DNA from: Opitutaceae bacterium
Lineage (GTDB): Bacteria; Verrucomicrobiota; Verrucomicrobiia; Opitutales; Opitutaceae
DNA: 64,000 nucleotides
Reading direction: 5' to 3'
NCBI GenBank assembly: GCA_016795565.1
Contig: JAEUGW010000002.1
Coordinates: forward strand, 1-64,000
Shown here in pieces: positions 1-64,000 of the stretch. Both the position numbers and the translations under genes were made by a program. Under the pieces are notes generated by a model. The model did no database searches, had not been told where the DNA came from, and was given only the letters and a program-made list of their open reading frames with translations. The stretch's first letter is position 1. The number at the start of each line of letters is the position of its first letter.

Positions 1-70
1 GGGGCGGGGGGGCCCCCCCCCCCGGGGGCGGGGGTGCCCCCCCCGGGGGGGGGGGCCCCCCCCCCGCCGC
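1..70. other. G/C homopolymer tract, probable contig-edge artefact
   Basis: The first ~70 bases are alternating runs of G and C of up to about 13 bases with almost no other nucleotide. Nothing else in the window resembles this, and it ends abruptly where normal sequence begins near base 70. It is best read as low-quality assembly end sequence rather than biology. The remaining bases up to the first gene show no recognisable motif. Confidence 0.75.
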
Positions 71-136
71 GATGGCGGAAAGATTTGATGGTGGCCCGCG
101 CCGCTGCGGCTGGGCACCAAGCACGGCACTTTTCCT

Positions 137-1528
137 ATGAACATCTGCTGCATTGGCGCCGGATATGTGGGTGGCCCGACCATGGCCATGATTGCCCTGA
201 AATGCCCCGACATCACCGTGACGGTGGTGGACATGAACGCGTCCCGCATTGCCGCCTGGAACAGCGGCACGCTGCCGATCTTTGAGCCGGGCCTCGACGA
301 CGTGGTGAAGCAGGCCCGCGGGAAGAACCTGTTCTTCTCCACCGATGTGGCCGGGCAGATCAAGAAGGCCGACATCATCTTCGTGGCGGTCAACACCCCC
401 ACCAAGACCTACGGCGTCGGCGCCGGCCGCGCGGCCGACCTGCGCTACATCGAGTCCGTCGCCCGCACCATCGCGGAGCACGCCGAGAGCGGGAAGATCA
501 TCGTCGAGAAGTCCACCATCCCGGTGAAGACGGCCGACGCCATCAAGACCATCCTCGCCGCCAACTCGAAGGGCCTGAAGTTCGCGGTGCTCTCCAATCC
601 CGAATTCCTCGCCGAGGGCACGGCGGTCAAGGACCTCACCAATCCCGACCGGGTGCTCATTGGCGGCGAGCGCACACCCGAGGGCGAGCAGGCCATGGAG
701 ACCCTCGCCGGCGTCTATGGCCGCTGGGTGCCGCGCGACCGCATCATCACGACCAATCTCTGGTCCTCCGAGCTCTCCAAGCTCGTGGCCAACGCCTTCC
801 TCGCGCAGCGCATCTCGTCCATCAATTCCATCTCCGCCCTCTGCGAGGCGACCGGCGCCGACGTGGACGAGGTGGCCAACGCCATCGGCAAGGACAGCCG
901 CATCGGCCCGAAATTCCTGAAAAGCTCCGTCGGCTTCGGCGGCTCCTGCTTCCAGAAGGACATTCTCAACCTGACCTATCTCTGCGAGAGCTTCGGCCTG
1001 CCCGAGGTGGCCGCCTACTGGACCAGCGTCGTCGGCATCAACGACTGGCAGAAGCACCGCTTCGCGGCGCGCATCGTGAAGGAGCTTTTCAACACCGTCG
1101 CCGACAAGAAAATCGCCGTGCTCGGATTCGCCTTCAAGAAGGACACCAACGACACCCGCGAATCCGCCGCGATCAACGTCTGCCGCGACCTGCTCGCCGA
1201 GCACGCCAAGGTTTCGGTTTACGACCCGAAGGTGCCGGCCGACGAGATCAAGGCCGACACGCTCGGCAAAGGCGTCGAGAATCCGCGCCTCACGGTCGCC
1301 AAGGACGCCTACGAAGCCTGCGCGGGCGCCCACGCCATCGCCATCGTGACGGAGTGGGACGAGTTCAAGACGCTCGACTACGCCAAGATCTTCGCCGGGA
1401 TGCCGAAGCCGGCTTTCCTCTTCGACGGTCGCAACATCGTGGACCTCGCTGCGCTGCGGAAGATCGGCTTCAAGGCCTCCGGCATCGGCAAGCCGGCCGG
1501 CGGCCGCCGCGCGGATGACGTGGAGTGA
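137..1528 (+). CDS. ugd: UDP-glucose 6-dehydrogenase, eukaryote-like type
   Basis: Oxidises UDP-glucose to UDP-glucuronate with two NAD+, in the cytoplasm, giving a precursor for acidic polysaccharides. The 463-residue protein starts with a Rossmann motif, GAGYVGGPT (residues 7-15). The catalytic loop [10 protein letters not shown] carries the expected nucleophile at Cys271. The middle of the protein has the dehydrogenase dimerisation helix region, and a C-terminal UDP-binding domain follows. Length and the [14 protein letters not shown] start match the animal-type enzymes, which also occur in several bacterial phyla, more than the shorter E. coli Ugd. It stands alone, 12 kb from the glycan locus that could consume its product. 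ATG start; no neighbour on the same strand. Confidence 0.95.
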
Positions 1529-1556
1529 TGGCCGTTACGTCGTGAATTGGCTGTAG

Positions 1557-1632
1557 GGGCGGACCTGGTGTCCGCCCGCGCGGCCGCGAACCAGCCACGC
1601 CCTTGCTCGGAAGGTCGGTCTCCTGACCGACC
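1557..1632. repeat. Double-hairpin intergenic repeat
   Basis: Two perfect hairpins sit in the gap between the converging ugd and DUF1501 genes. GGGCGGAC (1557-1564) pairs with GTCCGCCC (1570-1577) over a 5-base loop. GGTCGGTC (1613-1620) pairs with GACCGACC (1625-1632) over a 4-base loop. GC-rich self-complementary sequence (GCGCGGCCGCG) lies between them. The two-hairpin layout resembles the repeats at 17891 and 43741. It could also act as a bidirectional terminator, but there is no T-run. Confidence 0.7.
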
Positions 1633-1658
1633 GCGGCCGGCCGGGAGGCAGCCCTCCT

Positions 1659-2906
1659 TCAGACAAACCCGAGCGGCTTGTAATCCGCGCCGAGGATGGC
1701 CTGGGATTTGCAGCCGAGCCACTGGTCGAGCACGGTCGAGTAAACGGCGCGGAAGTCGGTCGAGTATTGCAGGTCCTGGTTGCGCGCCACGTCGAGGCTG
1801 GGTGCCGTGCCGTGCAGGCCGGGCTTGAGGCGCGAGCCCATGACGAAGAGGGGGGCGGCGGTGCCGTGGTCGGTGCCGCGGCTCTCGTTCTCGCTCGGGC
1901 GGCGGCCGAACTCGGAAAAAGTCATCGTCAGCACCTGGCTGTCCAGTTTCTTCGCCACCAGGTCCGCTTGAAACGCGGCGAGGCCCTCGGAGAGGGTCTT
2001 CAGCAGGTTGGCGTGCGTGTTCAGCTGGTTGTTGTGGGTGTCGAAGCCGCCGAGGGAGACGTAGTAAACGCGCGTCGCGGTGCCCGCGGCGATGAGGGCG
2101 GCGACATTGCGCAGCGAGCCGGCGAAGGGCGTGCCGGGATAGGAGGCCGTGGTCTGGTAGTTCGCCAGCACCTTCTGGAACTTCTTCTCGGTGACGAGGG
2201 CGTCCATCATCGTGTGGCGGAGGTAGCCGGCGTTGTCATGGTCGTCGTGCCCGGCCGGGTTTTGCACCATCTGCTCCAGCAGGGTGAGGTTCTCGGCCTG
2301 CTGGCGGCGGTTGCGTCCGGCGGGGAGCGAGAAGGTGGGATGCTGCTGCGCGCTGAGGAAGGACTGGGGCACCTCGTTGCTGATGTTCACGCCACAGGGG
2401 TCGCCGCCCTTGGGCGTGCCGGTGCAGGCGTTGTCAAAGAAGCGGCCGAGCCAGCCGGTGGGCAGGGTCTCGTTGCTATCGCTGCCGGTCTCCCAGATTT
2501 CCGTCGAGCGGAAGTGGCTGCGGTTGGGGTTGGGGTAGCCGACGTTCTGCACGATGCCGAGCTGGCCGTCCTTGAACAGCCCGTGCAGCGCGGTGCAGCT
2601 GGCATGGAGGGCGAGGGTGTCGTTGAGCTTGAGCAGCTGGTTCGCCGGCAGGCCGAGGGTGGGGCGGAGCCGGCGGTAGTGCGGGTCGGCGAAGGGCACC
2701 ACGGTGTTGAGGCCGTCGTTGCCGCCGGCGAGTTGGACGAGGACGAGGATGCTGCGGTCCTTCTCGGGGGCCGGGGCCTGTGCGTGGGCGGACTCGATGA
2801 GAAAGCCCGGGGCGAAGCGGCTGAACGCAAGCAGGCCGATGCCGCGGGCGCCGTAGTGGAGGAATTCGCGGCGGGTGGAGGGGAGGAGGTGGGCGGGGTT
2901 TTTCAT
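1659..2906 (-). CDS. DUF1501 family exported protein (Tat signal)
   Basis: A 415-residue protein of the DUF1501 family, related to the alkaline-phosphatase/sulfatase fold; the biochemical role is unknown. It begins with a twin-arginine signal: RREFL at about residues 12-16, a hydrophobic stretch, and a likely AHA cleavage site near residue 42. It is therefore probably exported folded. The family hallmarks VQLAGGNDGLNTVVP and a late SEFGRRPSEN...GTDHGTA segment are visible. I chose the ATG at 2906 because the frame's longer start is a TTG inside the upstream gene. The DUF1800 gene ends 2 bases upstream, so the two are cotranscribed and probably coupled, as is usual for this pair in Verrucomicrobiota and Planctomycetota. 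Confidence 0.9.
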   Translation of the reverse strand: MKNPAHLLPSTRREFLHYGARGIGLLAFSRFAPGFLIESAHAQAPAPEKDRSILVLVQLAGGNDGLNTVVPFADPHYRRLRPTLGLPANQLLKLNDTLALHASCTALHGLFKDGQLGIVQNVGYPNPNRSHFRSTEIWETGSDSNETLPTGWLGRFFDNACTGTPKGGDPCGVNISNEVPQSFLSAQQHPTFSLPAGRNRRQQAENLTLLEQMVQNPAGHDDHDNAGYLRHTMMDALVTEKKFQKVLANYQTTASYPGTPFAGSLRNVAALIAAGTATRVYYVSLGGFDTHNNQLNTHANLLKTLSEGLAAFQADLVAKKLDSQVLTMTFSEFGRRPSENESRGTDHGTAAPLFVMGSRLKPGLHGTAPSLDVARNQDLQYSTDFRAVYSTVLDQWLGCKSQAILGADYKPLGFV

Positions 2907-2908
2907 GC

Positions 2909-4402
2909 TCAGCAAAGCTGGTAGTTGGGGGATTCGAGGAGGGTGGCCAAGCCGGCCCGGGTGGCCGCCTCTGCCGCGGTGTGGCGCGCACTGCGCTCGA
3001 GGAAGCGGGTGAGCTGGCGCTCGAGCTCGGTTCCGGCCAGGCCGGGCACATGGCGGTGGACGAGCTCACGGGCGCGATCGGCCGGCGGCAGCTTGGCCCA
3101 CTGGGCCAGCCGCGTTTCATCCAGGGTGAAGTTGGTCACGCCGTCGGCGTAGGCCGCCGCGAGCTCGATCTGCTCGTCGCCATTGAGCTGGTCCTCGTTG
3201 AGCGGGTGCAGCAGGGCTTGGATCACCTGCCGGCGGGCGGCGAGAGTCGCGGAATTGATCCAACTGCGGCCGCCGACCCAGCCGCGGACGTTGGGCGGGT
3301 CGTAGGGCGTCTGCCCCATGGAGCGCAGGCTGCCGATCAACTGGCGCGGCAGCGGGGCCACGCTGAGATCCAGATCCTGCAGCAGGCCGAGATAGAATTG
3401 GACCGGACTCTTGATATAGCCGCCGCGATAGCGCGGATCGAAAAAGACGCGGCTGGTGAAGAATTTCACGGCGAGCTTGCGCAGGTCGTGGCCCGTCCCG
3501 GCCCACCAGGCGCCGAGGGTGGCGGTCTGCTCCACTGGCAGCGGTTCCTCGCTCAGGTAAAAGCCGACCATCTGCCGCGGCAGGAAGGTGCCGGCGGCCT
3601 TCTGCTTGAAGACCAGGTCGATCACGTCGTCGCCGGTGAAGGCGCCGCTCTGGCCGAAGACGGTCTTGCGGCCGTTGTCGTGCTGGCGGCGCGCGAAGAC
3701 AAACTCGCCCTGCCGCTGGCGGTAGCCGGTGAAGGCGCGCGCGGCCTGCTTGATGTCGTTTTCCGTGTAGTTGCCCTCGCCGAGGGTGAAGAGCTCGAAG
3801 AGCTCGCGGGCGAAATTCTCGTTGGGCGCCTCGGGCTTGCTCTGCTGCAGGTCGAGGTAGGTGATCATGGCCGGCGAGCGGGACATCAGCTTGGCGAGAT
3901 TCGGCGCGCTCCCGAGCGCGAACTTCCGGATGTAATCCTGATGCTGGTGGATGAGCGCGGCATTCCTGACCTTGTCGATGCCGACAACCCAGACGTCGGA
4001 GAGGAAAAGCAGCCACTTCTCGGCGGGGGAGTGCTCGGGGCGGCTGGCGAACTGCAGCCACTTGATGGTCAGGTCGAAGATGGCCTCGCGCGAGCGCTCG
4101 CGGGCGGCCTGCTGCGCCAGGCGCTTCTCCTGCGCACTGCCGTTGGCGGCGCGGCGGTAAAGCTCGGGGCCGTCGGCTTCGAGCTTGGCGATCAGGCTCG
4201 GCTTGGGGAAGGCGGGCATGTGCGCGAAGTAACGCTCGACGGAGCGGACGGGGCCGTCGGCCAGCACGCGGCTGAGCTCGGCGGGGGTGGCGCTGAAGCC
4301 GATGCGCTGGAGCAGGTGGCGCGCGGCGGCTTCGTTCCAGTCGGCGGCGGGCAGCGGCTGCCACGCTTCGGTCGGGGTGAGGAGGGGCGACGTCGGGCTC
4401 AT
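2909..4402 (-). CDS. DUF1800 domain-containing protein
   Basis: A 497-residue DUF1800 protein, the regular partner of DUF1501 in these phyla; its function is unknown. Recognisable segments are HLLQRIGFSATPAEL near the N-terminus, LLFLSDVWVVGIDKV, NENFARELFELFTLGEGNYTE, and a C-terminal region with SPVQFYLGLL and PPNVRGWVGGRSWI. The open frame continues upstream to 5044, but that part is antisense-like sequence over the tsaB-like gene. The ATG at 4402 starts the conserved protein. No clear Shine-Dalgarno is seen. No signal peptide is evident, in contrast to its exported partner. Confidence 0.88.
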   Translation of the reverse strand: MSPTSPLLTPTEAWQPLPAADWNEAAARHLLQRIGFSATPAELSRVLADGPVRSVERYFAHMPAFPKPSLIAKLEADGPELYRRAANGSAQEKRLAQQAARERSREAIFDLTIKWLQFASRPEHSPAEKWLLFLSDVWVVGIDKVRNAALIHQHQDYIRKFALGSAPNLAKLMSRSPAMITYLDLQQSKPEAPNENFARELFELFTLGEGNYTENDIKQAARAFTGYRQRQGEFVFARRQHDNGRKTVFGQSGAFTGDDVIDLVFKQKAAGTFLPRQMVGFYLSEEPLPVEQTATLGAWWAGTGHDLRKLAVKFFTSRVFFDPRYRGGYIKSPVQFYLGLLQDLDLSVAPLPRQLIGSLRSMGQTPYDPPNVRGWVGGRSWINSATLAARRQVIQALLHPLNEDQLNGDEQIELAAAYADGVTNFTLDETRLAQWAKLPPADRARELVHRHVPGLAGTELERQLTRFLERSARHTAAEAATRAGLATLLESPNYQLC

Positions 4403-4440
4403 GGTCGTGGGGGTAGTGACGATGGCTGGACCGTCCGGTT

Positions 4441-5166
4441 TCACACTGGCGCGCTTGGTCGGGTGGCGGCGCTGTGCACCTGCGCGGACCATTTCTTGTA
4501 GGCGGGTGCTTCGTGCTGAAAGGCATCGGGGGCCGGGATCGGGCGGAAATACTCCCCATCGGCCAGCACGGGAAAAATTTCCGCGAGGTGGTAGCTGCAA
4601 ATCGCGGCGGGGCGGGGGGGCTGGGCCCAGGAGCGGAAATTCCCCGGGGTCAGCCATTCGCCGTCCGGCAAGGCGGTCGCGGCCAGTCGCTGCAAGGGCG
4701 GCATCGCGCCATCCGCGCCGACGGCTTGGCTGTGCCAGGTGTCGCGCCGGGCGTCGGCGATGACGGAGAATGCGCGCGGCGCTTGCGTCCAGGCGAGTCG
4801 GGCGGCGACGGCGAGGCTTTGGTAGGCGTAGGCCGGGCGGGGCTTGAGCACCTGCCAGGTGCGGAGGGCCATGGCGATGGTGCGCGTGCCGAGCATCGAG
4901 CCGGGCCCTTCGCAAAACACAAAGGCGCCGATGTCGCCGATCTTCATTTGTGCCGCCCGCAGCACGGCCTCGGTGCCGGCAAAGAGGCCCGTGCCAGCCT
5001 CGTCTCCCGAGCTGTGCCAGCACGGGGAGGCCGCGGCCCGCCACAGGCCGACTTGCACCCGGGTCGAAGCGGCGTCGAGGACGAGCAAGCTGCCGTGGCT
5101 GGCCAAAAGCTGTGTGAGCGAAGGCATTGCGCGGGCCAGCTTGGCCCGGAACGGGGATATGTCCAT
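4441..5166 (-). CDS. tsaB: TsaB-like tRNA threonylcarbamoyladenosine biosynthesis protein
   Basis: Likely the TsaB subunit that scaffolds TsaD in making t6A37 on ANN-decoding tRNAs. An ASKHA-fold start is visible (LLVLDAASTRVQVGLW), followed by the conserved CEGPGSMLGTRT loop, the counterpart of the GPGSFTGLR motif. The C-terminal half is poorly conserved, as is normal for TsaB. Three in-frame ATGs exist, at 5205, 5166 and 5127. Third-position GC is low before 5166 and high after it, so I prefer 5166 (241 aa), although the family usually begins directly at the first strand, which favours 5127. It is divergent from tig. The TsaD and TsaE partners are not in the window. Confidence 0.75.
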   Translation of the reverse strand: MDISPFRAKLARAMPSLTQLLASHGSLLVLDAASTRVQVGLWRAAASPCWHSSGDEAGTGLFAGTEAVLRAAQMKIGDIGAFVFCEGPGSMLGTRTIAMALRTWQVLKPRPAYAYQSLAVAARLAWTQAPRAFSVIADARRDTWHSQAVGADGAMPPLQRLAATALPDGEWLTPGNFRSWAQPPRPAAICSYHLAEIFPVLADGEYFRPIPAPDAFQHEAPAYKKWSAQVHSAATRPSAPV

Positions 5167-5204
5167 GCCGGTTTCAGGTCCGGGCGCCGGAGCCCAATCT
5201 GGCA

Positions 5205-5232
5205 TTGACCGGAGGGGTTGGCGACCTACGTT
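5205..5232 (+). promoter_or_regulatory. Candidate sigma-70 promoter of tig-clpP
   Basis: TTGACC (5205-5210), five of six matches to the -35 consensus, lies 16 bases before TACGTT (5227-5232), a weak -10. It is about 40 bases upstream of the GTG start of tig. This is pattern reading only; promoter consensus in this phylum is not firmly known to me. Confidence 0.3.
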
Positions 5233-5271
5233 GGCCGGTTCATCGACTGAAATCCGCCATCTTTATCCACC

Positions 5272-6594
5272 GTGAACGTTCAAATCACCGACATCAACGA
5301 GACCCGCAAAACGCTGACCGTCACCCTCGACAAGGGTGAGGTCGATGGCGAATACAACACCATCCTGGGCGAATTCACCAAGCAGGTCAGCCTGCCTGGT
5401 TTCCGGCCCGGCAAGGCCCCGGCCGCCATGGTCGCCAAGCGCTTCGGCAAGGAGCTGAAGGATGAGTTCAAGCAGAAGGTCATCGGCAAGGCCTACCGCG
5501 ACGGCCTCGAGCAGTCGAAGCTCGAGGTGCTCTCGCTCGTGGATGTCGAGGAGGGCGCGATCGAGCCCGGCCTCTCCGCCGCGATCAAGCTCACGGTGGA
5601 TGTGCGCCCCGAGTTCAAGCTGCCGGACTACCACGGCATCGTCACCGAGACCCTGCCCACCGAGCCGACCGCCGCCGAGGTGGACGCCGTGATCGAGGGC
5701 CTGCGCGCCGAGCGGGCTGATTTCAAGGTCGCCGACCGCGCCGCCGCCAAGGGGGACTACGTGCGCTTCGGCTACACCGGCACGCTCGACGGCCAGCCGC
5801 TGGCCGCCGTCGTCGGCGACAAGGCCATCTACGCCGCCGCGCCGCAAACCTGGGAGGAAGTCGAGGGGGCCAACGAGGGCCTGCTCCCCGGCATGTCCAA
5901 GCAGCTCGCCGGCCTGAAGGCGGGCGACAAGAAGGACACGACTGTGACCTTCCCGGCGGAATTCGCCGCCGTCCCGGCGCTGGCCGGCAAGACCGCCGCC
6001 TATGCCATCGAGGTGCAGGAGGTGCGCGAGCGCGTGCTGCCGCCGCTCGATGAGAAATTCTTCAAGGACAACCAGGCCGACGACCTCGCCGGCCTCCAGT
6101 CCCAGGTCACGACCAACCTGAAGATGCGCAAGGAATACGAGAACCGCGCCGCCCAGCGCCGCCAGGTCACCGACGCCCTCGTCGCCCAGGCCAGCTTCCC
6201 GGTGCCCGAAAGCCTGATCGCCTCCGAGCGCGACGGCGTGCTCCGCCAGTTCATCGAGGAGAACATGCGCCGCGGCATCCCGCAGGAACAGTTCGAGCAG
6301 AACAAGAAGGAGCTCTACGACAGCGCCACCAAGGCCGCCGTCTCCCGCGTCAAGGTGCAGCTCATGCTCGCCAAAATCGCCGACGCCGAGAAGCTCAAGG
6401 TGGACGAGAAGGATTTCAACAACTGGATCATGCGCGAGGCCATGCGCTCCGGCCAGAAGCCCGACAAGCTGGCGAAGGAACTGGGCAAGGACCGCGAGCA
6501 GCTCCGCGCCATCCAGCAGCAGCTCCTGTTCGACAAGGCCCTTGATTTTCTGGTCACCAAGGCTACCGTGAAAACGGCCACCGCCAAAGCATGA
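5272..6594 (+). CDS. tig: Trigger factor (ribosome-associated chaperone and prolyl isomerase)
   Basis: Binds ribosomal protein L23 at the exit tunnel and shelters nascent chains. The N-terminal ribosome-binding domain has the signature GFRPGKAP at residues 43-50. A central FKBP-type domain begins around [18 protein letters not shown] (from about residue 160). A helical C-terminal chaperone domain follows, rich in charged residues and ending in a K/A-rich tail. At 440 residues it is standard length. The start is GTG at 5272, judged by the conserved start [15 protein letters not shown]. The stop overlaps the clpP start by 4 bases, giving the common tig-clpP-clpX order. Confidence 0.97.
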
Positions 6595-7211
6595 GCTACT
6601 ACGTCCCCATCGTCCTCGAAAACACCGGCCGCGGCGAGCGGTCGATGGACATCTACAGCCGCCTCCTCAAGGATCGCATCATCTTCATCGGCACGCCGAT
6701 TGATGACGGCGTGGCCAACGTGGTCATCGCCCAGATGCTGTTCCTCCAGATGGAGGACCCGAAGAAGGACATCCAGATCTACATCAACTCCCCCGGCGGG
6801 AGCGTGACCGCCGGTATGGCGATCTATGACACCATGAACTTCCTGCAGTGTGACTTCGTCACTTACTGCATCGGCATGGCGGCCAGCATGAGCACGGTGC
6901 TCCTCGCGGCCGGCACCAAGGGCAAGCGTTTCGGCCTGCCCAACAGCCGGGTGATGATCCACCAGCCCTCCGGCGGCGCGGGCGGCCAGGCCGCCGACAT
7001 CGCCATCCAGGCCAAGGAAATCCTCCGCTGGCGCCGCACCCTCAACGAGACCATCGCCAAGCACACCGGCAAGACCACCGAGCAGGTGGAGACCGATTCC
7101 GACCGCGACTACTACCTGAGTGCCGACGAGGCCAAGGCCTACGGCATCGTGGATCATGTGGTCACCTCGACCCGCGACGCCCAGAAAATCACCGGGATCG
7201 CCGCCGCCTGA
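6591..7211 (+). CDS. clpP: ATP-dependent Clp protease proteolytic subunit
   Basis: Serine peptidase (family S14) that forms a double heptameric chamber and degrades substrates fed by ClpX. The catalytic triad is readable: Ser99 in GMAASM, His124 in MIHQP, Asp173 in [12 protein letters not shown]. The 206-residue length and the INSPGGSV motif are typical. It overlaps tig by ATGA and is followed 74 bases later by its ATPase partner clpX, so all three genes probably share a transcript. Confidence 0.98.
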
Positions 7212-7285
7212 CCCGCCCCCGGGTATCCCTTTAGGCCGGGAAAATCCCTCGACTAACGGCCCGCAAGTGCCGATATACCTCCTTT

Positions 7286-8584
<1,299 letters not shown>

Positions 8585-8595
8585 GGATTGTCGCC

Positions 8596-9519
8596 ATGCG
8601 TCGCATCGCCACCCCGCTTTGCTTCGCCGCCCTGCTCGCCGTCCGCGCGGCCGCCCTCGTCATCCACGGCGGCACGGGCACGGAGAATTTCGCCGCTCCC
8701 ACTGCAGGCGACGGCGGGGATCCCGGTTATGCCAATGTGGGCGACCGCGGCGTTTACCTCGGCAATTACGGCGGGAACTTCTGGGTGCTCACCGCCACGC
8801 ATGTCGGCGCGGGCAACATCAAGCTCGGCGGCACCACCTACACGATGGTGGGCGGCTCCAGCGTCGCGGTGCTGAACAACGACACCTCGCCCACCGACCT
8901 CACGCTCTTCCGCATCTCGACCGACCCCGGCCTGCCCACGCTCAACCTGCTTTCCGGCGCGGATCCCGGCGTCACTGCGGCCGTCCGGCTCATGGGCGAC
9001 GGCCGCAACGAGGGTGCCAGCACCTTTGTCAACTGGGGCATCGCGCCCGGCGGCGGCGCCAACGACGATGTCTGGACGGTTGGCGGTGGCACCGACAAGT
9101 CCGGCTACACCACCGTCGGCAACACCCTCGGCGTGCGCTGGGGCGACAACCAGGTGACCGGCAGCACGACCTTCAACATCGGCACCGGCAACACGCTGGG
9201 CTTTCACATGCAGTTCACCAGCGCCGCCTACAACTCGATGGCGCAGGTCGGCGATTCCGGCGGCGCGACCTTCTACTACACCGGCGGCACCTGGTATCTC
9301 GCGGGCATCCTCAGCGCCGTCGGCACCTTCGGCTCCGGCCAGACGCCCGACAACCAGCCGGCGGACACCGCCGTGTTCGGGAACTTCACGATCGCCGCGA
9401 GCGTCGCCAGCTACAACAGCTTCATCACCTCCGCCATCCCCGAGCCGTCAGCCTATGCCGCACTGGCCGGCCTGCTGGCACTGGGTGCGATAACTCTGCG
9501 GCGCTGGCGCCGGGCTTGA
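8596..9519 (+). CDS. Secreted trypsin-like serine protease with PEP-CTERM anchor
   Basis: A 307-residue exported protein that combines an S1-type peptidase core with a PEP-CTERM sorting tail. A short N-terminal signal (basic MRR, then a hydrophobic stretch to about residue 21) is followed by a plausible triad: His69 in LTATHV, Asp101 in PTDLTLF, Ser221 in GDSGGATF. The tail has the IPEPS motif at 281-285, a hydrophobic helix to about 300, and a terminal RRWRR cluster. Such tails are processed by exosortase and rearranged onto the cell surface; no exosortase gene is in the window. It starts 11 bases after clpX but is probably an independent function. Confidence 0.85.
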   Translation: MRRIATPLCFAALLAVRAAALVIHGGTGTENFAAPTAGDGGDPGYANVGDRGVYLGNYGGNFWVLTATHVGAGNIKLGGTTYTMVGGSSVAVLNNDTSPTDLTLFRISTDPGLPTLNLLSGADPGVTAAVRLMGDGRNEGASTFVNWGIAPGGGANDDVWTVGGGTDKSGYTTVGNTLGVRWGDNQVTGSTTFNIGTGNTLGFHMQFTSAAYNSMAQVGDSGGATFYYTGGTWYLAGILSAVGTFGSGQTPDNQPADTAVFGNFTIAASVASYNSFITSAIPEPSAYAALAGLLALGAITLRRWRRA

Positions 9520-9613
9520 GCGTTCATGCGGCCCGGCTGGCGGTCGCAGACACCCTCGGCGGCAGCCACCTTTTGACTCGTGAGCTCCGGGGCCGCCGCG
9601 CAAGCTGCCCGCC

Positions 9614-10951
9614 GTGTCCACGAACTTGCCTGCTATACTGCGCTCGCCGGCCGCAGCACTGCCAAGCCGGACGCGCGGCTGGCTGGTTGCCGGCCTGATC
9701 GCCTACGTGCTGCTGGGCACGGCGGTGATGGATCGCTGGCAACACCGCGGCGGCCAGTCCATCCGGGATCTCGGCTTCGGCTATGGCGTGCTCATCTCGG
9801 CCCTTGAGGATTCGGGAGAGTATCGGGTGCCACCGGGTGTGCATTACCCGGGCGTGGCCTTCAGCGCGCACCGCCTGCCTTTCATCCCCTATTTCCTGAT
9901 CGCGCTGAAGGATGTGGCCGGCGACGACCTCCGGTGGGTGGCTCTGGCCAAATGCGTGCTCTTCGGCGGCCTGCTGGTGGCGGCGGTAGCCTTGGTGCTG
10001 CGCACGGCGCGCGCGCCGCTCTGGGCCGTGCTGCTGCTGCTGGGCGTGGGGCTCACGATGCCGCGCTGGGCGCTGAACGTCTTTGAGGTGGGGCTGGAGG
10101 AGGGCTACAACATCACGGCGCTCACGCTGTTGTTCGTATTGCTCTGGTTTGATGATTCGGTCGGCCGCGTGCGCGTGGCCTGGCTGCTGACCGTGGGCAG
10201 CCTGCTCGTGCTGCTGCTGTTCCTCAAAAGCTCCATGATCTACTGGTGCCTCGCCGTGCCCCTGTTGGTGGGGCTGCGGCGGCGTGACTGGCGGGCTGCG
10301 GTCGCGCTCTGGTTGATGGTGGGAGTCGGGCTGTATGGCCTCGCCGCCTTCAACTCGCGCCATGCCGGGCGCTTCACCACTGGCTCCTCGTGGGAGGGAT
10401 GGAATCTCTACAAGGGCAACTGCGTGGACACGGCGACGACCTATCCGCGCTACAGCCTCGATATCCTCGACTACGAGGGGAAGGTCGTCGCGGACCGACC
10501 GCTCGCGGATGAGTGGGACCATAACGCCTATTTCAAGGGACGGGCCGTGGCCTTCATCCGCGCGCATCCGGGGGAGTTTTTCGCCAACGCCGTGCGCAAG
10601 GCCTGGGTTTTCTACGGCGAAGTGCGCGCCACCGGCCTGGCGCAACGCGGGGAGTCCCGCTACGCCCGCCCGGAATACCTGCTGCAGATTCCGTGGATGA
10701 TTGTGTTTCGCATGATGCTCTGGGCGGCCATCCTGCTGGCGCTGCAAGCGCTGTGGCGGCTGCGGCGCGAACACTGGCGCTCCGAGGCGTTTTTGGTGGC
10801 GCTGACCTACCTCGTGTTCCTCGCGCTGTATTCGGCGTTCCATGTCGTCGGCTTCGCCTATGAGCGCCACGTGATGCCGGTGGTCATGCCTACGGCCCTC
10901 TACCTCCTCTGGCGGTGGAGCGACCGCGCCAGCCGGAGCGTCACCAGTTGA
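9614..10951 (+). CDS. Polytopic membrane protein, possible GT-C-type glycosyltransferase
   Basis: A 445-residue integral membrane protein with roughly nine to eleven hydrophobic segments, separated by one large extracytoplasmic loop (about residues 240-340). I do not recognise a specific family. The first segment followed by an acidic loop (LISALEDSGEYRVPPG) and the layout of many helices plus one soluble loop resemble dolichyl-phosphate-mannose-type GT-C enzymes or glycan-associated membrane proteins. The start is GTG at 9614. Its stop overlaps the stop of the convergent M42 peptidase gene by 11 bases. It is adjacent to, but on the opposite strand from, the glycan locus. Confidence 0.6.
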   Translation: MSTNLPAILRSPAAALPSRTRGWLVAGLIAYVLLGTAVMDRWQHRGGQSIRDLGFGYGVLISALEDSGEYRVPPGVHYPGVAFSAHRLPFIPYFLIALKDVAGDDLRWVALAKCVLFGGLLVAAVALVLRTARAPLWAVLLLLGVGLTMPRWALNVFEVGLEEGYNITALTLLFVLLWFDDSVGRVRVAWLLTVGSLLVLLLFLKSSMIYWCLAVPLLVGLRRRDWRAAVALWLMVGVGLYGLAAFNSRHAGRFTTGSSWEGWNLYKGNCVDTATTYPRYSLDILDYEGKVVADRPLADEWDHNAYFKGRAVAFIRAHPGEFFANAVRKAWVFYGEVRATGLAQRGESRYARPEYLLQIPWMIVFRMMLWAAILLALQALWRLRREHWRSEAFLVALTYLVFLALYSAFHVVGFAYERHVMPVVMPTALYLLWRWSDRASRSVTS

Positions 10952-12008
10952 AGCTCTCGCCGTGGGCGACTGACTTGGCGAACGCGGCAAAGAGCTTCAC
11001 GCAGTTTTCCACGTCCTCCAGATCCACGACTTCGCTCGGCGTGTGCATGTAGCGGAGCGGGATGGACACGAGGCCGCAGGCCACGCCGCCGCGGGCCATT
11101 TGGATGGCGCGGGCGTCGGTGCCGGTCGGTCGCGGGTCGGCCTCGAGTTGGTAGGGAATCTTCGCTTTTTTCGCGCAGGCCACGAGGCGCGCATAGACCT
11201 TCGGATTGATGTTCGGGCCCCGGCAGATGATGGGGCCGCCGCCGAGCTTGGTCTCGCCAAACTTGCGCGGATCGCAGTCGGGGTGGTCGGTCGCGTGGCC
11301 GACATCCACGATGAGCGCGACATGCGGGTCCACGGCAAAGGCCGAGGTCTGCGCCCCGCGCGTGCCGATCTCCTCCTGCGTGGTGGCGACGGACACGACC
11401 TTGGCGGCCAGCTTGCCCTTGTCCTTCGCGAGGCGGATCAAGGCCTCGCCGACGATGTAGGCGCCGACCTTGTTGTCGAAGGCCCGCGCCGTGCCGATGC
11501 TCCCGGTGATCAGCTCGAACTCGTGATCGTAGGTCGCCACGTCGCCGATGGCGACGCGGGAGAGGGCCTCGGCCTTGGTCTTGGCTCCGATATCGATCCA
11601 GATTTCGTGAATCTCGGGCACCTTCTTGCGGTCGGCCTCGTCCATCAGGTGGATGGCGCGCTTGCCGGTCACACCCTTCACCGTGCCCCGGGCGGTCTGG
11701 ATGATGACACGGCGGCCGGAGATGATGCTGCGGTCGTGGCCGCCGATGGTGTCGAAGTAGAGGTAGCCGTCCTTGTTGACGTAGGTGATGATGAGGCCGA
11801 GCTCGTCCATGTGGCCGGCCAGCATGAGGGTGGGGCCGCCCCGGGGGTTGAGCGTGGCGAGGCGGTTGCCGAGGGCGTCGTTGGCGTAGGCGGCGGCGTG
11901 GGGCTTCACGAAGCGGTCATAGACCGCCTGGGCTTGGGCCTCGGCACCGGAGGGGGACTTGGCGCGCAGCAGCTCGGTCAGGAAAGCGGGGGCTTGGTAG
12001 TCGGGCAT
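10941..12008 (-). CDS. M42 family metallopeptidase (glutamyl/leucyl aminopeptidase type)
   Basis: A 355-residue cytoplasmic aminopeptidase of family M42 (FrvX/TET type), which removes N-terminal residues from short peptides and often forms dodecamers. The co-catalytic dimetal ligands can be read in order: His66 (AGHMDE), Asp178 (AFDNKVG), Glu212/Glu213 (TQEEIGTRG), Asp235 (VDVGHA) and His322 (MHTPSE). The protein has the expected length and start. It lies 53 bases downstream of the last glycan-locus gene on the same strand and might be read through from it, though its job is unrelated. Confidence 0.93.
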   Translation of the reverse strand: MPDYQAPAFLTELLRAKSPSGAEAQAQAVYDRFVKPHAAAYANDALGNRLATLNPRGGPTLMLAGHMDELGLIITYVNKDGYLYFDTIGGHDRSIISGRRVIIQTARGTVKGVTGKRAIHLMDEADRKKVPEIHEIWIDIGAKTKAEALSRVAIGDVATYDHEFELITGSIGTARAFDNKVGAYIVGEALIRLAKDKGKLAAKVVSVATTQEEIGTRGAQTSAFAVDPHVALIVDVGHATDHPDCDPRKFGETKLGGGPIICRGPNINPKVYARLVACAKKAKIPYQLEADPRPTGTDARAIQMARGGVACGLVSIPLRYMHTPSEVVDLEDVENCVKLFAAFAKSVAHGESFNW

Positions 12009-12061
12009 GGCAGGAATCTGTGTTCAGGCGGTTTGCCGCTGCAAACGAAAATCACCCGGGC

Positions 12062-12820
12062 TCAGGCCGGCCGCAGCAGGTAGTCGGCGCCGATCCGGTC
12101 CGCCGGGTCCTTGTTGCCGACCGGCGAGAACCGGTAGCCCAGCGGCCGCAGCAGGGCCTCGGTCCCGGCCACCTCCTGCGGGCTGTGAAACCCCATCAGG
12201 ATGACCGGCCGGCTGCGCTTGATGCTCTCGATTGCCCCGCCGACTGCGTGGTGGCCATGCCCCTCGACGTCGATCTTGACGAAATCAGGCGGGCGAATCT
12301 CTCCGCGGGCGACCAGATCGTCGAGGCAGATCAACTGCACCGGAATGGTGGGGGTCGCGGCAGTCTTGACCTCGCCATCATAGGCCAGGTGCACCGTGGT
12401 GTCTCCCGCCTCCAGGCTGCTGAAAAAATCGGCCACCCCAGCGGTGTCGGACGCGGCGCATTGGTAGGCCTTCAGCCAGGTCAGGCGATTCATCCGCCGG
12501 TGCCGTTCCATGCGGGCGAAATTCGCGGGCAGGGGCTCGATTGCGACCACCTGGCCTTCCGGGCCGGTGCGCAGGGCGAGCCCGACACTGTAGTAGCCGA
12601 AATGGGCCCCCAGATCCCAGCAGGATTTGCCGCGCAGGTTGCCAAGGGAGTCGATGGCCTGCGCCATGGCGGGTTCGTAGCCGCCGCGCCAGTAGGCGCT
12701 CCATGGGAACAGGGTCCACCGGGCGCCGGCGGGGAAGCCGCGCCGGACGCGCACCGGGAAATACTGCAGGCCGGTCAGGCGCAGAATGGTGGCAGCGGTC
12801 TTTTGCACAAGGTCTCTCAT
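12062..12820 (-). CDS. FkbM family methyltransferase (first of four)
   Basis: SAM-dependent methyltransferase of the FkbM family, 252 residues, probably O-methylating a sugar of the surface glycan. Motif I is CWDLGAHFGYYSVGL, followed by an acidic strand end VVAIEPLPANF and a post-motif PPDFVKIDVEGHG. The open frame runs 24 codons further upstream, but the ATG at 12820 overlaps the stop of the oxidoreductase gene as ATGA, so it is preferred. This is the last gene of the 33-kb minus-strand locus. Confidence 0.85.
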   Translation of the reverse strand: MRDLVQKTAATILRLTGLQYFPVRVRRGFPAGARWTLFPWSAYWRGGYEPAMAQAIDSLGNLRGKSCWDLGAHFGYYSVGLALRTGPEGQVVAIEPLPANFARMERHRRMNRLTWLKAYQCAASDTAGVADFFSSLEAGDTTVHLAYDGEVKTAATPTIPVQLICLDDLVARGEIRPPDFVKIDVEGHGHHAVGGAIESIKRSRPVILMGFHSPQEVAGTEALLRPLGYRFSPVGNKDPADRIGADYLLRPA

Positions 12821-14205
12821 TGGCGGGGCATTTGGCCGGCGATTTCCTCGAGCGGATACGTGACGATCTCCGCGAGCGTCGGGTGATACCACGGGGCGCG
12901 GAGCATGTCATGCACGGTGGCGCGCAGGGCGAGCGGTGTGGAAAAGGCGTGGATAAGCTCGCCGGCGTCCTTGCCGACGATCTCGGCGCCGAGGAGGCGG
13001 CCGCGCTTGGGCTCGGCGATGACTTTCACGTAGCCGTAGTTGGCCTCCATCAGGATGGACTTGCCGTGGTCATTGAAGGGATAGGAGGCGGTCAGATAGC
13101 GCACGCCCGCCGCGTCGAGGTCGCGCTCGAGTTGACCGATCGTGGCGAGCTGCGGATCAGTGAAGACGATGTTGAGCAGCAGCGACCAGTCCACGGGCTT
13201 GAGCCGCTTCACGCCGGCGGCGTGGCGGGCGGCGAGTTCGCCCTGGGCAATGGCGATGTGCACGATCTCGTGCGGGCCGGAGCAGTCGCCGGCCGCGTAG
13301 ATGTGCGCGGCGCTCGACTGTTGCCAGCGGTTGATGAGGATCTGGCCGTCGGGACGGGTCTTGACGCCGGCGGCGGCGAGGTTGAGGCCGGCGGTGTTGG
13401 GCTCGCGGCCGAGCGCGTTGAAGAGATGCGCGGCCCGGCGCGTGACGAGCCGGCCGCGGTGGCGGAACTTCACCGTGGCGCCGCGCCGGTCGGTGGCGAC
13501 GGACTGGAGTTGGGTGGCGGTGAAGAGCTCGATGCCCTCGTCGCGGAAGGCCTGTTGGACGACGGCGGAGGCGGCGTCGGAGTGGTCGCGCAGGATGTTG
13601 GGGCTGCGCTGGACGAGAGTGACCTCGCTGCCCATGCGGCGGAGATATTGCGCCAGTTCGCAGGCGACGATGCCGCCGCCGAGCACGAGCACGCTTTTCG
13701 GCAGAAAGTCCAAATCGAGCACATCGTCACTCGTCCAGGTCTTCGCCTCCCGCAGTCCCGGCACCGGGGGGACGCTGACCTTCGAGCCGGTTCCGATGAG
13801 GAAATGCTTGGCGCGCAGCCGCTGGCCGTCCGACAGCTCGACGGTGTGGGCGTCGATGAACCGGGCGTGGGCGCGATGCAGGTCGAACTTGCCGCCGGTC
13901 AGAGCCTGCTCGCGGTATCGGGCGAAGTCCGCGATGATGCGCTGCTTCCGGGCGTGCACGGCGCGCATGTCCGCGCGGGCGCCGGTGACCTGGAGGCCGA
14001 AGCGGTCGGCGTGGCGGGCGTGGTGCAGGATTTCGGCGGCGTAGAGGAGGGTCTTGGACGGCATGCAGCCGCGCAGGATGCAGAGGCCGCCAAGTTGCCT
14101 GGCACCGTCAACGACGGCGACTTTCCGGCCCAGGCCGGTGGCGACGCGGGCGGCGTTGAAGCCGGCGCTGCCGCCGCCGAGACAGATGAAGTCGTAGGTT
14201 TTCAT
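12817..14205 (-). CDS. FAD-dependent pyridine nucleotide-disulfide oxidoreductase
   Basis: A 462-residue class I flavoprotein disulfide reductase related to dihydrolipoamide dehydrogenase and mercuric reductase. The N-terminal FAD-binding motif is LGGGSAGFNAA. A redox-active pair Cys42/Cys47 lies in GLCILRGCMPSK. A second NAD(P)-binding motif is VLGGGIVACELAQYL, an FAD-contact segment is IYAAGDCSGPHE, and the C-terminal dimer interface carries the catalytic His-Pro in YHPTLAEI. The natural substrate is not evident. It is coupled at both ends by 4-bp overlaps to acyltransferase and FkbM genes, odd company for a disulfide reductase. The long upstream extension of the frame is antisense to the acyltransferase. 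Confidence 0.88.
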   Translation of the reverse strand: MKTYDFICLGGGSAGFNAARVATGLGRKVAVVDGARQLGGLCILRGCMPSKTLLYAAEILHHARHADRFGLQVTGARADMRAVHARKQRIIADFARYREQALTGGKFDLHRAHARFIDAHTVELSDGQRLRAKHFLIGTGSKVSVPPVPGLREAKTWTSDDVLDLDFLPKSVLVLGGGIVACELAQYLRRMGSEVTLVQRSPNILRDHSDAASAVVQQAFRDEGIELFTATQLQSVATDRRGATVKFRHRGRLVTRRAAHLFNALGREPNTAGLNLAAAGVKTRPDGQILINRWQQSSAAHIYAAGDCSGPHEIVHIAIAQGELAARHAAGVKRLKPVDWSLLLNIVFTDPQLATIGQLERDLDAAGVRYLTASYPFNDHGKSILMEANYGYVKVIAEPKRGRLLGAEIVGKDAGELIHAFSTPLALRATVHDMLRAPWYHPTLAEIVTYPLEEIAGQMPRQ

Positions 14206-15272
14206 GAGTGAGGGGCCGGCGCCGGGCGGCCATGATTGCGACGGAGGGTCTCGGACCTTACTTCTATCACGCGATAAAACAACCATGCACACGGCAGGGT
14301 GAGCAGGCAACTGAACAGCAGCACCGGCAGCGGCTGTTGGGCGGCCGGCGGCCAGCGATCCAGCAGGTTGCCCAGCTTGCCCACGATGGGCACATGGACG
14401 AGGTAGAGCGAGTAGGAGAAGGTGCCGATCCAGCCCAGCCAGCGCAGGCCGCCGAAACGGGCGATGGACGCGTCCCATGGCCGCAGAGCCAGCAGCAACC
14501 ACGCGGCCCCGCAGGCGAAACGCAGCGGCATGCCAGTATCGTCGGGCTGGACCAAGGCGCACAGCCCGATGATCCCGATGATGAGTGTTCCGAGCAGGAG
14601 CCTGACCGTCGTGCTCACCGTCCATCGGCCGAGCAGCCAGACGATGGCCCCGAGCGCGAACTGCGGCAGGAGCATCAGGAGGGGCAACCAGGCGCCGCCG
14701 GCAGGGAGCAAGCCGAGGATCAGTAACGCGGCACCAAGGAGCAGGCCGGGCTCGGGCCGCCGGAAGCGCAGCACCAAGGCCAGGCAGCCCGCTGCCACGA
14801 GATAGAAGCCGAGCTCGTAGCTCAGGGTCCAGGCCACCAGCAGGAAACTCGGCAGGCCGGCCCAGGGCTCGATGGCGAACGCGGCGGCGAACCAGCCCCA
14901 TCCCACCGGCAGCACGTCCGGCGCCGTCAACGGCACTCCCTTCACCAGTGCACCGGCGATATTCAACAGCAACGCAAGCGCCAGCGCGGCCCAATACGGC
15001 GGGAACAGGCGCCAAAGGCGGTCGAGCACGAAGCGCAGCGTTGACCGGCCCTGCTTGGTTTCCCGGGCCACGCGTTCGGCAATGCAATAGCCACTAATCA
15101 CAAAGAATAGCGGCACGCCGAGCCACCCCCATGAAACAAAATCGCCCAGCCATGCTGGCTCGAGTGGCGGACGACCCCGGTGCGCGTGAAAGACCAGCAC
15201 CCAGAGGGCGGCAAATCCCCGCCAGTGGTCGAGCGACAGATAACGCGGGCCGGTGGCGGAGCCGTCGTTCAT
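14202..15272 (-). CDS. Acyltransferase 3 family membrane protein
   Basis: A 356-residue, roughly ten-helix membrane acyltransferase of the OafA/YrhL type, likely O-acetylating a sugar of the surface polysaccharide from the cytoplasmic acyl donor. The family start is clear: LDHWRGFAALWVLVFHAH, with the conserved R-G-A and His, then GWLGVPLFFVISGYCI. A later SYSLYLVHVPI segment is also typical. There is no C-terminal SGNH domain. It overlaps the sugar transferase stop by ATGA, which fixes the start. Confidence 0.9.
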   Translation of the reverse strand: MNDGSATGPRYLSLDHWRGFAALWVLVFHAHRGRPPLEPAWLGDFVSWGWLGVPLFFVISGYCIAERVARETKQGRSTLRFVLDRLWRLFPPYWAALALALLLNIAGALVKGVPLTAPDVLPVGWGWFAAAFAIEPWAGLPSFLLVAWTLSYELGFYLVAAGCLALVLRFRRPEPGLLLGAALLILGLLPAGGAWLPLLMLLPQFALGAIVWLLGRWTVSTTVRLLLGTLIIGIIGLCALVQPDDTGMPLRFACGAAWLLLALRPWDASIARFGGLRWLGWIGTFSYSLYLVHVPIVGKLGNLLDRWPPAAQQPLPVLLFSCLLTLPCAWLFYRVIEVRSETLRRNHGRPAPAPHS

Positions 15273-16639
15273 CGGCCCTTGCCAAACAGCATGATGTGAA
15301 TCGTCTTCAGGACGATCGAGGCATCGAGGACGAAGGAGAAATAGCGGATGTAGTAGAGGTCGTATTCCAGCTTCCGCATGGTGTCCTTGAGGTTGGCGCC
15401 GTAGGGGTAGTTCACTTGGGCCCAGCCGGTGATGCCGGGCTTGACGAGATGGCGGAAGTGGTAGCAGGGGATTTGCCTTTCGTAGTCATCCACGAGCCGC
15501 ACCCACTCGGCGCGCGGGCCGATGAGGCTCATGTCGCCGCGGAGCACGTTCCAGAGTTGCGGGACCTCGTCGAGCCGGCTGGTGCGCAGAAAACGGCCGA
15601 GGCGGGTGATGCGCTGGTCGTTCGGCTGGGTGTAGTCCGCCCCGCCGCCGCCCACGCGCATGGTGCGGAGTTTGACGATGTCAAAGAGCTGGCGATTGCG
15701 CCCGACCCGGCTTTGGCGGAAAAACACCGGGCCGCGGTCATCGAGCCAGATGGCGGCGGCGACGAGCGGGAGGAAGGGCAGGGCAAACAGCAGCCCGAGG
15801 CTGGCGAGGCCGATGTCGCTGAGGCGCTTGAGGCGCTCGAAGACCGGCTCGCGGGCGATTTGAAACCCCTCCTGGAACAGCCAGGTCTGGTTCAGTCGGT
15901 AGAGGGGGACCTTTCGCCAGTAAACCTCGTGGAAAAGCTCGAGCGTGTAGGTGGGCACGCCGGAGAAGTGCAGCTCCATGAGTTTCTGGGCCACGGCCGG
16001 CGGCAATTCCGAGCTGGTCTCGCGGAGGATGATCGCGTCGATGTTGCCCGCGTATTCTTCCAAATAGTGGACCACGTCGCCAAAGGGAGGTGCCGATTCG
16101 GTGGCGGGCGGGGTGAGCTCGCGCGCAAAGGTGGCGTGCGTGGCGTAGAGCACGGCCTGCGTCATGCCGACCTGGCGGCATTCCTCCTTGAAGGCGATGC
16201 CGCTCTCCTCGCTGCCCAGAAACATGAAATAGCGCTGCTGCTTGTGCGCCATCTCGCGCTGGTAGATAAGGCGCCGGTAGCTGAGCGTCACCGGAATCAG
16301 CAGCAGGCCGGAGCCGGTGATGACGAGGCGGCTGCCTTGCAGGGCAAACCCGGCCGGGATGAACGCGTAGGTCAGCAGCAGGATGAACAGCAGCACAAAG
16401 CCCAGCGCGATGGCGTGCAGGCTGGTGTAGGTGACCGACATCATGTCGGTGCGCGCGTTGTAGCCGTCGATCAGGTGGAGCGCGAGGAAGTGCATGAGCC
16501 CCGGCAGCAGCAGCGGGGCCAGAATCAGGCCGTCCCAATGGTGCACGCCCCAGGCCCAGGCGACGAGGTTATACACCACGCACACCGCGATCGCATCGAG
16601 CAGCACGAGCAACACGGTGACGGTTCTCCCCTGATTCAT
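15269..16639 (-). CDS. Initiating sugar-phosphate transferase (polyprenyl glycosylphosphotransferase)
   Basis: Transfers a sugar-1-phosphate to undecaprenyl phosphate and so starts repeat-unit or chain synthesis. The 456-residue protein has four or five N-terminal helices, a central CoA-binding-like domain (about residues 130-240) and a C-terminal bacterial sugar transferase domain. In that domain I read FFRQSRVGRNRQLFDIVKLRTM, DEVPQLWNVLRGDMSLIGPR and VKPGITGWAQVNY, all diagnostic of the WbaP/WcaJ superfamily. ATG at 16639 lies 10 bases after the upstream gene. The sugar (Glc, Gal or amino sugar) cannot be told from sequence alone. Confidence 0.93.
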   Translation of the reverse strand: MNQGRTVTVLLVLLDAIAVCVVYNLVAWAWGVHHWDGLILAPLLLPGLMHFLALHLIDGYNARTDMMSVTYTSLHAIALGFVLLFILLLTYAFIPAGFALQGSRLVITGSGLLLIPVTLSYRRLIYQREMAHKQQRYFMFLGSEESGIAFKEECRQVGMTQAVLYATHATFARELTPPATESAPPFGDVVHYLEEYAGNIDAIILRETSSELPPAVAQKLMELHFSGVPTYTLELFHEVYWRKVPLYRLNQTWLFQEGFQIAREPVFERLKRLSDIGLASLGLLFALPFLPLVAAAIWLDDRGPVFFRQSRVGRNRQLFDIVKLRTMRVGGGGADYTQPNDQRITRLGRFLRTSRLDEVPQLWNVLRGDMSLIGPRAEWVRLVDDYERQIPCYHFRHLVKPGITGWAQVNYPYGANLKDTMRKLEYDLYYIRYFSFVLDASIVLKTIHIMLFGKGR

Positions 16640-16649
16640 GGCAGGTCGA

Positions 16650-17879
16650 TTACGGTTGGGAATCGGCGCATGGCAACTGAACTTCCGGGCCCGCCGGCAC
16701 CGGGCGAAGGAGCGCTTCCCACCGCGCCAGTGACGCCGACAGGGTGAACTGCCGCTCGTAGGCCGCCCGCGCACTCCGCCCCAATGGCGCGAGGGTCGCG
16801 GGATCGGCCTGCCACGCGGTGATGGTCGCGGCCAGCACGGCGCCTTCGGTCGGGGCGAAAGCCGCACCGCACTTCTCGCGCGCGAGCAAGCGAGCGATCT
16901 CGCCGTCGGGCGGGCCGACGAACAGAACCGGCCGACCGGCCGCGAGCACGCCGGCCAGCTTGCTGGGATAGACGAGGCGGGCGAAGCCGGGCTTGAGTGT
17001 CACCAGGTGGGCATCGGCCGCCGCGAGGGCAGCCGGCATGTCGGCGCGGGGTGCGGGCGGCAGCAGGCGGACATTGTCCAGCCCGCGCGCATGGGCGGCG
17101 CGCCGGACCTCCTCAAAACGCGCCCCGGTGCCGATGAAAAGAAACACAATGTCCGGCCGCGCCTTGAGCTGCTCCGCCGCCGCCAGCACGGCGGCGAACT
17201 CATGCACGCGGCCGAGGTTGCCGGAATACGCGACGACAAACTTGTCCGCCACGCCCCAGGCCGCGCGGCGGGCGGCGACGGCTTCCGGCGCGGCCGGGGT
17301 GTGCAGTTCGCGCGGCGCCCAGTTCGGGATGACCGAGATATTGGCCGCCGGAACGCCCCGGTCCGCCACCTGCTGCCGCATGTCTTCACCGAGGGTCACG
17401 CAGCGACTCGCCGAGCGCCAGGCGACATCCCGCAGGGTGCGCAGCGGGGCGAGGGGCAAGGTGACCAGCGCCCCGAGGTGCGCCGTGAGAATCTCGGGAT
17501 AGATGTCCTGAATCCACTGGAAGACGCGGCCGCCGCGATGCACGGCGATGTCGGTGACGGCAGTGGCCAGCAGCGGCGGGTCGGTCATGACCACCACGGC
17601 ATCGCCCGCCTGCACGAGGCTGGCGAGCAGGCGCTGGGCACCGCGCCGGAACCGGCCGTAGTTGACGGTGCGGGAGAGCAGCCCGCCATGCCGGTCGCTG
17701 CCGCCGGTGCGGTGAATGGTGACCCCGTTGTGGGCGGCCGGTGTCCCGCCGGCTGCGATGACATGCACCTCCCAGCCCCGTGCCGCCAGTCCCTCGGCGA
17801 GGTCGGTGAGCAACTGCGCCGTGGCGGCCGTTGATGGCCAGTAAACCCGGTTGACGAAGATGATCCGCGGGGAGGTCAA
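16650..17879 (-). CDS. Glycosyltransferase family 4, WcaI/WbuB-like
   Basis: A 409-residue GT-B fold transferase. The N-terminal acceptor domain opens with FVNRVYWPSTAATAQLLTDLAEGLA, and the WIQDIYPE segment is characteristic of the WbuB/WcaI group that often adds L-fucosamine or fucose. The donor domain has VAYSGNLGRVHEF and a weak C-terminal E-x7-E region. The gene is separated from the upstream GT2 gene by the 17891 palindrome, one of the few real gaps in the locus. Confidence 0.88.
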   Translation of the reverse strand: MTSPRIIFVNRVYWPSTAATAQLLTDLAEGLAARGWEVHVIAAGGTPAAHNGVTIHRTGGSDRHGGLLSRTVNYGRFRRGAQRLLASLVQAGDAVVVMTDPPLLATAVTDIAVHRGGRVFQWIQDIYPEILTAHLGALVTLPLAPLRTLRDVAWRSASRCVTLGEDMRQQVADRGVPAANISVIPNWAPRELHTPAAPEAVAARRAAWGVADKFVVAYSGNLGRVHEFAAVLAAAEQLKARPDIVFLFIGTGARFEEVRRAAHARGLDNVRLLPPAPRADMPAALAAADAHLVTLKPGFARLVYPSKLAGVLAAGRPVLFVGPPDGEIARLLAREKCGAAFAPTEGAVLAATITAWQADPATLAPLGRSARAAYERQFTLSASLARWEALLRPVPAGPEVQLPCADSQP

Positions 17880-17890
17880 ATTGATTGTTT

Positions 17891-17940
17891 GTAGCGGCGG
17901 TCTGCGACCGCCGGACGGCGCTCATAGAGCGCCGCTACAG
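17891..17940. repeat. Palindromic repeat, GTAGCGGCG family, copy 1
   Basis: Outer arms GTAGCGGCG (17891-17899) and CGCCGCTAC (17930-17938) are perfect inverted copies. Inside are two perfect 7-bp hairpins with 3-base loops: GGCGGTC/GACCGCC (17896-17912) and GGCGCTC/GAGCGCC (17917-17933). It overlaps the 3' end of the upstream GT2 gene (stop at 17935). The same family recurs at 43741. Confidence 0.85.
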
Positions 17941-18780
17941 TTTGCGTTGCAATTCCCGGGCCTTCGTCGCGCAGAGAAATTCATACCAGCCCATCAGGCG
18001 GCAGAACACAAAGCCCCGGTAGCCGTCGAGGAAGCCGGCGCGCCACACATAATGATAGAGGAAGCGCAGGGCGGGGCGGCCGGGCAGCGCCCAGGCGAGG
18101 CGGCGCAGGCGGCGCTTGCGGGCCAGCGCCGGGTCGAGGCCGGCCGCGTCGTGGCTGGCGGCCTCGATCTGGAGGCGCGCCTCCCAATTGCTGTAGCGGT
18201 TGTGCTTCTCGACCCAGGTGGCGATGTCGGGAAAGGCGTAATGCTCCATCTCGCCGGCGAGGTAGCCGGCCGAGCCCTGCAACTCGACGTGCTCATGCAC
18301 CTCGTTGTCGCCCGAGCCGGCCCCCGCGCCGCCGGCGGGCTGCTCGTAGCGGCCGAGCGCGTGGCGGAAGAAGCGCAGGTTCCAGCTCGGGAAATAGCCG
18401 CAGTGGTTGAGCCAGCCGTCGAGGAACCAGAAGCGGCGGTTCACGTAGAAGCCCTGGTGCTGCGACTGGCCCAGGGCGGCGCGCATCGCGGCTTCCAGCG
18501 CCGGTGTCACTCGCTCGTCGGCGTCGATGATGAACACCCAGTCGTTTTTCCACGGGATGTTCGCGAGCGCCCAGTTTTTCTTCTTCGGGAAGCTGCCGTC
18601 CCACTTGAAATCCACCACGCGGGCCCCGGCGGCGCGGGCGATGTCGGGCGTGCCGTCGGTGCTGCCGGAGTCCACCACCACGATGTCATCGCACCACGCG
18701 ACCGAGGCGAGGCAGGCGGCGAGGTTGGCCGCCTCGTTCTTGGCGGGGATGAGGACGGAGATCGGGGCGGATGGGGCCAT
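17935..18780 (-). CDS. Glycosyltransferase family 2, WaaE/KdtX-like
   Basis: A 281-residue GT-A transferase. ISVLIPAKNEAANLAACL is followed by VVVDSGSTDGT and the metal-binding DADERV. The later WFLDGWLNHCGYFPSWNLRFF and HEHVELQG segments match the lipopolysaccharide core heptosyl/glucosyl-transferase group (WaaE). The ATG at 18780 begins the conserved domain 2 bases after the preceding stop. The last codons form part of the 17891 palindrome, so the C-terminus RELQRKL may have been shaped by repeat insertion. Confidence 0.88.
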   Translation of the reverse strand: MAPSAPISVLIPAKNEAANLAACLASVAWCDDIVVVDSGSTDGTPDIARAAGARVVDFKWDGSFPKKKNWALANIPWKNDWVFIIDADERVTPALEAAMRAALGQSQHQGFYVNRRFWFLDGWLNHCGYFPSWNLRFFRHALGRYEQPAGGAGAGSGDNEVHEHVELQGSAGYLAGEMEHYAFPDIATWVEKHNRYSNWEARLQIEAASHDAAGLDPALARKRRLRRLAWALPGRPALRFLYHYVWRAGFLDGYRGFVFCRLMGWYEFLCATKARELQRKL

Positions 18781-18782
18781 GC

Positions 18783-20225
18783 TCAGCGGGATGCCTCCTC
18801 CGGGGCGCGCAGGTCGAGCGCGGCGTAGCGGAGGGCGCAGTAGAAGGAGGCGCAGAATGTGAGGACCACGGCGGGGTTGGCAAAGGGGAATTCGACCCAC
18901 GCGTAGAGCAGGAGGATGCCGCACCCGGCCAGCAGGTAGCGCGGCAGGACCGAGTCAACGCGCCACCACGGAATCGCGAGCAGGGGCAGCAGGCCGAGGA
19001 TGACGAGCAGGCCGGTGCCGACAAAGCCGGTCTCGGCGAGGGACTGAAGCCAGTCGTTGTGCGCCTCGGCGTAGAAGGGGATCCACACCCACAGCTCGGC
19101 GGCGCGCTGGGTGTTGTAGATGCGGAACACGCGGGCGTAGCTCTCGAGGCCCCAGCCAAACCACGGTTTTTGCGCGGCCATGGTCCAGGTGTCGCGGTAA
19201 AGGGTGAGCCGCGAGGCGAAGGTGGCCTCGCGCGCGCCCGGCGCGAGCTGGGTGGTGGTCTGGTGCAGACGCTGCGCGATGGCCCCGCGCCCCAGCCAGG
19301 CGATGGCGGCGGCGGCCAGCAGCGCGGCCAGGATCAGGCTGGCCACGGGCACCAACGCGGAGGCGCGCCGCTCGCGCCGGCGGCGCACGAGGCGCAGCAG
19401 GAAATGCGTGAGCGCGCCCAGCAGCAGCAGGCCGATGAGGACGGTGCAGGAGCGCGACGCGCTCAACGGCACGGAGGCGGCCAGCAGGAGCGTGACGACC
19501 GCGCCCAGCAGGACGGGCGAGTGCCAGATGTCGCGCTGGCCGCCCCGGCGCAGGGCGTGGAAGAGCAGGCCGAGGCAAACCGCCGTGCTCAGCACCACGA
19601 AGGCGCCCCAGTGGTTGTGGTAGATGAACGTGGAAAAATACCGCGCGTTGGGCGACGGCACGAGGCCGAACCAGAGACCCTTGGCGCCGGCCAGCTTTTG
19701 AAACGTGCCGAACACGGCGAGGACCACGGCGTTGGCCGCCATGATGAACAGCACCGTGCGGACGAGGCTGCGCCGCGTGAGCACGAGGAACAGGTTGAAG
19801 CCGGAGAGCACGAGGACGTTGAGCACCCAGAGCTCCTTCGCCGCCAGCAGCGGCAGGGCCGCCGAGGGCAGCCAGGGGTTGGGGTCGCCCATGACCAGGG
19901 AACGCTCGCCCGCCACCACGACCTCCTGGAAGCCCGGATTGAAGCAGCTCACGAGCACGAGCACATCGTAGAGCCAGAGCGGCCAGAGGTAACGCAGCGC
20001 CGGCCACGCGCGCTCACCCGCCGATTTGCCCCGCTGCCAGCAGGCGGCGACGAACAGCCCCACGCCGACGGTGCCCCAAAGCGCGATGCCCTGGCGCACC
20101 CACGGTGCCTGGCCGCCGAAGGCCCACGTGGTGAACACGAGCAGGGTGACGAAGTGGAACAGCACCAGCTTCGGGAGCAGGCCGAGGGGCGCGCGGTGGC
20201 GGGAGGTGGAATCAGCGTCGCTCAT
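18783..20225 (-). CDS. O-antigen ligase-like membrane protein (Wzy_C domain)
   Basis: A 480-residue integral membrane protein with about twelve helices. It carries the Wzy_C/WaaL-type periplasmic segment: GTFQKLAGAKGLWFGLVPS, then FSTFIYHNHWGAFVVL, a run of helices, and TWTMAAQKPWFGWGLESY followed by HNDWLQSLAETGFVG. These His/Glu-rich loops mark enzymes that ligate polyprenyl-linked glycans to an acceptor (lipid A core or protein) or polymerise them. The ATG at 20225 overlaps the upstream GT4 stop by 14 bases. Ligase and polymerase roles are not distinguished. Confidence 0.88.
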   Translation of the reverse strand: MSDADSTSRHRAPLGLLPKLVLFHFVTLLVFTTWAFGGQAPWVRQGIALWGTVGVGLFVAACWQRGKSAGERAWPALRYLWPLWLYDVLVLVSCFNPGFQEVVVAGERSLVMGDPNPWLPSAALPLLAAKELWVLNVLVLSGFNLFLVLTRRSLVRTVLFIMAANAVVLAVFGTFQKLAGAKGLWFGLVPSPNARYFSTFIYHNHWGAFVVLSTAVCLGLLFHALRRGGQRDIWHSPVLLGAVVTLLLAASVPLSASRSCTVLIGLLLLGALTHFLLRLVRRRRERRASALVPVASLILAALLAAAAIAWLGRGAIAQRLHQTTTQLAPGAREATFASRLTLYRDTWTMAAQKPWFGWGLESYARVFRIYNTQRAAELWVWIPFYAEAHNDWLQSLAETGFVGTGLLVILGLLPLLAIPWWRVDSVLPRYLLAGCGILLLYAWVEFPFANPAVVLTFCASFYCALRYAALDLRAPEEASR

Positions 20226-21342
20226 CGCAGAGGTGACGATAGAAACCGACGAGCAGCCTGGCGGCGCGCGCCCAGGAGAATTCATGCGCCGCCCACGCGC
20301 GGCCCCGGCGGCCCATCGCGGCGAGCTCCGCCGGAGGCGTGGCGAGGGCGGTGCCGAGCGCGGCGGCGTAGTTTTCCCAAGGCCCGCACCAGCCGCAGCC
20401 ATTCGTTTGCAGGCCGGACCACGGCGTGGTGTCCGTGACCAGCGCCGGCACGCCGGCGGCGAGCGCCTCGGCGATGACGAGGCCGAAATTCTCGGAGTGC
20501 GAGGGCAGGACAAAGAGCGAGGCCGCGGCATAGGGCGGCGGCCGGCCCGCACCGTCGAACACGGCCACGCGGTCGGTCGCGCCCGCGGCGGCGATGGTGG
20601 CGGAGAGTTCCGCCGCCGTGTAGTCCTCCGCCACCCCGACGATGAGCAGCAGCCAGTCGCCGCGCGGAGCGGCGAGCCACAGGTCGATCAGCTCGCGCAG
20701 GCGCTTCTTGCGGTGGAAGCGCGAATAGAAGAGAGCGACCGGCCGCGACCGCGCGGCCGGGCAGAGCTCGTGCCAGGCCGCGCGGGCGGCGGCGAGTTCG
20801 GCGTCGGTCGGGAGCGGCACGCCGTTGGGGGAGACACAGACGGGCTGCTTGAAACCGAGCGCGCGGATGTCGTCGCGTTCCTCCGGGCTGGTGGCGTGCC
20901 AGCCGGCGGCGGCGGACAACGCGCCGGGATGCACCAACAGGCTGGCGAGCCGCTTGCGCCAGCGCCGGTGCCGGTAGGCCCAGCCGCTTAGCATGCCGCG
21001 CGGGGAGATGACCAGCGGCACCTGCCGCCGGTGCGCGGTCTCGTGCGCGTAGTGCAGCGGCAGCAGCCAGAGCGCGTGGTTGTGCACCACCTCGGCCGGG
21101 CTCGTGCGGAGGTGGGCGGCGAGGCCGGTCGAGCGGCAGAGCCACCGGGGCGACTCGCGGGGGAATACTTGGATCCGGGCGGCATCGCCGGCGGCCGCGA
21201 GCGGGGGTTGTCCCGGTTCCAGGGTGGCGAGCAACTCGACCGGGTCACCCAGGGCGGCCTGGGCATTGGCCAGCGCCCGCACGGATTTCGAAGGACCGCC
21301 GTGGCGCTCCTCGAGGCTGGGCACGATATGGCAGACGCGCAT
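20212..21342 (-). CDS. Glycosyltransferase family 4
   Basis: A 376-residue GT-B retaining transferase. The N-terminus is MRVCHIVPSLEERHGGPSKSV with the glycine-rich GGPS typical of GT4. The donor domain shows FYSRFHRKKRLRELI and the phosphate-binding PSHSENFGLVIAEALAAGVP with its E-x7-E pair. ATG at 21342 shares one base with the preceding stop (TGATG), indicating translational coupling. Donor and acceptor are not predictable. Confidence 0.9.
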   Translation of the reverse strand: MRVCHIVPSLEERHGGPSKSVRALANAQAALGDPVELLATLEPGQPPLAAAGDAARIQVFPRESPRWLCRSTGLAAHLRTSPAEVVHNHALWLLPLHYAHETAHRRQVPLVISPRGMLSGWAYRHRRWRKRLASLLVHPGALSAAAGWHATSPEERDDIRALGFKQPVCVSPNGVPLPTDAELAAARAAWHELCPAARSRPVALFYSRFHRKKRLRELIDLWLAAPRGDWLLLIVGVAEDYTAAELSATIAAAGATDRVAVFDGAGRPPPYAAASLFVLPSHSENFGLVIAEALAAGVPALVTDTTPWSGLQTNGCGWCGPWENYAAALGTALATPPAELAAMGRRGRAWAAHEFSWARAARLLVGFYRHLCDERR

Positions 21343-21893
21343 CAAACAGGCTCGGGGCGGTCCTTGACGGGCCTGCAGGGCGAGCCCACGCAGATCTTTC
21401 GCGCGGGCAGGTCCTTCACCACGACCGAGCGCGCGCCGACGACGCACAGTTCACCGACCGTGACGCCGGGACCGACAAAAACGTCGGCACCGAGCCAGGC
21501 GTTGGGCCCGATGGTGATTGGCCGCGTGACAAGCGGCATGGACCATTGCGTGAAATCGTGCGTCCCGGCGCAGAGGTGGCAGTGCTGGCTCAGGTTGGAG
21601 CCGGTCTCGAGGCGGATGCGGGCGAGGTTGTAGAGGTTGACGTGCGGACCGACCATGCTGTGCGGCGCGAGCGAGAGGTGGCGCGGAAAGACGATCCGGG
21701 CCGTGGGAAAGATCACGACCGGGCCGGTGATGTCGGCGCCGAAGAGGCGGAGCAGGAAGGCGCGAAAGCCATGGAACGGCCGCGGGCTCCAGCGGAAGAG
21801 GGTGGATTGCACCAGCAGCCACAGCCACCGGCCCAGCACGGCCGACTTCGGGTAGGGTGTGGTGCAGTTCTGGCCGAGGTAGGGGGCGCTCAC
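21342..21893 (-). CDS. WcaF-like hexapeptide-repeat acetyltransferase
   Basis: A 183-residue left-handed beta-helix acyltransferase, close to the colanic acid acetyltransferase WcaF group. It starts with NCTTPYPKSAVLGRWLWLLVQ and has an F-G-A turn (LLRLFGADITGPVVI), hexapeptide turns through ITIGPNAWLGADVFVGPGVTVG, the CAGTHDF catalytic-His region, and the ending ICVGSPCRPVKDR. The start is GTG at 21893, overlapping the upstream stop as GTGA. The longer frame is antisense-like sequence over the next gene. Confidence 0.87.
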   Translation of the reverse strand: MSAPYLGQNCTTPYPKSAVLGRWLWLLVQSTLFRWSPRPFHGFRAFLLRLFGADITGPVVIFPTARIVFPRHLSLAPHSMVGPHVNLYNLARIRLETGSNLSQHCHLCAGTHDFTQWSMPLVTRPITIGPNAWLGADVFVGPGVTVGELCVVGARSVVVKDLPARKICVGSPCRPVKDRPEPV

Positions 21894-23077
21894 GGGACGG
21901 AGGATGCGGACTGGGCAGGGGCGGTCAACTGCGCGAAGTCGGCGAGCAGGTCCTCGGCGTAGGCCGCGTAGTCGTAGGTCCGGGCATCCGCGCGTGCCAC
22001 TGCCGCGAGGCGCGGGCGCAGGCCGGCCTCGCCGAGCAGGCGGGCGAGGGCGGCGGCCAGTTGCGCGGCGGCATCGGGCGCAGCGTGGTCGAAGACGAGG
22101 CCGTTCTCCCCAGCGCGCACGAAATCGGTGAAGCACGCCAGCCGCGACACCACGGGCACGGCCCCGGCGGCCATGGCTTCGGCGACGGCGACGCCAAACG
22201 TCTCGCCCTGTTCGGCGAGGCTGGGATAACAGAAAATGCCGATGCGCCGGTAAACCCCGGCGAGCGTCCGCTCGTTGAACTCGGGATCCAGCAGTGTGAA
22301 GCGGCCGGGGTCCATCGCCGTCGAGAGGCGGTGCAGCAGTTGTCCGCGGAAAATGACGCCCGAACCGCCGCGGGCCACATCGGCGGGGCCGCACAGCAGC
22401 AGGCGCCACGGCGGCAGGCCGGGTGTGGCCGCCAGCAGCTTCACCGCCTCGGCAAGCAGGAAGAGTCCCTTCTCCTCGTGGATGCGGCCGACGTAGCCGA
22501 GCACCACCTCGCCCGGCTGGGCGGGCGGCAGGCCGGCGGGGGCCGCGTCCGAGGGTGTGCCGAGCAGTTGCCAGTCGATGGGATAGCCGCGGACGCGGGT
22601 GACGGACGAGAGCGCGGGATTCTCGGCGAGCACTCGGTCCCGCACATAGCTGCTGGCGGCGAGCACGCGGGCGATGGCGCGGTAGCGGCGATACTGGCCC
22701 TTGGGCATGCGGCCGGTCATGATAACGACGCGCCCGGCGCGGGGCTTCAACCAGCCCAGCCAGACGGGCAGGGTGACGGCGTTGACCACGACGATGTCGG
22801 CGGAGGGCAGGGCGAAGAACACGCGCCAGCTCCAGAGGAAGTCCAGCAGCAGGTTGCGCCCCAGGCTGCGCTGATGGTCCCAGCCGGGGAGGCGCAGGTG
22901 GCGGACTCCGTCGCGCGTCTCCGTGCGGGGAAAATCCCGCCAGCGGCGCGAGATCATGGTCACGGCGTGGCCGCGGGCGGCGAATTCCCGCGCGAGGTTG
23001 TGCCAGGATTTTTCCGTGGAGCCGCCGCTGACGGGCGGCACGGGCAGGAAGAATCCGCTGACAATGGTGATGCGCAT
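21890..23077 (-). CDS. Glycosyltransferase family 4
   Basis: A 395-residue GT-B transferase. MRITIVSGFFLPVPPVSGGSTEKSW contains the nucleotide-loop glycines. The donor domain has LGYVGRIHEEKGLFLLAEA and YPSLAEQGETFGVAVAEAMAAGAVP, with the E-x7-E pair. ATG at 23077 is 3 bases after the stop of the upstream GT4. Part of the continuous minus-strand glycan operon. Confidence 0.9.
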   Translation of the reverse strand: MRITIVSGFFLPVPPVSGGSTEKSWHNLAREFAARGHAVTMISRRWRDFPRTETRDGVRHLRLPGWDHQRSLGRNLLLDFLWSWRVFFALPSADIVVVNAVTLPVWLGWLKPRAGRVVIMTGRMPKGQYRRYRAIARVLAASSYVRDRVLAENPALSSVTRVRGYPIDWQLLGTPSDAAPAGLPPAQPGEVVLGYVGRIHEEKGLFLLAEAVKLLAATPGLPPWRLLLCGPADVARGGSGVIFRGQLLHRLSTAMDPGRFTLLDPEFNERTLAGVYRRIGIFCYPSLAEQGETFGVAVAEAMAAGAVPVVSRLACFTDFVRAGENGLVFDHAAPDAAAQLAAALARLLGEAGLRPRLAAVARADARTYDYAAYAEDLLADFAQLTAPAQSASSVP

Positions 23078-23080
23078 GGC

Positions 23081-24256
23081 TCAGGCCGGGGGCAGGCTGG
23101 CGAGGGCGGCCAGCAGACCGTCGGTGGTCTGCCGGTAGGTGTAGCGGCTGGCGGTGGCGAGGGCGTTGCGGCCGAGACGGTGCATTTCCTCCGCCGGGGA
23201 GCGAAGGGCGGCGCGCAGGGTGGCGGCCAGTGCGGCCGGATCCTCTGCGGCGAACACCCAGCCGGTCTCACCGGGCTGCACGAGGTCGCGCTGGCAGCCG
23301 ACGAGGTCGGAGACGAGGCAGGGCACGCCCAGGTGCATGGCCTCGTTCACGGCGAGGCCCCAGGTCTCGTAGTGCCCGCGCGAAGGCAGGACGAAGAGGT
23401 CGGCGAGCAGGTAGCGCGCGGGCATCTCGCTTTGGTTGGCGAAGGGCAGGAAGCGGACGCACCGGTCGGGCCGCGTGGCCGCGAGGGCGGCGAGCCGCTC
23501 CTTTTCCGCGCCGTCGCCCACAAAGACCAGCGCCTCCTCCGGGGTGGAGACGGCCAGAAAGGCCTCGAGCAAGGCGACCGGCTGCTTGGCGGCGGAGAAC
23601 TTGCCGGCGTAGAGGACGACACGCTTGCCGGCGAGCCCGAGTTCGCCCCGCAGCTGCTCCGCCGCCACACGCGTGGCGGCGTCGTTGGGATTGAAGTGCG
23701 CGGCGTTCACCGAATGCGGCGCAAAAAACAGTTTGCCCTCCGGCACCCCGAGGGCGCGGAAATAGTCGCGGTTGGCCGCGCCGACGCAGGCGAAGGCGGC
23801 GAACTGCCGGTAGAGGAAACGCAGCAGCAGGCGGCGCAGGAGCGGCAGGCGCGCGCGGCCGAGCAGGTGGGAATCGCCGCGGAAGAGCAGGGGCACGCCC
23901 TGGCGGCGGGCCCACCAGATGGCGCGCTGGTGCGAGCGCCAGTTGTAGCCGAAGAGCAGCACGGCTTCGGGCCGCCACGCCGCGAGGCGCGCGGTCAGCC
24001 CGGGATTGTCGAGTCCGCCGAAATGGTGCGTGCCCGGATCGCGGGCGACATTCGGCACGAACTCCGATTCGTAGCCGGCGAGCAGGTCAACATCCCACTG
24101 GAAGGTCGCGCCGAACTGCGGGTCGCGCTGCGCGGTGACGCCGAACTCCCACAGATAGAACACGCGGAATTGCAGCGGGGTGTGCGCGCGCAGCCAGCGG
24201 AACCACGGGCTGTAGTATTGCACGGGATGCGAGAGGACGATGGCAAGGCGGCGCAT
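23081..24256 (-). CDS. Glycosyltransferase family 4
   Basis: A 391-residue GT-B protein beginning MRRLAIVLSHPVQYYSPWF, a start shared with a GT4 subgroup that carries HPVQY. Donor-domain motifs are VVLYAGKFSAAKQPVALLEAF and LPSRGHYETWGLAVNEAMHLGVP with E-x7-E. The ATG at 24256 is 8 bases after the upstream polymerase stop. The much longer open frame above it is an out-of-frame read of the polymerase gene. Confidence 0.9.
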   Translation of the reverse strand: MRRLAIVLSHPVQYYSPWFRWLRAHTPLQFRVFYLWEFGVTAQRDPQFGATFQWDVDLLAGYESEFVPNVARDPGTHHFGGLDNPGLTARLAAWRPEAVLLFGYNWRSHQRAIWWARRQGVPLLFRGDSHLLGRARLPLLRRLLLRFLYRQFAAFACVGAANRDYFRALGVPEGKLFFAPHSVNAAHFNPNDAATRVAAEQLRGELGLAGKRVVLYAGKFSAAKQPVALLEAFLAVSTPEEALVFVGDGAEKERLAALAATRPDRCVRFLPFANQSEMPARYLLADLFVLPSRGHYETWGLAVNEAMHLGVPCLVSDLVGCQRDLVQPGETGWVFAAEDPAALAATLRAALRSPAEEMHRLGRNALATASRYTYRQTTDGLLAALASLPPA

Positions 24257-24264
24257 GTCCGGGG

Positions 24265-25716
24265 TCAGAGGCCGAAGAGGGAGCGCAGAAGCAAGGGGGT
24301 GCCGAGCACGACGACCACGGCCTGTTCCAGCGAGGACACCCACACCGCCATGGTGAGCTCGGCGTTGAAGGACCACGCGGTCAGCAGCACCATGAGCAGG
24401 CCGGCAAAGGAGAACATCGGGCTGAAAGTGGACCAGATCTGGAGCTTCTTGAGCCAGAAGCCCCACAGGGCCCCGAGTGCCATGGTGCCGATCAGGCCGA
24501 AGTTCGCGTAGGCCTCGGTCACGAGCCCGAAGGCGATCGTCGTCGAAGCCGTATCCTCCTCCCGCTGGAGGCCGTAGTAGATCGCGAGCTCGTAGGTGGC
24601 CACGTGGGAGCGGGGCTTGTCCGGCCAGAAAAACCGCGGCACCAGCTGCGGCAGGACGTAGGAGTAGGTTTTCCCGTAGAGGTAGTCCTGCCGATCGGGG
24701 GTGTTGTCCACGATGAGGCAGAGGATGTGCATGAGCGAGGTGCGCTCGAGCATCTTCTGGCTGACGGTCTTGCCGCCGCTGGTCGGCAGCAGGCCGAAGC
24801 CGATCCACTCCTCAAAGAACGCGGGCAGCTGGGTCAGGGTCGGGGCGGGATGGCGTTCATCCCAATATTTGGTGCGCATCTGCGTCTTGCCGGTGTGGAG
24901 CAGGGCCAGCACGGCGAAGGCCAGGCCCAGCACGAGCCAGGGGATGCGCTTGCCGCCGGAGACGTAGCCCAGCAGGCCGATGCCGATCAGGCTGATGGCC
25001 CCGATCAGTATCAGGCTGACGCTCATGAAGAGCAACTGGGGCAAAAGAGTGCAGACGAACACGGTCTTCTCCCCCTGGGTGAGCTCGCCCCGGCCCCAAC
25101 GCTGGGCCCCGATGAAGGTGCAGAGGATGCCGATGCCGTAGAAGATCGCGCGCAGGATGCTCTCCAGCTCGGCGGGCACCCAGGTCGTGAACGTGCTGAT
25201 ACCCACGTAGGCCGTGGACAGGATGAGCCCGTAGATGATCAGTTTTTCAACCTGACGGGAGATGAGCGACTCGCGCCAGAAACGGCTGTGACCGGGCAGG
25301 CCCCGGACGTTGACATAGACGAGGATCGCGCAGAGCTGATAAAGGATGACCGCGAGACAGGCATGGGTGATGACCTCGGGCGCATAGCCCGCGAGCTGTT
25401 CGCGGGCGTTGAGCACCGGCATGGCGTAGGCGTTGGCGCACAGAAGCAGGATGGTCTCGAAGACCGGGAAGCGGCTGCCGCCGGTGCGGGCCCACAACAG
25501 GGCGGGCAGCACGGCCAGCGCGAACATCACCAGACCCAGCACCCGGTGCAGGAGGAGTTCGACATTGGCGGTGTAGGCGAGATAGCCGAGCAGCCCGGCC
25601 AGGAGGGCCGAGCCGGTGAGGAACAGCTTGCGGCCGCGCTCGGCATGGGCGCCGCCGAGGATGCCGTAGTCCATGACGGTTTCCTCGGGCAGCGGGGCGG
25701 GGGTGAAGTCGTGCAT
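24265..25716 (-). CDS. Wzy-like O-antigen/oligosaccharide repeat-unit polymerase
   Basis: A 483-residue membrane protein with around twelve helices. The large loop before the last helices contains YSYVLPQLVPRFFWPDKP, then ASTTIAFGLVTEAYANFGL. This P-R-x-x-W-P-x-K-P and E-A-Y-x-N-F-G pattern is typical of Wzy-type polymerases that join lipid-linked repeats in the periplasm. ATG at 25716 lies 7 bases after the preceding stop. If it is a true Wzy, a flippase is expected, but none is seen in the locus, which has an ABC exporter instead. Confidence 0.75.
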   Translation of the reverse strand: MHDFTPAPLPEETVMDYGILGGAHAERGRKLFLTGSALLAGLLGYLAYTANVELLLHRVLGLVMFALAVLPALLWARTGGSRFPVFETILLLCANAYAMPVLNAREQLAGYAPEVITHACLAVILYQLCAILVYVNVRGLPGHSRFWRESLISRQVEKLIIYGLILSTAYVGISTFTTWVPAELESILRAIFYGIGILCTFIGAQRWGRGELTQGEKTVFVCTLLPQLLFMSVSLILIGAISLIGIGLLGYVSGGKRIPWLVLGLAFAVLALLHTGKTQMRTKYWDERHPAPTLTQLPAFFEEWIGFGLLPTSGGKTVSQKMLERTSLMHILCLIVDNTPDRQDYLYGKTYSYVLPQLVPRFFWPDKPRSHVATYELAIYYGLQREEDTASTTIAFGLVTEAYANFGLIGTMALGALWGFWLKKLQIWSTFSPMFSFAGLLMVLLTAWSFNAELTMAVWVSSLEQAVVVVLGTPLLLRSLFGL

Positions 25717-25723
25717 GGGCGGC

Positions 25724-26989
25724 TCAGGTGCGGCCGGCGGCCGTGAGGATTTCCATCTGGGCCGCCGCCACGCGGGCGGCATCCCACTCGGGCCGCGCGG
25801 CGGGCGGGGCGACCCGGCCGTCGGCGAGGTCTTGCAGCCAGGCGGTCGCGGCGCGAACACACGCCGCCGACGGCGGGCCGTCGGGGAAGGCGAGGCCGCT
25901 CTGCCCCAAGGCGGCGAGCCGCGCGAGCATCGCGCTGCCGGCGGGGGCGAGGGCGAGCACGGGGCGGCCGGCCGCGAGCACCGCCAGGAGCTTGGAAGGG
26001 GTGAAGGCCAGATCGGTGGAGCCCAGCAGAAGATTGGCCTCGGCCTCCAGAGTCACCTGCAAGGCGTCGAAATAGCGGAGCCGGCCGGGTTGCTCAAACA
26101 CGCAGTCCTGCAAACCATATTGCGCGGCCAGGGCAAGCGTCGCCGGCTGCGCCTGCGGGTCGTAGCTGGTGCCAAAAAAATGCACGCTCACGCGCGGGCC
26201 GGCGCGGCGGGCCCCGGCCAGCGCGGCGAAGAGCACCGCCACCGCCGCAAGCTGGCCCGGCCCGAGTGCGCCGGCGCAGGCGAGGCGCACGCCGCCAGCC
26301 GGCAGCAGTGCGGGCCGTTCCGCGAGGGTCGCGCGCAGCCGGGTCAGGTCGGGATCAGGCGACCCAAAAGGCAGCTCGATGGCGGGTGTGGCGCGCAGCG
26401 CGGGATAGCGGCGGCGGACGGTGTCCAAATACGCGGCGGAGACCGCCAGCAAGCCGTCGGCACCGCGCAGGGTCCAGCCTTCCAGGACGCGCCCGAGGCC
26501 CCGGGCAAACCGGTATTTCCAGCCGCCGGGCGGTCGCGGCGCGCCGGGCCGCTCGTAATAGTCGCTGACCCAGGGATCCTGCAGATCGATCACGTAGGGC
26601 ACGCCGGTGAGCATTTTCCAGAGCCGGCCCAGCGGCAGCGTGATGAACATCGTCGTCGAAAAATAGACCGCGTCGTAACGCCGGCCACCGAGCAGGCGGC
26701 AACCGGCGAGGAACAGGAAGGGCAGCGAGCGCAACGCGACGTTGTTGACGCCAAGCCGGCCGGTCCAGCGCCGCGAGCAGCAGCGGGCGCGAACCACGCG
26801 CACCGCCGCCGGCACGGTGGCCTCCAGCTCCGGTTCCACCGGCGCCGTGGGCGTGGGATCCGCGACCGTGAGCACCGTCACCTCCCATCCGGCGGCAACG
26901 AAATACGGCAGCGCCACGCGCACCCGCTGCATGTCCGGGGCGTTGACCGGCGGAAAGTGGGGACTGACGATGAGGACGCGCTTGCTCAC
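25724..26989 (-). CDS. Glycosyltransferase family 4-like
   Basis: A 421-residue GT-B fold transferase. VLIVSPHFPPVNAPDMQRVR is a common start in capsule and exopolysaccharide loci, and VPYVIDLQDPWVSDYY is a conserved acceptor-domain strand. The donor domain is divergent: FTPSKLLAVLAAGRPVLAL is present but the usual E-x7-E is replaced, so the enzyme may use a different donor mode. The GTG at 26989 overlaps the upstream stop as GTGA. Confidence 0.82.
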   Translation of the reverse strand: MSKRVLIVSPHFPPVNAPDMQRVRVALPYFVAAGWEVTVLTVADPTPTAPVEPELEATVPAAVRVVRARCCSRRWTGRLGVNNVALRSLPFLFLAGCRLLGGRRYDAVYFSTTMFITLPLGRLWKMLTGVPYVIDLQDPWVSDYYERPGAPRPPGGWKYRFARGLGRVLEGWTLRGADGLLAVSAAYLDTVRRRYPALRATPAIELPFGSPDPDLTRLRATLAERPALLPAGGVRLACAGALGPGQLAAVAVLFAALAGARRAGPRVSVHFFGTSYDPQAQPATLALAAQYGLQDCVFEQPGRLRYFDALQVTLEAEANLLLGSTDLAFTPSKLLAVLAAGRPVLALAPAGSAMLARLAALGQSGLAFPDGPPSAACVRAATAWLQDLADGRVAPPAARPEWDAARVAAAQMEILTAAGRT

Positions 26990-27615
26990 GCGGGGGAGGC
27001 GGGCGGCCGCAACAGCCGGATGTCCCAGGTCTGGCCGCGGGCGTTGGCCACGGTGGTGGCCTCGAAGGCCGACACATGCTGCTCCACGCGCCGCCAGTGC
27101 GCCGCCCAGTGGCCGAAGCGGAAGTGCGAGATGACGACCGTGCCGCCCGGCGCGAGCGCGGGCAGGAAGGCGGCAACCAGCGCGCCCGGATCGTGGGCGT
27201 AGCCGATGCACTCGCTGAAGATGATGACGTCGAATTTTTCCGCCGGGCGCCAGGTCTCGAAATTGCCCTCGGCGAACTCGCACTCCCGCAGGTTCAGCGC
27301 CCGGGCCATGCGAATGCCCTCGGGTGAGAGATCGACCCCGAGGTAGCGGCGGAACGGATGCGGCTGGAACAATTGGGCGAGGCGGCCGCTGCCGCAGCCG
27401 AGATCCAGGATGGCAGGGTTGGCGTGGAGCTGCGTGACGTAGCCGACGATCACGCTCTGGCGCGGCAGCTCCGGCAGTTGGTGGAAGTGCGCCCAAGCCC
27501 CGCTGCGGTATTCGCCGTCCACGGCCGCCTGGTTGACGGGTCGGCCGAAGCCGGCGGGTTCCAGCAGGAATTTGCGGCGGAGGCGGGCGAGGAGGCCGGG
27601 GCGAAACGGGTTCAT
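26986..27615 (-). CDS. Class I SAM-dependent methyltransferase
   Basis: A 209-residue methyltransferase. Motif I is ILDLGCGSGRLAQLF, motif II is YLGVDLSPEGIRMA, then FDVIIFSECIGYAHDP and a PGGTVVISHF strand. It is unlike the FkbM enzymes of this locus and resembles UbiE/Methyltransf_11-type proteins. The substrate is probably a glycan or lipid-linked sugar, from context only. ATG at 27615 overlaps the upstream PIG-L stop by 4 bases. Confidence 0.87.
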   Translation of the reverse strand: MNPFRPGLLARLRRKFLLEPAGFGRPVNQAAVDGEYRSGAWAHFHQLPELPRQSVIVGYVTQLHANPAILDLGCGSGRLAQLFQPHPFRRYLGVDLSPEGIRMARALNLRECEFAEGNFETWRPAEKFDVIIFSECIGYAHDPGALVAAFLPALAPGGTVVISHFRFGHWAAHWRRVEQHVSAFEATTVANARGQTWDIRLLRPPASPA

Positions 27616-28412
27616 GGCGATGGGGCGGGCGGTTGGTGGCGGAAGAAGAATTCGTTGTCGGCGAGAAAAATATCCACCAGGTGGGCGGGCAGCGCGGGGG
27701 CGCTGTCGGGGGGAAGGGGCGCAATCTGCGACTGGTAGCAGCGGATGGCCTGCTGCTTGTGCTGCCGGAAATCCTCCAGGGGCAGCGCGCGGCAGTCCTT
27801 GGTGGCGAACCAGCGGCGGAGCAGCAGCACCGGGTTCCACCAGGACCACACCGGGTATTGCCAGACCACGGGCTGCCGGGGGATGAGCGCCAGCGCGTCC
27901 ATGACGAACCCGAAGGTGGCGTCGTGCTCGCTGCTGCCATCGGGGTTGCAGGGCAGGAACAATTCGGCCGCCCCGATCTCCTGCAGTTGCCGCGCGAGGC
28001 GCCGGACGAGGGCCTCCCGGTGCGCGGCGGTGATGGCCTTCAGCGTGCCGTCGGGCTCGTCGAGGAAATGGATGGCGCTGCGCTCGACGCCGAGGCAGGC
28101 GAGCGCCTGCAGGGCCTCGCCGCGGCGAAGCGCGGCAAGCGCGGGCGGCGGGAAACGGGCGTGCCCGGGATGGGAGGCGGAGCCGTCGGTGATGAAGATG
28201 ACGTGGACGGGCAGGCCCTCGTGGCGCTTGCGGGCGATGAGGCCGCCGCAGGCGAGGGACTCATCGTCCTGGTGGGGGGCGATGACCACCGTGGCCTCCT
28301 CCGCCAGGACATAGGGCTTGCTGCCGGACTGCAGGAGACCGTTGCACAACTCGATGGCGATCTTCCGGAGGAGCTCCTTTAGTCGCCGGCGTGTGTTGAT
28401 CGGGGCGGGCAT
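27612..28412 (-). CDS. PIG-L family N-acetylglucosaminyl deacetylase
   Basis: A 266-residue zinc hydrolase of the PIG-L/LmbE family that removes an N-acetyl group from an amino sugar. The zinc-binding and catalytic motif APHQDDESLACGG, a GSASHP segment, and a third ligand in NPDGSSEHDATF can be read. A deacetylase here suggests a free amino sugar in the final glycan. ATG at 28412 is 5 bases after the stop of the upstream GT4. The upstream part of the open frame is an out-of-frame shadow. Confidence 0.9.
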   Translation of the reverse strand: MPAPINTRRRLKELLRKIAIELCNGLLQSGSKPYVLAEEATVVIAPHQDDESLACGGLIARKRHEGLPVHVIFITDGSASHPGHARFPPPALAALRRGEALQALACLGVERSAIHFLDEPDGTLKAITAAHREALVRRLARQLQEIGAAELFLPCNPDGSSEHDATFGFVMDALALIPRQPVVWQYPVWSWWNPVLLLRRWFATKDCRALPLEDFRQHKQQAIRCYQSQIAPLPPDSAPALPAHLVDIFLADNEFFFRHQPPAPSP

Positions 28413-28417
28413 GACGG

Positions 28418-29644
28418 TCAGGCGAGGGCGCGGGCCACGGCGGCGAGCAGGTGGGGCGCCTCCCGCTCCCAGCAGAACTGTTGTTCGGCGGCGGCGCGGG
28501 ACGCCACCTGGGTCGCGCGGAGCCGCGCACGGTCGCCGATCAGCGTGTCGAGTTTCGCGGCATATTCGCCCGTCTCGTGGGCCGTGATGACCAGGCCGCT
28601 GGCGGGGGCTGCGGCCATCACTTCCTTTTGCCCGGCGGTGTCCGTCGCGATGACGGCGAGGCCGGCATTCATGTATTGGAGGATTTTGTTGCTGATGGTG
28701 ATGTTGCGGTTCCGCGGCCACGGCGGCTCCAGGGCGAGGCCGATGTCGAACTCCGCCAGCTTGCCGGGCAGCTGCTCGGGCGGCACGAGGGGGATGAAGT
28801 GCAGGTCGCCGCGCCGCCCGGCGGGCAGGCGGGCGAGCAGCTTTTCCCGATAACCGGGCCGCTCGTCGCCGAGCAGATGGACCGTGCTCGGCGCCGTGGT
28901 GCGGACCCATGCGGCGAAAAATTGCTCCAGGCCGCGCCCGGGGCCGATGGTCTGGGAAAACCAGATGAAGCCGGGGACGTCGTTCGCGGCCGGACGGTCC
29001 ACGCGGGACACCGCCTGCAGGGGGAAGCTGTTGCGCAGGACGATCGGTGGCGGGCACTGGTAGGCGCTGGCCAGCGCGTCGGCCATGCTCTGCGACGTGG
29101 CCGAGGAATAGACCGCCTGCCGCAGGGTGGCCTGCTCGGCGTTCCGCAGCAGACGAATCGGGCGGCTGCGGCGGTCGGCATAGAGCAGATCCTCGGAATA
29201 CCAGTCCTCCACGTCCACGGCCACGCGGCGGCCATCCCTGATCAGATGCGGCGCGGCCCAGATGGGGATCTCGGTGTGCACAATCGTCAGGTCGGCCGGA
29301 AAGGAGCGGGCGAGGCGCAGCAGCGCGCCGGCCGGGCCGAGGGTCTGCGCGGTCTCGATCTCCAGCTCGCTGCACGCGCGCCGGGCAAGCCAGGTGGCGC
29401 CGCGCTGGCAGAAATCCGCCAGCCGGGCGCGCAGCGTATCGGCCGTGTAGTCGAGGACCACGCGCTTGAACGGCAGGCCGCGCATCAACTCGCGGTCCAT
29501 GCGCTCGAACCGGGCGTGGGAGGAGACACTCATCACCGTCACATCGTAGCCGGCGGCGCCGAGGGTGGTGGCTTCCTTGACGACGCGCGGGTTGCGGCAC
29601 AGATGCGCCGAGGTGAGTATGAGGATGGTTTTGGCGGGGTTCAT
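28418..29644 (-). CDS. Glycosyltransferase family 4-like
   Basis: A 408-residue GT-B-like protein. The start ILILTSAHLCRNPRVVKEATTLGAAGYDV is shared with a GT4 subgroup of surface-glycan enzymes, and DVEDWYSEDLL is a conserved acceptor-domain strand. The donor site shows ISNKILQYMNAGLAVIATDTAGQKE. The canonical E-x7-E is reduced. ATG at 29644 overlaps the upstream GT2 stop by ATGA. Confidence 0.85.
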   Translation of the reverse strand: MNPAKTILILTSAHLCRNPRVVKEATTLGAAGYDVTVMSVSSHARFERMDRELMRGLPFKRVVLDYTADTLRARLADFCQRGATWLARRACSELEIETAQTLGPAGALLRLARSFPADLTIVHTEIPIWAAPHLIRDGRRVAVDVEDWYSEDLLYADRRSRPIRLLRNAEQATLRQAVYSSATSQSMADALASAYQCPPPIVLRNSFPLQAVSRVDRPAANDVPGFIWFSQTIGPGRGLEQFFAAWVRTTAPSTVHLLGDERPGYREKLLARLPAGRRGDLHFIPLVPPEQLPGKLAEFDIGLALEPPWPRNRNITISNKILQYMNAGLAVIATDTAGQKEVMAAAPASGLVITAHETGEYAAKLDTLIGDRARLRATQVASRAAAEQQFCWEREAPHLLAAVARALA

Positions 29645-30603
29645 TGGCGGGCGAACCAGTGTTTCAGGCGGCCGACATTGCGCCAGCCGATCAGCCGGGC
29701 CAAGGCGGCGGAGCGCGGTCCCATGAGCGGCGCGGGCAGGGTGCTCCCCCCGAGGGCGGCGATGCGGATTTCCGCCTCGCGGATCAGGTCGGCGGGGTAA
29801 GGGAAGAAGTCATGCACGAATCGCTGGTAGTAATTCGCTGCGGCCCGCCGGGTGCGGGGGGAGGCTTCGGCCGCCTGCAGGTGCGCGGCGATGAGTTCGA
29901 TTGACCGGAACTGCGAGCGGCGCGCCTTCTCCCCGCGCTGCTGGCTGAGGCTGCCGCCGAGGCCGGAACGATAGTAGCTCCGTGCGGCCGGATCGGCGCA
30001 GAAGGCGAGGCCGGCGCTGGCCAGCATGATGCGGGCAAAATATTCGCCGTCGTCATTGAGCGACAGCGACTCGTCCCACGGGCCGGCCCGTTCCGCCACG
30101 GCGCGCGGGACCAGCCAGCAGGAGGGGTGCAACATGGCGCCGGTGTCGCCCGCCAGCACGAGGAAATCCACGGCGGAGAAATCACGGAAGACGGCGTCAT
30201 CAACGAATCGCGCCGCCGCGGGATCGTCGTGGAAGCGGCCCCAGGCACAGGTCGCGAGTGTGCCGGCGGGGCGGCCGCGCAGCAGCGCGACCTGCGCGGC
30301 AATCTTGTCCGGCGAGAGCAAGTCGTCCGCATCCAGGAATTGCAGGTGGTCGCCTCGGGCGAGGCGCAGGCCGTGGTTGCGGGCCGCGCTGGCACCGGCG
30401 TTCGTCTGGGTTTCCACGCGGATGCGCCCGGGATGGCGGGCGGCATGCGCCCGGGCCACTGCCAGGGTGTCGTCGCGCGAACCATCATCCACGACGATGA
30501 TCTCGTGGTGGGAATAGGTTTGGGCGAGGGCGGAGTCGAGGGTCGCCGAAACCCAAGGGGCCGCATTGTAAGCGGGAATGAGAATGGAAATCCGGGGTGT
30601 CAT
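29641..30603 (-). CDS. Glycosyltransferase family 2
   Basis: A 320-residue GT-A transferase: ISILIPAYNAAPWVSATLDSAL, IIVVDDGSRDDTLAVA, the metal-binding LQFLDADDLLSPDK, and LSLNDDGEYFARIML (the catalytic D-D-x-E type motif). The C-terminal third lacks membrane helices, so it is soluble or peripheral. It is coupled to both neighbours by 4-bp overlaps. Confidence 0.92.
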   Translation of the reverse strand: MTPRISILIPAYNAAPWVSATLDSALAQTYSHHEIIVVDDGSRDDTLAVARAHAARHPGRIRVETQTNAGASAARNHGLRLARGDHLQFLDADDLLSPDKIAAQVALLRGRPAGTLATCAWGRFHDDPAAARFVDDAVFRDFSAVDFLVLAGDTGAMLHPSCWLVPRAVAERAGPWDESLSLNDDGEYFARIMLASAGLAFCADPAARSYYRSGLGGSLSQQRGEKARRSQFRSIELIAAHLQAAEASPRTRRAAANYYQRFVHDFFPYPADLIREAEIRIAALGGSTLPAPLMGPRSAALARLIGWRNVGRLKHWFARQ

Positions 30604-31532
30604 GGCGTGGCCATGGCGCGGCTCCAGTTGCGCTGGAAATACCAGCGTTTGGAGTGCGCCACGTAATGGTGCATGACCGCGCGGCAGTCATGCACCTCGG
30701 GCATTCGCGGCAGGGTGACGTAGTCGGCGGCCGGGGCCACCGCGCAGGGGCGCCCCGCGACCATCATGGCGATCAGGGCCTGCTCCAGGTAGTAGCTGGT
30801 GCCTTCGCGGGCGTGCAGCTCCCGCGTCCAGTGCTCGAGCTGTTCCCAGTCAATGGCGGCACTTTCGAGGCCCGTGAGGCCGACGTTGACGAGGTCGGCG
30901 ACGGGGGCACCGGCGAGCCGGTTCATCAGCGGGCGGGCATAGCCGTAGGAGGTTTCGCAGTCCACGGCGTGCAGGGGCCGGTCGGGGGCCGCGAGCCAGG
31001 CGAGCAGGAATTGCGGCCGGTGGAAAAACAGCAGGTCAGAATCGAGCACGAGCTTCCAGCCGGTGCGGCCGAGGTGCGGGTCGGTGAGCTTGCGGATGTT
31101 CGGATAGTTCAGCCACCGCTCGCGCAGGATCGGGAAACGGGCGGCGGGCAGGCATTGGTCGAGCCGGGCCTCGGTCTCGGCGCGAGCCACGAAGCGCGCG
31201 GCGGGAAAGAGACTTGCGAGCGGCGCCTGCCACTCGGCGGTGAGCGTGCCGTCGTCGTAGATCACCGGCGCGAGCGGGCGGCCGGTGTGGCGCGCCAGCG
31301 TCCAGAGGCAGAACGCGGTCTGATACCAGAAGCGTCGGCCGGTGAGCAGGTGCAGTTCCAGCGGCTGCCCCGCCGCCGGCGGCAGCGGCGGCAGCGTGCG
31401 GGCGGAGTCTTCCATCGCGCGGCGGCCGGCTTCCGTGCGGCGCTCCTGCCAGGGGCCGCCGTTGCGCAGCGAATCGCGCAGGCGGTTGACCGGTGTGTGG
31501 TAGAAGCGGAGGAGAAACTGGCCGGGCGTCAT
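30600..31532 (-). CDS. Putative GT-A-type glycosyltransferase of unassigned family
   Basis: A 310-residue protein I cannot place in a named family. It has a likely nucleotide-sugar fold: ELHLLTGRRFWYQTAFCLWTL as a first strand-helix, then VIYDDGTLT, and KLVLDSDLLFFHRP containing a DxD metal motif, an arrangement like GT8 and related small GT-A enzymes. A closing segment with MHHYVAHSKRWYF carries conserved-looking His residues. The ATG at 31532 overlaps the upstream FkbM stop by ATGA, so the gene is real. Confidence 0.7.
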   Translation of the reverse strand: MTPGQFLLRFYHTPVNRLRDSLRNGGPWQERRTEAGRRAMEDSARTLPPLPPAAGQPLELHLLTGRRFWYQTAFCLWTLARHTGRPLAPVIYDDGTLTAEWQAPLASLFPAARFVARAETEARLDQCLPAARFPILRERWLNYPNIRKLTDPHLGRTGWKLVLDSDLLFFHRPQFLLAWLAAPDRPLHAVDCETSYGYARPLMNRLAGAPVADLVNVGLTGLESAAIDWEQLEHWTRELHAREGTSYYLEQALIAMMVAGRPCAVAPAADYVTLPRMPEVHDCRAVMHHYVAHSKRWYFQRNWSRAMATP

Positions 31533-32323
31533 CGGCGGAAGGCCAGGAAATTGGCGAGCAGGTGGGTGGAGGAGGCGGCGCGGGGCAGGGCGCGCAGTTG
31601 GAAGCCGGCTGCGAGCAGCAGGCGGGTGGCGGGGCAGCGGGAAGGTTCGTCGAGCAGGTCGGCGCTGGTCTCGTAAACGACGGCCTCGAGCGCGGGCGCG
31701 GTCAGGCGGCGGCCGAAACCGGCGAGCACGGCGGCCTCGGCGCCCTCGACGTCGAGCTTCATCACGGTTGGTGCGGGGCAAAGGCCCGTGGCGATCGCCG
31801 TGTCGGCGCGGACAAGGCGCACGGAGGTCCCGGCGCCGGCGCCGGTGTGCACGATGGAGCTCATGCCGGCGTTGCCCGAGGTGTTGACGTGGAGCGTGAC
31901 CTCGCCGTCGCGCTCGCCGAGGGCGAAGGGATGCAGGTCGACGTCCACGCGGTTCAGGCGGACGTGGGCCTGGAGCCGGGCGAAGGTGGCGGCGGCGGGT
32001 TCGAAGGCCAGCACGCGGGCGCCGGTCGCCAGCTGCGCGGCGCTGACGGCGTGCAGACCGAGGTTGGCGCCGATATCCCAGAAGACGGCTCCGGGCCGGA
32101 GATAGGGGCGGAGGGCCTCGATCACCTCCGGTTCGTAGTAGCCTTCGCGGAGGACAATGGCGTCGATGTATTCGTCCGGACGCAGGGCGAAGCGGGCGCC
32201 GTAGCGCGTCCGCGCCTGGAGGCTGTTCTTGCCGGCCAGCTTCATCAGGGTCCGAAATCCGCGCAGGCCTTCGCGATAATAGCCGGCAAGCAGGCGATCG
32301 GGGAGACTGGGGGCGGAGGTCAT
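31529..32323 (-). CDS. FkbM family methyltransferase (second)
   Basis: A 264-residue SAM-dependent methyltransferase. An N-terminal REGYYEPEVIEAL precedes motif I VFWDIGANLGLHAVSAA. LAFEPAAATFARLQAHV and the signature PTVMKLDVEGAEAAVLAGF identify the FkbM family. It probably O-methylates a sugar hydroxyl. The ATG at 32323 overlaps the upstream GT2 stop (ATGA), which decides the start over a frame extending another 93 codons. Confidence 0.88.
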   Translation of the reverse strand: MTSAPSLPDRLLAGYYREGLRGFRTLMKLAGKNSLQARTRYGARFALRPDEYIDAIVLREGYYEPEVIEALRPYLRPGAVFWDIGANLGLHAVSAAQLATGARVLAFEPAAATFARLQAHVRLNRVDVDLHPFALGERDGEVTLHVNTSGNAGMSSIVHTGAGAGTSVRLVRADTAIATGLCPAPTVMKLDVEGAEAAVLAGFGRRLTAPALEAVVYETSADLLDEPSRCPATRLLLAAGFQLRALPRAASSTHLLANFLAFRR

Positions 32324-33252
32324 GCGGAGGTGGCGCGGCCCTCGAAGTGTCCGCAGGCGCCCTGCCACCGGACGTGGGCGGCATCGGACGACCACGCGCG
32401 GTAGTGGAACCAGGCCTTGGCGATGCGCAGGGGCACGGTCCAGGCGGCGAGGGCCGGCCAGGGGTTGGCGTCGTGCGCGGTGAGGACGCGCATCCACGAG
32501 GACTGGATACCGCGGTTGAGGCGCGCCAGGTAATCGCGCTGGGTGCGGAACCGGGGAATGAGATGTGTGAGACGGAGCGTGGGGAAGTAGGCGGCTTCCC
32601 AACCGGCGGCCATGGCGGCGAGCACGATGTCGTTGTCCCCGCTGGAGGAGAGGTTCCCGCCGGTGCGGTCGGGGAGGGCGGTTGCGCTACGCCGGGCCAG
32701 CCACGCCTGGGCGGCCGGCCGGCGCAACACCATGCCGGCTCCAATGGGCGCAAACACGGGGTATTCGTTCCGGCCGGTGGCCGGGTGGCGCAGGCCGGTG
32801 GAAATCAGCGGGGCATCGCCCAGATCGCGGCAGGCCAGGAGGCCGTCAAATTCGCGCACCCACGGCGCCGGCGGGGCCTCGAACTCCGGGCAACTGCGGC
32901 CGCCGAGCAGGCCGACCCGCGGGTGCGCGGCGAGGAGGCGCACTGTTTCCGCGAGATAATCCGGCGCGAGTTCGTTGTCGTCGTCCACCAACACGAGGAT
33001 TTCGCCGCGCGCCTCGAGAAAGCCGCGGCGGCGCGCGTGGCTCAGGCCGGGGGTGGGCTCGGCCACGAGACGCAGGTTGCCGGGGCCGTCGGCGGCCCAG
33101 TCGGCGAGCGCGAGGGCGGGGGCGGAGGCGTTGTCCACCAGCACGCATTCCCACTCGGTCGCCGGCAGGGTCTGGGCGCGCAGGGCTCGGAGGGTGCGGC
33201 GCAACCGGCCCGGCTCGGGATGGTGGGTGGGGATGATGACGGAGAGAATCAC
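32320..33252 (-). CDS. Glycosyltransferase family 2
   Basis: A 310-residue GT-A enzyme. LSVIIPTHHPEPGRLRRTL and WECVLVDNASAPAL are the nucleotide-binding strands, and EILVLVDDDNELAPDYL carries the DDD metal site. SGDNDIVLAAMAAGW is the acceptor/catalytic segment. The start is GTG at 33252, overlapping the preceding acyltransferase stop as GTGA. No membrane segment follows, unlike chain-length synthases. Confidence 0.9.
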   Translation of the reverse strand: MILSVIIPTHHPEPGRLRRTLRALRAQTLPATEWECVLVDNASAPALALADWAADGPGNLRLVAEPTPGLSHARRRGFLEARGEILVLVDDDNELAPDYLAETVRLLAAHPRVGLLGGRSCPEFEAPPAPWVREFDGLLACRDLGDAPLISTGLRHPATGRNEYPVFAPIGAGMVLRRPAAQAWLARRSATALPDRTGGNLSSSGDNDIVLAAMAAGWEAAYFPTLRLTHLIPRFRTQRDYLARLNRGIQSSWMRVLTAHDANPWPALAAWTVPLRIAKAWFHYRAWSSDAAHVRWQGACGHFEGRATSA

Positions 33253-33812
33253 GATGGCCGGGGGGCATTCTCGCGCCAGCCGACTACCTTGGCGGGCACG
33301 CCGTGGCTGATGGAGCCCGGCGGGAGGTTCTTGGTGACGACGGCACCGGCGCCGACGATGCAGCCGTCGCCAATGGTGACCCCGCCGAGCACCGTGACGC
33401 CGGCGCCCAGCCACACATCGCGGCCGATCTTCGTCGGGAGCAGCACGTCGGGTTGCGAACGGATGTCGGTGCCGAGGGGCGGCGCGGCATGGTTCGAGGA
33501 GACGATGCGGCAGTGCATGGCGATGAGGCAGGCATCGCCGATCTCGACGCCGCCATGGCCGTAGATGACGGCATGGGGCCCGAGGAACACATCGCGGCCG
33601 AGCCTGATGGTGCCGCCGAACGCATTGAGCACGGCGCCGTGTTCGATCCACGCGCCGGGGGCGACGGTGATGTCGCCCATGACGTTGGCGGCGGCAGCGC
33701 CCCGGTGCCAGTCGATGCCCGCACCGAGATAGCGGGAAGGGCCGAGACGCGCGCCGCTCAGCCGGCAGCGGAGAAGGCGGCAAAATTGCAGCAGGGGCTG
33801 GAGTGGAGTCAT
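33249..33812 (-). CDS. Hexapeptide-repeat O-acyltransferase
   Basis: A 187-residue left-handed beta-helix acyltransferase of the serine/maltose/galactoside acetyltransferase group. Hexapeptide turns run from about residue 50 (ITVAPGAWIEHGAVL) to 165 (IGDGCIVGAGAVVTKNLPPG). The catalytic His loop is probably CRIVSSNHAAPP, and the closing GVPAKVVGWRE is typical. It likely O-acetylates the glycan. The ATG at 33812 lies 8 bases downstream of the small ORF that ends at 33821. Confidence 0.9.
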   Translation of the reverse strand: MTPLQPLLQFCRLLRCRLSGARLGPSRYLGAGIDWHRGAAAANVMGDITVAPGAWIEHGAVLNAFGGTIRLGRDVFLGPHAVIYGHGGVEIGDACLIAMHCRIVSSNHAAPPLGTDIRSQPDVLLPTKIGRDVWLGAGVTVLGGVTIGDGCIVGAGAVVTKNLPPGSISHGVPAKVVGWRENAPRPS

Positions 33813-33820
33813 GCCGGAGA

Positions 33821-33943
33821 TCAGCGGCCGCGGAGACTGACCGGGCGCGTGCTGCGCTGCCAGCCCGGGCGGGCCGGACGGACCAGCAGCTTGAGCAGCG
33901 CCGTGGTGAGCTTCAGGCCAGCTTGGCGAATTGCCTTAACCAT
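33821..33943 (-). CDS. Possible 40-residue basic small protein
   Basis: A short frame fills the only 100-base gap between the carbamoyltransferase and acyltransferase genes. It begins with ATG at 33943, overlaps the carbamoyltransferase 3' end by 31 bases and stops 8 bases before the next start. The predicted protein is strongly basic and starts MVKAIRQAGLKLTTALLKLL, an amphipathic helix that could sit on a membrane. The spacing fits the tight operon. I do not recognise it, and a chance frame in GC-rich DNA is possible. Confidence 0.38.
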   Translation of the reverse strand: MVKAIRQAGLKLTTALLKLLVRPARPGWQRSTRPVSLRGR

Positions 33944-35706
33944 GAGAGCTTTTCCTCGCGGGATTTCTGGAAGGGGTTGCGAAAGACCTCGTCGTTGAGG
34001 ACGAGCAGGTCGATGTCGGTGTTGACGAAACAATCCCAGCCCTCGGCCGCGGTGCGGACGATCGGCTGGCCGGCAACGTTGAACGAGGTGTTGATCAGGA
34101 TCGGCACACCGGTCAGCGCGTGGAAGGCGGTGAGGAAGGCGTGGAAGTCGGGGTGCACCTCCGGGCGGATGGTCTGCAGACGGGCGGAAAAATCCACGTG
34201 GATCACGCTGGGGATGGAGCAGCGGGGAAAATCGAGCCGTTCGCGCAGGCCGGCGAACTGCGCCGGCAGCGGCGCCCGCAGTTCCGGGCGGAGATAAGCG
34301 GTGTAGTTCATGTAGTCCGACTCGGCGGCGGAGTCGAACCACTCGCCGGTGTGCCCGGCGAGGATGGCGGGGGCGAAGGGCCGGAAGGACTCGCGGAACT
34401 TCACCGCGAGGTTGAGCCGGGATTGCATGCCCGGTGCCCGCGGGTCGGCCATGATCGAGCGGGCGCCGAGGGCGCGCGCGCCGAGTTCCATGCCACCGCG
34501 CACGACGGCGACAATCTTGCCTGCGGCCAGCTGGGTCGCGACGAAGGCATGCAGGCCGCCGCTGAACGGCACCGCCCACGGCCGGGCGTCCGCCGGGACC
34601 GGGCCGGGTTCGCCACCGAGATAGAAACCGCGGGCCTCCACCTTGAAGGCTGCGCCGCCGCGGCGCTCGCGCTCGTAGAGCAGGGCGGCGCCGAGGCCGG
34701 AGCCCATGTCCCCGCCGACGGGGGAGTTGAAGACCGTGTCGAAGATTTTCCGGGAACGCAGCTTGCCGGCGGCGACACAGTTCTGCGCGCAACCGCCACA
34801 GAAGAGCAGGTTCGCCGCGCCAGTCTCGGCGCGGAGGAAACGCGCCATCTTGAAGACCTCGTCCTCGAAGATTTGCTGGAGCGACGCGGCCAGATCGATG
34901 TGCACCTGCCCGAGCGGCTCGTGTTTTTCCCGCAACGGCAGGCCGGTCTGTTCGGCCACCCACGGGAAGGCGTCGAGGAGCGATGCCTCGGTGAAGCGGA
35001 TCGGGCGGTGGAGGCGGAAGCCGCCGCGGTCGTCGGTGACGAAGAGGCGGGATAGCTCGCGGACATGGCGCGGTTCGCCGTAGGGGGCGAGGCCCATGAC
35101 CTTGTATTCGGAGCCGAAGGAGACGAACCCGAGGAAATAGGTGATGAGGGTGTAGAACATGCCGAGGCCGTTCTCGTAGGGTTGCTCCCAGAGGAGTTTC
35201 ACTTGGCCCTGGTCGATGATGCCGGCGCTGGCGGAATAGTCCTCGCCCTTGCCGTCCACGCACAGGAACGCGGCGCGCTCGAAAGGCGAGGTGTGGAAGG
35301 CGCCGGCGACATGCGAGAGGTGGTGCCAGGCGTGGTGAAATTTCGCCTGCGGCAGGAGCGAGCGCGCCTGCTGGCCATACAAATTGCCCCAACCCTCGGG
35401 GAGGATGCGGCCGAGGGTGCGGGTGAACGCGTTGCCCGCGCGGCCGGTCAGGTCGAAGAGGTGGCTCTGCAGCGCTTTCTCGGCGAACACGACGTCGGTC
35501 ACGGAGGAGGCCGGCAGGCCGGCAAGCCGCAGGCAGTCGGCGATGGCCCGGTGGGGGAAGGCCCCGTCATGTTTCAGGCGCGTATGGCGTTCTTCCTGGG
35601 AGGCGGCGATGAGCTGCCCGTCCACGATGAGCGCGGCATTGGCATCGTGCCCGAGGGCGCCACCGATGCCGAGCACGACGGATGAAGCGGAGGTTGCAGC
35701 AACCAT
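33913..35706 (-). CDS. Carbamoyltransferase (NodU/CmcH/TobZ family)
   Basis: Transfers a carbamoyl group from carbamoyl phosphate, through carbamoyl-AMP, to a sugar hydroxyl. The 597-residue protein has an N-terminal Kae1-like domain: VLGIGGALGHDANAALIVDG, the metal-binding HHLSHVAGAFHTS, SFGSEYKVMGLAPYGEP, and the LFCGGCAQNCVAAGKL segment. A C-terminal domain runs from about residue 390, with FRPFAPAIL and GVPILINTSFNVAGQPIV. The start ATG at 35706 lies 5 bases after the upstream stop. Carbamoylation is a strong sign of a highly decorated glycan, as in Nod factors and some O-antigens. Confidence 0.93.
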   Translation of the reverse strand: MVAATSASSVVLGIGGALGHDANAALIVDGQLIAASQEERHTRLKHDGAFPHRAIADCLRLAGLPASSVTDVVFAEKALQSHLFDLTGRAGNAFTRTLGRILPEGWGNLYGQQARSLLPQAKFHHAWHHLSHVAGAFHTSPFERAAFLCVDGKGEDYSASAGIIDQGQVKLLWEQPYENGLGMFYTLITYFLGFVSFGSEYKVMGLAPYGEPRHVRELSRLFVTDDRGGFRLHRPIRFTEASLLDAFPWVAEQTGLPLREKHEPLGQVHIDLAASLQQIFEDEVFKMARFLRAETGAANLLFCGGCAQNCVAAGKLRSRKIFDTVFNSPVGGDMGSGLGAALLYERERRGGAAFKVEARGFYLGGEPGPVPADARPWAVPFSGGLHAFVATQLAAGKIVAVVRGGMELGARALGARSIMADPRAPGMQSRLNLAVKFRESFRPFAPAILAGHTGEWFDSAAESDYMNYTAYLRPELRAPLPAQFAGLRERLDFPRCSIPSVIHVDFSARLQTIRPEVHPDFHAFLTAFHALTGVPILINTSFNVAGQPIVRTAAEGWDCFVNTDIDLLVLNDEVFRNPFQKSREEKLSWLRQFAKLA

Positions 35707-35711
35707 GGATA

Positions 35712-36824
35712 TCAGCCGATCAGCAGAAGGTGTTCCTCCGCCCGGTAGCGGCCGGCGGCGGCCGCCGCCGCGGCCTGGCCCATCGCGGGCCAGCGGTCGC
35801 GGGCGGCGAAGGCCGTGCGCAACGTGGCGGCGAGGGCGCCGGCCTCGCGGGCCGGGCAAAGAAAACCGGTCCGGCCGTCGGCCAGCCAGTCCTCGGCGCC
35901 GCCGACGCAGGTGGCCAGGACGGGGCGCTGGCAGAGCATGGCCTCGGGAATCGTCATCGGCACGCCGTCCTCGAGCGCCGGTGATACCATGAGGTGGTTT
36001 TCCGCCCAGATGGCGCGGAGCTCCTTGACGTGGCCGCGGAACTGCACGCGCGGGCCGAGCGGCGCCGCGACGGCACGCAGCGGCGCTTCATAAGGGCCCT
36101 GGCCGTAGATATTGAGCTGCCAGTCCGGCAGGGTGGAGCCGCAGTCGGCGAGGGCTTGCAGCAGAAGCTGGATGCCCTTGCCCTCGTCGAGCCGCGAAAC
36201 GGTGGCGAGGCGCGTCATCGGGCCGGCGGGCCACGGCGCCACATCGGCCGGCTGCCAGCGGAGCGGGTTCTGGATGACCTGAGCGTTTGGCAGCGGCAGG
36301 CCGAGGTGCCGGCGGGTGACGGCGAGGTTGCGGGTCGAGACGAAATTCAGGCGGTCGGCCGCGACAAAGGCGTCGCGGATAAAGGCGAGGTCGGCGGCGC
36401 CGAGTTGCGGGTCCTCCTCCTGCCAGTTGGCAATGATCCGGTAGCGGGTGCCGCTGGAGCGCAGCCAGGCGGCCAGGTCCCGATGCAGCAGGAGATCATA
36501 GGTGCCGCCCTGGCTGAAGATGACGACGTCGGGATGGAAGGCCTGCAGGGCCGCGATCAGGCCGGCGTCGGGCGAGCGGGCCAGCCCGAGCTTGCGCCGC
36601 ACGCGGGCCCCGAACGACGGCGGCGCGGCCACCGGATCGCGCACCACCACGGCGGCACCGCCCTTGATCAGCGTGGCGATGCGCTGATGCCGGGTGACAG
36701 CGGTGGAAACAGACAGCAGCAATGGGTCGCCCCGCTCATGCGCGGCTTCCGCGGCGCGCGTCCAGAGCGTGTCGGCGCCGCCCCACGGGTAGCCGAGGAT
36801 GGTGGAGATGAAGGCCAGCCTCAT
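35712..36824 (-). CDS. Glycosyltransferase family 4
   Basis: A 370-residue GT-B enzyme. MRLAFISTILGYPWGGADTLW shows the glycine loop. The donor domain has RLATVSRLDEGKGIQLLLQAL and VSPALEDGVPMTIPEAMLCQRPVLAT, with E-x7-E spacing. The ATG at 36824 overlaps the FkbM stop by ATGA and is preferred over the first in-frame start 4 codons upstream. Confidence 0.9.
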   Translation of the reverse strand: MRLAFISTILGYPWGGADTLWTRAAEAAHERGDPLLLSVSTAVTRHQRIATLIKGGAAVVVRDPVAAPPSFGARVRRKLGLARSPDAGLIAALQAFHPDVVIFSQGGTYDLLLHRDLAAWLRSSGTRYRIIANWQEEDPQLGAADLAFIRDAFVAADRLNFVSTRNLAVTRRHLGLPLPNAQVIQNPLRWQPADVAPWPAGPMTRLATVSRLDEGKGIQLLLQALADCGSTLPDWQLNIYGQGPYEAPLRAVAAPLGPRVQFRGHVKELRAIWAENHLMVSPALEDGVPMTIPEAMLCQRPVLATCVGGAEDWLADGRTGFLCPAREAGALAATLRTAFAARDRWPAMGQAAAAAAAGRYRAEEHLLLIG

Positions 36825-37558
36825 GCGGCGATCCACGCGGTGGTGTCGGAACCGTCGGTGGCAATCTCGTAGCCGAGGGCCAGCAGCTCGCCGTAGAAGG
36901 CGAGACGGTCAGCGGGGGGCGTGCACGCGTGCTCGAAATGGATGATGCGCGGGCGGCGCTCGGCAAGGTTGGCGGCGCGCAGCAGCGTCAGGTCGTAGCC
37001 CTCGGTGTCGAGGACGAGCAGGTCGCAGCGTTGCGGGCCGAAGTCCCGCCAGACCTCGTCCCAAGACACCGTGGTGATCGTTTCCGACATGAGCGCGCGC
37101 TCGTCGAGCCCGAGTTCGCGGGCAGCCTGCAGGACGCGGTCACGGCTGAAGCTGGCGAGGCCGTGGGCCCAGTCCGGCAGTTCCGGGTGGGCGGCGCGGT
37201 CAAGGTCGTAAAGCGGGCGCGAACCGGCGACGGTGTCGATGGCTTGCTGTCGGAGGCGCAGGCGGGGATTTGCGCCGTGGTGCCGCCTCAGCGCGTCGAA
37301 GTTCACCGCGAGCGGCTCGAACATGAGGCCGGACCACGCGCAAGGCCCGAGGTAGCGCGCGATGGGGTCGGTGCGTTTGCCATCGTTGGCCCCGACTTGG
37401 ATGAAGTGCAGACCCTGGAGGGCCGGGTGGCAGCGCAGCAGCACCTGGTCGAGGACGTTGCGCGGCGGGTGTTCGAGGTAGGGCGCGGCCACGTGGCGGC
37501 GACTGATGATGGTGAGGCCGGTGAGGCGAGCGAAACGCCGGATGGAGGCGCGGAGCAT
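36821..37558 (-). CDS. FkbM family methyltransferase (third)
   Basis: A 245-residue FkbM-type methyltransferase, more divergent than the others. The motif I equivalent is LHFIQVGANDGKRTDPIARYL and the diagnostic post-motif is CDLLVLDTEGYDLTLLRAAN. I selected the ATG at 37558 (start MLRASIRRFARLTGL) because residues upstream in the frame look random. A 73-base gap to the preceding fucosyltransferase is one of the few untidy joints in the locus and shows no obvious structure. Confidence 0.84.
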   Translation of the reverse strand: MLRASIRRFARLTGLTIISRRHVAAPYLEHPPRNVLDQVLLRCHPALQGLHFIQVGANDGKRTDPIARYLGPCAWSGLMFEPLAVNFDALRRHHGANPRLRLRQQAIDTVAGSRPLYDLDRAAHPELPDWAHGLASFSRDRVLQAARELGLDERALMSETITTVSWDEVWRDFGPQRCDLLVLDTEGYDLTLLRAANLAERRPRIIHFEHACTPPADRLAFYGELLALGYEIATDGSDTTAWIAA

Positions 37559-37631
37559 CAGGATTTCAGGGTTGGCGCGGCGGGCAAGGCACCCGGAGGC
37601 CAAGGTGACCGGGGAAACATGGGACGATTTT

Positions 37632-38555
37632 TCAGCCCTGGCGCGGCAGCCGGACCCAGCCGGCGGGCACGACGTCGGAGGCATCGTGCCGACTCTGGTC
37701 GAACCACGGGTCCGGGGCGATGACCAGCTTGGCGGGCGAGGGATTGAGCCAGGCCGCCCACCACGAGAAGGTGCTGTTCGCGATGGCGAGGTGCTCGCAG
37801 AGGGACATCAGGCGGATCTTGTCGTAGGCGTGCCAGGGCTTCACGCAGCGCACGAACTCGTGCGGGCCGTCGGGCGTGAACTCGCGGGCCACGGCCTCGA
37901 TGTCGTCGGAGAAAATGTAGAGCGTCGCCTGCGGGCTGCGTTCGCGCAGGAGCCGGACGGCCCGGTGGTAGTAGGCGAGGTCCAGCGCGCCAATCTCCCG
38001 CGCGAAGGTGGCGTTGCGCTGGTAGTCGCCGCGGCGGAAGTGCACGGCGGCCGACGGGCCGGAGCGGATGCGCGCGGCGACGGCCTCGACCTCGGGCTGG
38101 GATGGATAACGGAACGAGAAGTGCAGCCGCAGCAGGTCGGCCGCCGGGGCGAAGAATTTTTCCGACTGGAACATGCCGTTGAGGTAGGTGTTGTCGGGCT
38201 GCTCGAGGAACTGGGGGTAGAAGGCGAAGGTGGGCGGCTGGTGCCAGTTGGCCGGGGCGGCGTGGCGCTGCGCGTAGCGGTTCAGGCGGAGCGCTCCGGC
38301 CAGCGTCGTAGCCCAGCGCTCGGTGGTCGTGAGCCTCACGCCACGCACCCGGTCAATCTCCTCCTGGGTGGCGAACTGCTCGGTGATGTTGAGGCAGGAG
38401 AGGGCGTAGCGGTTGTGCGCCTCATACTGGGGGTCGGCGCGGAACCACGAGACGTCGAGCTTGAGGACGGTGCGGCGGTGCTCGGCCAGCGCGAGGCCCG
38501 CCGCGTATTGGAACATCTGGTTGCCGAGTCCGCCGGTGAGGGACGTGATGATCAT
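37632..38555 (-). CDS. Alpha-1,2-fucosyltransferase (GT11)
   Basis: Adds L-fucose in alpha-1,2 linkage to galactose from GDP-fucose, or acts on a related donor/acceptor pair. The GT11 hallmarks are the start IITSLTGGLGNQMFQYAAGLAL, the GDP-fucose-binding AVHFRRGDYQRN, and NSTFSWWAAWLNPSPAKLVIAP near the end. It has 307 residues and a soluble fold, and its start overlaps the upstream FkbM stop by ATGA. No GDP-fucose synthesis genes are in the window. Confidence 0.92.
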   Translation of the reverse strand: MIITSLTGGLGNQMFQYAAGLALAEHRRTVLKLDVSWFRADPQYEAHNRYALSCLNITEQFATQEEIDRVRGVRLTTTERWATTLAGALRLNRYAQRHAAPANWHQPPTFAFYPQFLEQPDNTYLNGMFQSEKFFAPAADLLRLHFSFRYPSQPEVEAVAARIRSGPSAAVHFRRGDYQRNATFAREIGALDLAYYHRAVRLLRERSPQATLYIFSDDIEAVAREFTPDGPHEFVRCVKPWHAYDKIRLMSLCEHLAIANSTFSWWAAWLNPSPAKLVIAPDPWFDQSRHDASDVVPAGWVRLPRQG

Positions 38556-39373
38556 GGGTGCGGGGGTGAGGAGAAGAGCGCGCGCTTGAGCCGGCCGGCC
38601 AGGCGGCGGAGCCAACGGGTGGCGAGGTAGGACCAAGTGCGCGGGCGGCGCACGTTGAGGTAGAGGTGGTCGCCCTCCCCGGTGGCATCGCCGAGGTAAA
38701 TGGCGTGGGCGAGCACGAAGCCGCGGGCCCGCATGAAGCGCGTGATGGCGGGGCCGAGGGCCTGGCCGCGGTAGTTCTCGCGGGCGGAGACCTCGAGCCA
38801 GATCGCCGTGATGCGCGGCAGCATGGCGGTGGCGCCGGCGAGCACGAGCTGCTCCGCGCCCTGCACGTCCATCTGGATGAAATCGATGCGCGCCAGGCCG
38901 CGTTGCGCGCAGAAGTCATCCAGCGTGCCGGTGCGGACGGTGATCGCCTCCTTGAACTCGATCCAGCCGTGCATCGGGCCGGTCGCGGCGGGAGCGAGCA
39001 GCGAGCTGGACTTGTTGCCGTAGTTCCAGTTCTCGCCGGCGAAAAGATCGGGCGGGCGCCCGGAGGAGACGTGGAAGGTTGCCTCGCCTGCGCGGTCGGA
39101 CAGGGCGAGCGGCACGAGCTCGGCGTTGGTGGCGCCGTGGCGGGCGAAGTTGGCGCGAACCAGTTCCTGGTTGGCCGGCAGAGGCTCGAAGGCGAACACC
39201 CGGGCGTGCGGGTAGGCCCGGGCGTAGCGCACGGAGTCCTCGCCTTCGCAGGCGCCGATGTCGCAGATCACGAGCGGCTCATCCGCGCGGAACAGGCGTC
39301 CGAACTCGCGCTCGGCGTCGCTCACGGTGGCGAGATAGGCGGTGATGTCGGCCGGTTGGGGCGCGGTTTCCAT
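38552..39373 (-). CDS. FkbM family methyltransferase (fourth)
   Basis: A 273-residue SAM methyltransferase. Motif I is LVICDIGACEGEDSVRYARAY, then VFAFEPLPANQELVRANF, and the signature RIDFIQMDVQGAEQLVLAGA. The basic C-terminus RRLAGRLKRALFSS may associate with membrane phospholipid. The start ATG at 39373 lies 1 base after the preceding stop. It sits between the fucosyltransferase and a second methyltransferase-like gene. Confidence 0.88.
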   Translation of the reverse strand: METAPQPADITAYLATVSDAEREFGRLFRADEPLVICDIGACEGEDSVRYARAYPHARVFAFEPLPANQELVRANFARHGATNAELVPLALSDRAGEATFHVSSGRPPDLFAGENWNYGNKSSSLLAPAATGPMHGWIEFKEAITVRTGTLDDFCAQRGLARIDFIQMDVQGAEQLVLAGATAMLPRITAIWLEVSARENYRGQALGPAITRFMRARGFVLAHAIYLGDATGEGDHLYLNVRRPRTWSYLATRWLRRLAGRLKRALFSSPPHP

Positions 39374-39374
39374 G

Positions 39375-40040
39375 TCAGACCGGGGCGATGCGGATGATGT
39401 CGAGCTCGACCTCGCAGGTGGCGAGGGGGCGGTGCCGGCGGATGAGTTCGCGCAATTCCGCCACGGTCGGATAGCCATCGCGGCCGGTGAAGAGCCGGGC
39501 GTCGTCGATCAGGACGACATGCCGGCCGGCCGGCTGCGCGAGCAAATGCCCGAGTTCGCTGCCGATGGGGGTGTCGGCATCGCCCCGGGCCGAGGGGCCG
39601 GCGCAGAAGTGGCCGTCGAGCCAGAAAAGCGCCGGCCCGGCCAGTTCGCGAAGCAGTTCGGGCAGCACGGTGGCGCTGTCGCCGAGATGCAGCCGGATGT
39701 GGGGCAGATGGGCGAGCTCGCGGCGGTTGAGGGCATGCAACGCGGGGGCCAGCTCGATCGAATGGATCAGGGTGAAGTCGCGCCGCAGGGTGAAGATCGC
39801 GTTGCCGTAGAAGGTGCCGGTCTCGACGAGGGTGCGGATGCCGTGACGGCGGGCATAGTCACGGATGACGCCATACTTGAGCAGGTCGGGGGCCGGCGGC
39901 GGGCAGCCTTCGCGCCGCCAAGCCGCGATCAGCGCGCGGTTCCGGCGCCGGAACCGCCAGTCGCGCCGTGCATCATGCAACGGGTGATAGAGCCCGGTGC
40001 GGCGCAGGCAGGTGCGGGCGAGCGAACGCAGGCGATCCAT
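39375..40040 (-). CDS. Putative methyltransferase-fold protein
   Basis: A 221-residue protein with a Rossmann-like core: TLVETGTFYGNAIFTL resembles motif I but has ETG-x-YG in place of the D-x-G-x-G, then IHSIELAPALHALNRREL, LHLGDSATVLPELL, LFWLDGHFCAG and VVLIDDARLFTG. The WLDGH and IDD pattern occurs in a methyltransferase-like group found in glycan loci, but activity is unproven. A basic N-terminal 40 residues precedes the domain. It lies just downstream of wzt. Confidence 0.68.
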   Translation of the reverse strand: MDRLRSLARTCLRRTGLYHPLHDARRDWRFRRRNRALIAAWRREGCPPPAPDLLKYGVIRDYARRHGIRTLVETGTFYGNAIFTLRRDFTLIHSIELAPALHALNRRELAHLPHIRLHLGDSATVLPELLRELAGPALFWLDGHFCAGPSARGDADTPIGSELGHLLAQPAGRHVVLIDDARLFTGRDGYPTVAELRELIRRHRPLATCEVELDIIRIAPV

Positions 40041-40048
40041 GGTGGTGC

Positions 40049-41278
40049 TCAGAGGCGCTGGAGGCTGGTCGCCATGGAGTTCAGCACGAGGCCGAGACCG
40101 GCGGTGCCCGGGTAGTAGCCGACGGCGTTTTCGCCGGAGCAGTCGATGCGGGCGGCGTCGAACTGCTGCAGGTTGCGGTCATCCTCGCTCAGGCCGATGA
40201 TCACGGTGTAGGTGCCCGCCTCCAACACCACCCGGTCCTGCGTGAAGATCACCTCGTAGTCGCCCGGCGCCAGATCCGCCGGGGGATGCCACACCGTCTG
40301 CACGGCCGTGCCGTCGGCCGACCTGAGGCCCAGGGCCACGCCGAAACGCCGCTGGGCCCGGCTCACATGGAAGCGCACGCGGGCGCGCCAAGGGGTGCCG
40401 ACGGGAAAGTCGGAGCAGGCGTGCCCGGCCAGGTTCTCGACCAGGAGGCCGGTGGCATAGGCGCGGTCGAGCAGCTCGGCCGGGGGCGGCGGAACCGAGG
40501 TGGCGACGCTGTGGGCCAGGCCGTGCTGGTAGATTTCCAGCACGCGCGGGCACGGGCCGGCGGCCTGCACCCGGCCGCCGGCGAGCAGCACGGCGCTGCG
40601 GCAGAGCTCGCGGATGGAGGGCAGGTTGTGGCTGACGAACAGCACGGTGCGGCCCTCGGTGCGGGACACCGCCTGCATCTTGCCGAGGCATTTTTTCTGG
40701 AAGGCGGCGTCGCCGACGGCGAGGACCTCGTCCACGATGAGGATCTCCGGCTCGAGGTGGGCGGCGACGGCGAAGGCCAGGCGCACATACATGCCGCTGG
40801 AGTAGTGCTTCACCTGGGTGTCGAGGAAGCGCTCGACCTCGGCGAAGGCCACGATCTCGTCGAATTTTCGCGCGATCTCGGCGCGGGACATGCCGAGGAT
40901 GGCGCCGTTGAGGTAGATGTTCTCCCGGCCCGAGAGCTCGGGGTGGAAGCCGGTGCCGACCTCGAGCAGGCTGGCGATGCGGCCGCGCAGGCGCACCGTG
41001 CCGGTGGTGGGCTCGGTGATCCGCGAGAGGATCTTCAGCAGGGTGGACTTGCCGGCACCGTTGCGGCCGATGATGCCGACAACGTCGCCCTGGTGGACAT
41101 CGAACGAGACGTCGCGCAGGGCCCAGAACTCCTCCGTGTCGCCTCCGCCCGGCGCGGCCTGGCCGAGCAGGCGGCGGAACCTGCGGGCCAGCGAGTCGCG
41201 CAGCGTGTCCGCGCGCCGCTGGTGCGAGAGGAAGTAGCGCTTGCCGAGGCCGCTGACGCTGATGACGGGGGCTGACAT
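40049..41278 (-). CDS. wzt: Polysaccharide ABC transporter ATPase with Wzt C-terminal domain
   Basis: The ATP-binding half of a Wzm/Wzt exporter that moves lipid-linked polysaccharide across the inner membrane. Residues 1-250 form the NBD: Walker A GIIGRNGAGKSTLLK, signature YSSGMYVRLAFAVA, Walker B ILIVDEVLAVGDAAFQ, switch His in FVSHNL. Residues from about 265 to 409 form a separate beta-rich Wzt_C-type domain (with FGVALGLRSADGTAVQT), which in characterised systems recognises the glycan's non-reducing end. I chose the ATG at 41278; a TTG 11 codons upstream lies in repeat sequence. Its permease partner is displaced upstream by the S23 gene. Confidence 0.93.
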   Translation of the reverse strand: MSAPVISVSGLGKRYFLSHQRRADTLRDSLARRFRRLLGQAAPGGGDTEEFWALRDVSFDVHQGDVVGIIGRNGAGKSTLLKILSRITEPTTGTVRLRGRIASLLEVGTGFHPELSGRENIYLNGAILGMSRAEIARKFDEIVAFAEVERFLDTQVKHYSSGMYVRLAFAVAAHLEPEILIVDEVLAVGDAAFQKKCLGKMQAVSRTEGRTVLFVSHNLPSIRELCRSAVLLAGGRVQAAGPCPRVLEIYQHGLAHSVATSVPPPPAELLDRAYATGLLVENLAGHACSDFPVGTPWRARVRFHVSRAQRRFGVALGLRSADGTAVQTVWHPPADLAPGDYEVIFTQDRVVLEAGTYTVIIGLSEDDRNLQQFDAARIDCSGENAVGYYPGTAGLGLVLNSMATSLQRL

Positions 41279-41285
41279 TGAAGAC

Positions 41286-41330
41286 AATGTGGACGACGGA
41301 CTACGGGACAACGGGACTACGGACGGATGG
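41286..41330. repeat. GGAC-type repeat tract, 3' side of S23 gene
   Basis: Tandem-like units GGACGACGGAC (41291-41301), TACGGGACAACGGGAC and TACGGAC run across the end of the S23 coding region. GGACGACGGAC is the exact inverse of GTCCGTCGTCC at 41772-41782 on the other side of the gene, and CGGACTAC (41297-41304) is the inverse of GTAGTCCG (41791-41798). Confidence 0.75.
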
Positions 41331-41699
41331 CGCCGTTGTGCTGGCTTCGCGCGCCACGGCCTGGGTCAGACCGTGCAAGCAGGCAAAGACCCGCTTCGTT
41401 TGACTATGCAGTTCGGCCGCATCCGTCGGAGCAAAGTAACCCAAGCGCTTTGCCAAGTGCACGAAATACTGCGCCTCGGCCAACGAGGCCCGGGCGATAT
41501 GGAGAAAGTGCAAATAGTCTTTCTGACTTTCGCGGGCCGAGCCTTCGACGATGTTGGCCGGCACGGAGCTCGCCGCTCGACGCAACTGGCCCGTGAGGCC
41601 GTAACGTTCCTCGGGCGGAAAGGTGCGGGTCTTTTCGTAGACGGCCACAGTCAGGTCGTCCGCCAGCCGCCAGGCTTCAATTTTAGTGTAGTTTCTCAT
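41301..41699 (-). CDS. Four-helix-bundle protein (S23 / rRNA intervening-sequence family)
   Basis: A 132-residue member of the S23/TIGR02436 four-helix-bundle family, first known from intervening sequences in 23S rRNA genes and structurally related to the Avd protein of diversity-generating retroelements. Recognisable segments are IEAWRLADDLTVAVYE, FPPEERYGLTGQLRRAASSVPANIVEGSAR and YLHFLHIARASLAEAQYFVHLAKRLGY. The role of free-standing copies is unknown. It interrupts the exporter pair wzm/wzt, and both flanks carry inverted GGAC/GTCC repeats, one of which encodes its last residues (SVRSPVVP). Confidence 0.9.
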   Translation of the reverse strand: MRNYTKIEAWRLADDLTVAVYEKTRTFPPEERYGLTGQLRRAASSVPANIVEGSARESQKDYLHFLHIARASLAEAQYFVHLAKRLGYFAPTDAAELHSQTKRVFACLHGLTQAVAREASTTAPSVRSPVVP

Positions 41700-41750
41700 T
41701 TTCCGTCATCTCCGGCCCGTTGTCTGGTTGTGCCATGATCAGTGGTGCTG

Positions 41751-41800
41751 TGGTCCGTTGAGTGAATGGTGGTCCGTCGTCCTGTCGTCAGTAGTCCGCG
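41751..41800. repeat. GTCC-type repeat tract, 5' side of S23 gene
   Basis: The gap between the S23 gene and the ABC permease holds GGTCCGTTG, GTCCGTCGTCC (41772-41782), TGTCGTC and GTAGTCCG (41791-41798), units inverted relative to the tract at 41286-41330. Together the tracts bracket the S23 gene as loose terminal inverted repeats. Confidence 0.7.
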
Positions 41801-41805
41801 ATTCT

Positions 41806-42636
41806 TCAGATGATGTCCGCGAAGGTGCGCTCGGTGCGGCGGAAATACCAGAGGCCGGAGAGGAGGAGCAGGCCGGCCATGGCGAGGGACACCCCGAGGT
41901 TGACGGGGTCGAGGGCGGGTTCGCCCCGCAACAGGCACCAGCGGAAGCCGTCGATGGCGCCGACCATGGGGTTGAAGGAGTAGAGCGCGCGCCAACTGGG
42001 CAGGTTGGTGGAGCTGAAGCCGACGGGCGAAAGGAAGAGGCCGACCTGCAGCAGGAAGGGCACGACAAAGCGGAAATCCCGGTATTGCACCGTCAGGGCC
42101 GTCAGCCACAGGCCGGTGCCGAGCGCAATCACGAGCGTCAGGAGGATGAACAGGGGCAGGAAGAGCACGCGCCAGTCGGGCACGAACTGCCACCAGGCGC
42201 ACATGCCGCCGAGCAGAATAAAGACGACGAGGAAGTCGATGAGGGCGACGGCGATGGAGGAGAGCGGCACGATCAGCCGCGGGAAGTAGACCTTGGAGAT
42301 GAGGTGGGTGTTGGCCACGAGGCTGCCGCTGGCGTTGGTGAACGCGGCGGAGAACAGCTGCCACGGCAGCAGGCCGCAGAGCACGAGCAGCGGATAGGGC
42401 ACGTTGCCCGCCGGCATGCCGGCGAGCTTGCCGAAGATGAAGGTGAACACCGCGAGCGTGATCGCCGGCTGGATCAGGGCCCAGAGGACGCCGAGCACGG
42501 TCTGCTTGTAGCGGACCTTGATGTCGCGCCAGGCGAGAAAGCCGAGCAGTTCGCGGTAGCGCCAGAGGTCGGCCCAGTAGTGGCGGCTGGCGCGGCCGGC
42601 GGCGAGGACGAGTTCGGGTGGGGCGGGTTTCTCCAT
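41806..42636 (-). CDS. wzm: Polysaccharide ABC transporter permease (ABC-2 type)
   Basis: The membrane half of the Wzm/Wzt-type exporter: 276 residues, six helices, one long N-terminal amphipathic segment with RYRELLGFLAWRDIKVRYKQTVLG, which is the family signature. Then come GVLWALIQPAITLAVFTFIFG and the loop helices. A late SFNPMVGAIDGFRWCLL is also typical. ATG at 42636 lies 4 bases after the upstream GT4 stop. Its ATPase partner is two genes downstream because of the S23 insertion. Confidence 0.93.
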   Translation of the reverse strand: MEKPAPPELVLAAGRASRHYWADLWRYRELLGFLAWRDIKVRYKQTVLGVLWALIQPAITLAVFTFIFGKLAGMPAGNVPYPLLVLCGLLPWQLFSAAFTNASGSLVANTHLISKVYFPRLIVPLSSIAVALIDFLVVFILLGGMCAWWQFVPDWRVLFLPLFILLTLVIALGTGLWLTALTVQYRDFRFVVPFLLQVGLFLSPVGFSSTNLPSWRALYSFNPMVGAIDGFRWCLLRGEPALDPVNLGVSLAMAGLLLLSGLWYFRRTERTFADII

Positions 42637-42640
42637 GCGG

Positions 42641-43720
42641 TCAGGCGAGGGCGGCGGCGAGGCGCCGCGTGAAGGCGGGGAAAGCAAACGTGTCGGCGTG
42701 CCGCCGCACAACCTCCGAATCGCGCGGGTGGCGGACGAGGTCGGCCACGGCGGCGGCGAGGTCGGGGATGTTGCCGTATTCGACCAGCTGGCCGGTGGCG
42801 GCGGTGATGACCTCGGGCGTGCCGCCGGCGCGGGCGCCCAGGCAGGCTTTGCCGTAAATCATGGCCTCGAGGTAAACGAGGCCGAAGCCCTCCTTGCGGC
42901 TGGGCAGGGCGAAGAGGTCGCACGCGGCGTATTCGGCGCGCAGGGCCTCGTCGCTCAACGGCCCGGTGAAGTCCACCGCGAAGCCGACGCCGAGCCGCTG
43001 AAGCAGCGCCTCCAGGCGCGGCCGGTCGTCGCCTTGGCCGACGATGCGCAGCCGGGCCAGCGGGAACTCCCGGCGCACGAGTGGCATCGCCTCGATCAGC
43101 GTGTCCACGCCCTTGTAGGTGTCGGCGGACGACAGGCGCGCCACGGTGAGGATGCGCGGCGTGGCGAAGGGGGCGGCGGAGATGCGGTTGTTGAGGGTCG
43201 GCGAAAAATGGGGATCGAGCGTGTTGGGCACGATGACGAGACGCTCCGGCGGCAGCGCCGGGCAGAAACGCAGCAGCTGCCGCCGGGTGTATTCGCTGAT
43301 GCAGAGGATGCGCCGGGCACCGAGCAGGGCGCGGCGCTCGAGCAGCGAGAAGGGGCGCCAGACCTCGATGCCGTGGGCGACCAGATAGTAGCGCAGGCGC
43401 GGGTTGAACACCTGGGCGAGCCGGGCCACGGCGAGCTGGTGCAGATGACCGCACACCAGCACCTCGGCCCGCCGCCCCAGCCGGATGGCCTCGAGGATGA
43501 AGCGCAGCTTGCGGCGGCTGCAGCCGGCCATTTCGCCAAATTGGGCATTGGTGTAGCGGGGCAGGCGGCCGTCGTGGCCGGGGTGGTCGTTCAGGACGAG
43601 TGCATCCACGCGTCCCGCCGGCCCGGCGAGTTCGCAGAGCGCCTTGAGGTAGAGGCGCATGATGCGCGCGATGCCGCCCTCGTGGAGGAAAAGCTCGGGC
43701 GAAAGGAGGAGGGCCTTCAT
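42641..43720 (-). CDS. Glycosyltransferase family 4
   Basis: A 359-residue GT-B transferase. MKALLLSPELFLHEGGIARIM has the conserved GGI loop. The donor domain shows ILTVARLSSADTYKGVDTLIEA and ALPSRKEGFGLVYLEAMIYGKACLG with the E-x7-E pair. ATG at 43720. The gap upstream holds the 43741 palindrome, so it may be read from asnB or from its own promoter. Confidence 0.91.
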   Translation of the reverse strand: MKALLLSPELFLHEGGIARIMRLYLKALCELAGPAGRVDALVLNDHPGHDGRLPRYTNAQFGEMAGCSRRKLRFILEAIRLGRRAEVLVCGHLHQLAVARLAQVFNPRLRYYLVAHGIEVWRPFSLLERRALLGARRILCISEYTRRQLLRFCPALPPERLVIVPNTLDPHFSPTLNNRISAAPFATPRILTVARLSSADTYKGVDTLIEAMPLVRREFPLARLRIVGQGDDRPRLEALLQRLGVGFAVDFTGPLSDEALRAEYAACDLFALPSRKEGFGLVYLEAMIYGKACLGARAGGTPEVITAATGQLVEYGNIPDLAAAVADLVRHPRDSEVVRRHADTFAFPAFTRRLAAALA

Positions 43721-43740
43721 GGCGCGGAGCGGCGGTATTC

Positions 43741-43803
43741 CTGTAGCGGCGGTCTATGACCGCCGGGCCTCGAAAAGCGACGGTCATAGACCGCCGCCAC
43801 AGT
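43741..43803. repeat. Palindromic repeat, GTAGCGGCG family, copy 2
   Basis: The arms CTGTAGCGGCGG at 43741 and CCGCCGCCACAG ending at 43802 pair with one mismatch. Inside, GGCGGTC-tat-GACCGCC and GGTC-ata-GACC form two hairpins. It shares GTAGCGGCGGTC and GACCGCCG with the copy at 17891, but its centre differs. It lies in the 103-base gap between asnB and a GT4 gene and has no coding potential. Confidence 0.85.
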
Positions 43804-43823
43804 TACGGAGTGCGCGGGCCGGC

Positions 43824-45716
43824 TCATGCGGACTTCCGGTTCGCGAAGGCGATGAGGACGGCGAGGGTCCAGACGCGCGACCAGGCGCGGGTGTCGCGCC
43901 GGGTCTTGTAGTCGGTCCACACTTGCTGGACCTCGGCGGCTTGCAGCCAGGGACAGGCACCGAGCGAGGCCGTCGAGAAGGTCTCGTCGAGGAAAGGCCG
44001 CAGCTCCGCGAGCATCCAGTGGGCGAACGGCAGTGCGAAGCCCTGCTTGCGGCGGTTCCGGATGGCGGCGGGCACGAGGTCGGCGGTGGCGTCGGCCAGC
44101 GCGCGCTTGGGGCGGCGCGGGTCGTATTTGAACCAGGACCGCTGCGGCCACAGCCACTCAAGCAACGGGCGGTCCACGAACGGCACGCGCAGTTCCAGGG
44201 AGTTCGCCATGCTGAAGACATCGCTGTCGCGCAGGAGCACATCAGCCATGTAGGTGCGCAGCTCCCACGCGCTGATGATCTGGAAGGGATCGGCCCCGGG
44301 CAGCTCAAAGGCGAAATCCTCGAGTTGCGGATGGTTGGGCCCGAGCCGCCCGGCCTGCGCCCGGGCCTCGGGTGCGAGCAGCGAGAGCCGCACGGTTTCC
44401 GGCAGCACGCGGCGCTGGAGCGAGGCGAGCTCGTGGAGGTCGCGGGCGTGCGTGAGAAAATCGGCGAGCTTGCGCGCGCGCACGGTCGGCCGGGCGCGGA
44501 GCTGCTCCACGATGGCCCGGCGCATCCCGTCGGGCAACCGGCGCCACAGCGGCAGCAGGCGGTGCAGTCGCGGCAGGTCGCGGAAGGAGGGGTAGCCGCC
44601 AAACAGCTCGTCGCCGCCGAGGCCGGACAGTGCCACAGTGACGCCGCCGCGGCGCGCGGCCTGGCTGGCGTAGTAGGTGTTGATGCCGTCGCCGGTCGGC
44701 TGGTCGAAGGCGGCGAGCAGGCGCGGCAGGTCGGCGGCGACGCGGGCACCCGTGATCAGCTCCTCGTGATGCTCGGTGCCGAAGGCCTGCGCGGCGAGGC
44801 GCGCGCTGGCCTGTTCGGAGAAGGCGGCCTCGCCGAAGATGAGCGAGAATGTCTTCAGCTTCGCCGCGCCGCTGCGGGCCATGAGGCCGACAATGGCGGT
44901 CGAGTCCATGCCGCCGGAGAGGAAGGCGCCAACCGGGACGTCGGCCACGCGGTGGGCCCGGACGGAGTCATCCATTTGAGCGCGGAGACCGCCGACGAAA
45001 TCGTGATAGTTGGCCGCGATGTCGGGCCGGGTGGGGGCGGGGAGGTGCCACCAGGGGCCGGTTTGCACGCGGCCGGCGGCATCCACGGTGAGTTGGTGGC
45101 CCGGCGGCAGGCTGGCGATGCCGCGATAGATGGTGCGCGGAGCCGGCACGCTGAACCAGGCGAGGTATTCGCCGGCGGAGGTGGGGTCGATCTCGCGCGC
45201 CACGGTGCCGCTGGCGAGGAGGGCGTTGAGCTCGGAGGCGAAAAGGAGGCCCGCATCGGGCAGGCGCGCGTAGTAGAGGGGCTTGATGCCGAGCGGATCA
45301 CGCGCGGCGAACAGCACTTGCTCGCGCGCATCCCATACGGCGAAGGCGAACATGCCGCGCAGCCGCGGCAGGCACGCGGCGCCGTGGAGCGCGTAGGCGG
45401 CGAGCAGCACCTCGGTGTCGCAGTGGGTGCGAAAATCCCAGCCGCCCAACGCAAGTTCGGTGCGGAGGGCGCGGTAGTTGTAGATTGCGCCGTTGAAGAC
45501 GAGGGTGAAGCGCCCGTCGGGGCTCGTCATGGGCTGATGGCCGTTGGCCGGGTCGATGATCGCCAGCCGACACATGCCCAGGGTGGCGGGGCCGTCGGAG
45601 TGAAGGCCGCGGTCGTCCGGGCCGCGGTGCTGCTGGCGCTGCACCATGCGGTTCACCGCGTCCTCCCGCGTTGGGAGGTCATGGCGCAGCGAAATCAGGC
45701 CGGCTATGCCGCACAT
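43824..45716 (-). CDS. asnB: Asparagine synthase (glutamine-hydrolysing)
   Basis: A 630-residue class II amidotransferase, first gene of the minus-strand glycan locus. Cys2 begins the N-terminal nucleophile glutaminase (MCGIAGLISL, RGPDD, VFNGAIYNY, FAFAVWD). The C-terminal synthetase has the PP-loop AFLSGGMDSTAIVGL, then SGLGGDELFGGY. In surface-polysaccharide loci such paralogues often amidate a uronic or other acidic sugar rather than make asparagine, which would fit a UDP-glucuronate supply. The sequence cannot separate the two roles. The ATG at 45716 is preceded by an AT-rich patch and no strong Shine-Dalgarno. Confidence 0.92.
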   Translation of the reverse strand: MCGIAGLISLRHDLPTREDAVNRMVQRQQHRGPDDRGLHSDGPATLGMCRLAIIDPANGHQPMTSPDGRFTLVFNGAIYNYRALRTELALGGWDFRTHCDTEVLLAAYALHGAACLPRLRGMFAFAVWDAREQVLFAARDPLGIKPLYYARLPDAGLLFASELNALLASGTVAREIDPTSAGEYLAWFSVPAPRTIYRGIASLPPGHQLTVDAAGRVQTGPWWHLPAPTRPDIAANYHDFVGGLRAQMDDSVRAHRVADVPVGAFLSGGMDSTAIVGLMARSGAAKLKTFSLIFGEAAFSEQASARLAAQAFGTEHHEELITGARVAADLPRLLAAFDQPTGDGINTYYASQAARRGGVTVALSGLGGDELFGGYPSFRDLPRLHRLLPLWRRLPDGMRRAIVEQLRARPTVRARKLADFLTHARDLHELASLQRRVLPETVRLSLLAPEARAQAGRLGPNHPQLEDFAFELPGADPFQIISAWELRTYMADVLLRDSDVFSMANSLELRVPFVDRPLLEWLWPQRSWFKYDPRRPKRALADATADLVPAAIRNRRKQGFALPFAHWMLAELRPFLDETFSTASLGACPWLQAAEVQQVWTDYKTRRDTRAWSRVWTLAVLIAFANRKSA

Positions 45717-45877
45717 AAGGAAAATACACTAGAGATGGCTTCGCCGGGTCGCTTCCAGATCACGGAGGCGGCAAAGTCGGCAGTTAGTCCATCCACACGC
45801 AAATCAGCGGCCGAGACCGGCCGTCCCCATGCAACCTTTGCGCGGTGGGCGTGGCAATGCCGATTTTGTGCAAAGCC
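45717..45877. other. Intergenic spacer upstream of the glycan locus
   Basis: 161 bases between the start of asnB and the stop of the DJ-1/PfpI gene, both minus strand. Any promoter for the 33-kb locus should lie here. An AT-rich patch (45717-45735) sits directly at the asnB start, but I see no convincing -35/-10 pair or operator. The rest is mixed sequence with no repeat. Confidence 0.4.
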
Positions 45878-46417
45878 TTAGAGGCAAATGGCTTTGCTGA
45901 TTTCCGCCGATTTGGCTTCCGTGGTCAGCAAGGCAACCAAGTGCAGCCCGAATTCGACGGCCGTGCCGGCTCCGCGCGAGGTGGTGATTTTCCCGTCAGT
46001 GACGATGCGCTCTTGGGCGAGGATGGCGGGCAATTCTTGTGCTACGGAGAAGTGCGCCGTGTAGCGCCGGCCCGCAAGCAGTCCGGCGTCGTGGAGCACG
46101 GTTGGCGCGGCACAGATGGCGGCCAGCCAGCGGCCGGCGGCGTGCTGCCGGCACACGATGTCGCGCACGCGCGGATCGGCCCGCAGGTGTTTGACGCCGG
46201 CTCCGCCAGGCAGAAACACGAGATCGAAGGGCTGCGCTCCCACGGTGGCCAGGGCCACGTCGGCGTGGGCGGTGATGCCGCTGCGGCCGGTGGCGTGGCG
46301 GTGGTCGTTCAGCGAGGCCACTGTGACTTCGACGCCCGCGCGGCGCAGCAGATCCACTGGCGCGAAAGCCTCAATCTCCTCGAAATCATCGGCGAGCAGG
46401 ACAAGCACGGTGGGCAT
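45878..46417 (-). CDS. DJ-1/PfpI family protein
   Basis: A 179-residue member of the DJ-1/PfpI superfamily, close to the YajL/ThiJ branch (deglycase or chaperone-like stress proteins). VLVLLADDFEEIEAFAPVDLLRRAGV is the family start. The nucleophile elbow is LAAICAAPTVL with the reactive Cys, and LVFLPGGAGVKHL is also present. The acidic Glu of the active site is in DFEEIE. ATG at 46417 begins the conserved domain; the 14 residues before it in frame are unrelated. Divergent from the YeeZ-like gene. Confidence 0.9.
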   Translation of the reverse strand: MPTVLVLLADDFEEIEAFAPVDLLRRAGVEVTVASLNDHRHATGRSGITAHADVALATVGAQPFDLVFLPGGAGVKHLRADPRVRDIVCRQHAAGRWLAAICAAPTVLHDAGLLAGRRYTAHFSVAQELPAILAQERIVTDGKITTSRGAGTAVEFGLHLVALLTTEAKSAEISKAICL

Positions 46418-46508
46418 GAGGACGATGCTTGACCACAAACCGTCACGAATCAGGCACAATTTTTAGAATCCAATAGTGCCGGATTGTGTGCATTAGTGAG
46501 GATACTTC

Positions 46509-47399
46509 ATGAGTCTCCAGGGCAAGCGCCTCGTCATCTTCGGCTGCGGCTACGTCGGCTCGGCACTGGCCGATGCCGCGCTGGCCGCGGGTGCGCGGGT
46601 CGGGACCCTGACACGCAACCCGGAGAAGGCAGCGGCCTTGAGGGCGAAGGGCATCGAGGTGGTGGTGGCCGATCTGGCGGCGGCCGATTGGCATGCCCAA
46701 GTGGCTGGAGGTGCGGATTTCGTCGTCAACTGCGTCAGCTCGGGCGGATCGAAGAACTACCGGCGTTCCTATGTCGAGGGGATGAAGTCGATCCTCACCT
46801 GGGCGGCACGGGGCCCTGCGCCAGTCGGCACCCTGGTCTATACGAGCAGCACGGCGGTTTATCCGCAGGGCGGCGGGGCGGTCGTGGAAGAGACGGCGCC
46901 GGCGGAGGGCGCGACGCCGAACGGCGCCATTATTCGCGAATCGGAAGTGCTGCTGCAGGCCGCGCCGGCGGCAGCCGTCCGCCGCCATTTCATCCTGCGA
47001 TTGGCGGGCATCTACGGGCCGGACCGGCATCACTTGCTGGATCAACTGCGCGAGGGGCGCCCGGTGCTCGGCGGCTCCGGCGAGCACCGGCTGAACCTGG
47101 TGCATCGCGACGACATCGTGGCCGCGATCCTGGCCTGTCTGACGGCGCCCGCCGCGGTGGGGAGCGGGATTTTCAATGTCGCGGACACCGGGCCGGTGGC
47201 GCGGGCCGAGGTGGTGCGCTGGCTCGCGGACCGGCTGGGACGCCCGGTGCCGGGGTTTGACGGCGCCACCACGACGCGGCGGGGCGGAGCGCCGATGCCG
47301 GACCGGATCATCAGCAGCGTCAAAATCCAGCGCGTGCTCGGCTGGCGGCCGCAGTATCCCGACTACCGGGCTGGCTACGAAAAATTGTTGTCGCTTTAG
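46509..47399 (+). CDS. NAD-dependent epimerase/dehydratase-like protein (YeeZ-like)
   Basis: A 296-residue extended short-chain dehydrogenase fold. The nucleotide-binding start LVIFGCGYVGSALADAAL has GxGxxG spacing, LVYTSSTAVYPQGGG is the active-site strand, and LNLVHRDDIVAAI and ADTGPVARAEV follow. The YxxxK catalytic pair is not obvious, as in YeeZ-type relatives, whose substrate is unknown. ATG at 46509; the likely promoter lies in the 91-base gap to the divergent DJ-1 gene. Confidence 0.82.
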   Translation: MSLQGKRLVIFGCGYVGSALADAALAAGARVGTLTRNPEKAAALRAKGIEVVVADLAAADWHAQVAGGADFVVNCVSSGGSKNYRRSYVEGMKSILTWAARGPAPVGTLVYTSSTAVYPQGGGAVVEETAPAEGATPNGAIIRESEVLLQAAPAAAVRRHFILRLAGIYGPDRHHLLDQLREGRPVLGGSGEHRLNLVHRDDIVAAILACLTAPAAVGSGIFNVADTGPVARAEVVRWLADRLGRPVPGFDGATTTRRGGAPMPDRIISSVKIQRVLGWRPQYPDYRAGYEKLLSL

Positions 47400-47450
47400 C
47401 CGGGGGCCGCTCTTTCAACATTCACCCTGCAACTTTCAACCCACTCAACC

Positions 47451-47759
47451 ATGGCCGGCGTAGGCAAACTCCTCAAACAGGCGCAGAAAATGCAGAAGCA
47501 GATCGAGACGATGCAGTCGTCGCTCGAGACGCAGGTGATCGACGTGTCCAGCGGCGGCGGTGCCGTGCAGATCAGGATCAACGGCGCCGGCAAGTTCCTG
47601 GCCTTCAAGCTCGATCCCGAGTTCCTCAAGGAGGATACGAAGCTCGTCGAGGAGACACTGCTGCAGGCCACGCAGGAAGCGGCGGCCAAGGCGAAGGAGC
47701 TGAACGAGTCGGAGATGCAGAAAATCTCGTCGGCGTTCCAGATGCCGGGGATGTTCTGA
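47451..47759 (+). CDS. YbaB/EbfC family nucleoid-associated protein
   Basis: A 102-residue DNA-binding protein of the YbaB/EbfC family that dimerises and coats DNA. LLKQAQKMQKQIETMQSSLE forms the first helix. The IRINGAGKFLAFKLDPEFL strand and a helical tail with ETLLQATQEAAAKAKEL are typical. It is followed by recR, the usual neighbour (ybaB-recR), with a 92-base gap occupied by an AATCGAAAATC repeat. Confidence 0.93.
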   Translation: MAGVGKLLKQAQKMQKQIETMQSSLETQVIDVSSGGGAVQIRINGAGKFLAFKLDPEFLKEDTKLVEETLLQATQEAAAKAKELNESEMQKISSAFQMPGMF

Positions 47760-47781
47760 TATTTTTTGATTTTAGGTTCTC

Positions 47782-47849
47782 GATTTTCGATTGGTCGCGG
47801 TCGCGCACTGGTCCAGAAATCGAAAATCATGAATCAAGAATCGAAAATC
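47782..47849. repeat. AT-rich inverted repeat before recR
   Basis: GATTTTCGATT (47782-47792) is a perfect inverse of AATCGAAAATC at 47818-47828, and the same 11-mer occurs again directly at 47839-47849, immediately before the recR ATG at 47852. It is the most AT-rich stretch of this region. It may form alternative hairpins at the recR start. Confidence 0.75.
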
Positions 47850-47851
47850 CA

Positions 47852-48445
47852 ATGACTCCCGCCCTAGAAGCGTTGCAGAAGGCGCTGAAGCAGCTGCCGG
47901 GCATCGGCTACCGGTCCGCCGAGCGCATCGCGCTGCACCTGCTCGTGGAAAAACCGGGCCGGCTGCCCGAGCTGGTCGCCGCGCTGGAGTCGGCTGCCCG
48001 GAGTGTCCGCCGCTGCACCGTGTGCGGCAACCTCGCGGAGGAGGAGCATTGCGCGGTGTGCGCCGATGAGCGCCGCCGCACCGGCCAGGTGTGCGTGGTG
48101 GAATACGTGCCGGATCTTGCGGCCATCGAGCGTTCCGGTGCCTATCGCGGGCGCTACCATGTGTTGCACGGCAAGCTTTCCCCCATCCGCGGGGTGGCAC
48201 CGGAGGACCTCAACCTCGCGGCCCTGCTGCGCCGGATCGAGTCGGGGGAGACCACCGAGGTGATCCTCGCGCTCTCGAACGATGTCGAGGGCGAGGCGAC
48301 CTGCCATTACCTGACGGAACGCCTGCCCAAGGCCGGCGTGAAGGTGACGCGCATCGGTTTCGGCCTGCCCAGTGGCGGTGGCGTGCTCTATGCCGACGCC
48401 GTCACCCTGCGCAGCGCGCTGGAGGCCCGGCGGGATTATTCGTGA
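47852..48445 (+). CDS. recR: Recombination mediator protein RecR
   Basis: A 197-residue protein that with RecO (and RecF) loads RecA on gapped DNA. A helix-hairpin-helix at LKQLPGIGYRSAERIAL is followed by a C4 zinc finger with Cys55, Cys58, Cys67 and Cys70 (CTVCGN...HCAVC). A Toprim domain follows, with VVEYVPDLAAIERSGAYRGRYHVL and the acidic ILALSNDVEGEAT. ATG at 47852, directly preceded by an AATCGAAAATC copy in place of a ribosome-binding site. Confidence 0.96.
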   Translation: MTPALEALQKALKQLPGIGYRSAERIALHLLVEKPGRLPELVAALESAARSVRRCTVCGNLAEEEHCAVCADERRRTGQVCVVEYVPDLAAIERSGAYRGRYHVLHGKLSPIRGVAPEDLNLAALLRRIESGETTEVILALSNDVEGEATCHYLTERLPKAGVKVTRIGFGLPSGGGVLYADAVTLRSALEARRDYS

Positions 48446-48491
48446 CTTGCAGCCCGGCGGACAGGTGCCTTTAGTGCCGCCTCAGTTCTTT

Positions 48492-48565
48492 GCGGGCGTA
48501 GTATATCGGTATTATGCGTGCTTCCCAAGCATGAGAGGCGGGTTCGATTCCCGCCGCCCGCACCA
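48492..48565 (+). tRNA. tRNA-Gly (anticodon CCC)
   Basis: A cloverleaf can be folded. The acceptor GCGGGCG (48492-48498) pairs with CGCCCGC before the discriminator A (48562). The anticodon stem CGTGC/GCATG holds loop TTCCCAA, giving anticodon CCC. The T-arm is GCGGG-TTCGATT-CCCGC. The CCA end is encoded (48563-48565). The D-stem is short (three pairs, one G-T). It reads codon GGG. Confidence 0.93.
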
Positions 48566-48619
48566 GCCTTCGCCGAGCAAAGCGAGGACGAAGGCTGCCG
48601 TCCATAGGCTTGGCGAAGG
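48566..48619. repeat. Competing hairpins after tRNA-Gly
   Basis: GCCTTCG (48566-48572) pairs with CGAAGGC (48589-48595), while the overlapping CCTTCGCC (48567-48574) can pair instead with GGCGAAGG (48612-48619). It begins directly after the encoded CCA. A weaker stem CTGG-cagg-CCAG followed by six T (48659-48676) further on may be the actual terminator. Confidence 0.5.
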
Positions 48620-48704
48620 GCGGCATTTCACTTCCTTGCGCCCCTCGAGTGGCTACAGCTGGCAGGCCAGTTTTTTGTCCGGTAACCCCAACCCCTAAAT
48701 CCCA

Positions 48705-48944
48705 ATGAAATCCCCCAAATCCATCCTCGCCCTCGTTGTTCTCGCGCTGCTGTCCACCGGCCTGGCCTTTGCCGGCGATGACAAGAAGGAATCCAAGGCG
48801 GCCGGCTGTTGCGCCCGCGCCGAGGCCAAGGGCGAGAAGTGCGGCCATGGCTGCTGCGCCGAGGCCGCCAAGGACGGCAACAATTGCGGGAAGTGCAAAG
48901 GCAGCGGCAAGATCGAGAAGAAGGAAGAGGCCAAGAAACACTGA
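48705..48944 (+). CDS. Small Cys-rich exported protein
   Basis: A 79-residue protein of no family I recognise. Residues 1-23 form a clear signal peptide (MKSPKSILALVVLALLSTGL then AFA). The mature ~56 residues hold seven Cys at 35, 36, 46, 50, 51, 61 and 64, many Lys and Glu, and a C-G-K-C-K-G-S-G-K turn reminiscent of zinc-knuckle loops. It could bind metal or be disulfide-linked in the periplasm. A Rho-independent terminator follows directly, supporting a real monocistronic gene. Confidence 0.8.
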   Translation: MKSPKSILALVVLALLSTGLAFAGDDKKESKAAGCCARAEAKGEKCGHGCCAEAAKDGNNCGKCKGSGKIEKKEEAKKH

Positions 48945-48966
48945 GATTGCTTCCCCTTCAATCCGC

Positions 48967-48996
48967 GCCGCGCATCCGTGAGGAGCGCGGCTTTTT
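48967..48996 (+). terminator. Rho-independent terminator
   Basis: GCCGCGC (48967-48973) pairs perfectly with GCGCGGC (48985-48991) over an 11-base loop, followed by TTTTTATTTTA. It ends the Cys-rich small-protein gene. Confidence 0.85.
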
Positions 48997-49002
48997 ATTT
49001 TA

Positions 49003-49070
49003 GGTGGAGCCCGACCTCCGGGCGGGCTTTGCCCATGGGATAAAACCGGTCCGGAGGTCCGGTTCCACCT
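49003..49070. repeat. Long inverted repeat (GGTGGA...TCCACC family)
   Basis: The 18-base arms GTGGAGCCCGACCTCCGG (49004-49021) and CCGGAGGTCCGGTTCCAC (49051-49068) pair with two mismatches, and the flanking AGGTGGA/TCCACCT extends the pairing. An inner GGGCGGGC-tttGCCC stem adds a second hairpin. It abuts the dxs stop codon and could end dxs transcription. Confidence 0.8.
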
Positions 49071-51001
49071 CAGACGTCCGCCGTGGCTTTCTGGCCGGTC
49101 TGCAGCCCGCGCCAGCGGTCGCTGACGCGCTGAAAAATGTCGTCCGGCGCGAGGCCGTAGCTGGCGCGCAGGATCTCCACGCTGCTGCCGTGCTCGACAA
49201 ACTTGTCGGGCCAGCCGATGCGCTCGACCGCCGTCGGGCAATGCGCTTCCTGCAACGCCTCGAGCACGGCGCTGCCGAAGCCGCCGGCGAGGACGTGGTC
49301 CTCCAGCGTGACGATGAGCGGCACGACGGCGGCCTGGCTCAGGAGCAGGTTGCGGTCGAGCGGCTTGACGAAGCGGGCGTTGACGACGCCGACGGAGACG
49401 CCGGCCTCGCGTTCGAGGCGTGCGGCGAGCTTGAGGGCCTCGGGCACCATGTTGCCGAGGGCCCAGAGGATGATCTGCGTGCCGACCTTGAGCACCTCGG
49501 CCTGGCCGATGGGCATGAGCGCGGGTTCGTTCTTGATGGGGGCGCCGGTGCCGGCGCCCCGCGGGTAGCGGATGAAGCCCGGACCGGGCAGGTGCAGCGA
49601 GGTGTGCAGCATGTCCACGAGTTCGTCCTCGTCCTTCGGCTGCATGACGGTGGCGTTGGGCACGCAGCGGAGGTAGGAAAGGTCGAACAGGCCGTGGTGC
49701 GTGGGGCCGTCGTTGGGCGACAGGCCGGCGCGATCCATGCAGAAGGTCACGGGCAGGTTCTGCAGCGCGACGTCGTGGATGACCTGGTCGTAGGCGCGTT
49801 GGAGGAAGGTCGAGTAGATCGCGCAGACCGGGCGGAAACCCTTGGTCGCGAGGCCGGCGGCGAAGAGCACGGCGTGTTCCTCAGCGATGCCGACATCGAA
49901 GAACTGGCCCGGAACCTCCTTCGCGAGCTGCGAGAGGCCGGTGCCGGCGGGCATGGCGCCGGTGATGCCGAGGACCTTCGGGTTGGTGCGGGCGAAGCGC
50001 GAGAGCGCGGCACCGAAGACATCCTGGTAGTTGGGCGGCGTGCCGGGGATGGGCGTCACGCTTTCGCCGGTCTCGGGGTCGAAGGGGCTGGCGCCGTGGA
50101 ATTTCTCGGGTGAGTTGACGGCGGCGTCGAGGCCCTTGCCCTTCTTCGTCAGCACATGGATGAGCACCGGCACGTCGCAGTGGCGGGCGAACTCGAGGTT
50201 CTTCTCCAGGGCGGCGAGATTGTGGCCGTCCACCGGGCCGAGATAGCGCAGGCCGAATTTCTCGAAGAGGGACGACTCGACGAAGAAGTCCTTCGTCTCG
50301 CGCTTCCACTTGTGGTAAACCTTGTTCATCTCCACGCCGGTCGGGAAGCTCTTGAAGAAGGCCTCCACGTCGTGGTGCAGCTTGTTGTAGGTCGGGCTGG
50401 TGCTGAGGCGGTTCAGGTAGCCGGAGATGGCGCCGACGTTCTTGGCGATGGACCACTCGTTGTCGTTGAGGATGACGATGAGGCGCTTGGTCGAGCCGAC
50501 GACGTTGTTCATCGCCTCGAGGGTGATGCCGCAGGTGAAGGCCGCGTCGCCGCACACCGCGACCACGTGCTCATGCGAGCCGCGGAGATCGCGCGCCGTG
50601 GCCATGCCCAGCGCGGCCGAGAGGGCGGTGCCGGCGTGGCCGGCGCCGAACGCGTCGTGCGGGCTCTCGGCGCGGTAGAGGAAGCCCGAGGCGCCGCCGG
50701 TCTTGCGGAGTTTGGCGAAGAAGTCGCCCTGGCGGCCGGTGAGGAGCTTGTGCACGTAGCCCTGGTGGGCGACGTCGAACACGAACTGGTCGTCGGGTGA
50801 GCTGAACACGCGGTGCAGCGCGATGGTCAGCTCGACGACACCGAGGTTGGGGCCGATGTGGCCGCCGTTGCGGGCGGTGACCTCGATCAGCTCGTCGCGG
50901 ATTTCCTGGGCCAGTTGCGGGAGCTGGGCGGGCGCGAGGGCCTTGACGTCGGCGGGGCCGGTGATGCGGGAGAGAAGGGTGGCGGACGGAGTGGAGCTCA
51001 T
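49070..51001 (-). CDS. dxs: 1-deoxy-D-xylulose-5-phosphate synthase
   Basis: Thiamine-diphosphate enzyme that condenses pyruvate and glyceraldehyde-3-P, the first step of the MEP isoprenoid pathway. The 643-residue protein has an N-terminal domain with HIGPNLGVVELTIALH and FDVAHQGYVHKLLTGR, and the ThDP-binding CGDAAFTCGITLEAMN plus LNDNEWSIAKNVG. A middle domain follows with FDVGIAEEHAVLFAAGL and MDRAGLSPNDGPTHHGLFD, and a C-terminal transketolase-like domain. It differs slightly from standard DXS in CGDAAFT (usually GDGALT). It is preceded by xseB with a 21-base gap. The undecaprenyl carrier of the glycan locus ultimately derives from this pathway. Confidence 0.92.
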   Translation of the reverse strand: MSSTPSATLLSRITGPADVKALAPAQLPQLAQEIRDELIEVTARNGGHIGPNLGVVELTIALHRVFSSPDDQFVFDVAHQGYVHKLLTGRQGDFFAKLRKTGGASGFLYRAESPHDAFGAGHAGTALSAALGMATARDLRGSHEHVVAVCGDAAFTCGITLEAMNNVVGSTKRLIVILNDNEWSIAKNVGAISGYLNRLSTSPTYNKLHHDVEAFFKSFPTGVEMNKVYHKWKRETKDFFVESSLFEKFGLRYLGPVDGHNLAALEKNLEFARHCDVPVLIHVLTKKGKGLDAAVNSPEKFHGASPFDPETGESVTPIPGTPPNYQDVFGAALSRFARTNPKVLGITGAMPAGTGLSQLAKEVPGQFFDVGIAEEHAVLFAAGLATKGFRPVCAIYSTFLQRAYDQVIHDVALQNLPVTFCMDRAGLSPNDGPTHHGLFDLSYLRCVPNATVMQPKDEDELVDMLHTSLHLPGPGFIRYPRGAGTGAPIKNEPALMPIGQAEVLKVGTQIILWALGNMVPEALKLAARLEREAGVSVGVVNARFVKPLDRNLLLSQAAVVPLIVTLEDHVLAGGFGSAVLEALQEAHCPTAVERIGWPDKFVEHGSSVEILRASYGLAPDDIFQRVSDRWRGLQTGQKATADV

Positions 51002-51022
51002 CTGGGTGGGCGCGGACCGCGC

Positions 51023-51271
51023 TTATTCGCTGCGGCTGGAGGCAAACGGCTCGAAGGCGGCGCTGCCGTCCTTGCCTTTCTTCAGTTTCTCGATCTTGAG
51101 CTCGGCCTCCTTGAGGCGGCCTTCGCAGACCTTGAGCAACTTGCTGCCCTCCTCGTATTTGGCCAGCAGCTCGGCCAGGGGAACCTCGCCCGATTCCATC
51201 GCATCAACGATGCCCTCCAGCTTGGCGAGGGCTGCTTCGAAACTGAGTTTGGCGGTCTTGTCTGAATCCAC
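51023..51271 (-). CDS. xseB: Exodeoxyribonuclease VII small subunit
   Basis: An 82-residue helical subunit that binds XseA to form a single-strand-specific exonuclease. LSFEAALAKLEGIVDAMESGEVPLAELLAKYEEGSKLLKVC is the family core, with the usual L-E-x-I-V-x-x-M-E-x-G-E pattern. The tail is Lys-rich. It is cotranscribed with dxs, a frequent link, though the usual ispA between them is missing. Confidence 0.94.
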   Translation of the reverse strand: MDSDKTAKLSFEAALAKLEGIVDAMESGEVPLAELLAKYEEGSKLLKVCEGRLKEAELKIEKLKKGKDGSAAFEPFASSRSE

Positions 51272-51351
51272 GGCGCCAATCTGGGCCCGAGGGCGGGGAT
51301 TTCAATCAAACTTTGGAACGAAGAGAACCGTCACAGTGGCAGGATTTTAGG

Positions 51352-51405
51352 TGGGCGCCGGTTTCCAGGTCGGCGCCAGATCGCCGATGAGGAAATCGGC
51401 GCCCA
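51352..51405. repeat. Inverted repeat before the M48 peptidase
   Basis: TGGGCGCCGGTTTCC (51352-51366) pairs with GGAAATCGGCGCCCA (51391-51405) with one mismatch. An internal TCGGCGCCAGATCGCCGA can form a smaller stem. An open frame through this repeat is not coding. Confidence 0.78.
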
Positions 51406-51440
51406 GCTTGGTAAATAGTGTTTGGCGGCAGTCGAAAAAC

Positions 51441-52694
51441 ATGCCCTTTCAACGCATGGATTGGCTGCTTCCCACGGTCGTCGCGCTCATTTTATTGCGG
51501 CTTGCCGCCCAACTGGTGCTCGAGGCCCTCAACCGCGCCGAGGTGCGGCGCCACGCCGATGCCCGGCCGGAGGCCCTCGCCGGCGTCATGGACGACGCCA
51601 CCTACGCCAAGTCCGTGGACTACACGCTCGCCAAGAGCCGGTTCAGCGCGGTCGAGACGATGTGGGAGGTGGTCGTGCTCGGCACGGTGCTGTTCAGCGG
51701 GTTGCTGCCGTGGTTGTGGGCGAAGTTCGACGGCCTGGCGCCCGGGGCGGCGTGGAGCGGGGCGCTGTTTCTCGTTGGCGCGATGATTTTGCTCGGGTTG
51801 CCCAACCTGCCGCTGGCGTGGTGGTCGCAGTTCCGGCTGGAGGCGCGGTTCGGTTTCAACAAGAGCACGCTCGGGTTGTGGATCGCCGACAACATCAAAT
51901 CCACTCTGCTCGGGCTCGTCATCGGCTTCCCGCTGGCGTGGGGCCTGCTGGCGCTCGTCGGCTGGGCGGGGACCTGGTGGTGGGCGTGGGGCTTCGTGCT
52001 GCTGTTCGGCTTCCAGTTGCTGATGATCGTGCTCTACCCGAAGCTCATCCTGCCGCTTTTCAACAAGCTCACGCCGCTGCCCGAGGGCGACGTCCGGGCG
52101 CGCCTGCTGGCGCTGTCCGAGCGCACGGGCTTCCGGGCGCAGACCATCGAGGTGATGGACGGGTCGAAGCGGTCGGGGCACTCCAATGCCTTCTTCACGG
52201 GCTTCGGCCGCTTCCGGCGCATCGTGCTCTTCGACACGCTCATGGCGCAGCTGGCGCAGGACGAACTCGAGGCCGTGCTCGCGCATGAGATCGGGCACTA
52301 CAAGCGCGGCCACATCCCGAAGCGACTCGTGACCATCGGTCTGCTGCAACTCGCGGCCTTTGGCACCATCGCCTGGTTGAGTCGTGCTCTTTGGTTCAAC
52401 GCCGCCTTCGGCCTGCCCGCCGGCGCCACGGCGGCGACGTTCCTGCTCTTCGGCCTGCTCGGCGGGCTGGTGACGTTCTGGTTCTCGCCGATCGGCAACC
52501 GGGTGTCGCGGAAACACGAGTATGAAGCCGATGCCTTTGCCAAGGACGCGATGGGCAGCGCCGCGCCGCTGGTCGGTGCGCTGAGGAAGCTGTCGCAGAA
52601 GAACCTGTCGAACCTGACGCCGCACCCGCTCTACAGCGCGGTGTATTATTCGCACCCGACGCTCGTCGAACGGGAGCGCGCTTTGGCGCACTGA
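51441..52694 (+). CDS. M48 family zinc metallopeptidase (CAAX protease/Ste24 type)
   Basis: A 417-residue membrane metallopeptidase with an N-terminal CAAX-protease-1 domain of about five helices (residues 1-210), where RFGFNKSTLGLWIADNIKS is conserved. The peptidase domain follows: the zinc site HEIGH (282-286) and a third ligand Glu in HEYEAD (about 362). It probably handles membrane-protein quality control in bacteria, since there is no prenylation. The start at 51441 (MPFQRMDWLLPTV) is chosen because the longer frame crosses the 51352 repeat. Confidence 0.9.
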   Translation: MPFQRMDWLLPTVVALILLRLAAQLVLEALNRAEVRRHADARPEALAGVMDDATYAKSVDYTLAKSRFSAVETMWEVVVLGTVLFSGLLPWLWAKFDGLAPGAAWSGALFLVGAMILLGLPNLPLAWWSQFRLEARFGFNKSTLGLWIADNIKSTLLGLVIGFPLAWGLLALVGWAGTWWWAWGFVLLFGFQLLMIVLYPKLILPLFNKLTPLPEGDVRARLLALSERTGFRAQTIEVMDGSKRSGHSNAFFTGFGRFRRIVLFDTLMAQLAQDELEAVLAHEIGHYKRGHIPKRLVTIGLLQLAAFGTIAWLSRALWFNAAFGLPAGATAATFLLFGLLGGLVTFWFSPIGNRVSRKHEYEADAFAKDAMGSAAPLVGALRKLSQKNLSNLTPHPLYSAVYYSHPTLVERERALAH

Positions 52695-52710
52695 GCACGC
52701 GGGAAGCTCC

Positions 52711-52820
52711 AAATCCCAAGCTCGAACCTCCAGTGAAGGGCCAAATTTCAATGACTGAAATTGGAGCTTTTTCTCCTTGGGTTTTCTCTGGATGTTGGAG
52801 GTTGGAGCGCTTGGGACTTC
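52711..52820. repeat. Long inverted repeat with internal hairpin
   Basis: CCCAAGCTCgAACCTCCA near 52715-52732 pairs imperfectly with TGGAGGTTGGAGcgcTTGGG near 52794-52814. Between them AATTTCA-atgac-TGAAATT forms a perfect 7-bp hairpin followed by a T-rich stretch. The layout, long outer arms plus inner hairpin, matches other gaps of this window. The inner hairpin may terminate the M48 gene. Confidence 0.75.
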
Positions 52821-52842
52821 GACCCATGGCGCGCGATTTCGC

Positions 52843-53742
52843 ATGAAACATCCGTTCTCCCTAATCATTCTCTGGCTCTCGCTGACGAGCCTTGCGTCGT
52901 CGGCGATCACCGTCGCGGCTTACAACGTCGAGAACTACACGCTGGCGGACCGGATGGTGGATGGGGTATTTCGCCCGGCCTATCCGAAGCCGGAGAAGGA
53001 GAAAGCGGCGCTCCGGCAGGTCATAGCCGGAATCAATCCCGACATCCTGGCCGTCGAGGAGATGGGAGGGCAGCCGTATCTGGACGATTTCCAGCGCGAA
53101 TTGAAGCTGGCGGGCCAGGACTTCCCCCACGCGGTCGTGCTCGCGGCGGCGGACGCGGATCGGCATGTGGCGGTGTTGTCGAAACTGCCGTTCAAGGAGG
53201 TGAAGCGGCACACGCAGGTGCCGTTCACCTATTTCGGCCAGCCGGACGTCGTGAAGCGCGGCGTGCTGGAAGTGATCTTCGCGACGAACGGGGGCGATTT
53301 CTCGGTGTTTGTCGTCCACCTGAAGAGCAAACGCACTGAGCGAAAGGACGATCCCGAGGGCGGCATCCAGCGCGCACAGGAGGCGGAGGCGGTGCGGGAT
53401 CTGGTGCTGACGCGCTATCCCGACCCGGCGACGGGGAAGTTCATCATCTGCGGCGACTGGAATGACACCCGCAGCACGCGCCCGGTGCGCGCCCTGCAGA
53501 AGCGCGGCGATACGGTCATCGGCGATCTCGTGCCGGCCACCGATACGCGCGGTGAGGCCTGGACGCATTTCTTCCGTCGGGAGGACAGCTACAGCCGGAT
53601 TGATTACCTGCTGGTGTCGCCGGCGCTGAAGCCTGACGTCGTCGGCAACAAGGCCATGATCTGGGACGGCCCGGGCACCCGCGAGGCCAGCGACCACCGG
53701 GCGGTTTACCTGCAGCTCAAGCTCGAACCGACGGCGCGTTAA
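52843..53742 (+). CDS. Exported endonuclease/exonuclease/phosphatase family protein
   Basis: A 299-residue EEP-fold hydrolase with a Sec signal (MKHPFSLIILWLSLTSLASS). The catalytic sequence order is ITVAAYNVENYTL (Asn), DILAVEEMGG (Glu), VFVVHLKSK (His), IICGDWNDTRSTR (Asp-x-Asn), and a terminal SYSRIDYLLVS...ASDHRAVYL (Asp-His). The family cuts nucleic acids or phosphoesters such as phosphoinositides; exported members may scavenge phosphate or nucleic acid. ATG at 52843 begins the signal peptide; the in-frame starts upstream are in repeat DNA. Confidence 0.9.
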   Translation: MKHPFSLIILWLSLTSLASSAITVAAYNVENYTLADRMVDGVFRPAYPKPEKEKAALRQVIAGINPDILAVEEMGGQPYLDDFQRELKLAGQDFPHAVVLAAADADRHVAVLSKLPFKEVKRHTQVPFTYFGQPDVVKRGVLEVIFATNGGDFSVFVVHLKSKRTERKDDPEGGIQRAQEAEAVRDLVLTRYPDPATGKFIICGDWNDTRSTRPVRALQKRGDTVIGDLVPATDTRGEAWTHFFRREDSYSRIDYLLVSPALKPDVVGNKAMIWDGPGTREASDHRAVYLQLKLEPTAR

Positions 53743-53782
53743 ATAGGTTTACGCGCCGGGGGTTTGCGGTTTGCGTCGGGCG

Positions 53783-54667
53783 ATGGCGAAATGGCTTTTG
53801 GTGGACGGCTACAACATGGCGTTCCGGGCGTTCTACGGGATGCCCGAGCTGACCCGGGCCGACGGGTTTCCGACTGGGGCGCTACATGGCTGGGTGAAGA
53901 CCATGTGGCGGTTGCAGGATCAGGAGAAGCCGGATGCCATGGTGGTATTCTTCGACCTCGGCGGCTCGCAGGACCGGCTGGCATTGCATCCGGAATACAA
54001 GGCGCAGCGCAAGGAGACGCCCGAGCCGCTGGAAAAACAAATCCCGGTCATCAAGGAGCTGACGAAGGCGATGGGCCTCGTCGGCGTGGAGTTGGATGGC
54101 GTCGAGTCGGACGACCTGCTCGCGGCGCAGGCGCGGCTGCTGGCGAAGGACGGGCACGACGTGCTCATCGTGAGCGCCGACAAGGATTTTGCCCAGTGCG
54201 TGGACGAGCGGATCAAAATCCTGCTGCCGCCGCCGACCGCCAACCCAAAGCTCGGCTGGCGCGTGCTTGATCCGGCGGGGGTGGGGGAGAAGTTTGGCGT
54301 GCCCCCGGCACAGATTGCCGAGTATCTGGCCCTGATAGGGGACACTTCGGACAACATTCCCGGCATCAGCGGCGTCGGCCCGAAGACGGCGGTGAAGTGG
54401 TTCCAGGAGTTTCAGACGCTGGAGGGCATCATTGCGCATGCCGCCGAGCTGAAGCCCGAGCGTTTCCGGGAGACGGTGGCGCGGGAGGCTGACAAGCTGC
54501 GGATGAACCTGAAGCTGACGACGCTGCCGGCCGAGTCGCCGCTGCCGTCCGTGCAGCCCGGCGAGCCGCAGGCGGGAGCGTTGTTTGCCTTGCTCGAAAA
54601 GCTCGAGATGAAGTCGAGCCTGGCGGAGGCGAAGCAGCGTTACTCCGGGCAGGCCGAGCTTTTCTGA
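53783..54667 (+). CDS. 5'-3' exonuclease (Pol I N-terminal type)
   Basis: A 294-residue FEN-type nuclease, stand-alone, without a polymerase domain. LLVDGYNMAFRAFYGM (first metal Asp) is followed by DAMVVFFDLGGSQDRL, EYKAQRKETPEPL (helical arch), ELDGVESDDLLAAQARL, VLIVSADKDFAQCV, and the helix-hairpin-helix IPGISGVGPKTAVKWFQEF. The protein probably removes primers or flaps. The start ATG at 53783 begins MAKWLLVDGYN; a TTG four codons upstream is less likely. Confidence 0.92.
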   Translation: MAKWLLVDGYNMAFRAFYGMPELTRADGFPTGALHGWVKTMWRLQDQEKPDAMVVFFDLGGSQDRLALHPEYKAQRKETPEPLEKQIPVIKELTKAMGLVGVELDGVESDDLLAAQARLLAKDGHDVLIVSADKDFAQCVDERIKILLPPPTANPKLGWRVLDPAGVGEKFGVPPAQIAEYLALIGDTSDNIPGISGVGPKTAVKWFQEFQTLEGIIAHAAELKPERFRETVAREADKLRMNLKLTTLPAESPLPSVQPGEPQAGALFALLEKLEMKSSLAEAKQRYSGQAELF

Positions 54668-54723
54668 TAAAGCGTCCGGTCGCCCCCGCATCCGGCAGTG
54701 TTCAGCCGGGCCTGGTGGAGAGG

Positions 54724-55458
54724 CTATTTCACCGGCGGCTCGAAGATATAGCCGATGCCGTGGACGGTCTTGAAGCAGTCGAGCGAGAGGCCGTTCTTTT
54801 CAAAGGCCGCGCGCACCTTGACGATGTATTGGTCGAGCGACCGGCTGCGGATGTCGGCGTGGAGGCCCCACACCGAGTGGATCAGCTCCTTGCGGGTGAT
54901 GACGACGCCGACATGGCTGTGGAGGTAGGCGAGGATGCCCAATTCCTTGCGGCCCGACTTGAGGGTGGTGCCGTTGGGGAACTCGATTTCGAGGCGGTCG
55001 GGATGCACCTTGGCGCCGAGAAACTCAAAGGGGCCGTCGGTGGTGCGGACGTTCTTGGTGACGTTGAAATCGGCCTTGCCCTCGGCACGGCGGAGGACGG
55101 CGGTGATCCGGGCGATGAGCTCGGTATAGCTGAAAGGCTTGGTGATGTAATCATCGCCGCCCAGGTTCAGGCCCTTGACCTTCATCTCGTCCTGGAAGTT
55201 GGCCGTCAGGAAAATGGCCGGGGTATTGATATCCTGAGCCCTGAGCTGGGCGAGCAGCTCGAAGCCGCTGGTCTCGGGCATGTTGATGTCGAGCAGGATC
55301 AGGTTCGCGAAATTATTCTGAAGAAAACGCAGGGCGGGGGCCGCGCGGTTGTAGACCTGCACATTCATGCCCGCTTCCTCAAGGTGCTGGGAGATGATGC
55401 TCGACAGCTCCACTTCGTCTTCGACGACTACAATCAGAGGGCGTGGTTCGGCGCACAT
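54724..55458 (-). CDS. OmpR/PhoB-family response regulator, orphan
   Basis: A 244-residue two-domain regulator. The receiver has VVVEDE (acidic pocket), LILLDINMPETSGFELL with the phosphorylation Asp, a Thr in AIFLTANF, and DDYITKPFSYTELIARI with Lys. The linker is followed by a winged-helix DNA-binding domain (about residues 145-240) with RKELGILAYLHSHVGVVITRKELIHSVWG and RSRSLDQYIVKVRAAFEK. No histidine kinase is adjacent. The signal is unknown; it is convergent with the exonuclease gene. Confidence 0.93.
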   Translation of the reverse strand: MCAEPRPLIVVVEDEVELSSIISQHLEEAGMNVQVYNRAAPALRFLQNNFANLILLDINMPETSGFELLAQLRAQDINTPAIFLTANFQDEMKVKGLNLGGDDYITKPFSYTELIARITAVLRRAEGKADFNVTKNVRTTDGPFEFLGAKVHPDRLEIEFPNGTTLKSGRKELGILAYLHSHVGVVITRKELIHSVWGLHADIRSRSLDQYIVKVRAAFEKNGLSLDCFKTVHGIGYIFEPPVK

Positions 55459-55597
55459 GGTGGGGGTGACAGGTAAGCGTCGCGGTTGTTTTTACAATTC
55501 ATAGGCAGCTTGTCAAAGCCTACTTGTGGGCAACTGCAGGCAGTTGTCGTGGAGAGAGTTCTTGTCATTCCGGCGCGGAGGCGTTCGCTCGTGGCTG

Positions 55598-56473
55598 ATG
55601 AAAGTCACCCTAGGGCTGCTGCAACATGCTTGCGCCGCGTCGCCGGCGGAGAATCTCAAGAAAACCCTCGCACTGGCCGAACAGGCCGCGAAGAGGGGAG
55701 CCAAGATCATCTGCACTCAGGAGCTGTTCCGCTCGCAGTATTTCTGCCAGAGCGAGAACCATGACTACTTCCAACTCGCAGAGAGCATCCCGGGCCCGAG
55801 CACCGCGGCGTTCCAGCAGCTGGCCAAGAAGCACAAGGTCGTGATCATCGCCTCGCTCTTCGAGAAGCGCGCGGGCGGTCTCTATCACAACACGGCGGTC
55901 ATCATTGACGCCGACGGCAAGCTCCTCGGCCTCTACCGGAAGATGCACATCCCGGATGATCCGCTCTTCTACGAGAAGTTCTATTTCACGCCCGGTGACA
56001 CCGGCTTCAAGGCTTGGCAGACGAAGTATGGCAAGATCGGCGTCCTCATCTGCTGGGACCAGTGGTATCCGGAGGGCGCGCGGCTCACAGCGCTGCAAGG
56101 TGCGGAGATTTTGTTCTACCCGACGGCCATCGGCTGGCACCCGAGCGAGAAGAAGGAATTCGGCACCAACCAGCACGGGGCGTGGGAAACCATCCAGCGT
56201 TCGCACGCCGTGGCCAACGGCTGTTATGTCGCCGCCGTCAACCGCATCGGGCTCGAGCAGCCCATCGGCGGCGATGGACTGGAGTTCTGGGGCCAGAGCT
56301 TTGTCGCGGGCACCAGCGGCCAGATCCTCGCCAAGGCCAGCGTGAACAAGGAGGAGATTCTCCTCGTGCCGGTCGATCTCGGCAAGGTGGACGTGACCCG
56401 CACGCACTGGCCGTTCCTGCGCGACCGGCGCATCGACGCCTACGGCGACATCACGAAGCGCTACATCGACTGA
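55598..56473 (+). CDS. aguB: N-carbamoylputrescine amidase
   Basis: A 291-residue nitrilase-superfamily enzyme that hydrolyses N-carbamoylputrescine to putrescine, CO2 and NH3. The Glu-Lys-Cys triad is visible: Glu in ICTQELFRSQYF, Lys in LYRKMHIPDDP, Cys152 in GVLICWDQWYPEG. The FTPGDTGF and SHAVANGCYVAAVNRIG segments are typical of AguB. It is followed by aguA 3 bases later. ATG at 55598 starts the conserved MKVTLGLLQHA; the in-frame codons before it do not match the family. Confidence 0.94.
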   Translation: MKVTLGLLQHACAASPAENLKKTLALAEQAAKRGAKIICTQELFRSQYFCQSENHDYFQLAESIPGPSTAAFQQLAKKHKVVIIASLFEKRAGGLYHNTAVIIDADGKLLGLYRKMHIPDDPLFYEKFYFTPGDTGFKAWQTKYGKIGVLICWDQWYPEGARLTALQGAEILFYPTAIGWHPSEKKEFGTNQHGAWETIQRSHAVANGCYVAAVNRIGLEQPIGGDGLEFWGQSFVAGTSGQILAKASVNKEEILLVPVDLGKVDVTRTHWPFLRDRRIDAYGDITKRYID

Positions 56474-56476
56474 GCC

Positions 56477-57520
56477 ATGGCGAAGCCCAAGACGCCCGCT
56501 GCCCTCGGTTTCCGCATGCCGGCCGAGTGGGAGCCCCAGGCCGCACTCTGGCTTTCCTGGCCGCATAATCTCGCCACTTGGCCCGGCCAGTTCCGGCCAA
56601 TCCCCGGCGTGTTCGCCGGCATCGTGGCCCAGATCAGCCGGTTTGAGCCGGTGCGCATCAACTGCGCCGCTGCACTCCAGCCGCGGGCCAAACGACTGTG
56701 CGAGCAGGCCGGCGCCGACATGGCGCGGGTTGCCTTCTACAACCACCCGACCAACGACGCCTGGTGCCGCGATCACGGCCCGATTTTCGTGAAGAATGAC
56801 CGCAGCGGCGAAGTCGCCGTGACCGACTGGGTGCACAACGCTTGGGGCGGAAAATATCCGCCCTACGATCTCGACAACAAGATACCGCCCAGCATTGCAA
56901 AGAAGCTCGGGATGCGCCGCTTCGAGAACGACATGGTGCTCGAGGGCGGCTCGATCGACGTGAACGGCGAGGGCCTGCTGCTCACGAGTGAGCAATGCCT
57001 GCTCAACAAGAACCGCAACCCGCACCTCTTCCGCGAGGAGATCGAGCGGAACCTGCAGGACTACCTCGGCGTGACCAAGGTGCTGTGGGTGGGCGAGGGG
57101 ATCGTCGGCGACGACACCGACGGCCACATCGACGACATCACGCGCTTCTACAAACCCGACGGCTTCGTGACCGTGGTGGAGCCGAACCGGCGCGATCCGA
57201 ATCACAAGCTGCTGGAGGATGTGCTGGAGCGTTTGAAAAGCTTTCGCACCCCCGCCGGCAAGAAGTTCGACATCGTCAAGCTGCCGATGCCGAAGCCGTT
57301 TGGTTTCCGCGGCCAGCAGGTGCCGGCGAGCTACGCCAATTTCCTCATCATCAACGGCGCCGTGCTGGTGCCGCAGTTCCGACAGAAGAAACGCGACGCG
57401 GAGGTCTGCGAGATCCTCGGCGGCTGTTTTCCCGGACGTGAAATCATCCCGATCGACTGCTACCACCTGATCTGGGGCCTCGGCACGCTGCACTGCATCT
57501 CGCAGCAGCAGCCGGCGTGA
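56477..57520 (+). CDS. aguA: Agmatine deiminase
   Basis: A 347-residue guanidino-group-modifying enzyme that turns agmatine into N-carbamoylputrescine, the substrate of aguB. The conserved WLSWPHN, NDAWCRDHGPIF, LEGGSIDVNG, DTDGHIDDITRF and FGFRGQQVPASYANFLIINGAVLVP are present, and the nucleophile Cys340 is in GTLHCISQQQ. It forms a two-gene operon with aguB. A plant/bacterial arginine-to-putrescine route is implied, with the arginine decarboxylase outside this window. Confidence 0.95.
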   Translation: MAKPKTPAALGFRMPAEWEPQAALWLSWPHNLATWPGQFRPIPGVFAGIVAQISRFEPVRINCAAALQPRAKRLCEQAGADMARVAFYNHPTNDAWCRDHGPIFVKNDRSGEVAVTDWVHNAWGGKYPPYDLDNKIPPSIAKKLGMRRFENDMVLEGGSIDVNGEGLLLTSEQCLLNKNRNPHLFREEIERNLQDYLGVTKVLWVGEGIVGDDTDGHIDDITRFYKPDGFVTVVEPNRRDPNHKLLEDVLERLKSFRTPAGKKFDIVKLPMPKPFGFRGQQVPASYANFLIINGAVLVPQFRQKKRDAEVCEILGGCFPGREIIPIDCYHLIWGLGTLHCISQQQPA

Positions 57521-57526
57521 ATTTTT

Positions 57527-57626
57527 CCTGTCATTCTGAACGCAGTGAAGAATCCAGCTGAACTTTCGTTGCCGCTATCGGGTTCAGACATCCTGCCGGA
57601 TCCTTCGCTTTGCTCAGGATGACAGG
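57527..57626. repeat. Inverted repeat, TGTCATTCTGA family
   Basis: CCTGTCATTCTGA...GAAGAATCC (57527-57555) pairs imperfectly over about 29 bases with GGATCCTTC...TCAGGATGACAGG (57598-57626). Similar TGTCATTCTGAGCGAAG-type repeats are known to me from many bacterial intergenic regions. It sits between aguA and the lipoprotein gene and may serve as a terminator, without a T-run. Confidence 0.85.
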
Positions 57627-57635
57627 CTGCGAGTC

Positions 57636-58091
57636 ATGAAGCTCATTCGAATCTCTTGGCTGTTGGTGATCGCGTCACTGTTCGTCGCCGGTTGCGAGTC
57701 GGTCACCGACCGCTTCAGCGCGGTGCCCCCCAAGGTGCAGGTGTTTAACGGCGACACTTTTGCGGTGAATGCGGCGGCCTTGCAGGCCTTCAAGCGGTTG
57801 GATTTTCTGGTCACGCGCTCCAAGTCCGTGGACATCGAGGCGGTGAGCCGCATCCACACCAGCGTGGCCTTTGCCGACTCGCGCCAACTGGCGGTGAAGC
57901 TGCACCTGAACGAGGCCGGTCCCGGCAAAACCGAGGTCGAGCTGTCCGTGACCGAGCAGGTGCAAAGCCAGCGGATGGGCGGCACCAGCCAGCTTGCGAT
58001 GCGGGAACATGGTTTCTTCCAGCTCTATTTCGCTACCTTGCAGCAGGTTATGGAAGGAAATGCGACGGACCGGTCGGCCGGGAAAAACTGA
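57636..58091 (+). CDS. Hypothetical lipoprotein
   Basis: A 151-residue predicted lipoprotein of no recognised family. The signal MKLIRISWLLVIASLFVAGC has a lipobox ending in Cys20, so the mature protein should be lipid-anchored. Residues 35-140 look like a single alpha/beta domain with a hydrophobic core and DFLVTRSKSVDIEAVSRIHTS. It lies upstream of rpsA with a 195-base gap and has its own upstream repeat region. Confidence 0.82.
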   Translation: MKLIRISWLLVIASLFVAGCESVTDRFSAVPPKVQVFNGDTFAVNAAALQAFKRLDFLVTRSKSVDIEAVSRIHTSVAFADSRQLAVKLHLNEAGPGKTEVELSVTEQVQSQRMGGTSQLAMREHGFFQLYFATLQQVMEGNATDRSAGKN

Positions 58092-58243
58092 TTTTTTGCG
58101 CTTGCTGGGGGCGAGAGGATGCGGGACTTTGAACGTTCCGCGGCGTTCTTCAGTCAAGCCGGTGTTGCCGCGACACTTCCACCGGTTTGTCCGCTAGTCC
58201 AACCCTCAACCAACGGGTCCCCAAGGATCCACGTCGGAAGCCG

Positions 58244-58262
58244 ACCGCCCTGAAGTAGGCGG
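58244..58262 (+). promoter_or_regulatory. Hairpin in the rpsA leader
   Basis: CCGCC-ctgaagta-GGCGG lies 25 bases before the rpsA ATG in the 195-base gap. Ribosomal protein S1 is known to repress its own translation in E. coli through leader structure, so this may be regulatory. The fold is short and the link is inference. Confidence 0.3.
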
Positions 58263-58286
58263 CCGTAATTTCGACACCCAGTTAAT

Positions 58287-59960
58287 ATGAGTTCGTTAAT
58301 GCAAGACCTGCTCGCCCAGAGCTCCTTCGACAAGCTGAAGGAAGGCTCCATCGTCCCGGGCGTCATCACTGAAATCCGCGCCAATGAAGTCGTCGTCGAC
58401 ATCGGCGGCAAAGCCGAAGGCGTCATCCCTGCCAATGAATTCGCCGATCTCGGCGAACTCCAGATCGGCTCCACCATCGAGGTCATCCTCGAGAAGCTCG
58501 AGGACAAGGAGGGCAATCCCATCCTCTCCTACGAGCAGGCCCAGCAGAAGAAAAATTGGGAGAACATCCTGGTCAAGTGCCAGGAGGGTTCGATCATCCC
58601 CGGCCGCGTGAAGACCAAGGTCAAGGGCGGCCTGATCGTCTCGATCGGCGTGGATTCCTTCCTGCCCGCCTCCCACATCGACATCCAGCCCCCCAAGAAC
58701 CTGGATCAATACGTCGGACAGACCTACGACTTCAAGGTCCTCAAGATCAACCGCGAGCGCCAGAACATCGTCCTCTCGCGCCGCGAGCTCATTGAGGAGC
58801 AGCGCATCAACAAGCGCCGCGACCTCCTCGAGAAGCTCCAGCCCGGCCAGATCCGCAAGGGCGTCGTCAAGAACATCACCGACTTCGGCGCGTTCATCGA
58901 CCTCGACGGCATGGACGGCCTGCTGCACATCACCGACATGAGCTGGGGCCGCATCGGCCACCCGTCCGAGCTGCTGAAGCAGGGCGAGGAGATCGAGGTG
59001 ATGATCATCGATATCAACCGCGAGAAGGAGCGCGTGTCGCTCGGCCTCAAGCAGACCAAGAACAATCCTTGGGACCACATCGACCAGAAGTTCCCGGTCG
59101 GCTCCAAGATCCACGGCAAGGTCGTCAACCTCGTCCCCTACGGCGCGTTCATCGAGCTCGAGCCGGGCGTCGAGGGTCTCGTCCACATCACCGAGATGTC
59201 CTGGACCAAGCGCATCAGCAAACCCTCCGAGCTGCTCAAGGTCGGCCAGGAGCTCGACGCCGTTGTTCTGGGTATCCAGAAGGACGAGCAGAAGATCTCC
59301 CTCGGCCTCCGCCAGCTGGAGCCGAACCCGTGGGACATGGTCCGCCACAACTATCCGGTGGGCGCCCGCGTCCGCGGCAAGGTTCGCAACATGACCACCT
59401 ACGGCGCCTTCGTCGAACTCGAGGAAGGCATCGACGGCATGGTGCACGTCTCCGACATGTCCTGGACCCGCAAGATCAACCACCCGTCCGAGATGCTCAA
59501 GAAGGGCGACGAGGTGGACGCCATCGTCCTCGATGTCGATCCGAGCCAGCAGCGCATCAGCCTCGGCATGAAGCAGCTCGCGACGGATCCGTGGACCGAC
59601 ATCGATTCCTTTTTCCGTATCGGCGACGTCGTCCCGGGCGTGATCTCCAAGGTCACGACCTTCGGCGCATTCGTCGAGCTGAAGGACGGCATCGACGGCC
59701 TGGTGCACATCTCCCAGATCCAGGAAGAGCGCGTGGACAAGATCAAGGACGTGCTCAAGCCCGGCCAGGAGGTCACCGCCCGCGTCATCAAGATCGACCG
59801 CGAGGCGCGCCGGATCGGCCTCTCGATCAAGGCCGCGAACTACTCGGCCGAGCAACTGGCGCAGGAGACCGCGACCTACGAGCAGTTCTCGAAGAGCACC
59901 GGCGCCTCTGACCTCACGAACCTCGGCGACATCTTCGACGAGGCTTCCAAGAAGGAATAA
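58287..59960 (+). CDS. rpsA: 30S ribosomal protein S1
   Basis: A 557-residue protein of six S1 RNA-binding domains that helps the 30S subunit capture and unfold mRNA. The repeats begin at about residues 14 (GSIVPGVITEIRANEVVVDI), 102, 187, 272, 359 and 446 (GDVVPGVISKVTTFGAFVEL). Repeats 3 to 6 carry the strong GAFIELEPGVEGLVHITEMSW-type core, while the first two are divergent, as in other S1 proteins that use them for ribosome binding. Followed by a strong terminator. Confidence 0.97.
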   Translation: MSSLMQDLLAQSSFDKLKEGSIVPGVITEIRANEVVVDIGGKAEGVIPANEFADLGELQIGSTIEVILEKLEDKEGNPILSYEQAQQKKNWENILVKCQEGSIIPGRVKTKVKGGLIVSIGVDSFLPASHIDIQPPKNLDQYVGQTYDFKVLKINRERQNIVLSRRELIEEQRINKRRDLLEKLQPGQIRKGVVKNITDFGAFIDLDGMDGLLHITDMSWGRIGHPSELLKQGEEIEVMIIDINREKERVSLGLKQTKNNPWDHIDQKFPVGSKIHGKVVNLVPYGAFIELEPGVEGLVHITEMSWTKRISKPSELLKVGQELDAVVLGIQKDEQKISLGLRQLEPNPWDMVRHNYPVGARVRGKVRNMTTYGAFVELEEGIDGMVHVSDMSWTRKINHPSEMLKKGDEVDAIVLDVDPSQQRISLGMKQLATDPWTDIDSFFRIGDVVPGVISKVTTFGAFVELKDGIDGLVHISQIQEERVDKIKDVLKPGQEVTARVIKIDREARRIGLSIKAANYSAEQLAQETATYEQFSKSTGASDLTNLGDIFDEASKKE

Positions 59961-59986
59961 GTCTCCGTCAGTCGAAAAACTTCCAA

Positions 59987-60016
59987 GGCGTCCCGCACAA
60001 GCGGGGCGCCTTTTTT
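59987..60016 (+). terminator. Rho-independent terminator of rpsA
   Basis: GGCGTCCCGC (59987-59996) pairs with GCGGGGCGCC (60001-60010) over a 4-base loop, one wobble pair, then six T. Position and shape are classical. Confidence 0.92.
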
Positions 60017-60068
60017 CTTGTCCGGGAAAGACGACGTCGTCAGGTCGCCTCGCTCCAGAGTCGCCGGA

Positions 60069-60101
60069 TAAAACAAAAGGCGCCCGCAGGTCGCGGGCGC
60101 C
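60069..60101 (-). terminator. Rho-independent terminator of the sigma factor gene
   Basis: GGCGCCCGC (60079-60087) pairs perfectly with GCGGGCGCC (60093-60101) over 5 bases. Read on the minus strand it is followed by TTTTGTTTT, and it lies 34 bases after the sigma-factor stop. Confidence 0.9.
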
Positions 60102-60134
60102 CGGTCGGGAGCGAAGCTGGCTGCATCCGCCGAA

Positions 60135-61226
60135 TCAGCTCGCGGCGGTGGCGGGCTGCTGGGCGAGGAAGTCGCGGATGCCCATCGCGCGCTGCTCGGC
60201 ATGGCGCTCTTCCTCGACCTCGTCGGCGGTGCGAATCCGGTTGTGGCTCTGCATCTGCCGGCGGATTTTACCGAGGGCCAGGTATTCCAGCTGCCGGATG
60301 CGCTCGCGCGTCACCTTGAACTTCTTGCCGACCTCCTCGAGCGTGAGCTCCTTCTGGCCCTCGAGACCGAAGCGGAGCTTGATGATGCTCGCTTCGCGGG
60401 GGTCGAGGGAATTGACCATGGCGCTGAGGTCTTCCCGGAGATTCTTGTCGCCGAGGTCCTCGTAGGGGCTGGTGGCGGCCTCGTCGCCGACGAGATCGCC
60501 GAGGGTGGCGGAGGAGTCGTCCTCGCCGACGGGAGCGTCGAGTGATGCGGGGCGCACGCTGACCGTCTTGAGCAGGGCGACCTTGGCGGTCGGGATCTGC
60601 AACTCGGCGGCGATCTCCTCGTTTTCGGGTTCGCGGCCGAGTTCGTCGGTGAGCTTGGCGATCATCTTCCGCATGCGGGAGATCTTGTCCACGAGGTGGA
60701 CAGGCAGCCGGATGGTCTTGGACTGGTTGGCCAGGGCGCGCTTCATCGACTGCTTGATCCACCACGCGGCGTAGGTGGAGAGCTTGCCGCCCTTGGCGGG
60801 GTCGAAGCGCTCGACGGCCTTGATCAGGCCGAGATTGCCTTCGCTGATGAGGTCCATGAGCGGCAGGCCCATCTGGTTGTAGTCGTAGGCGATCTTCACG
60901 ACGAGGCGCAGGTTGGCCTTGATCATGTGGTCGCGGGCGGCCTTGTCGCCTCGCTTGATGCGGGCCGCGAGCTTGATCTCCTCCTCGATGGTGAGGAGGG
61001 GAGTCTGGCGGATCTCGTTGAGATAGAGCTGAAGATTGGAGCGCTCGTCCCGCCGATCAACCGGGGAAGCCTGGTCAAACTGCGAAGGCTCGGGGGCGGG
61101 CTTGATATCAGGCCGGAGGGTGAGACCCACATCGGAGGAGGGGATGGGCAAGGTCACCGAGGTGCGATCTGCCGACATCGCGACTGCAACCGGATTGGCG
61201 TGGAGGGACTTTTTTCGGTTAGGCAT
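60135..61226 (-). CDS. RpoD-like sigma-70 family factor without region 1.1
   Basis: A 363-residue sigma factor. After a variable 60-residue leader come region 1.2 (LQLYLNEIRQTPLLTIEEEI), region 2 (NLRLVVKIAYDYNQMGLPLMDLI, EGNLGLIKAVERFDP, STYAAWWIKQSMKRAL), region 3, and region 4 with LRFGLEGQKELTLEEVGKKF and VTRERIRQLEYLALGKIRRQ. Region 1.1 and the long non-conserved insert of E. coli RpoD are missing, so it may be a group 2 factor or a short primary sigma. Region 2.4 keeps the -10-reading Gln (IKQSMKRAL), but Ser and Met replace the usual Ala-Ile. Regulon unknown. Confidence 0.93.
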   Translation of the reverse strand: MPNRKKSLHANPVAVAMSADRTSVTLPIPSSDVGLTLRPDIKPAPEPSQFDQASPVDRRDERSNLQLYLNEIRQTPLLTIEEEIKLAARIKRGDKAARDHMIKANLRLVVKIAYDYNQMGLPLMDLISEGNLGLIKAVERFDPAKGGKLSTYAAWWIKQSMKRALANQSKTIRLPVHLVDKISRMRKMIAKLTDELGREPENEEIAAELQIPTAKVALLKTVSVRPASLDAPVGEDDSSATLGDLVGDEAATSPYEDLGDKNLREDLSAMVNSLDPREASIIKLRFGLEGQKELTLEEVGKKFKVTRERIRQLEYLALGKIRRQMQSHNRIRTADEVEEERHAEQRAMGIRDFLAQQPATAAS

Positions 61227-61364
61227 GATGAATAAGGGGATGACGGATGGGCGAACTGGAATGTTACCCCAGGACTCCTTGCATATTGGATGCCGAAGTG
61301 CGGAAGGAAATTCCCACCTGTCCTGTGCCGACCCGAAATGCGCGGTTTTGTGCCGCGCGGGCGC

Positions 61365-62804
61365 TCAAATGGAGAGCTTATCGGCCAGGCCAATGGCCTT
61401 AAACAGCGCGGAAGCCTTGTTGATCGTCTCCTGATACTCGGCCGCGGGCACGGAATCGGCCACGATGCCCGCACCGGCCTGGATGTGAACCTTGCCGTCC
61501 TTAACCAATGCGGTGCGCAAGGTTATGCAGGAATCGAGATTGCCGTCGTAACTGAAATATCCGAGGGCCCCGGCGTAGCTGCCACGTTGCGTGGCCTCCA
61601 TTTGCGAGATTAGCTGCATGGCGCGAATTTTTGGGGCACCGCTGACCGTGCCGGCGGGAAACGTGGCGCGCATCAGGTCAAAAGCGGAACGTTCTGGCGC
61701 AAGTTGTCCCTCCACCTGTGACACAATGTGCATCACGTGCGAGTAACGCTCGATGACCTTGAATTCCGGCACCCCGATCGTGCCGAAGGAGCAGACGCGG
61801 CCGATGTCGTTGCGCGCCAGGTCAACCAGCATGAGGTGCTCGGCCAGCTCCTTTTCGTCCGCGAGCAAATCTTTCTCAAGGGCGAGATCTTCCGCGGCCG
61901 TCTTGCCGCGCGGCCGGGTGCCGGCGATGGGGCGGATCTCGACCTTGCGGCCGGTCAACCGGACATGGACCTCGGGCGAGGCGCCGACCAGGGCGAAGTC
62001 GCCGGTCTCGAGGAGAAACATGTAGGGCGACGGGTTGACCGTGCGCAGCGCGCGATAGAGATCAAGCGGGCTCTTCCTGAAATCCCGGGAAAAACGCTGG
62101 GAAAGCACGATCTGGAAAATGTCGCCGGCGCGGATGAACTCCTTGGAATCATCGACCATCTTCTCGAATGCGGCCTGGGTGAAGTTGCCGGCGGGCACCT
62201 GCACCGCGCCGGTATCGCCAAGGGTGGCGGATGCGAGGGGGCAGGGTTGGGCGAGCGCGGCTTGCATGCGCTGCAACTCGGCGCAGGCGGCGTCGTAGGC
62301 GGCATTGGCGTCGTTCCCCACGTGGGCGTTGACGATGAGCCGCATGGTTTGGTGGGCGCGGTCAAAGGCGAGGACCGAGTCACACAGCATGAACCACATC
62401 ATCGGCACGCCGAGTTCATCGCGGGCGGCCAGGGGCACGGACTTCTCGACGCTGTGGATGAATTCGTAGCCGAGATAGCCGACGGCACCGCCCGTGAAGG
62501 GGGGCAGGCCGGGCACGTTCACGGGCTGATATTTCGCCAATTCCTCCTGCAAGGCGGACAGCGGGTCGGCGGCGCCGGGCGCTGCGCGGAGGATTTTACG
62601 CGGATTGCAGCCGATGAAGCTGAAGCGGGACACGTTCTCGCCGCCCTCCACCGACTCGAGCAGGAAGGCCGGCCCGTGGCCGCGCAGCTTGGCATAGGCG
62701 GAGACGGGCGTCTCCAGATCAGCCAGCAGGTCGGCCCGGACCGGGACAACATTGCCTTGCCTGCTCAGCCGCAGGAACTCCTCACGCGTCGGAACAACTT
62801 GCAT
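61365..62804 (-). CDS. trpE: Anthranilate synthase component I
   Basis: A 479-residue chorismate-utilising enzyme that makes anthranilate with TrpG, first step of tryptophan synthesis. The N-terminal regulatory domain contains LLESVEGGENVSRFSFIG, with the L-E-S element of Trp feedback binding. The catalytic part has the diagnostic IVLSQRFSRDFRKSPLDLYRALRTVNPSPYMFLL, IRPIAGTRPRGKT, LVDLARNDIGRVC, TFPAGTVSGAPKIRAMQLI and the closing GIVADSVPAAEYQET. Its start is 2 bases after the glmS stop, so it is cotranscribed with glmS; no trpG is adjacent. Confidence 0.95.
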   Translation of the reverse strand: MQVVPTREEFLRLSRQGNVVPVRADLLADLETPVSAYAKLRGHGPAFLLESVEGGENVSRFSFIGCNPRKILRAAPGAADPLSALQEELAKYQPVNVPGLPPFTGGAVGYLGYEFIHSVEKSVPLAARDELGVPMMWFMLCDSVLAFDRAHQTMRLIVNAHVGNDANAAYDAACAELQRMQAALAQPCPLASATLGDTGAVQVPAGNFTQAAFEKMVDDSKEFIRAGDIFQIVLSQRFSRDFRKSPLDLYRALRTVNPSPYMFLLETGDFALVGASPEVHVRLTGRKVEIRPIAGTRPRGKTAAEDLALEKDLLADEKELAEHLMLVDLARNDIGRVCSFGTIGVPEFKVIERYSHVMHIVSQVEGQLAPERSAFDLMRATFPAGTVSGAPKIRAMQLISQMEATQRGSYAGALGYFSYDGNLDSCITLRTALVKDGKVHIQAGAGIVADSVPAAEYQETINKASALFKAIGLADKLSI

Positions 62805-62806
62805 GG

Positions 62807-64000
<1,194 letters not shown>

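Follow-up and report, generated by a model that had tools for sequence, protein, structure and literature searches.

A gene of the S23 family that lies between wzm and wzt in an Opitutaceae genome, enclosed by two inverted tracts of a short tandem word, is one member of a widespread family of small elements found between bacterial genes, in which the word is specific to the lineage. Comparison across genomes indicates that these elements are discrete insertions, that the tract–S23–tract unit has moved, tracts included, between sites and genomes and probably between phyla, that the word is coupled to the S23 gene, and that hairpins of the same word occur without S23. The locus lies in the window, the whole 64,000-nucleotide stretch of DNA analysed here (Table 1).

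Table 1 Features of the S23 cassette and its surroundings, with the words of other S23 copies of the same genome
Feature	Position	Strand	Basis or context
wzt, ABC ATPase, downstream neighbour of S23	40049..41278	-	PF00005, E=1.1e-22
Whole cassette, ~527 nt, between wzm stop and wzt start	41279..41805	-	Junction of 1-4 nt in empty relatives
Tract 3' of S23, same word inverted (GTAGTCCCGTTGTCCCGTAGTCCGTCGTCC in gene sense), over the last S23 codons	41291..41325		Repeat pairs and placement control
S23 / four-helix-bundle gene, 132 aa	41301..41699	-	PF05635 and TIGR02436 profiles; AlphaFold model
Tract 5' of S23, units GGACNAC, in gene sense GGACTACTGACGACAGGACGACGGACCAC...	41740..41800		Repeat pairs and placement control
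wzm, ABC-2 permease, upstream neighbour of S23	41806..42636	-	PF01061, E=5.5e-22
S23-less tract hairpin, word GATTTTCGATT	47763..47847		Between ybaB and recR; fold z=-4.65
S23 copy, word GTAGCGAG			Between pheS and pheT
S23 copy, word GAATCCA			Between nuoF and nuoG
S23 copy, word GTTGAGAG			Adjoins liv genes
Further S23 words of this genome			TCGTTCTC, CATTGTC, GAACGCC, TTTTGATT

The protein encoded by the cassette matches PF05635 (E=9.3e-33, 113.1 bits against a curated cut-off of 33.8) and TIGR02436 (E=1.4e-31, 108.9 bits against a cut-off of 24), which bears out the assignment to the S23/IVS family made in an earlier note on this DNA. Its AlphaFold model (pLDDT 96) is a four-helix bundle that superposes on XCC0516 (2gsc) with TM 0.85/0.95 and on Avd (4dwl) with TM 0.72/0.88 and an rmsd of 1.6, so that the relation to Avd suggested in the same note is seen in the fold. 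The S23 family goes back to the IVS papers, and its crystal structures date back to 2006; to our knowledge it has never been assigned a function, and we know of no nuclease or recombinase motif in it. XCC0516, a close homologue, is a pentamer, described as an assembly of five four-helix bundles (reference in PMC10053308). The Wzt_C match of the neighbouring wzt is weak (E=3e-4, below the cut-off).

Both tracts of the cassette consist of degenerate GGACNAC units. The inverse repeats that had been noticed on the two sides of the gene are exact (GGACGACGGAC at 41291-41301 with GTCCGTCGTCC at 41772-41782, and CGGACTAC at 41297-41304 with GTAGTCCG at 41791-41798), and the left tract does cover the final S23 codons, as the earlier note had stated. 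The tract pair scores 17, a value reached by none of 2,493 placements of the same geometry elsewhere in the window (mean 7.7, s.d. 1.8, maximum 16). Shuffles of the flanks alone give p=0.026, which puts this copy among the weaker ones of its genome. When the cassette RNA is folded, the two tracts pair end to end, leaving the ends paired (z=-2.4).

Relatives reveal how the cassette sits in the operon. Among 18 orthologous wzm–wzt loci the junction is empty in 10, with 1-4 nt between the wzm stop and the wzt start; S23 thus interrupts a Wzm/Wzt pair, as had been proposed, and the opposing possibility, that all relatives carry the gene at this place with no tracts, fails. In four loci (this genome, G018, G011 and G010, the S23 gene of the last being internally decayed) exactly this gap is filled by an S23 cassette whose word is of the same kind. 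On this comparison S23 and its two inverted tracts are exactly the extra DNA, a discrete insertion. The remaining four loci (G017, G015, G005 and G020, the last with no wzt found on its contig) are filled by an unrelated insert of ~755 bp. That insert (L134, L139, L140 and L143) is without tracts and comprises a small ORF and a nucleotidyltransferase-like gene with a weak DUF6036 match below the cut-off; small cassettes may in general land at operon junctions.

S23 is absent from the junction in all outgroups compared, so its presence there is derived within one clade (support 86/87), on a single-gene tree that does not tell one gain from several. No target-site duplication is seen in the 18 loci, the insertion being old. 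The precise position of the cassette may reflect selection, because insertion elsewhere would break one of the two adjoining genes.

The genome contains ten S23 genes, all in gene junctions between inverted tandem-word tracts and all with different words (Table 1; the neighbours pheS, pheT, nuoF, nuoG and liv were named by inspection), and 10/10 reach p<=0.05 in dinucleotide shuffles. Looking through the genome for repeats of the exact GGACGACGGAC tract, along the lines of the check advised in the earlier note, returned one site only, as did a search for the exact 16-mer GGACGACGGACTACGG (one occurrence); such searches mislead, the word being different for every S23 copy. The note had recognized the repeats and the cassette, and had missed both the difference in word from copy to copy and the generality of the pattern.

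That generality extends well beyond this genome. For 97 Opitutales S23 genes the inverted score between upstream and downstream flanks is 21.4 for matched pairs, against 11.3 for mismatched pairs and 12.1 in direct orientation; for a second set of 121 S23 genes, drawn from viral contigs, named genomes and plasmids, matched flanks score 22.8 and mismatched ones 10.9. Per-locus shuffles give p<=0.05 at 79 of 97 Opitutales loci, 58 of 77 genome loci from many phyla, 8 of 10 plasmid loci and 27 of 34 viral loci, so the threshold is not reached by every single locus of the multi-phylum set. The tract–S23–tract architecture is found in more than ten phyla, in cyanobacterial plasmids and in viral contigs, the set taking in Bacteroidota, Planctomycetota, Acidobacteriota, Nitrospirota, Cyanobacteriota, Chloroflexota, Pseudomonadota, Bacillota, candidate-phylum bacteria and one archaeal MAG contig. 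S23 is co-directional with both neighbours at 49 of 68 multi-phylum loci, orientation having been called by longest open frame, which is unreliable in GC-rich genomes and miscalled the window's own neighbours; some cassettes are antisense to both neighbours.

Movement of the whole unit can be read from closely related S23 genes at unrelated sites (L007, L032 and L047/L050), because these share the word and no DNA outside the tracts. At two sites of one genome (L017 and L020 of G031) S23 identity is 94%, 454 columns align, and only the tract–S23–tract DNA is common. Word and gene change together: for the 23,120 pairs whose flanks are not homologous, the similarity of the words is 8.7 at S23 identities below 25%, 16.8 at 65-75% and 21.0 at 75% or more. 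Cyanobacterial plasmid cassettes (L243/L244) and Opitutales cassettes (L028/L041) have ~70% S23 identity and the word AGTCAGG in common, suggesting transfer between phyla. Together with the empty junctions, these shared units uphold the earlier description of a tiny mobile cassette without a transposase in cis.

One Flavobacterium junction carries different S23 genes in different species. Although the neighbour gene of these species is more than 90% identical, they have one or the other of two S23 clades in an alternating pattern, each clade with a word of its own, and a third, unrelated S23 (L275) occupies the same junction. Vertical concerted evolution of the two arms at this site was considered and set aside, its p=5e-5 being largely explained by the alternation of the two clades; within each clade, matched tracts still exceed mismatched ones (p about 0.01), a weaker leftover signal. 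A different pair of loci, L019 and L024, comes from a single site in two close species, with a flank identity of 96%. In L019 the L024 word GGCTAGA survives as an outer remnant that encloses a different word, which looks as if one cassette had replaced another or entered it.

Tracts also occur without the gene. Scanning for hairpins with tandem-word arms covered 864 kb of the genome and then a 289-kb hold-out, 1.15 Mb in total. The first part yielded 19 hairpins, against 3 in the direct-orientation control, and 15 of the 19 match a tract from an S23 cassette of the same genome (mean 19.5 against a null of 11.9, s.d. 0.6, p 2e-4, the floor), the null being sets of S23 tracts from other phyla. 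The hold-out yielded seven hairpins, five of them matching (19.7 against 12.3, p 2e-4). In total, 20 of 26 hairpins carry words of the genome's own cassettes, where the null gives about 2; they are dispersed elements that share sequence with the flanks of S23 genes and lack the gene, and several nominally cross long open frames, so that an intergenic position is not proven for all. The earlier note had held that tracts with no S23 gene nearby would speak against its reading; such tracts exist, but they are hairpins with the words of the genome's own S23 genes. In G023, 3 of 9 hairpins match its own S23 words (p 2e-4), and in G031 none of three does. Two G023 hairpins (L356 and L373) have arms of CCACAGATGNACACAGATG and no matching S23 in that genome, and possibly belong to another partner gene or to one that was lost.

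The window itself has an S23-less hairpin in the ybaB–recR junction, for which the formal best match is L008 (score 16) and the word, by eye, is that of the S23 copy L016; among relatives, this junction is empty in some (7-11 nt), and others have hairpins there, of the same word or of different ones. At the Flavobacterium S23 junction, six species have an S23-less hairpin, and in two species a palindromic element, CTCACCCCAACCCTCTCCAAAGGAGAGGG, replaces S23 (L272 and L279). On two Nostoc plasmids, S23 tract words are matched by most of the tandem tracts that have a period of 7-8, and a GGGGAAAGG hairpin lies ~5.6 kb from an S23 gene with that word. Repeats of other kinds are present in the window as well: a palindromic repeat at 43741-43800 (CTGTAGCGGCGGTCTATGACCGCCG), which translates to 'AVYDRR' and has another AVYDRR stretch close by, looks like a separate REP-like family, and a hairpin at 57527-57630 (CCTGTCATTCTGAACGCAGTGAAGAATCC) with a near-inverse copy is another type of dispersed repeat.

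A phyletic profile was drawn up by counting three words (W7, W9 and W11) in 38 genomes. The six genomes richest in W11 include five with a W11-type S23 (p=0.0007), W9 copies are higher in genomes with the cognate S23 (p=0.003), and the association of W7 with its cognate S23 is not significant across the 38 genomes (p=0.08); S23 types were assigned for fetched copies only and the p-values ignore relatedness, which makes them indicative. One genome, G024, has no S23 and yet 54 W7 and 79 W9 matches, and G003 has 101 W7 matches with no W7-type S23 among the fetched copies.

We consider the chances slightly better than even that the S23 cassette is a miniature terminal-inverted-repeat element whose S23 protein reads a private word and acts both in cis and in trans. 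Under this model the tract–S23–tract unit would enter viable gaps between genes, mostly within operons, leaving both neighbours intact. The Avd-like four-helix bundle would bind its own tandem word, and a multimeric binder would suit an array of short words. Word-bound S23 would then pair the two tract ends and mobilise or maintain its own cassette, and would do the same in trans for S23-less hairpins, as RAYT is thought to do for REPINs. Strand breaking and joining would be supplied not by S23 but by a putative host or resident enzyme. Words would drift, each S23 keeping a matching one, which would produce many parallel families per genome with no cross-reaction. More tentatively, and with somewhat less than even confidence, we suggest that S23 is a reader of a private word which, as an Avd-like oligomer, mobilises any DNA between inverted copies of that word. 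If true, this would define pan-bacterial, word-addressed mobile elements with many orthogonal gene–word pairs, of which STRRs and rRNA IVSs would be special cases.

The chief rival places mobility in the tract hairpin, moved by unrelated machinery such as a Y1/HUH transposase of the IS200/RAYT type, with S23 as a passenger; we regard it as rather unlikely. S23 may be such a passenger because a relative without any S23, G024, keeps many hairpins and their words, which is the best support for this explanation. Y1/HUH transposases of this type act on single-stranded hairpins and make no target duplication, in keeping with none being seen at wzm–wzt. S23 and Y1_Tnp copy numbers do correlate across the 38 genomes (rho 0.63), but this is confounded by the correlation of Y1_Tnp copies with genome size (rho 0.63). 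Y1/RAYT as the resident mobiliser was rejected on that confounding, on G019, which has 8 S23 genes and no Y1_Tnp, and on the five Y1_Tnp loci of this genome, none of which has tract hairpins in its flanks. A passenger alone would, moreover, leave the tracking of words by S23 at unrelated sites unexplained. We think it improbable that the cassette instead works at the RNA level like the 23S rRNA IVS, the tract stem allowing the S23 segment to be cut from the operon mRNA (for example by RNase III) with little harm to the neighbours, and mobility being rare and secondary. The Coxiella IVS is indeed an S23 ORF in a 28-bp inverted-repeat stem that RNase III cuts (PMC4990558), and both the paired ends of the folded cassette RNA and the excess of matched tracts within each Flavobacterium clade agree with such a role. 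However, mismatches between the arms show a bias against sense-strand G-U wobbles (201 versus 294, p=3e-5), opposite to what selection on a sense stem would produce, although composition near the start codon may contribute; a selected sense-RNA stem was rejected on this asymmetry, and the cassettes antisense to both neighbours also argue against it.

The two other explanations have far lower standing. That S23 has an Avd-like role within a retroelement, served by a reverse transcriptase in trans, is very improbable: the Avd fold and the published link of PF05635 to diversity-generating retroelements (PMC10053308) point that way, but PF00078 has no match in this genome (99.99% complete) or in the S23-rich G009, G013, G016, G018, G019, G021, G023 and G031, and reverse transcriptase and S23 counts are uncorrelated across the 38 genomes (rho 0.16). 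Least credible of all is an ordinary operon gene whose simple-sequence flanks arose by slippage, their inverted orientation owing to chance or low complexity. The tracts are short and degenerate, as such flanks might be, but the orientation and mismatch, placement and shuffle controls refute this explanation, as does the patchy occupancy of the wzm–wzt junction. Rfam returned nothing above its thresholds.

With each S23 tied to a word, a single binding assay can test both S23 function and STRR function. The pairing is also relevant to guilt-by-association surveys in which the S23 domain is listed (PMC10053308, PMC10910872), as S23 genes in cas, diversity-generating retroelement or export operons may be insertions rather than functional partners. 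In Anabaena sp. 90 plasmid pANA02, an S23 gene (L245) separates cas6 from cas4 in a type I-D cas operon; it is likely to be an insertion and might be taken for a cas gene. The open-access papers searched contain no description of tract-flanked S23 cassettes and no link of S23 to tandem tracts or STRRs, so the novelty of the cassettes is provisional.

Several known systems resemble the cassettes in part. The 23S rRNA IVSs of Coxiella, Leptospira and others are also S23 ORFs in an inverted-repeat stem and are sporadic and spread horizontally (PMC4990558), whereas the wzm–wzt cassette is not inside a 23S rRNA gene, and S23 cassettes lie at junctions of protein operons, are many per genome, have tandem-word arms that differ from copy to copy and have S23-less relatives. 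MITEs are likewise small, with terminal inverted repeats and copies with and without coding sequence, but here the terminal sequence is not conserved between copies, no target duplication is seen at the old wzm–wzt insertion and no parental transposase was found among the reverse transcriptase and Y1 families searched. Avd shares the fold of S23, but the reverse transcriptase of diversity-generating retroelements has no counterpart in this genome. Closest in working is REPIN/RAYT (PMC3116915), with short intergenic hairpins in several groups per genome, each tied to its own protein gene; the cassettes are not members of that system, as their protein is S23 and not a Y1 transposase, their arms are tandem words and not REP palindromes and enclose the gene itself, and up to ten gene–word pairs occur in one genome. 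The STRR heptamers of filamentous cyanobacteria are 7-bp tandem units between genes that can form hairpins and have no known function (PMC2670836); the tracts of Nostoc plasmids, both those with S23 and those without, have this period of 7, and the S23-cassette family appears to include the cyanobacterial heptamer STRRs.
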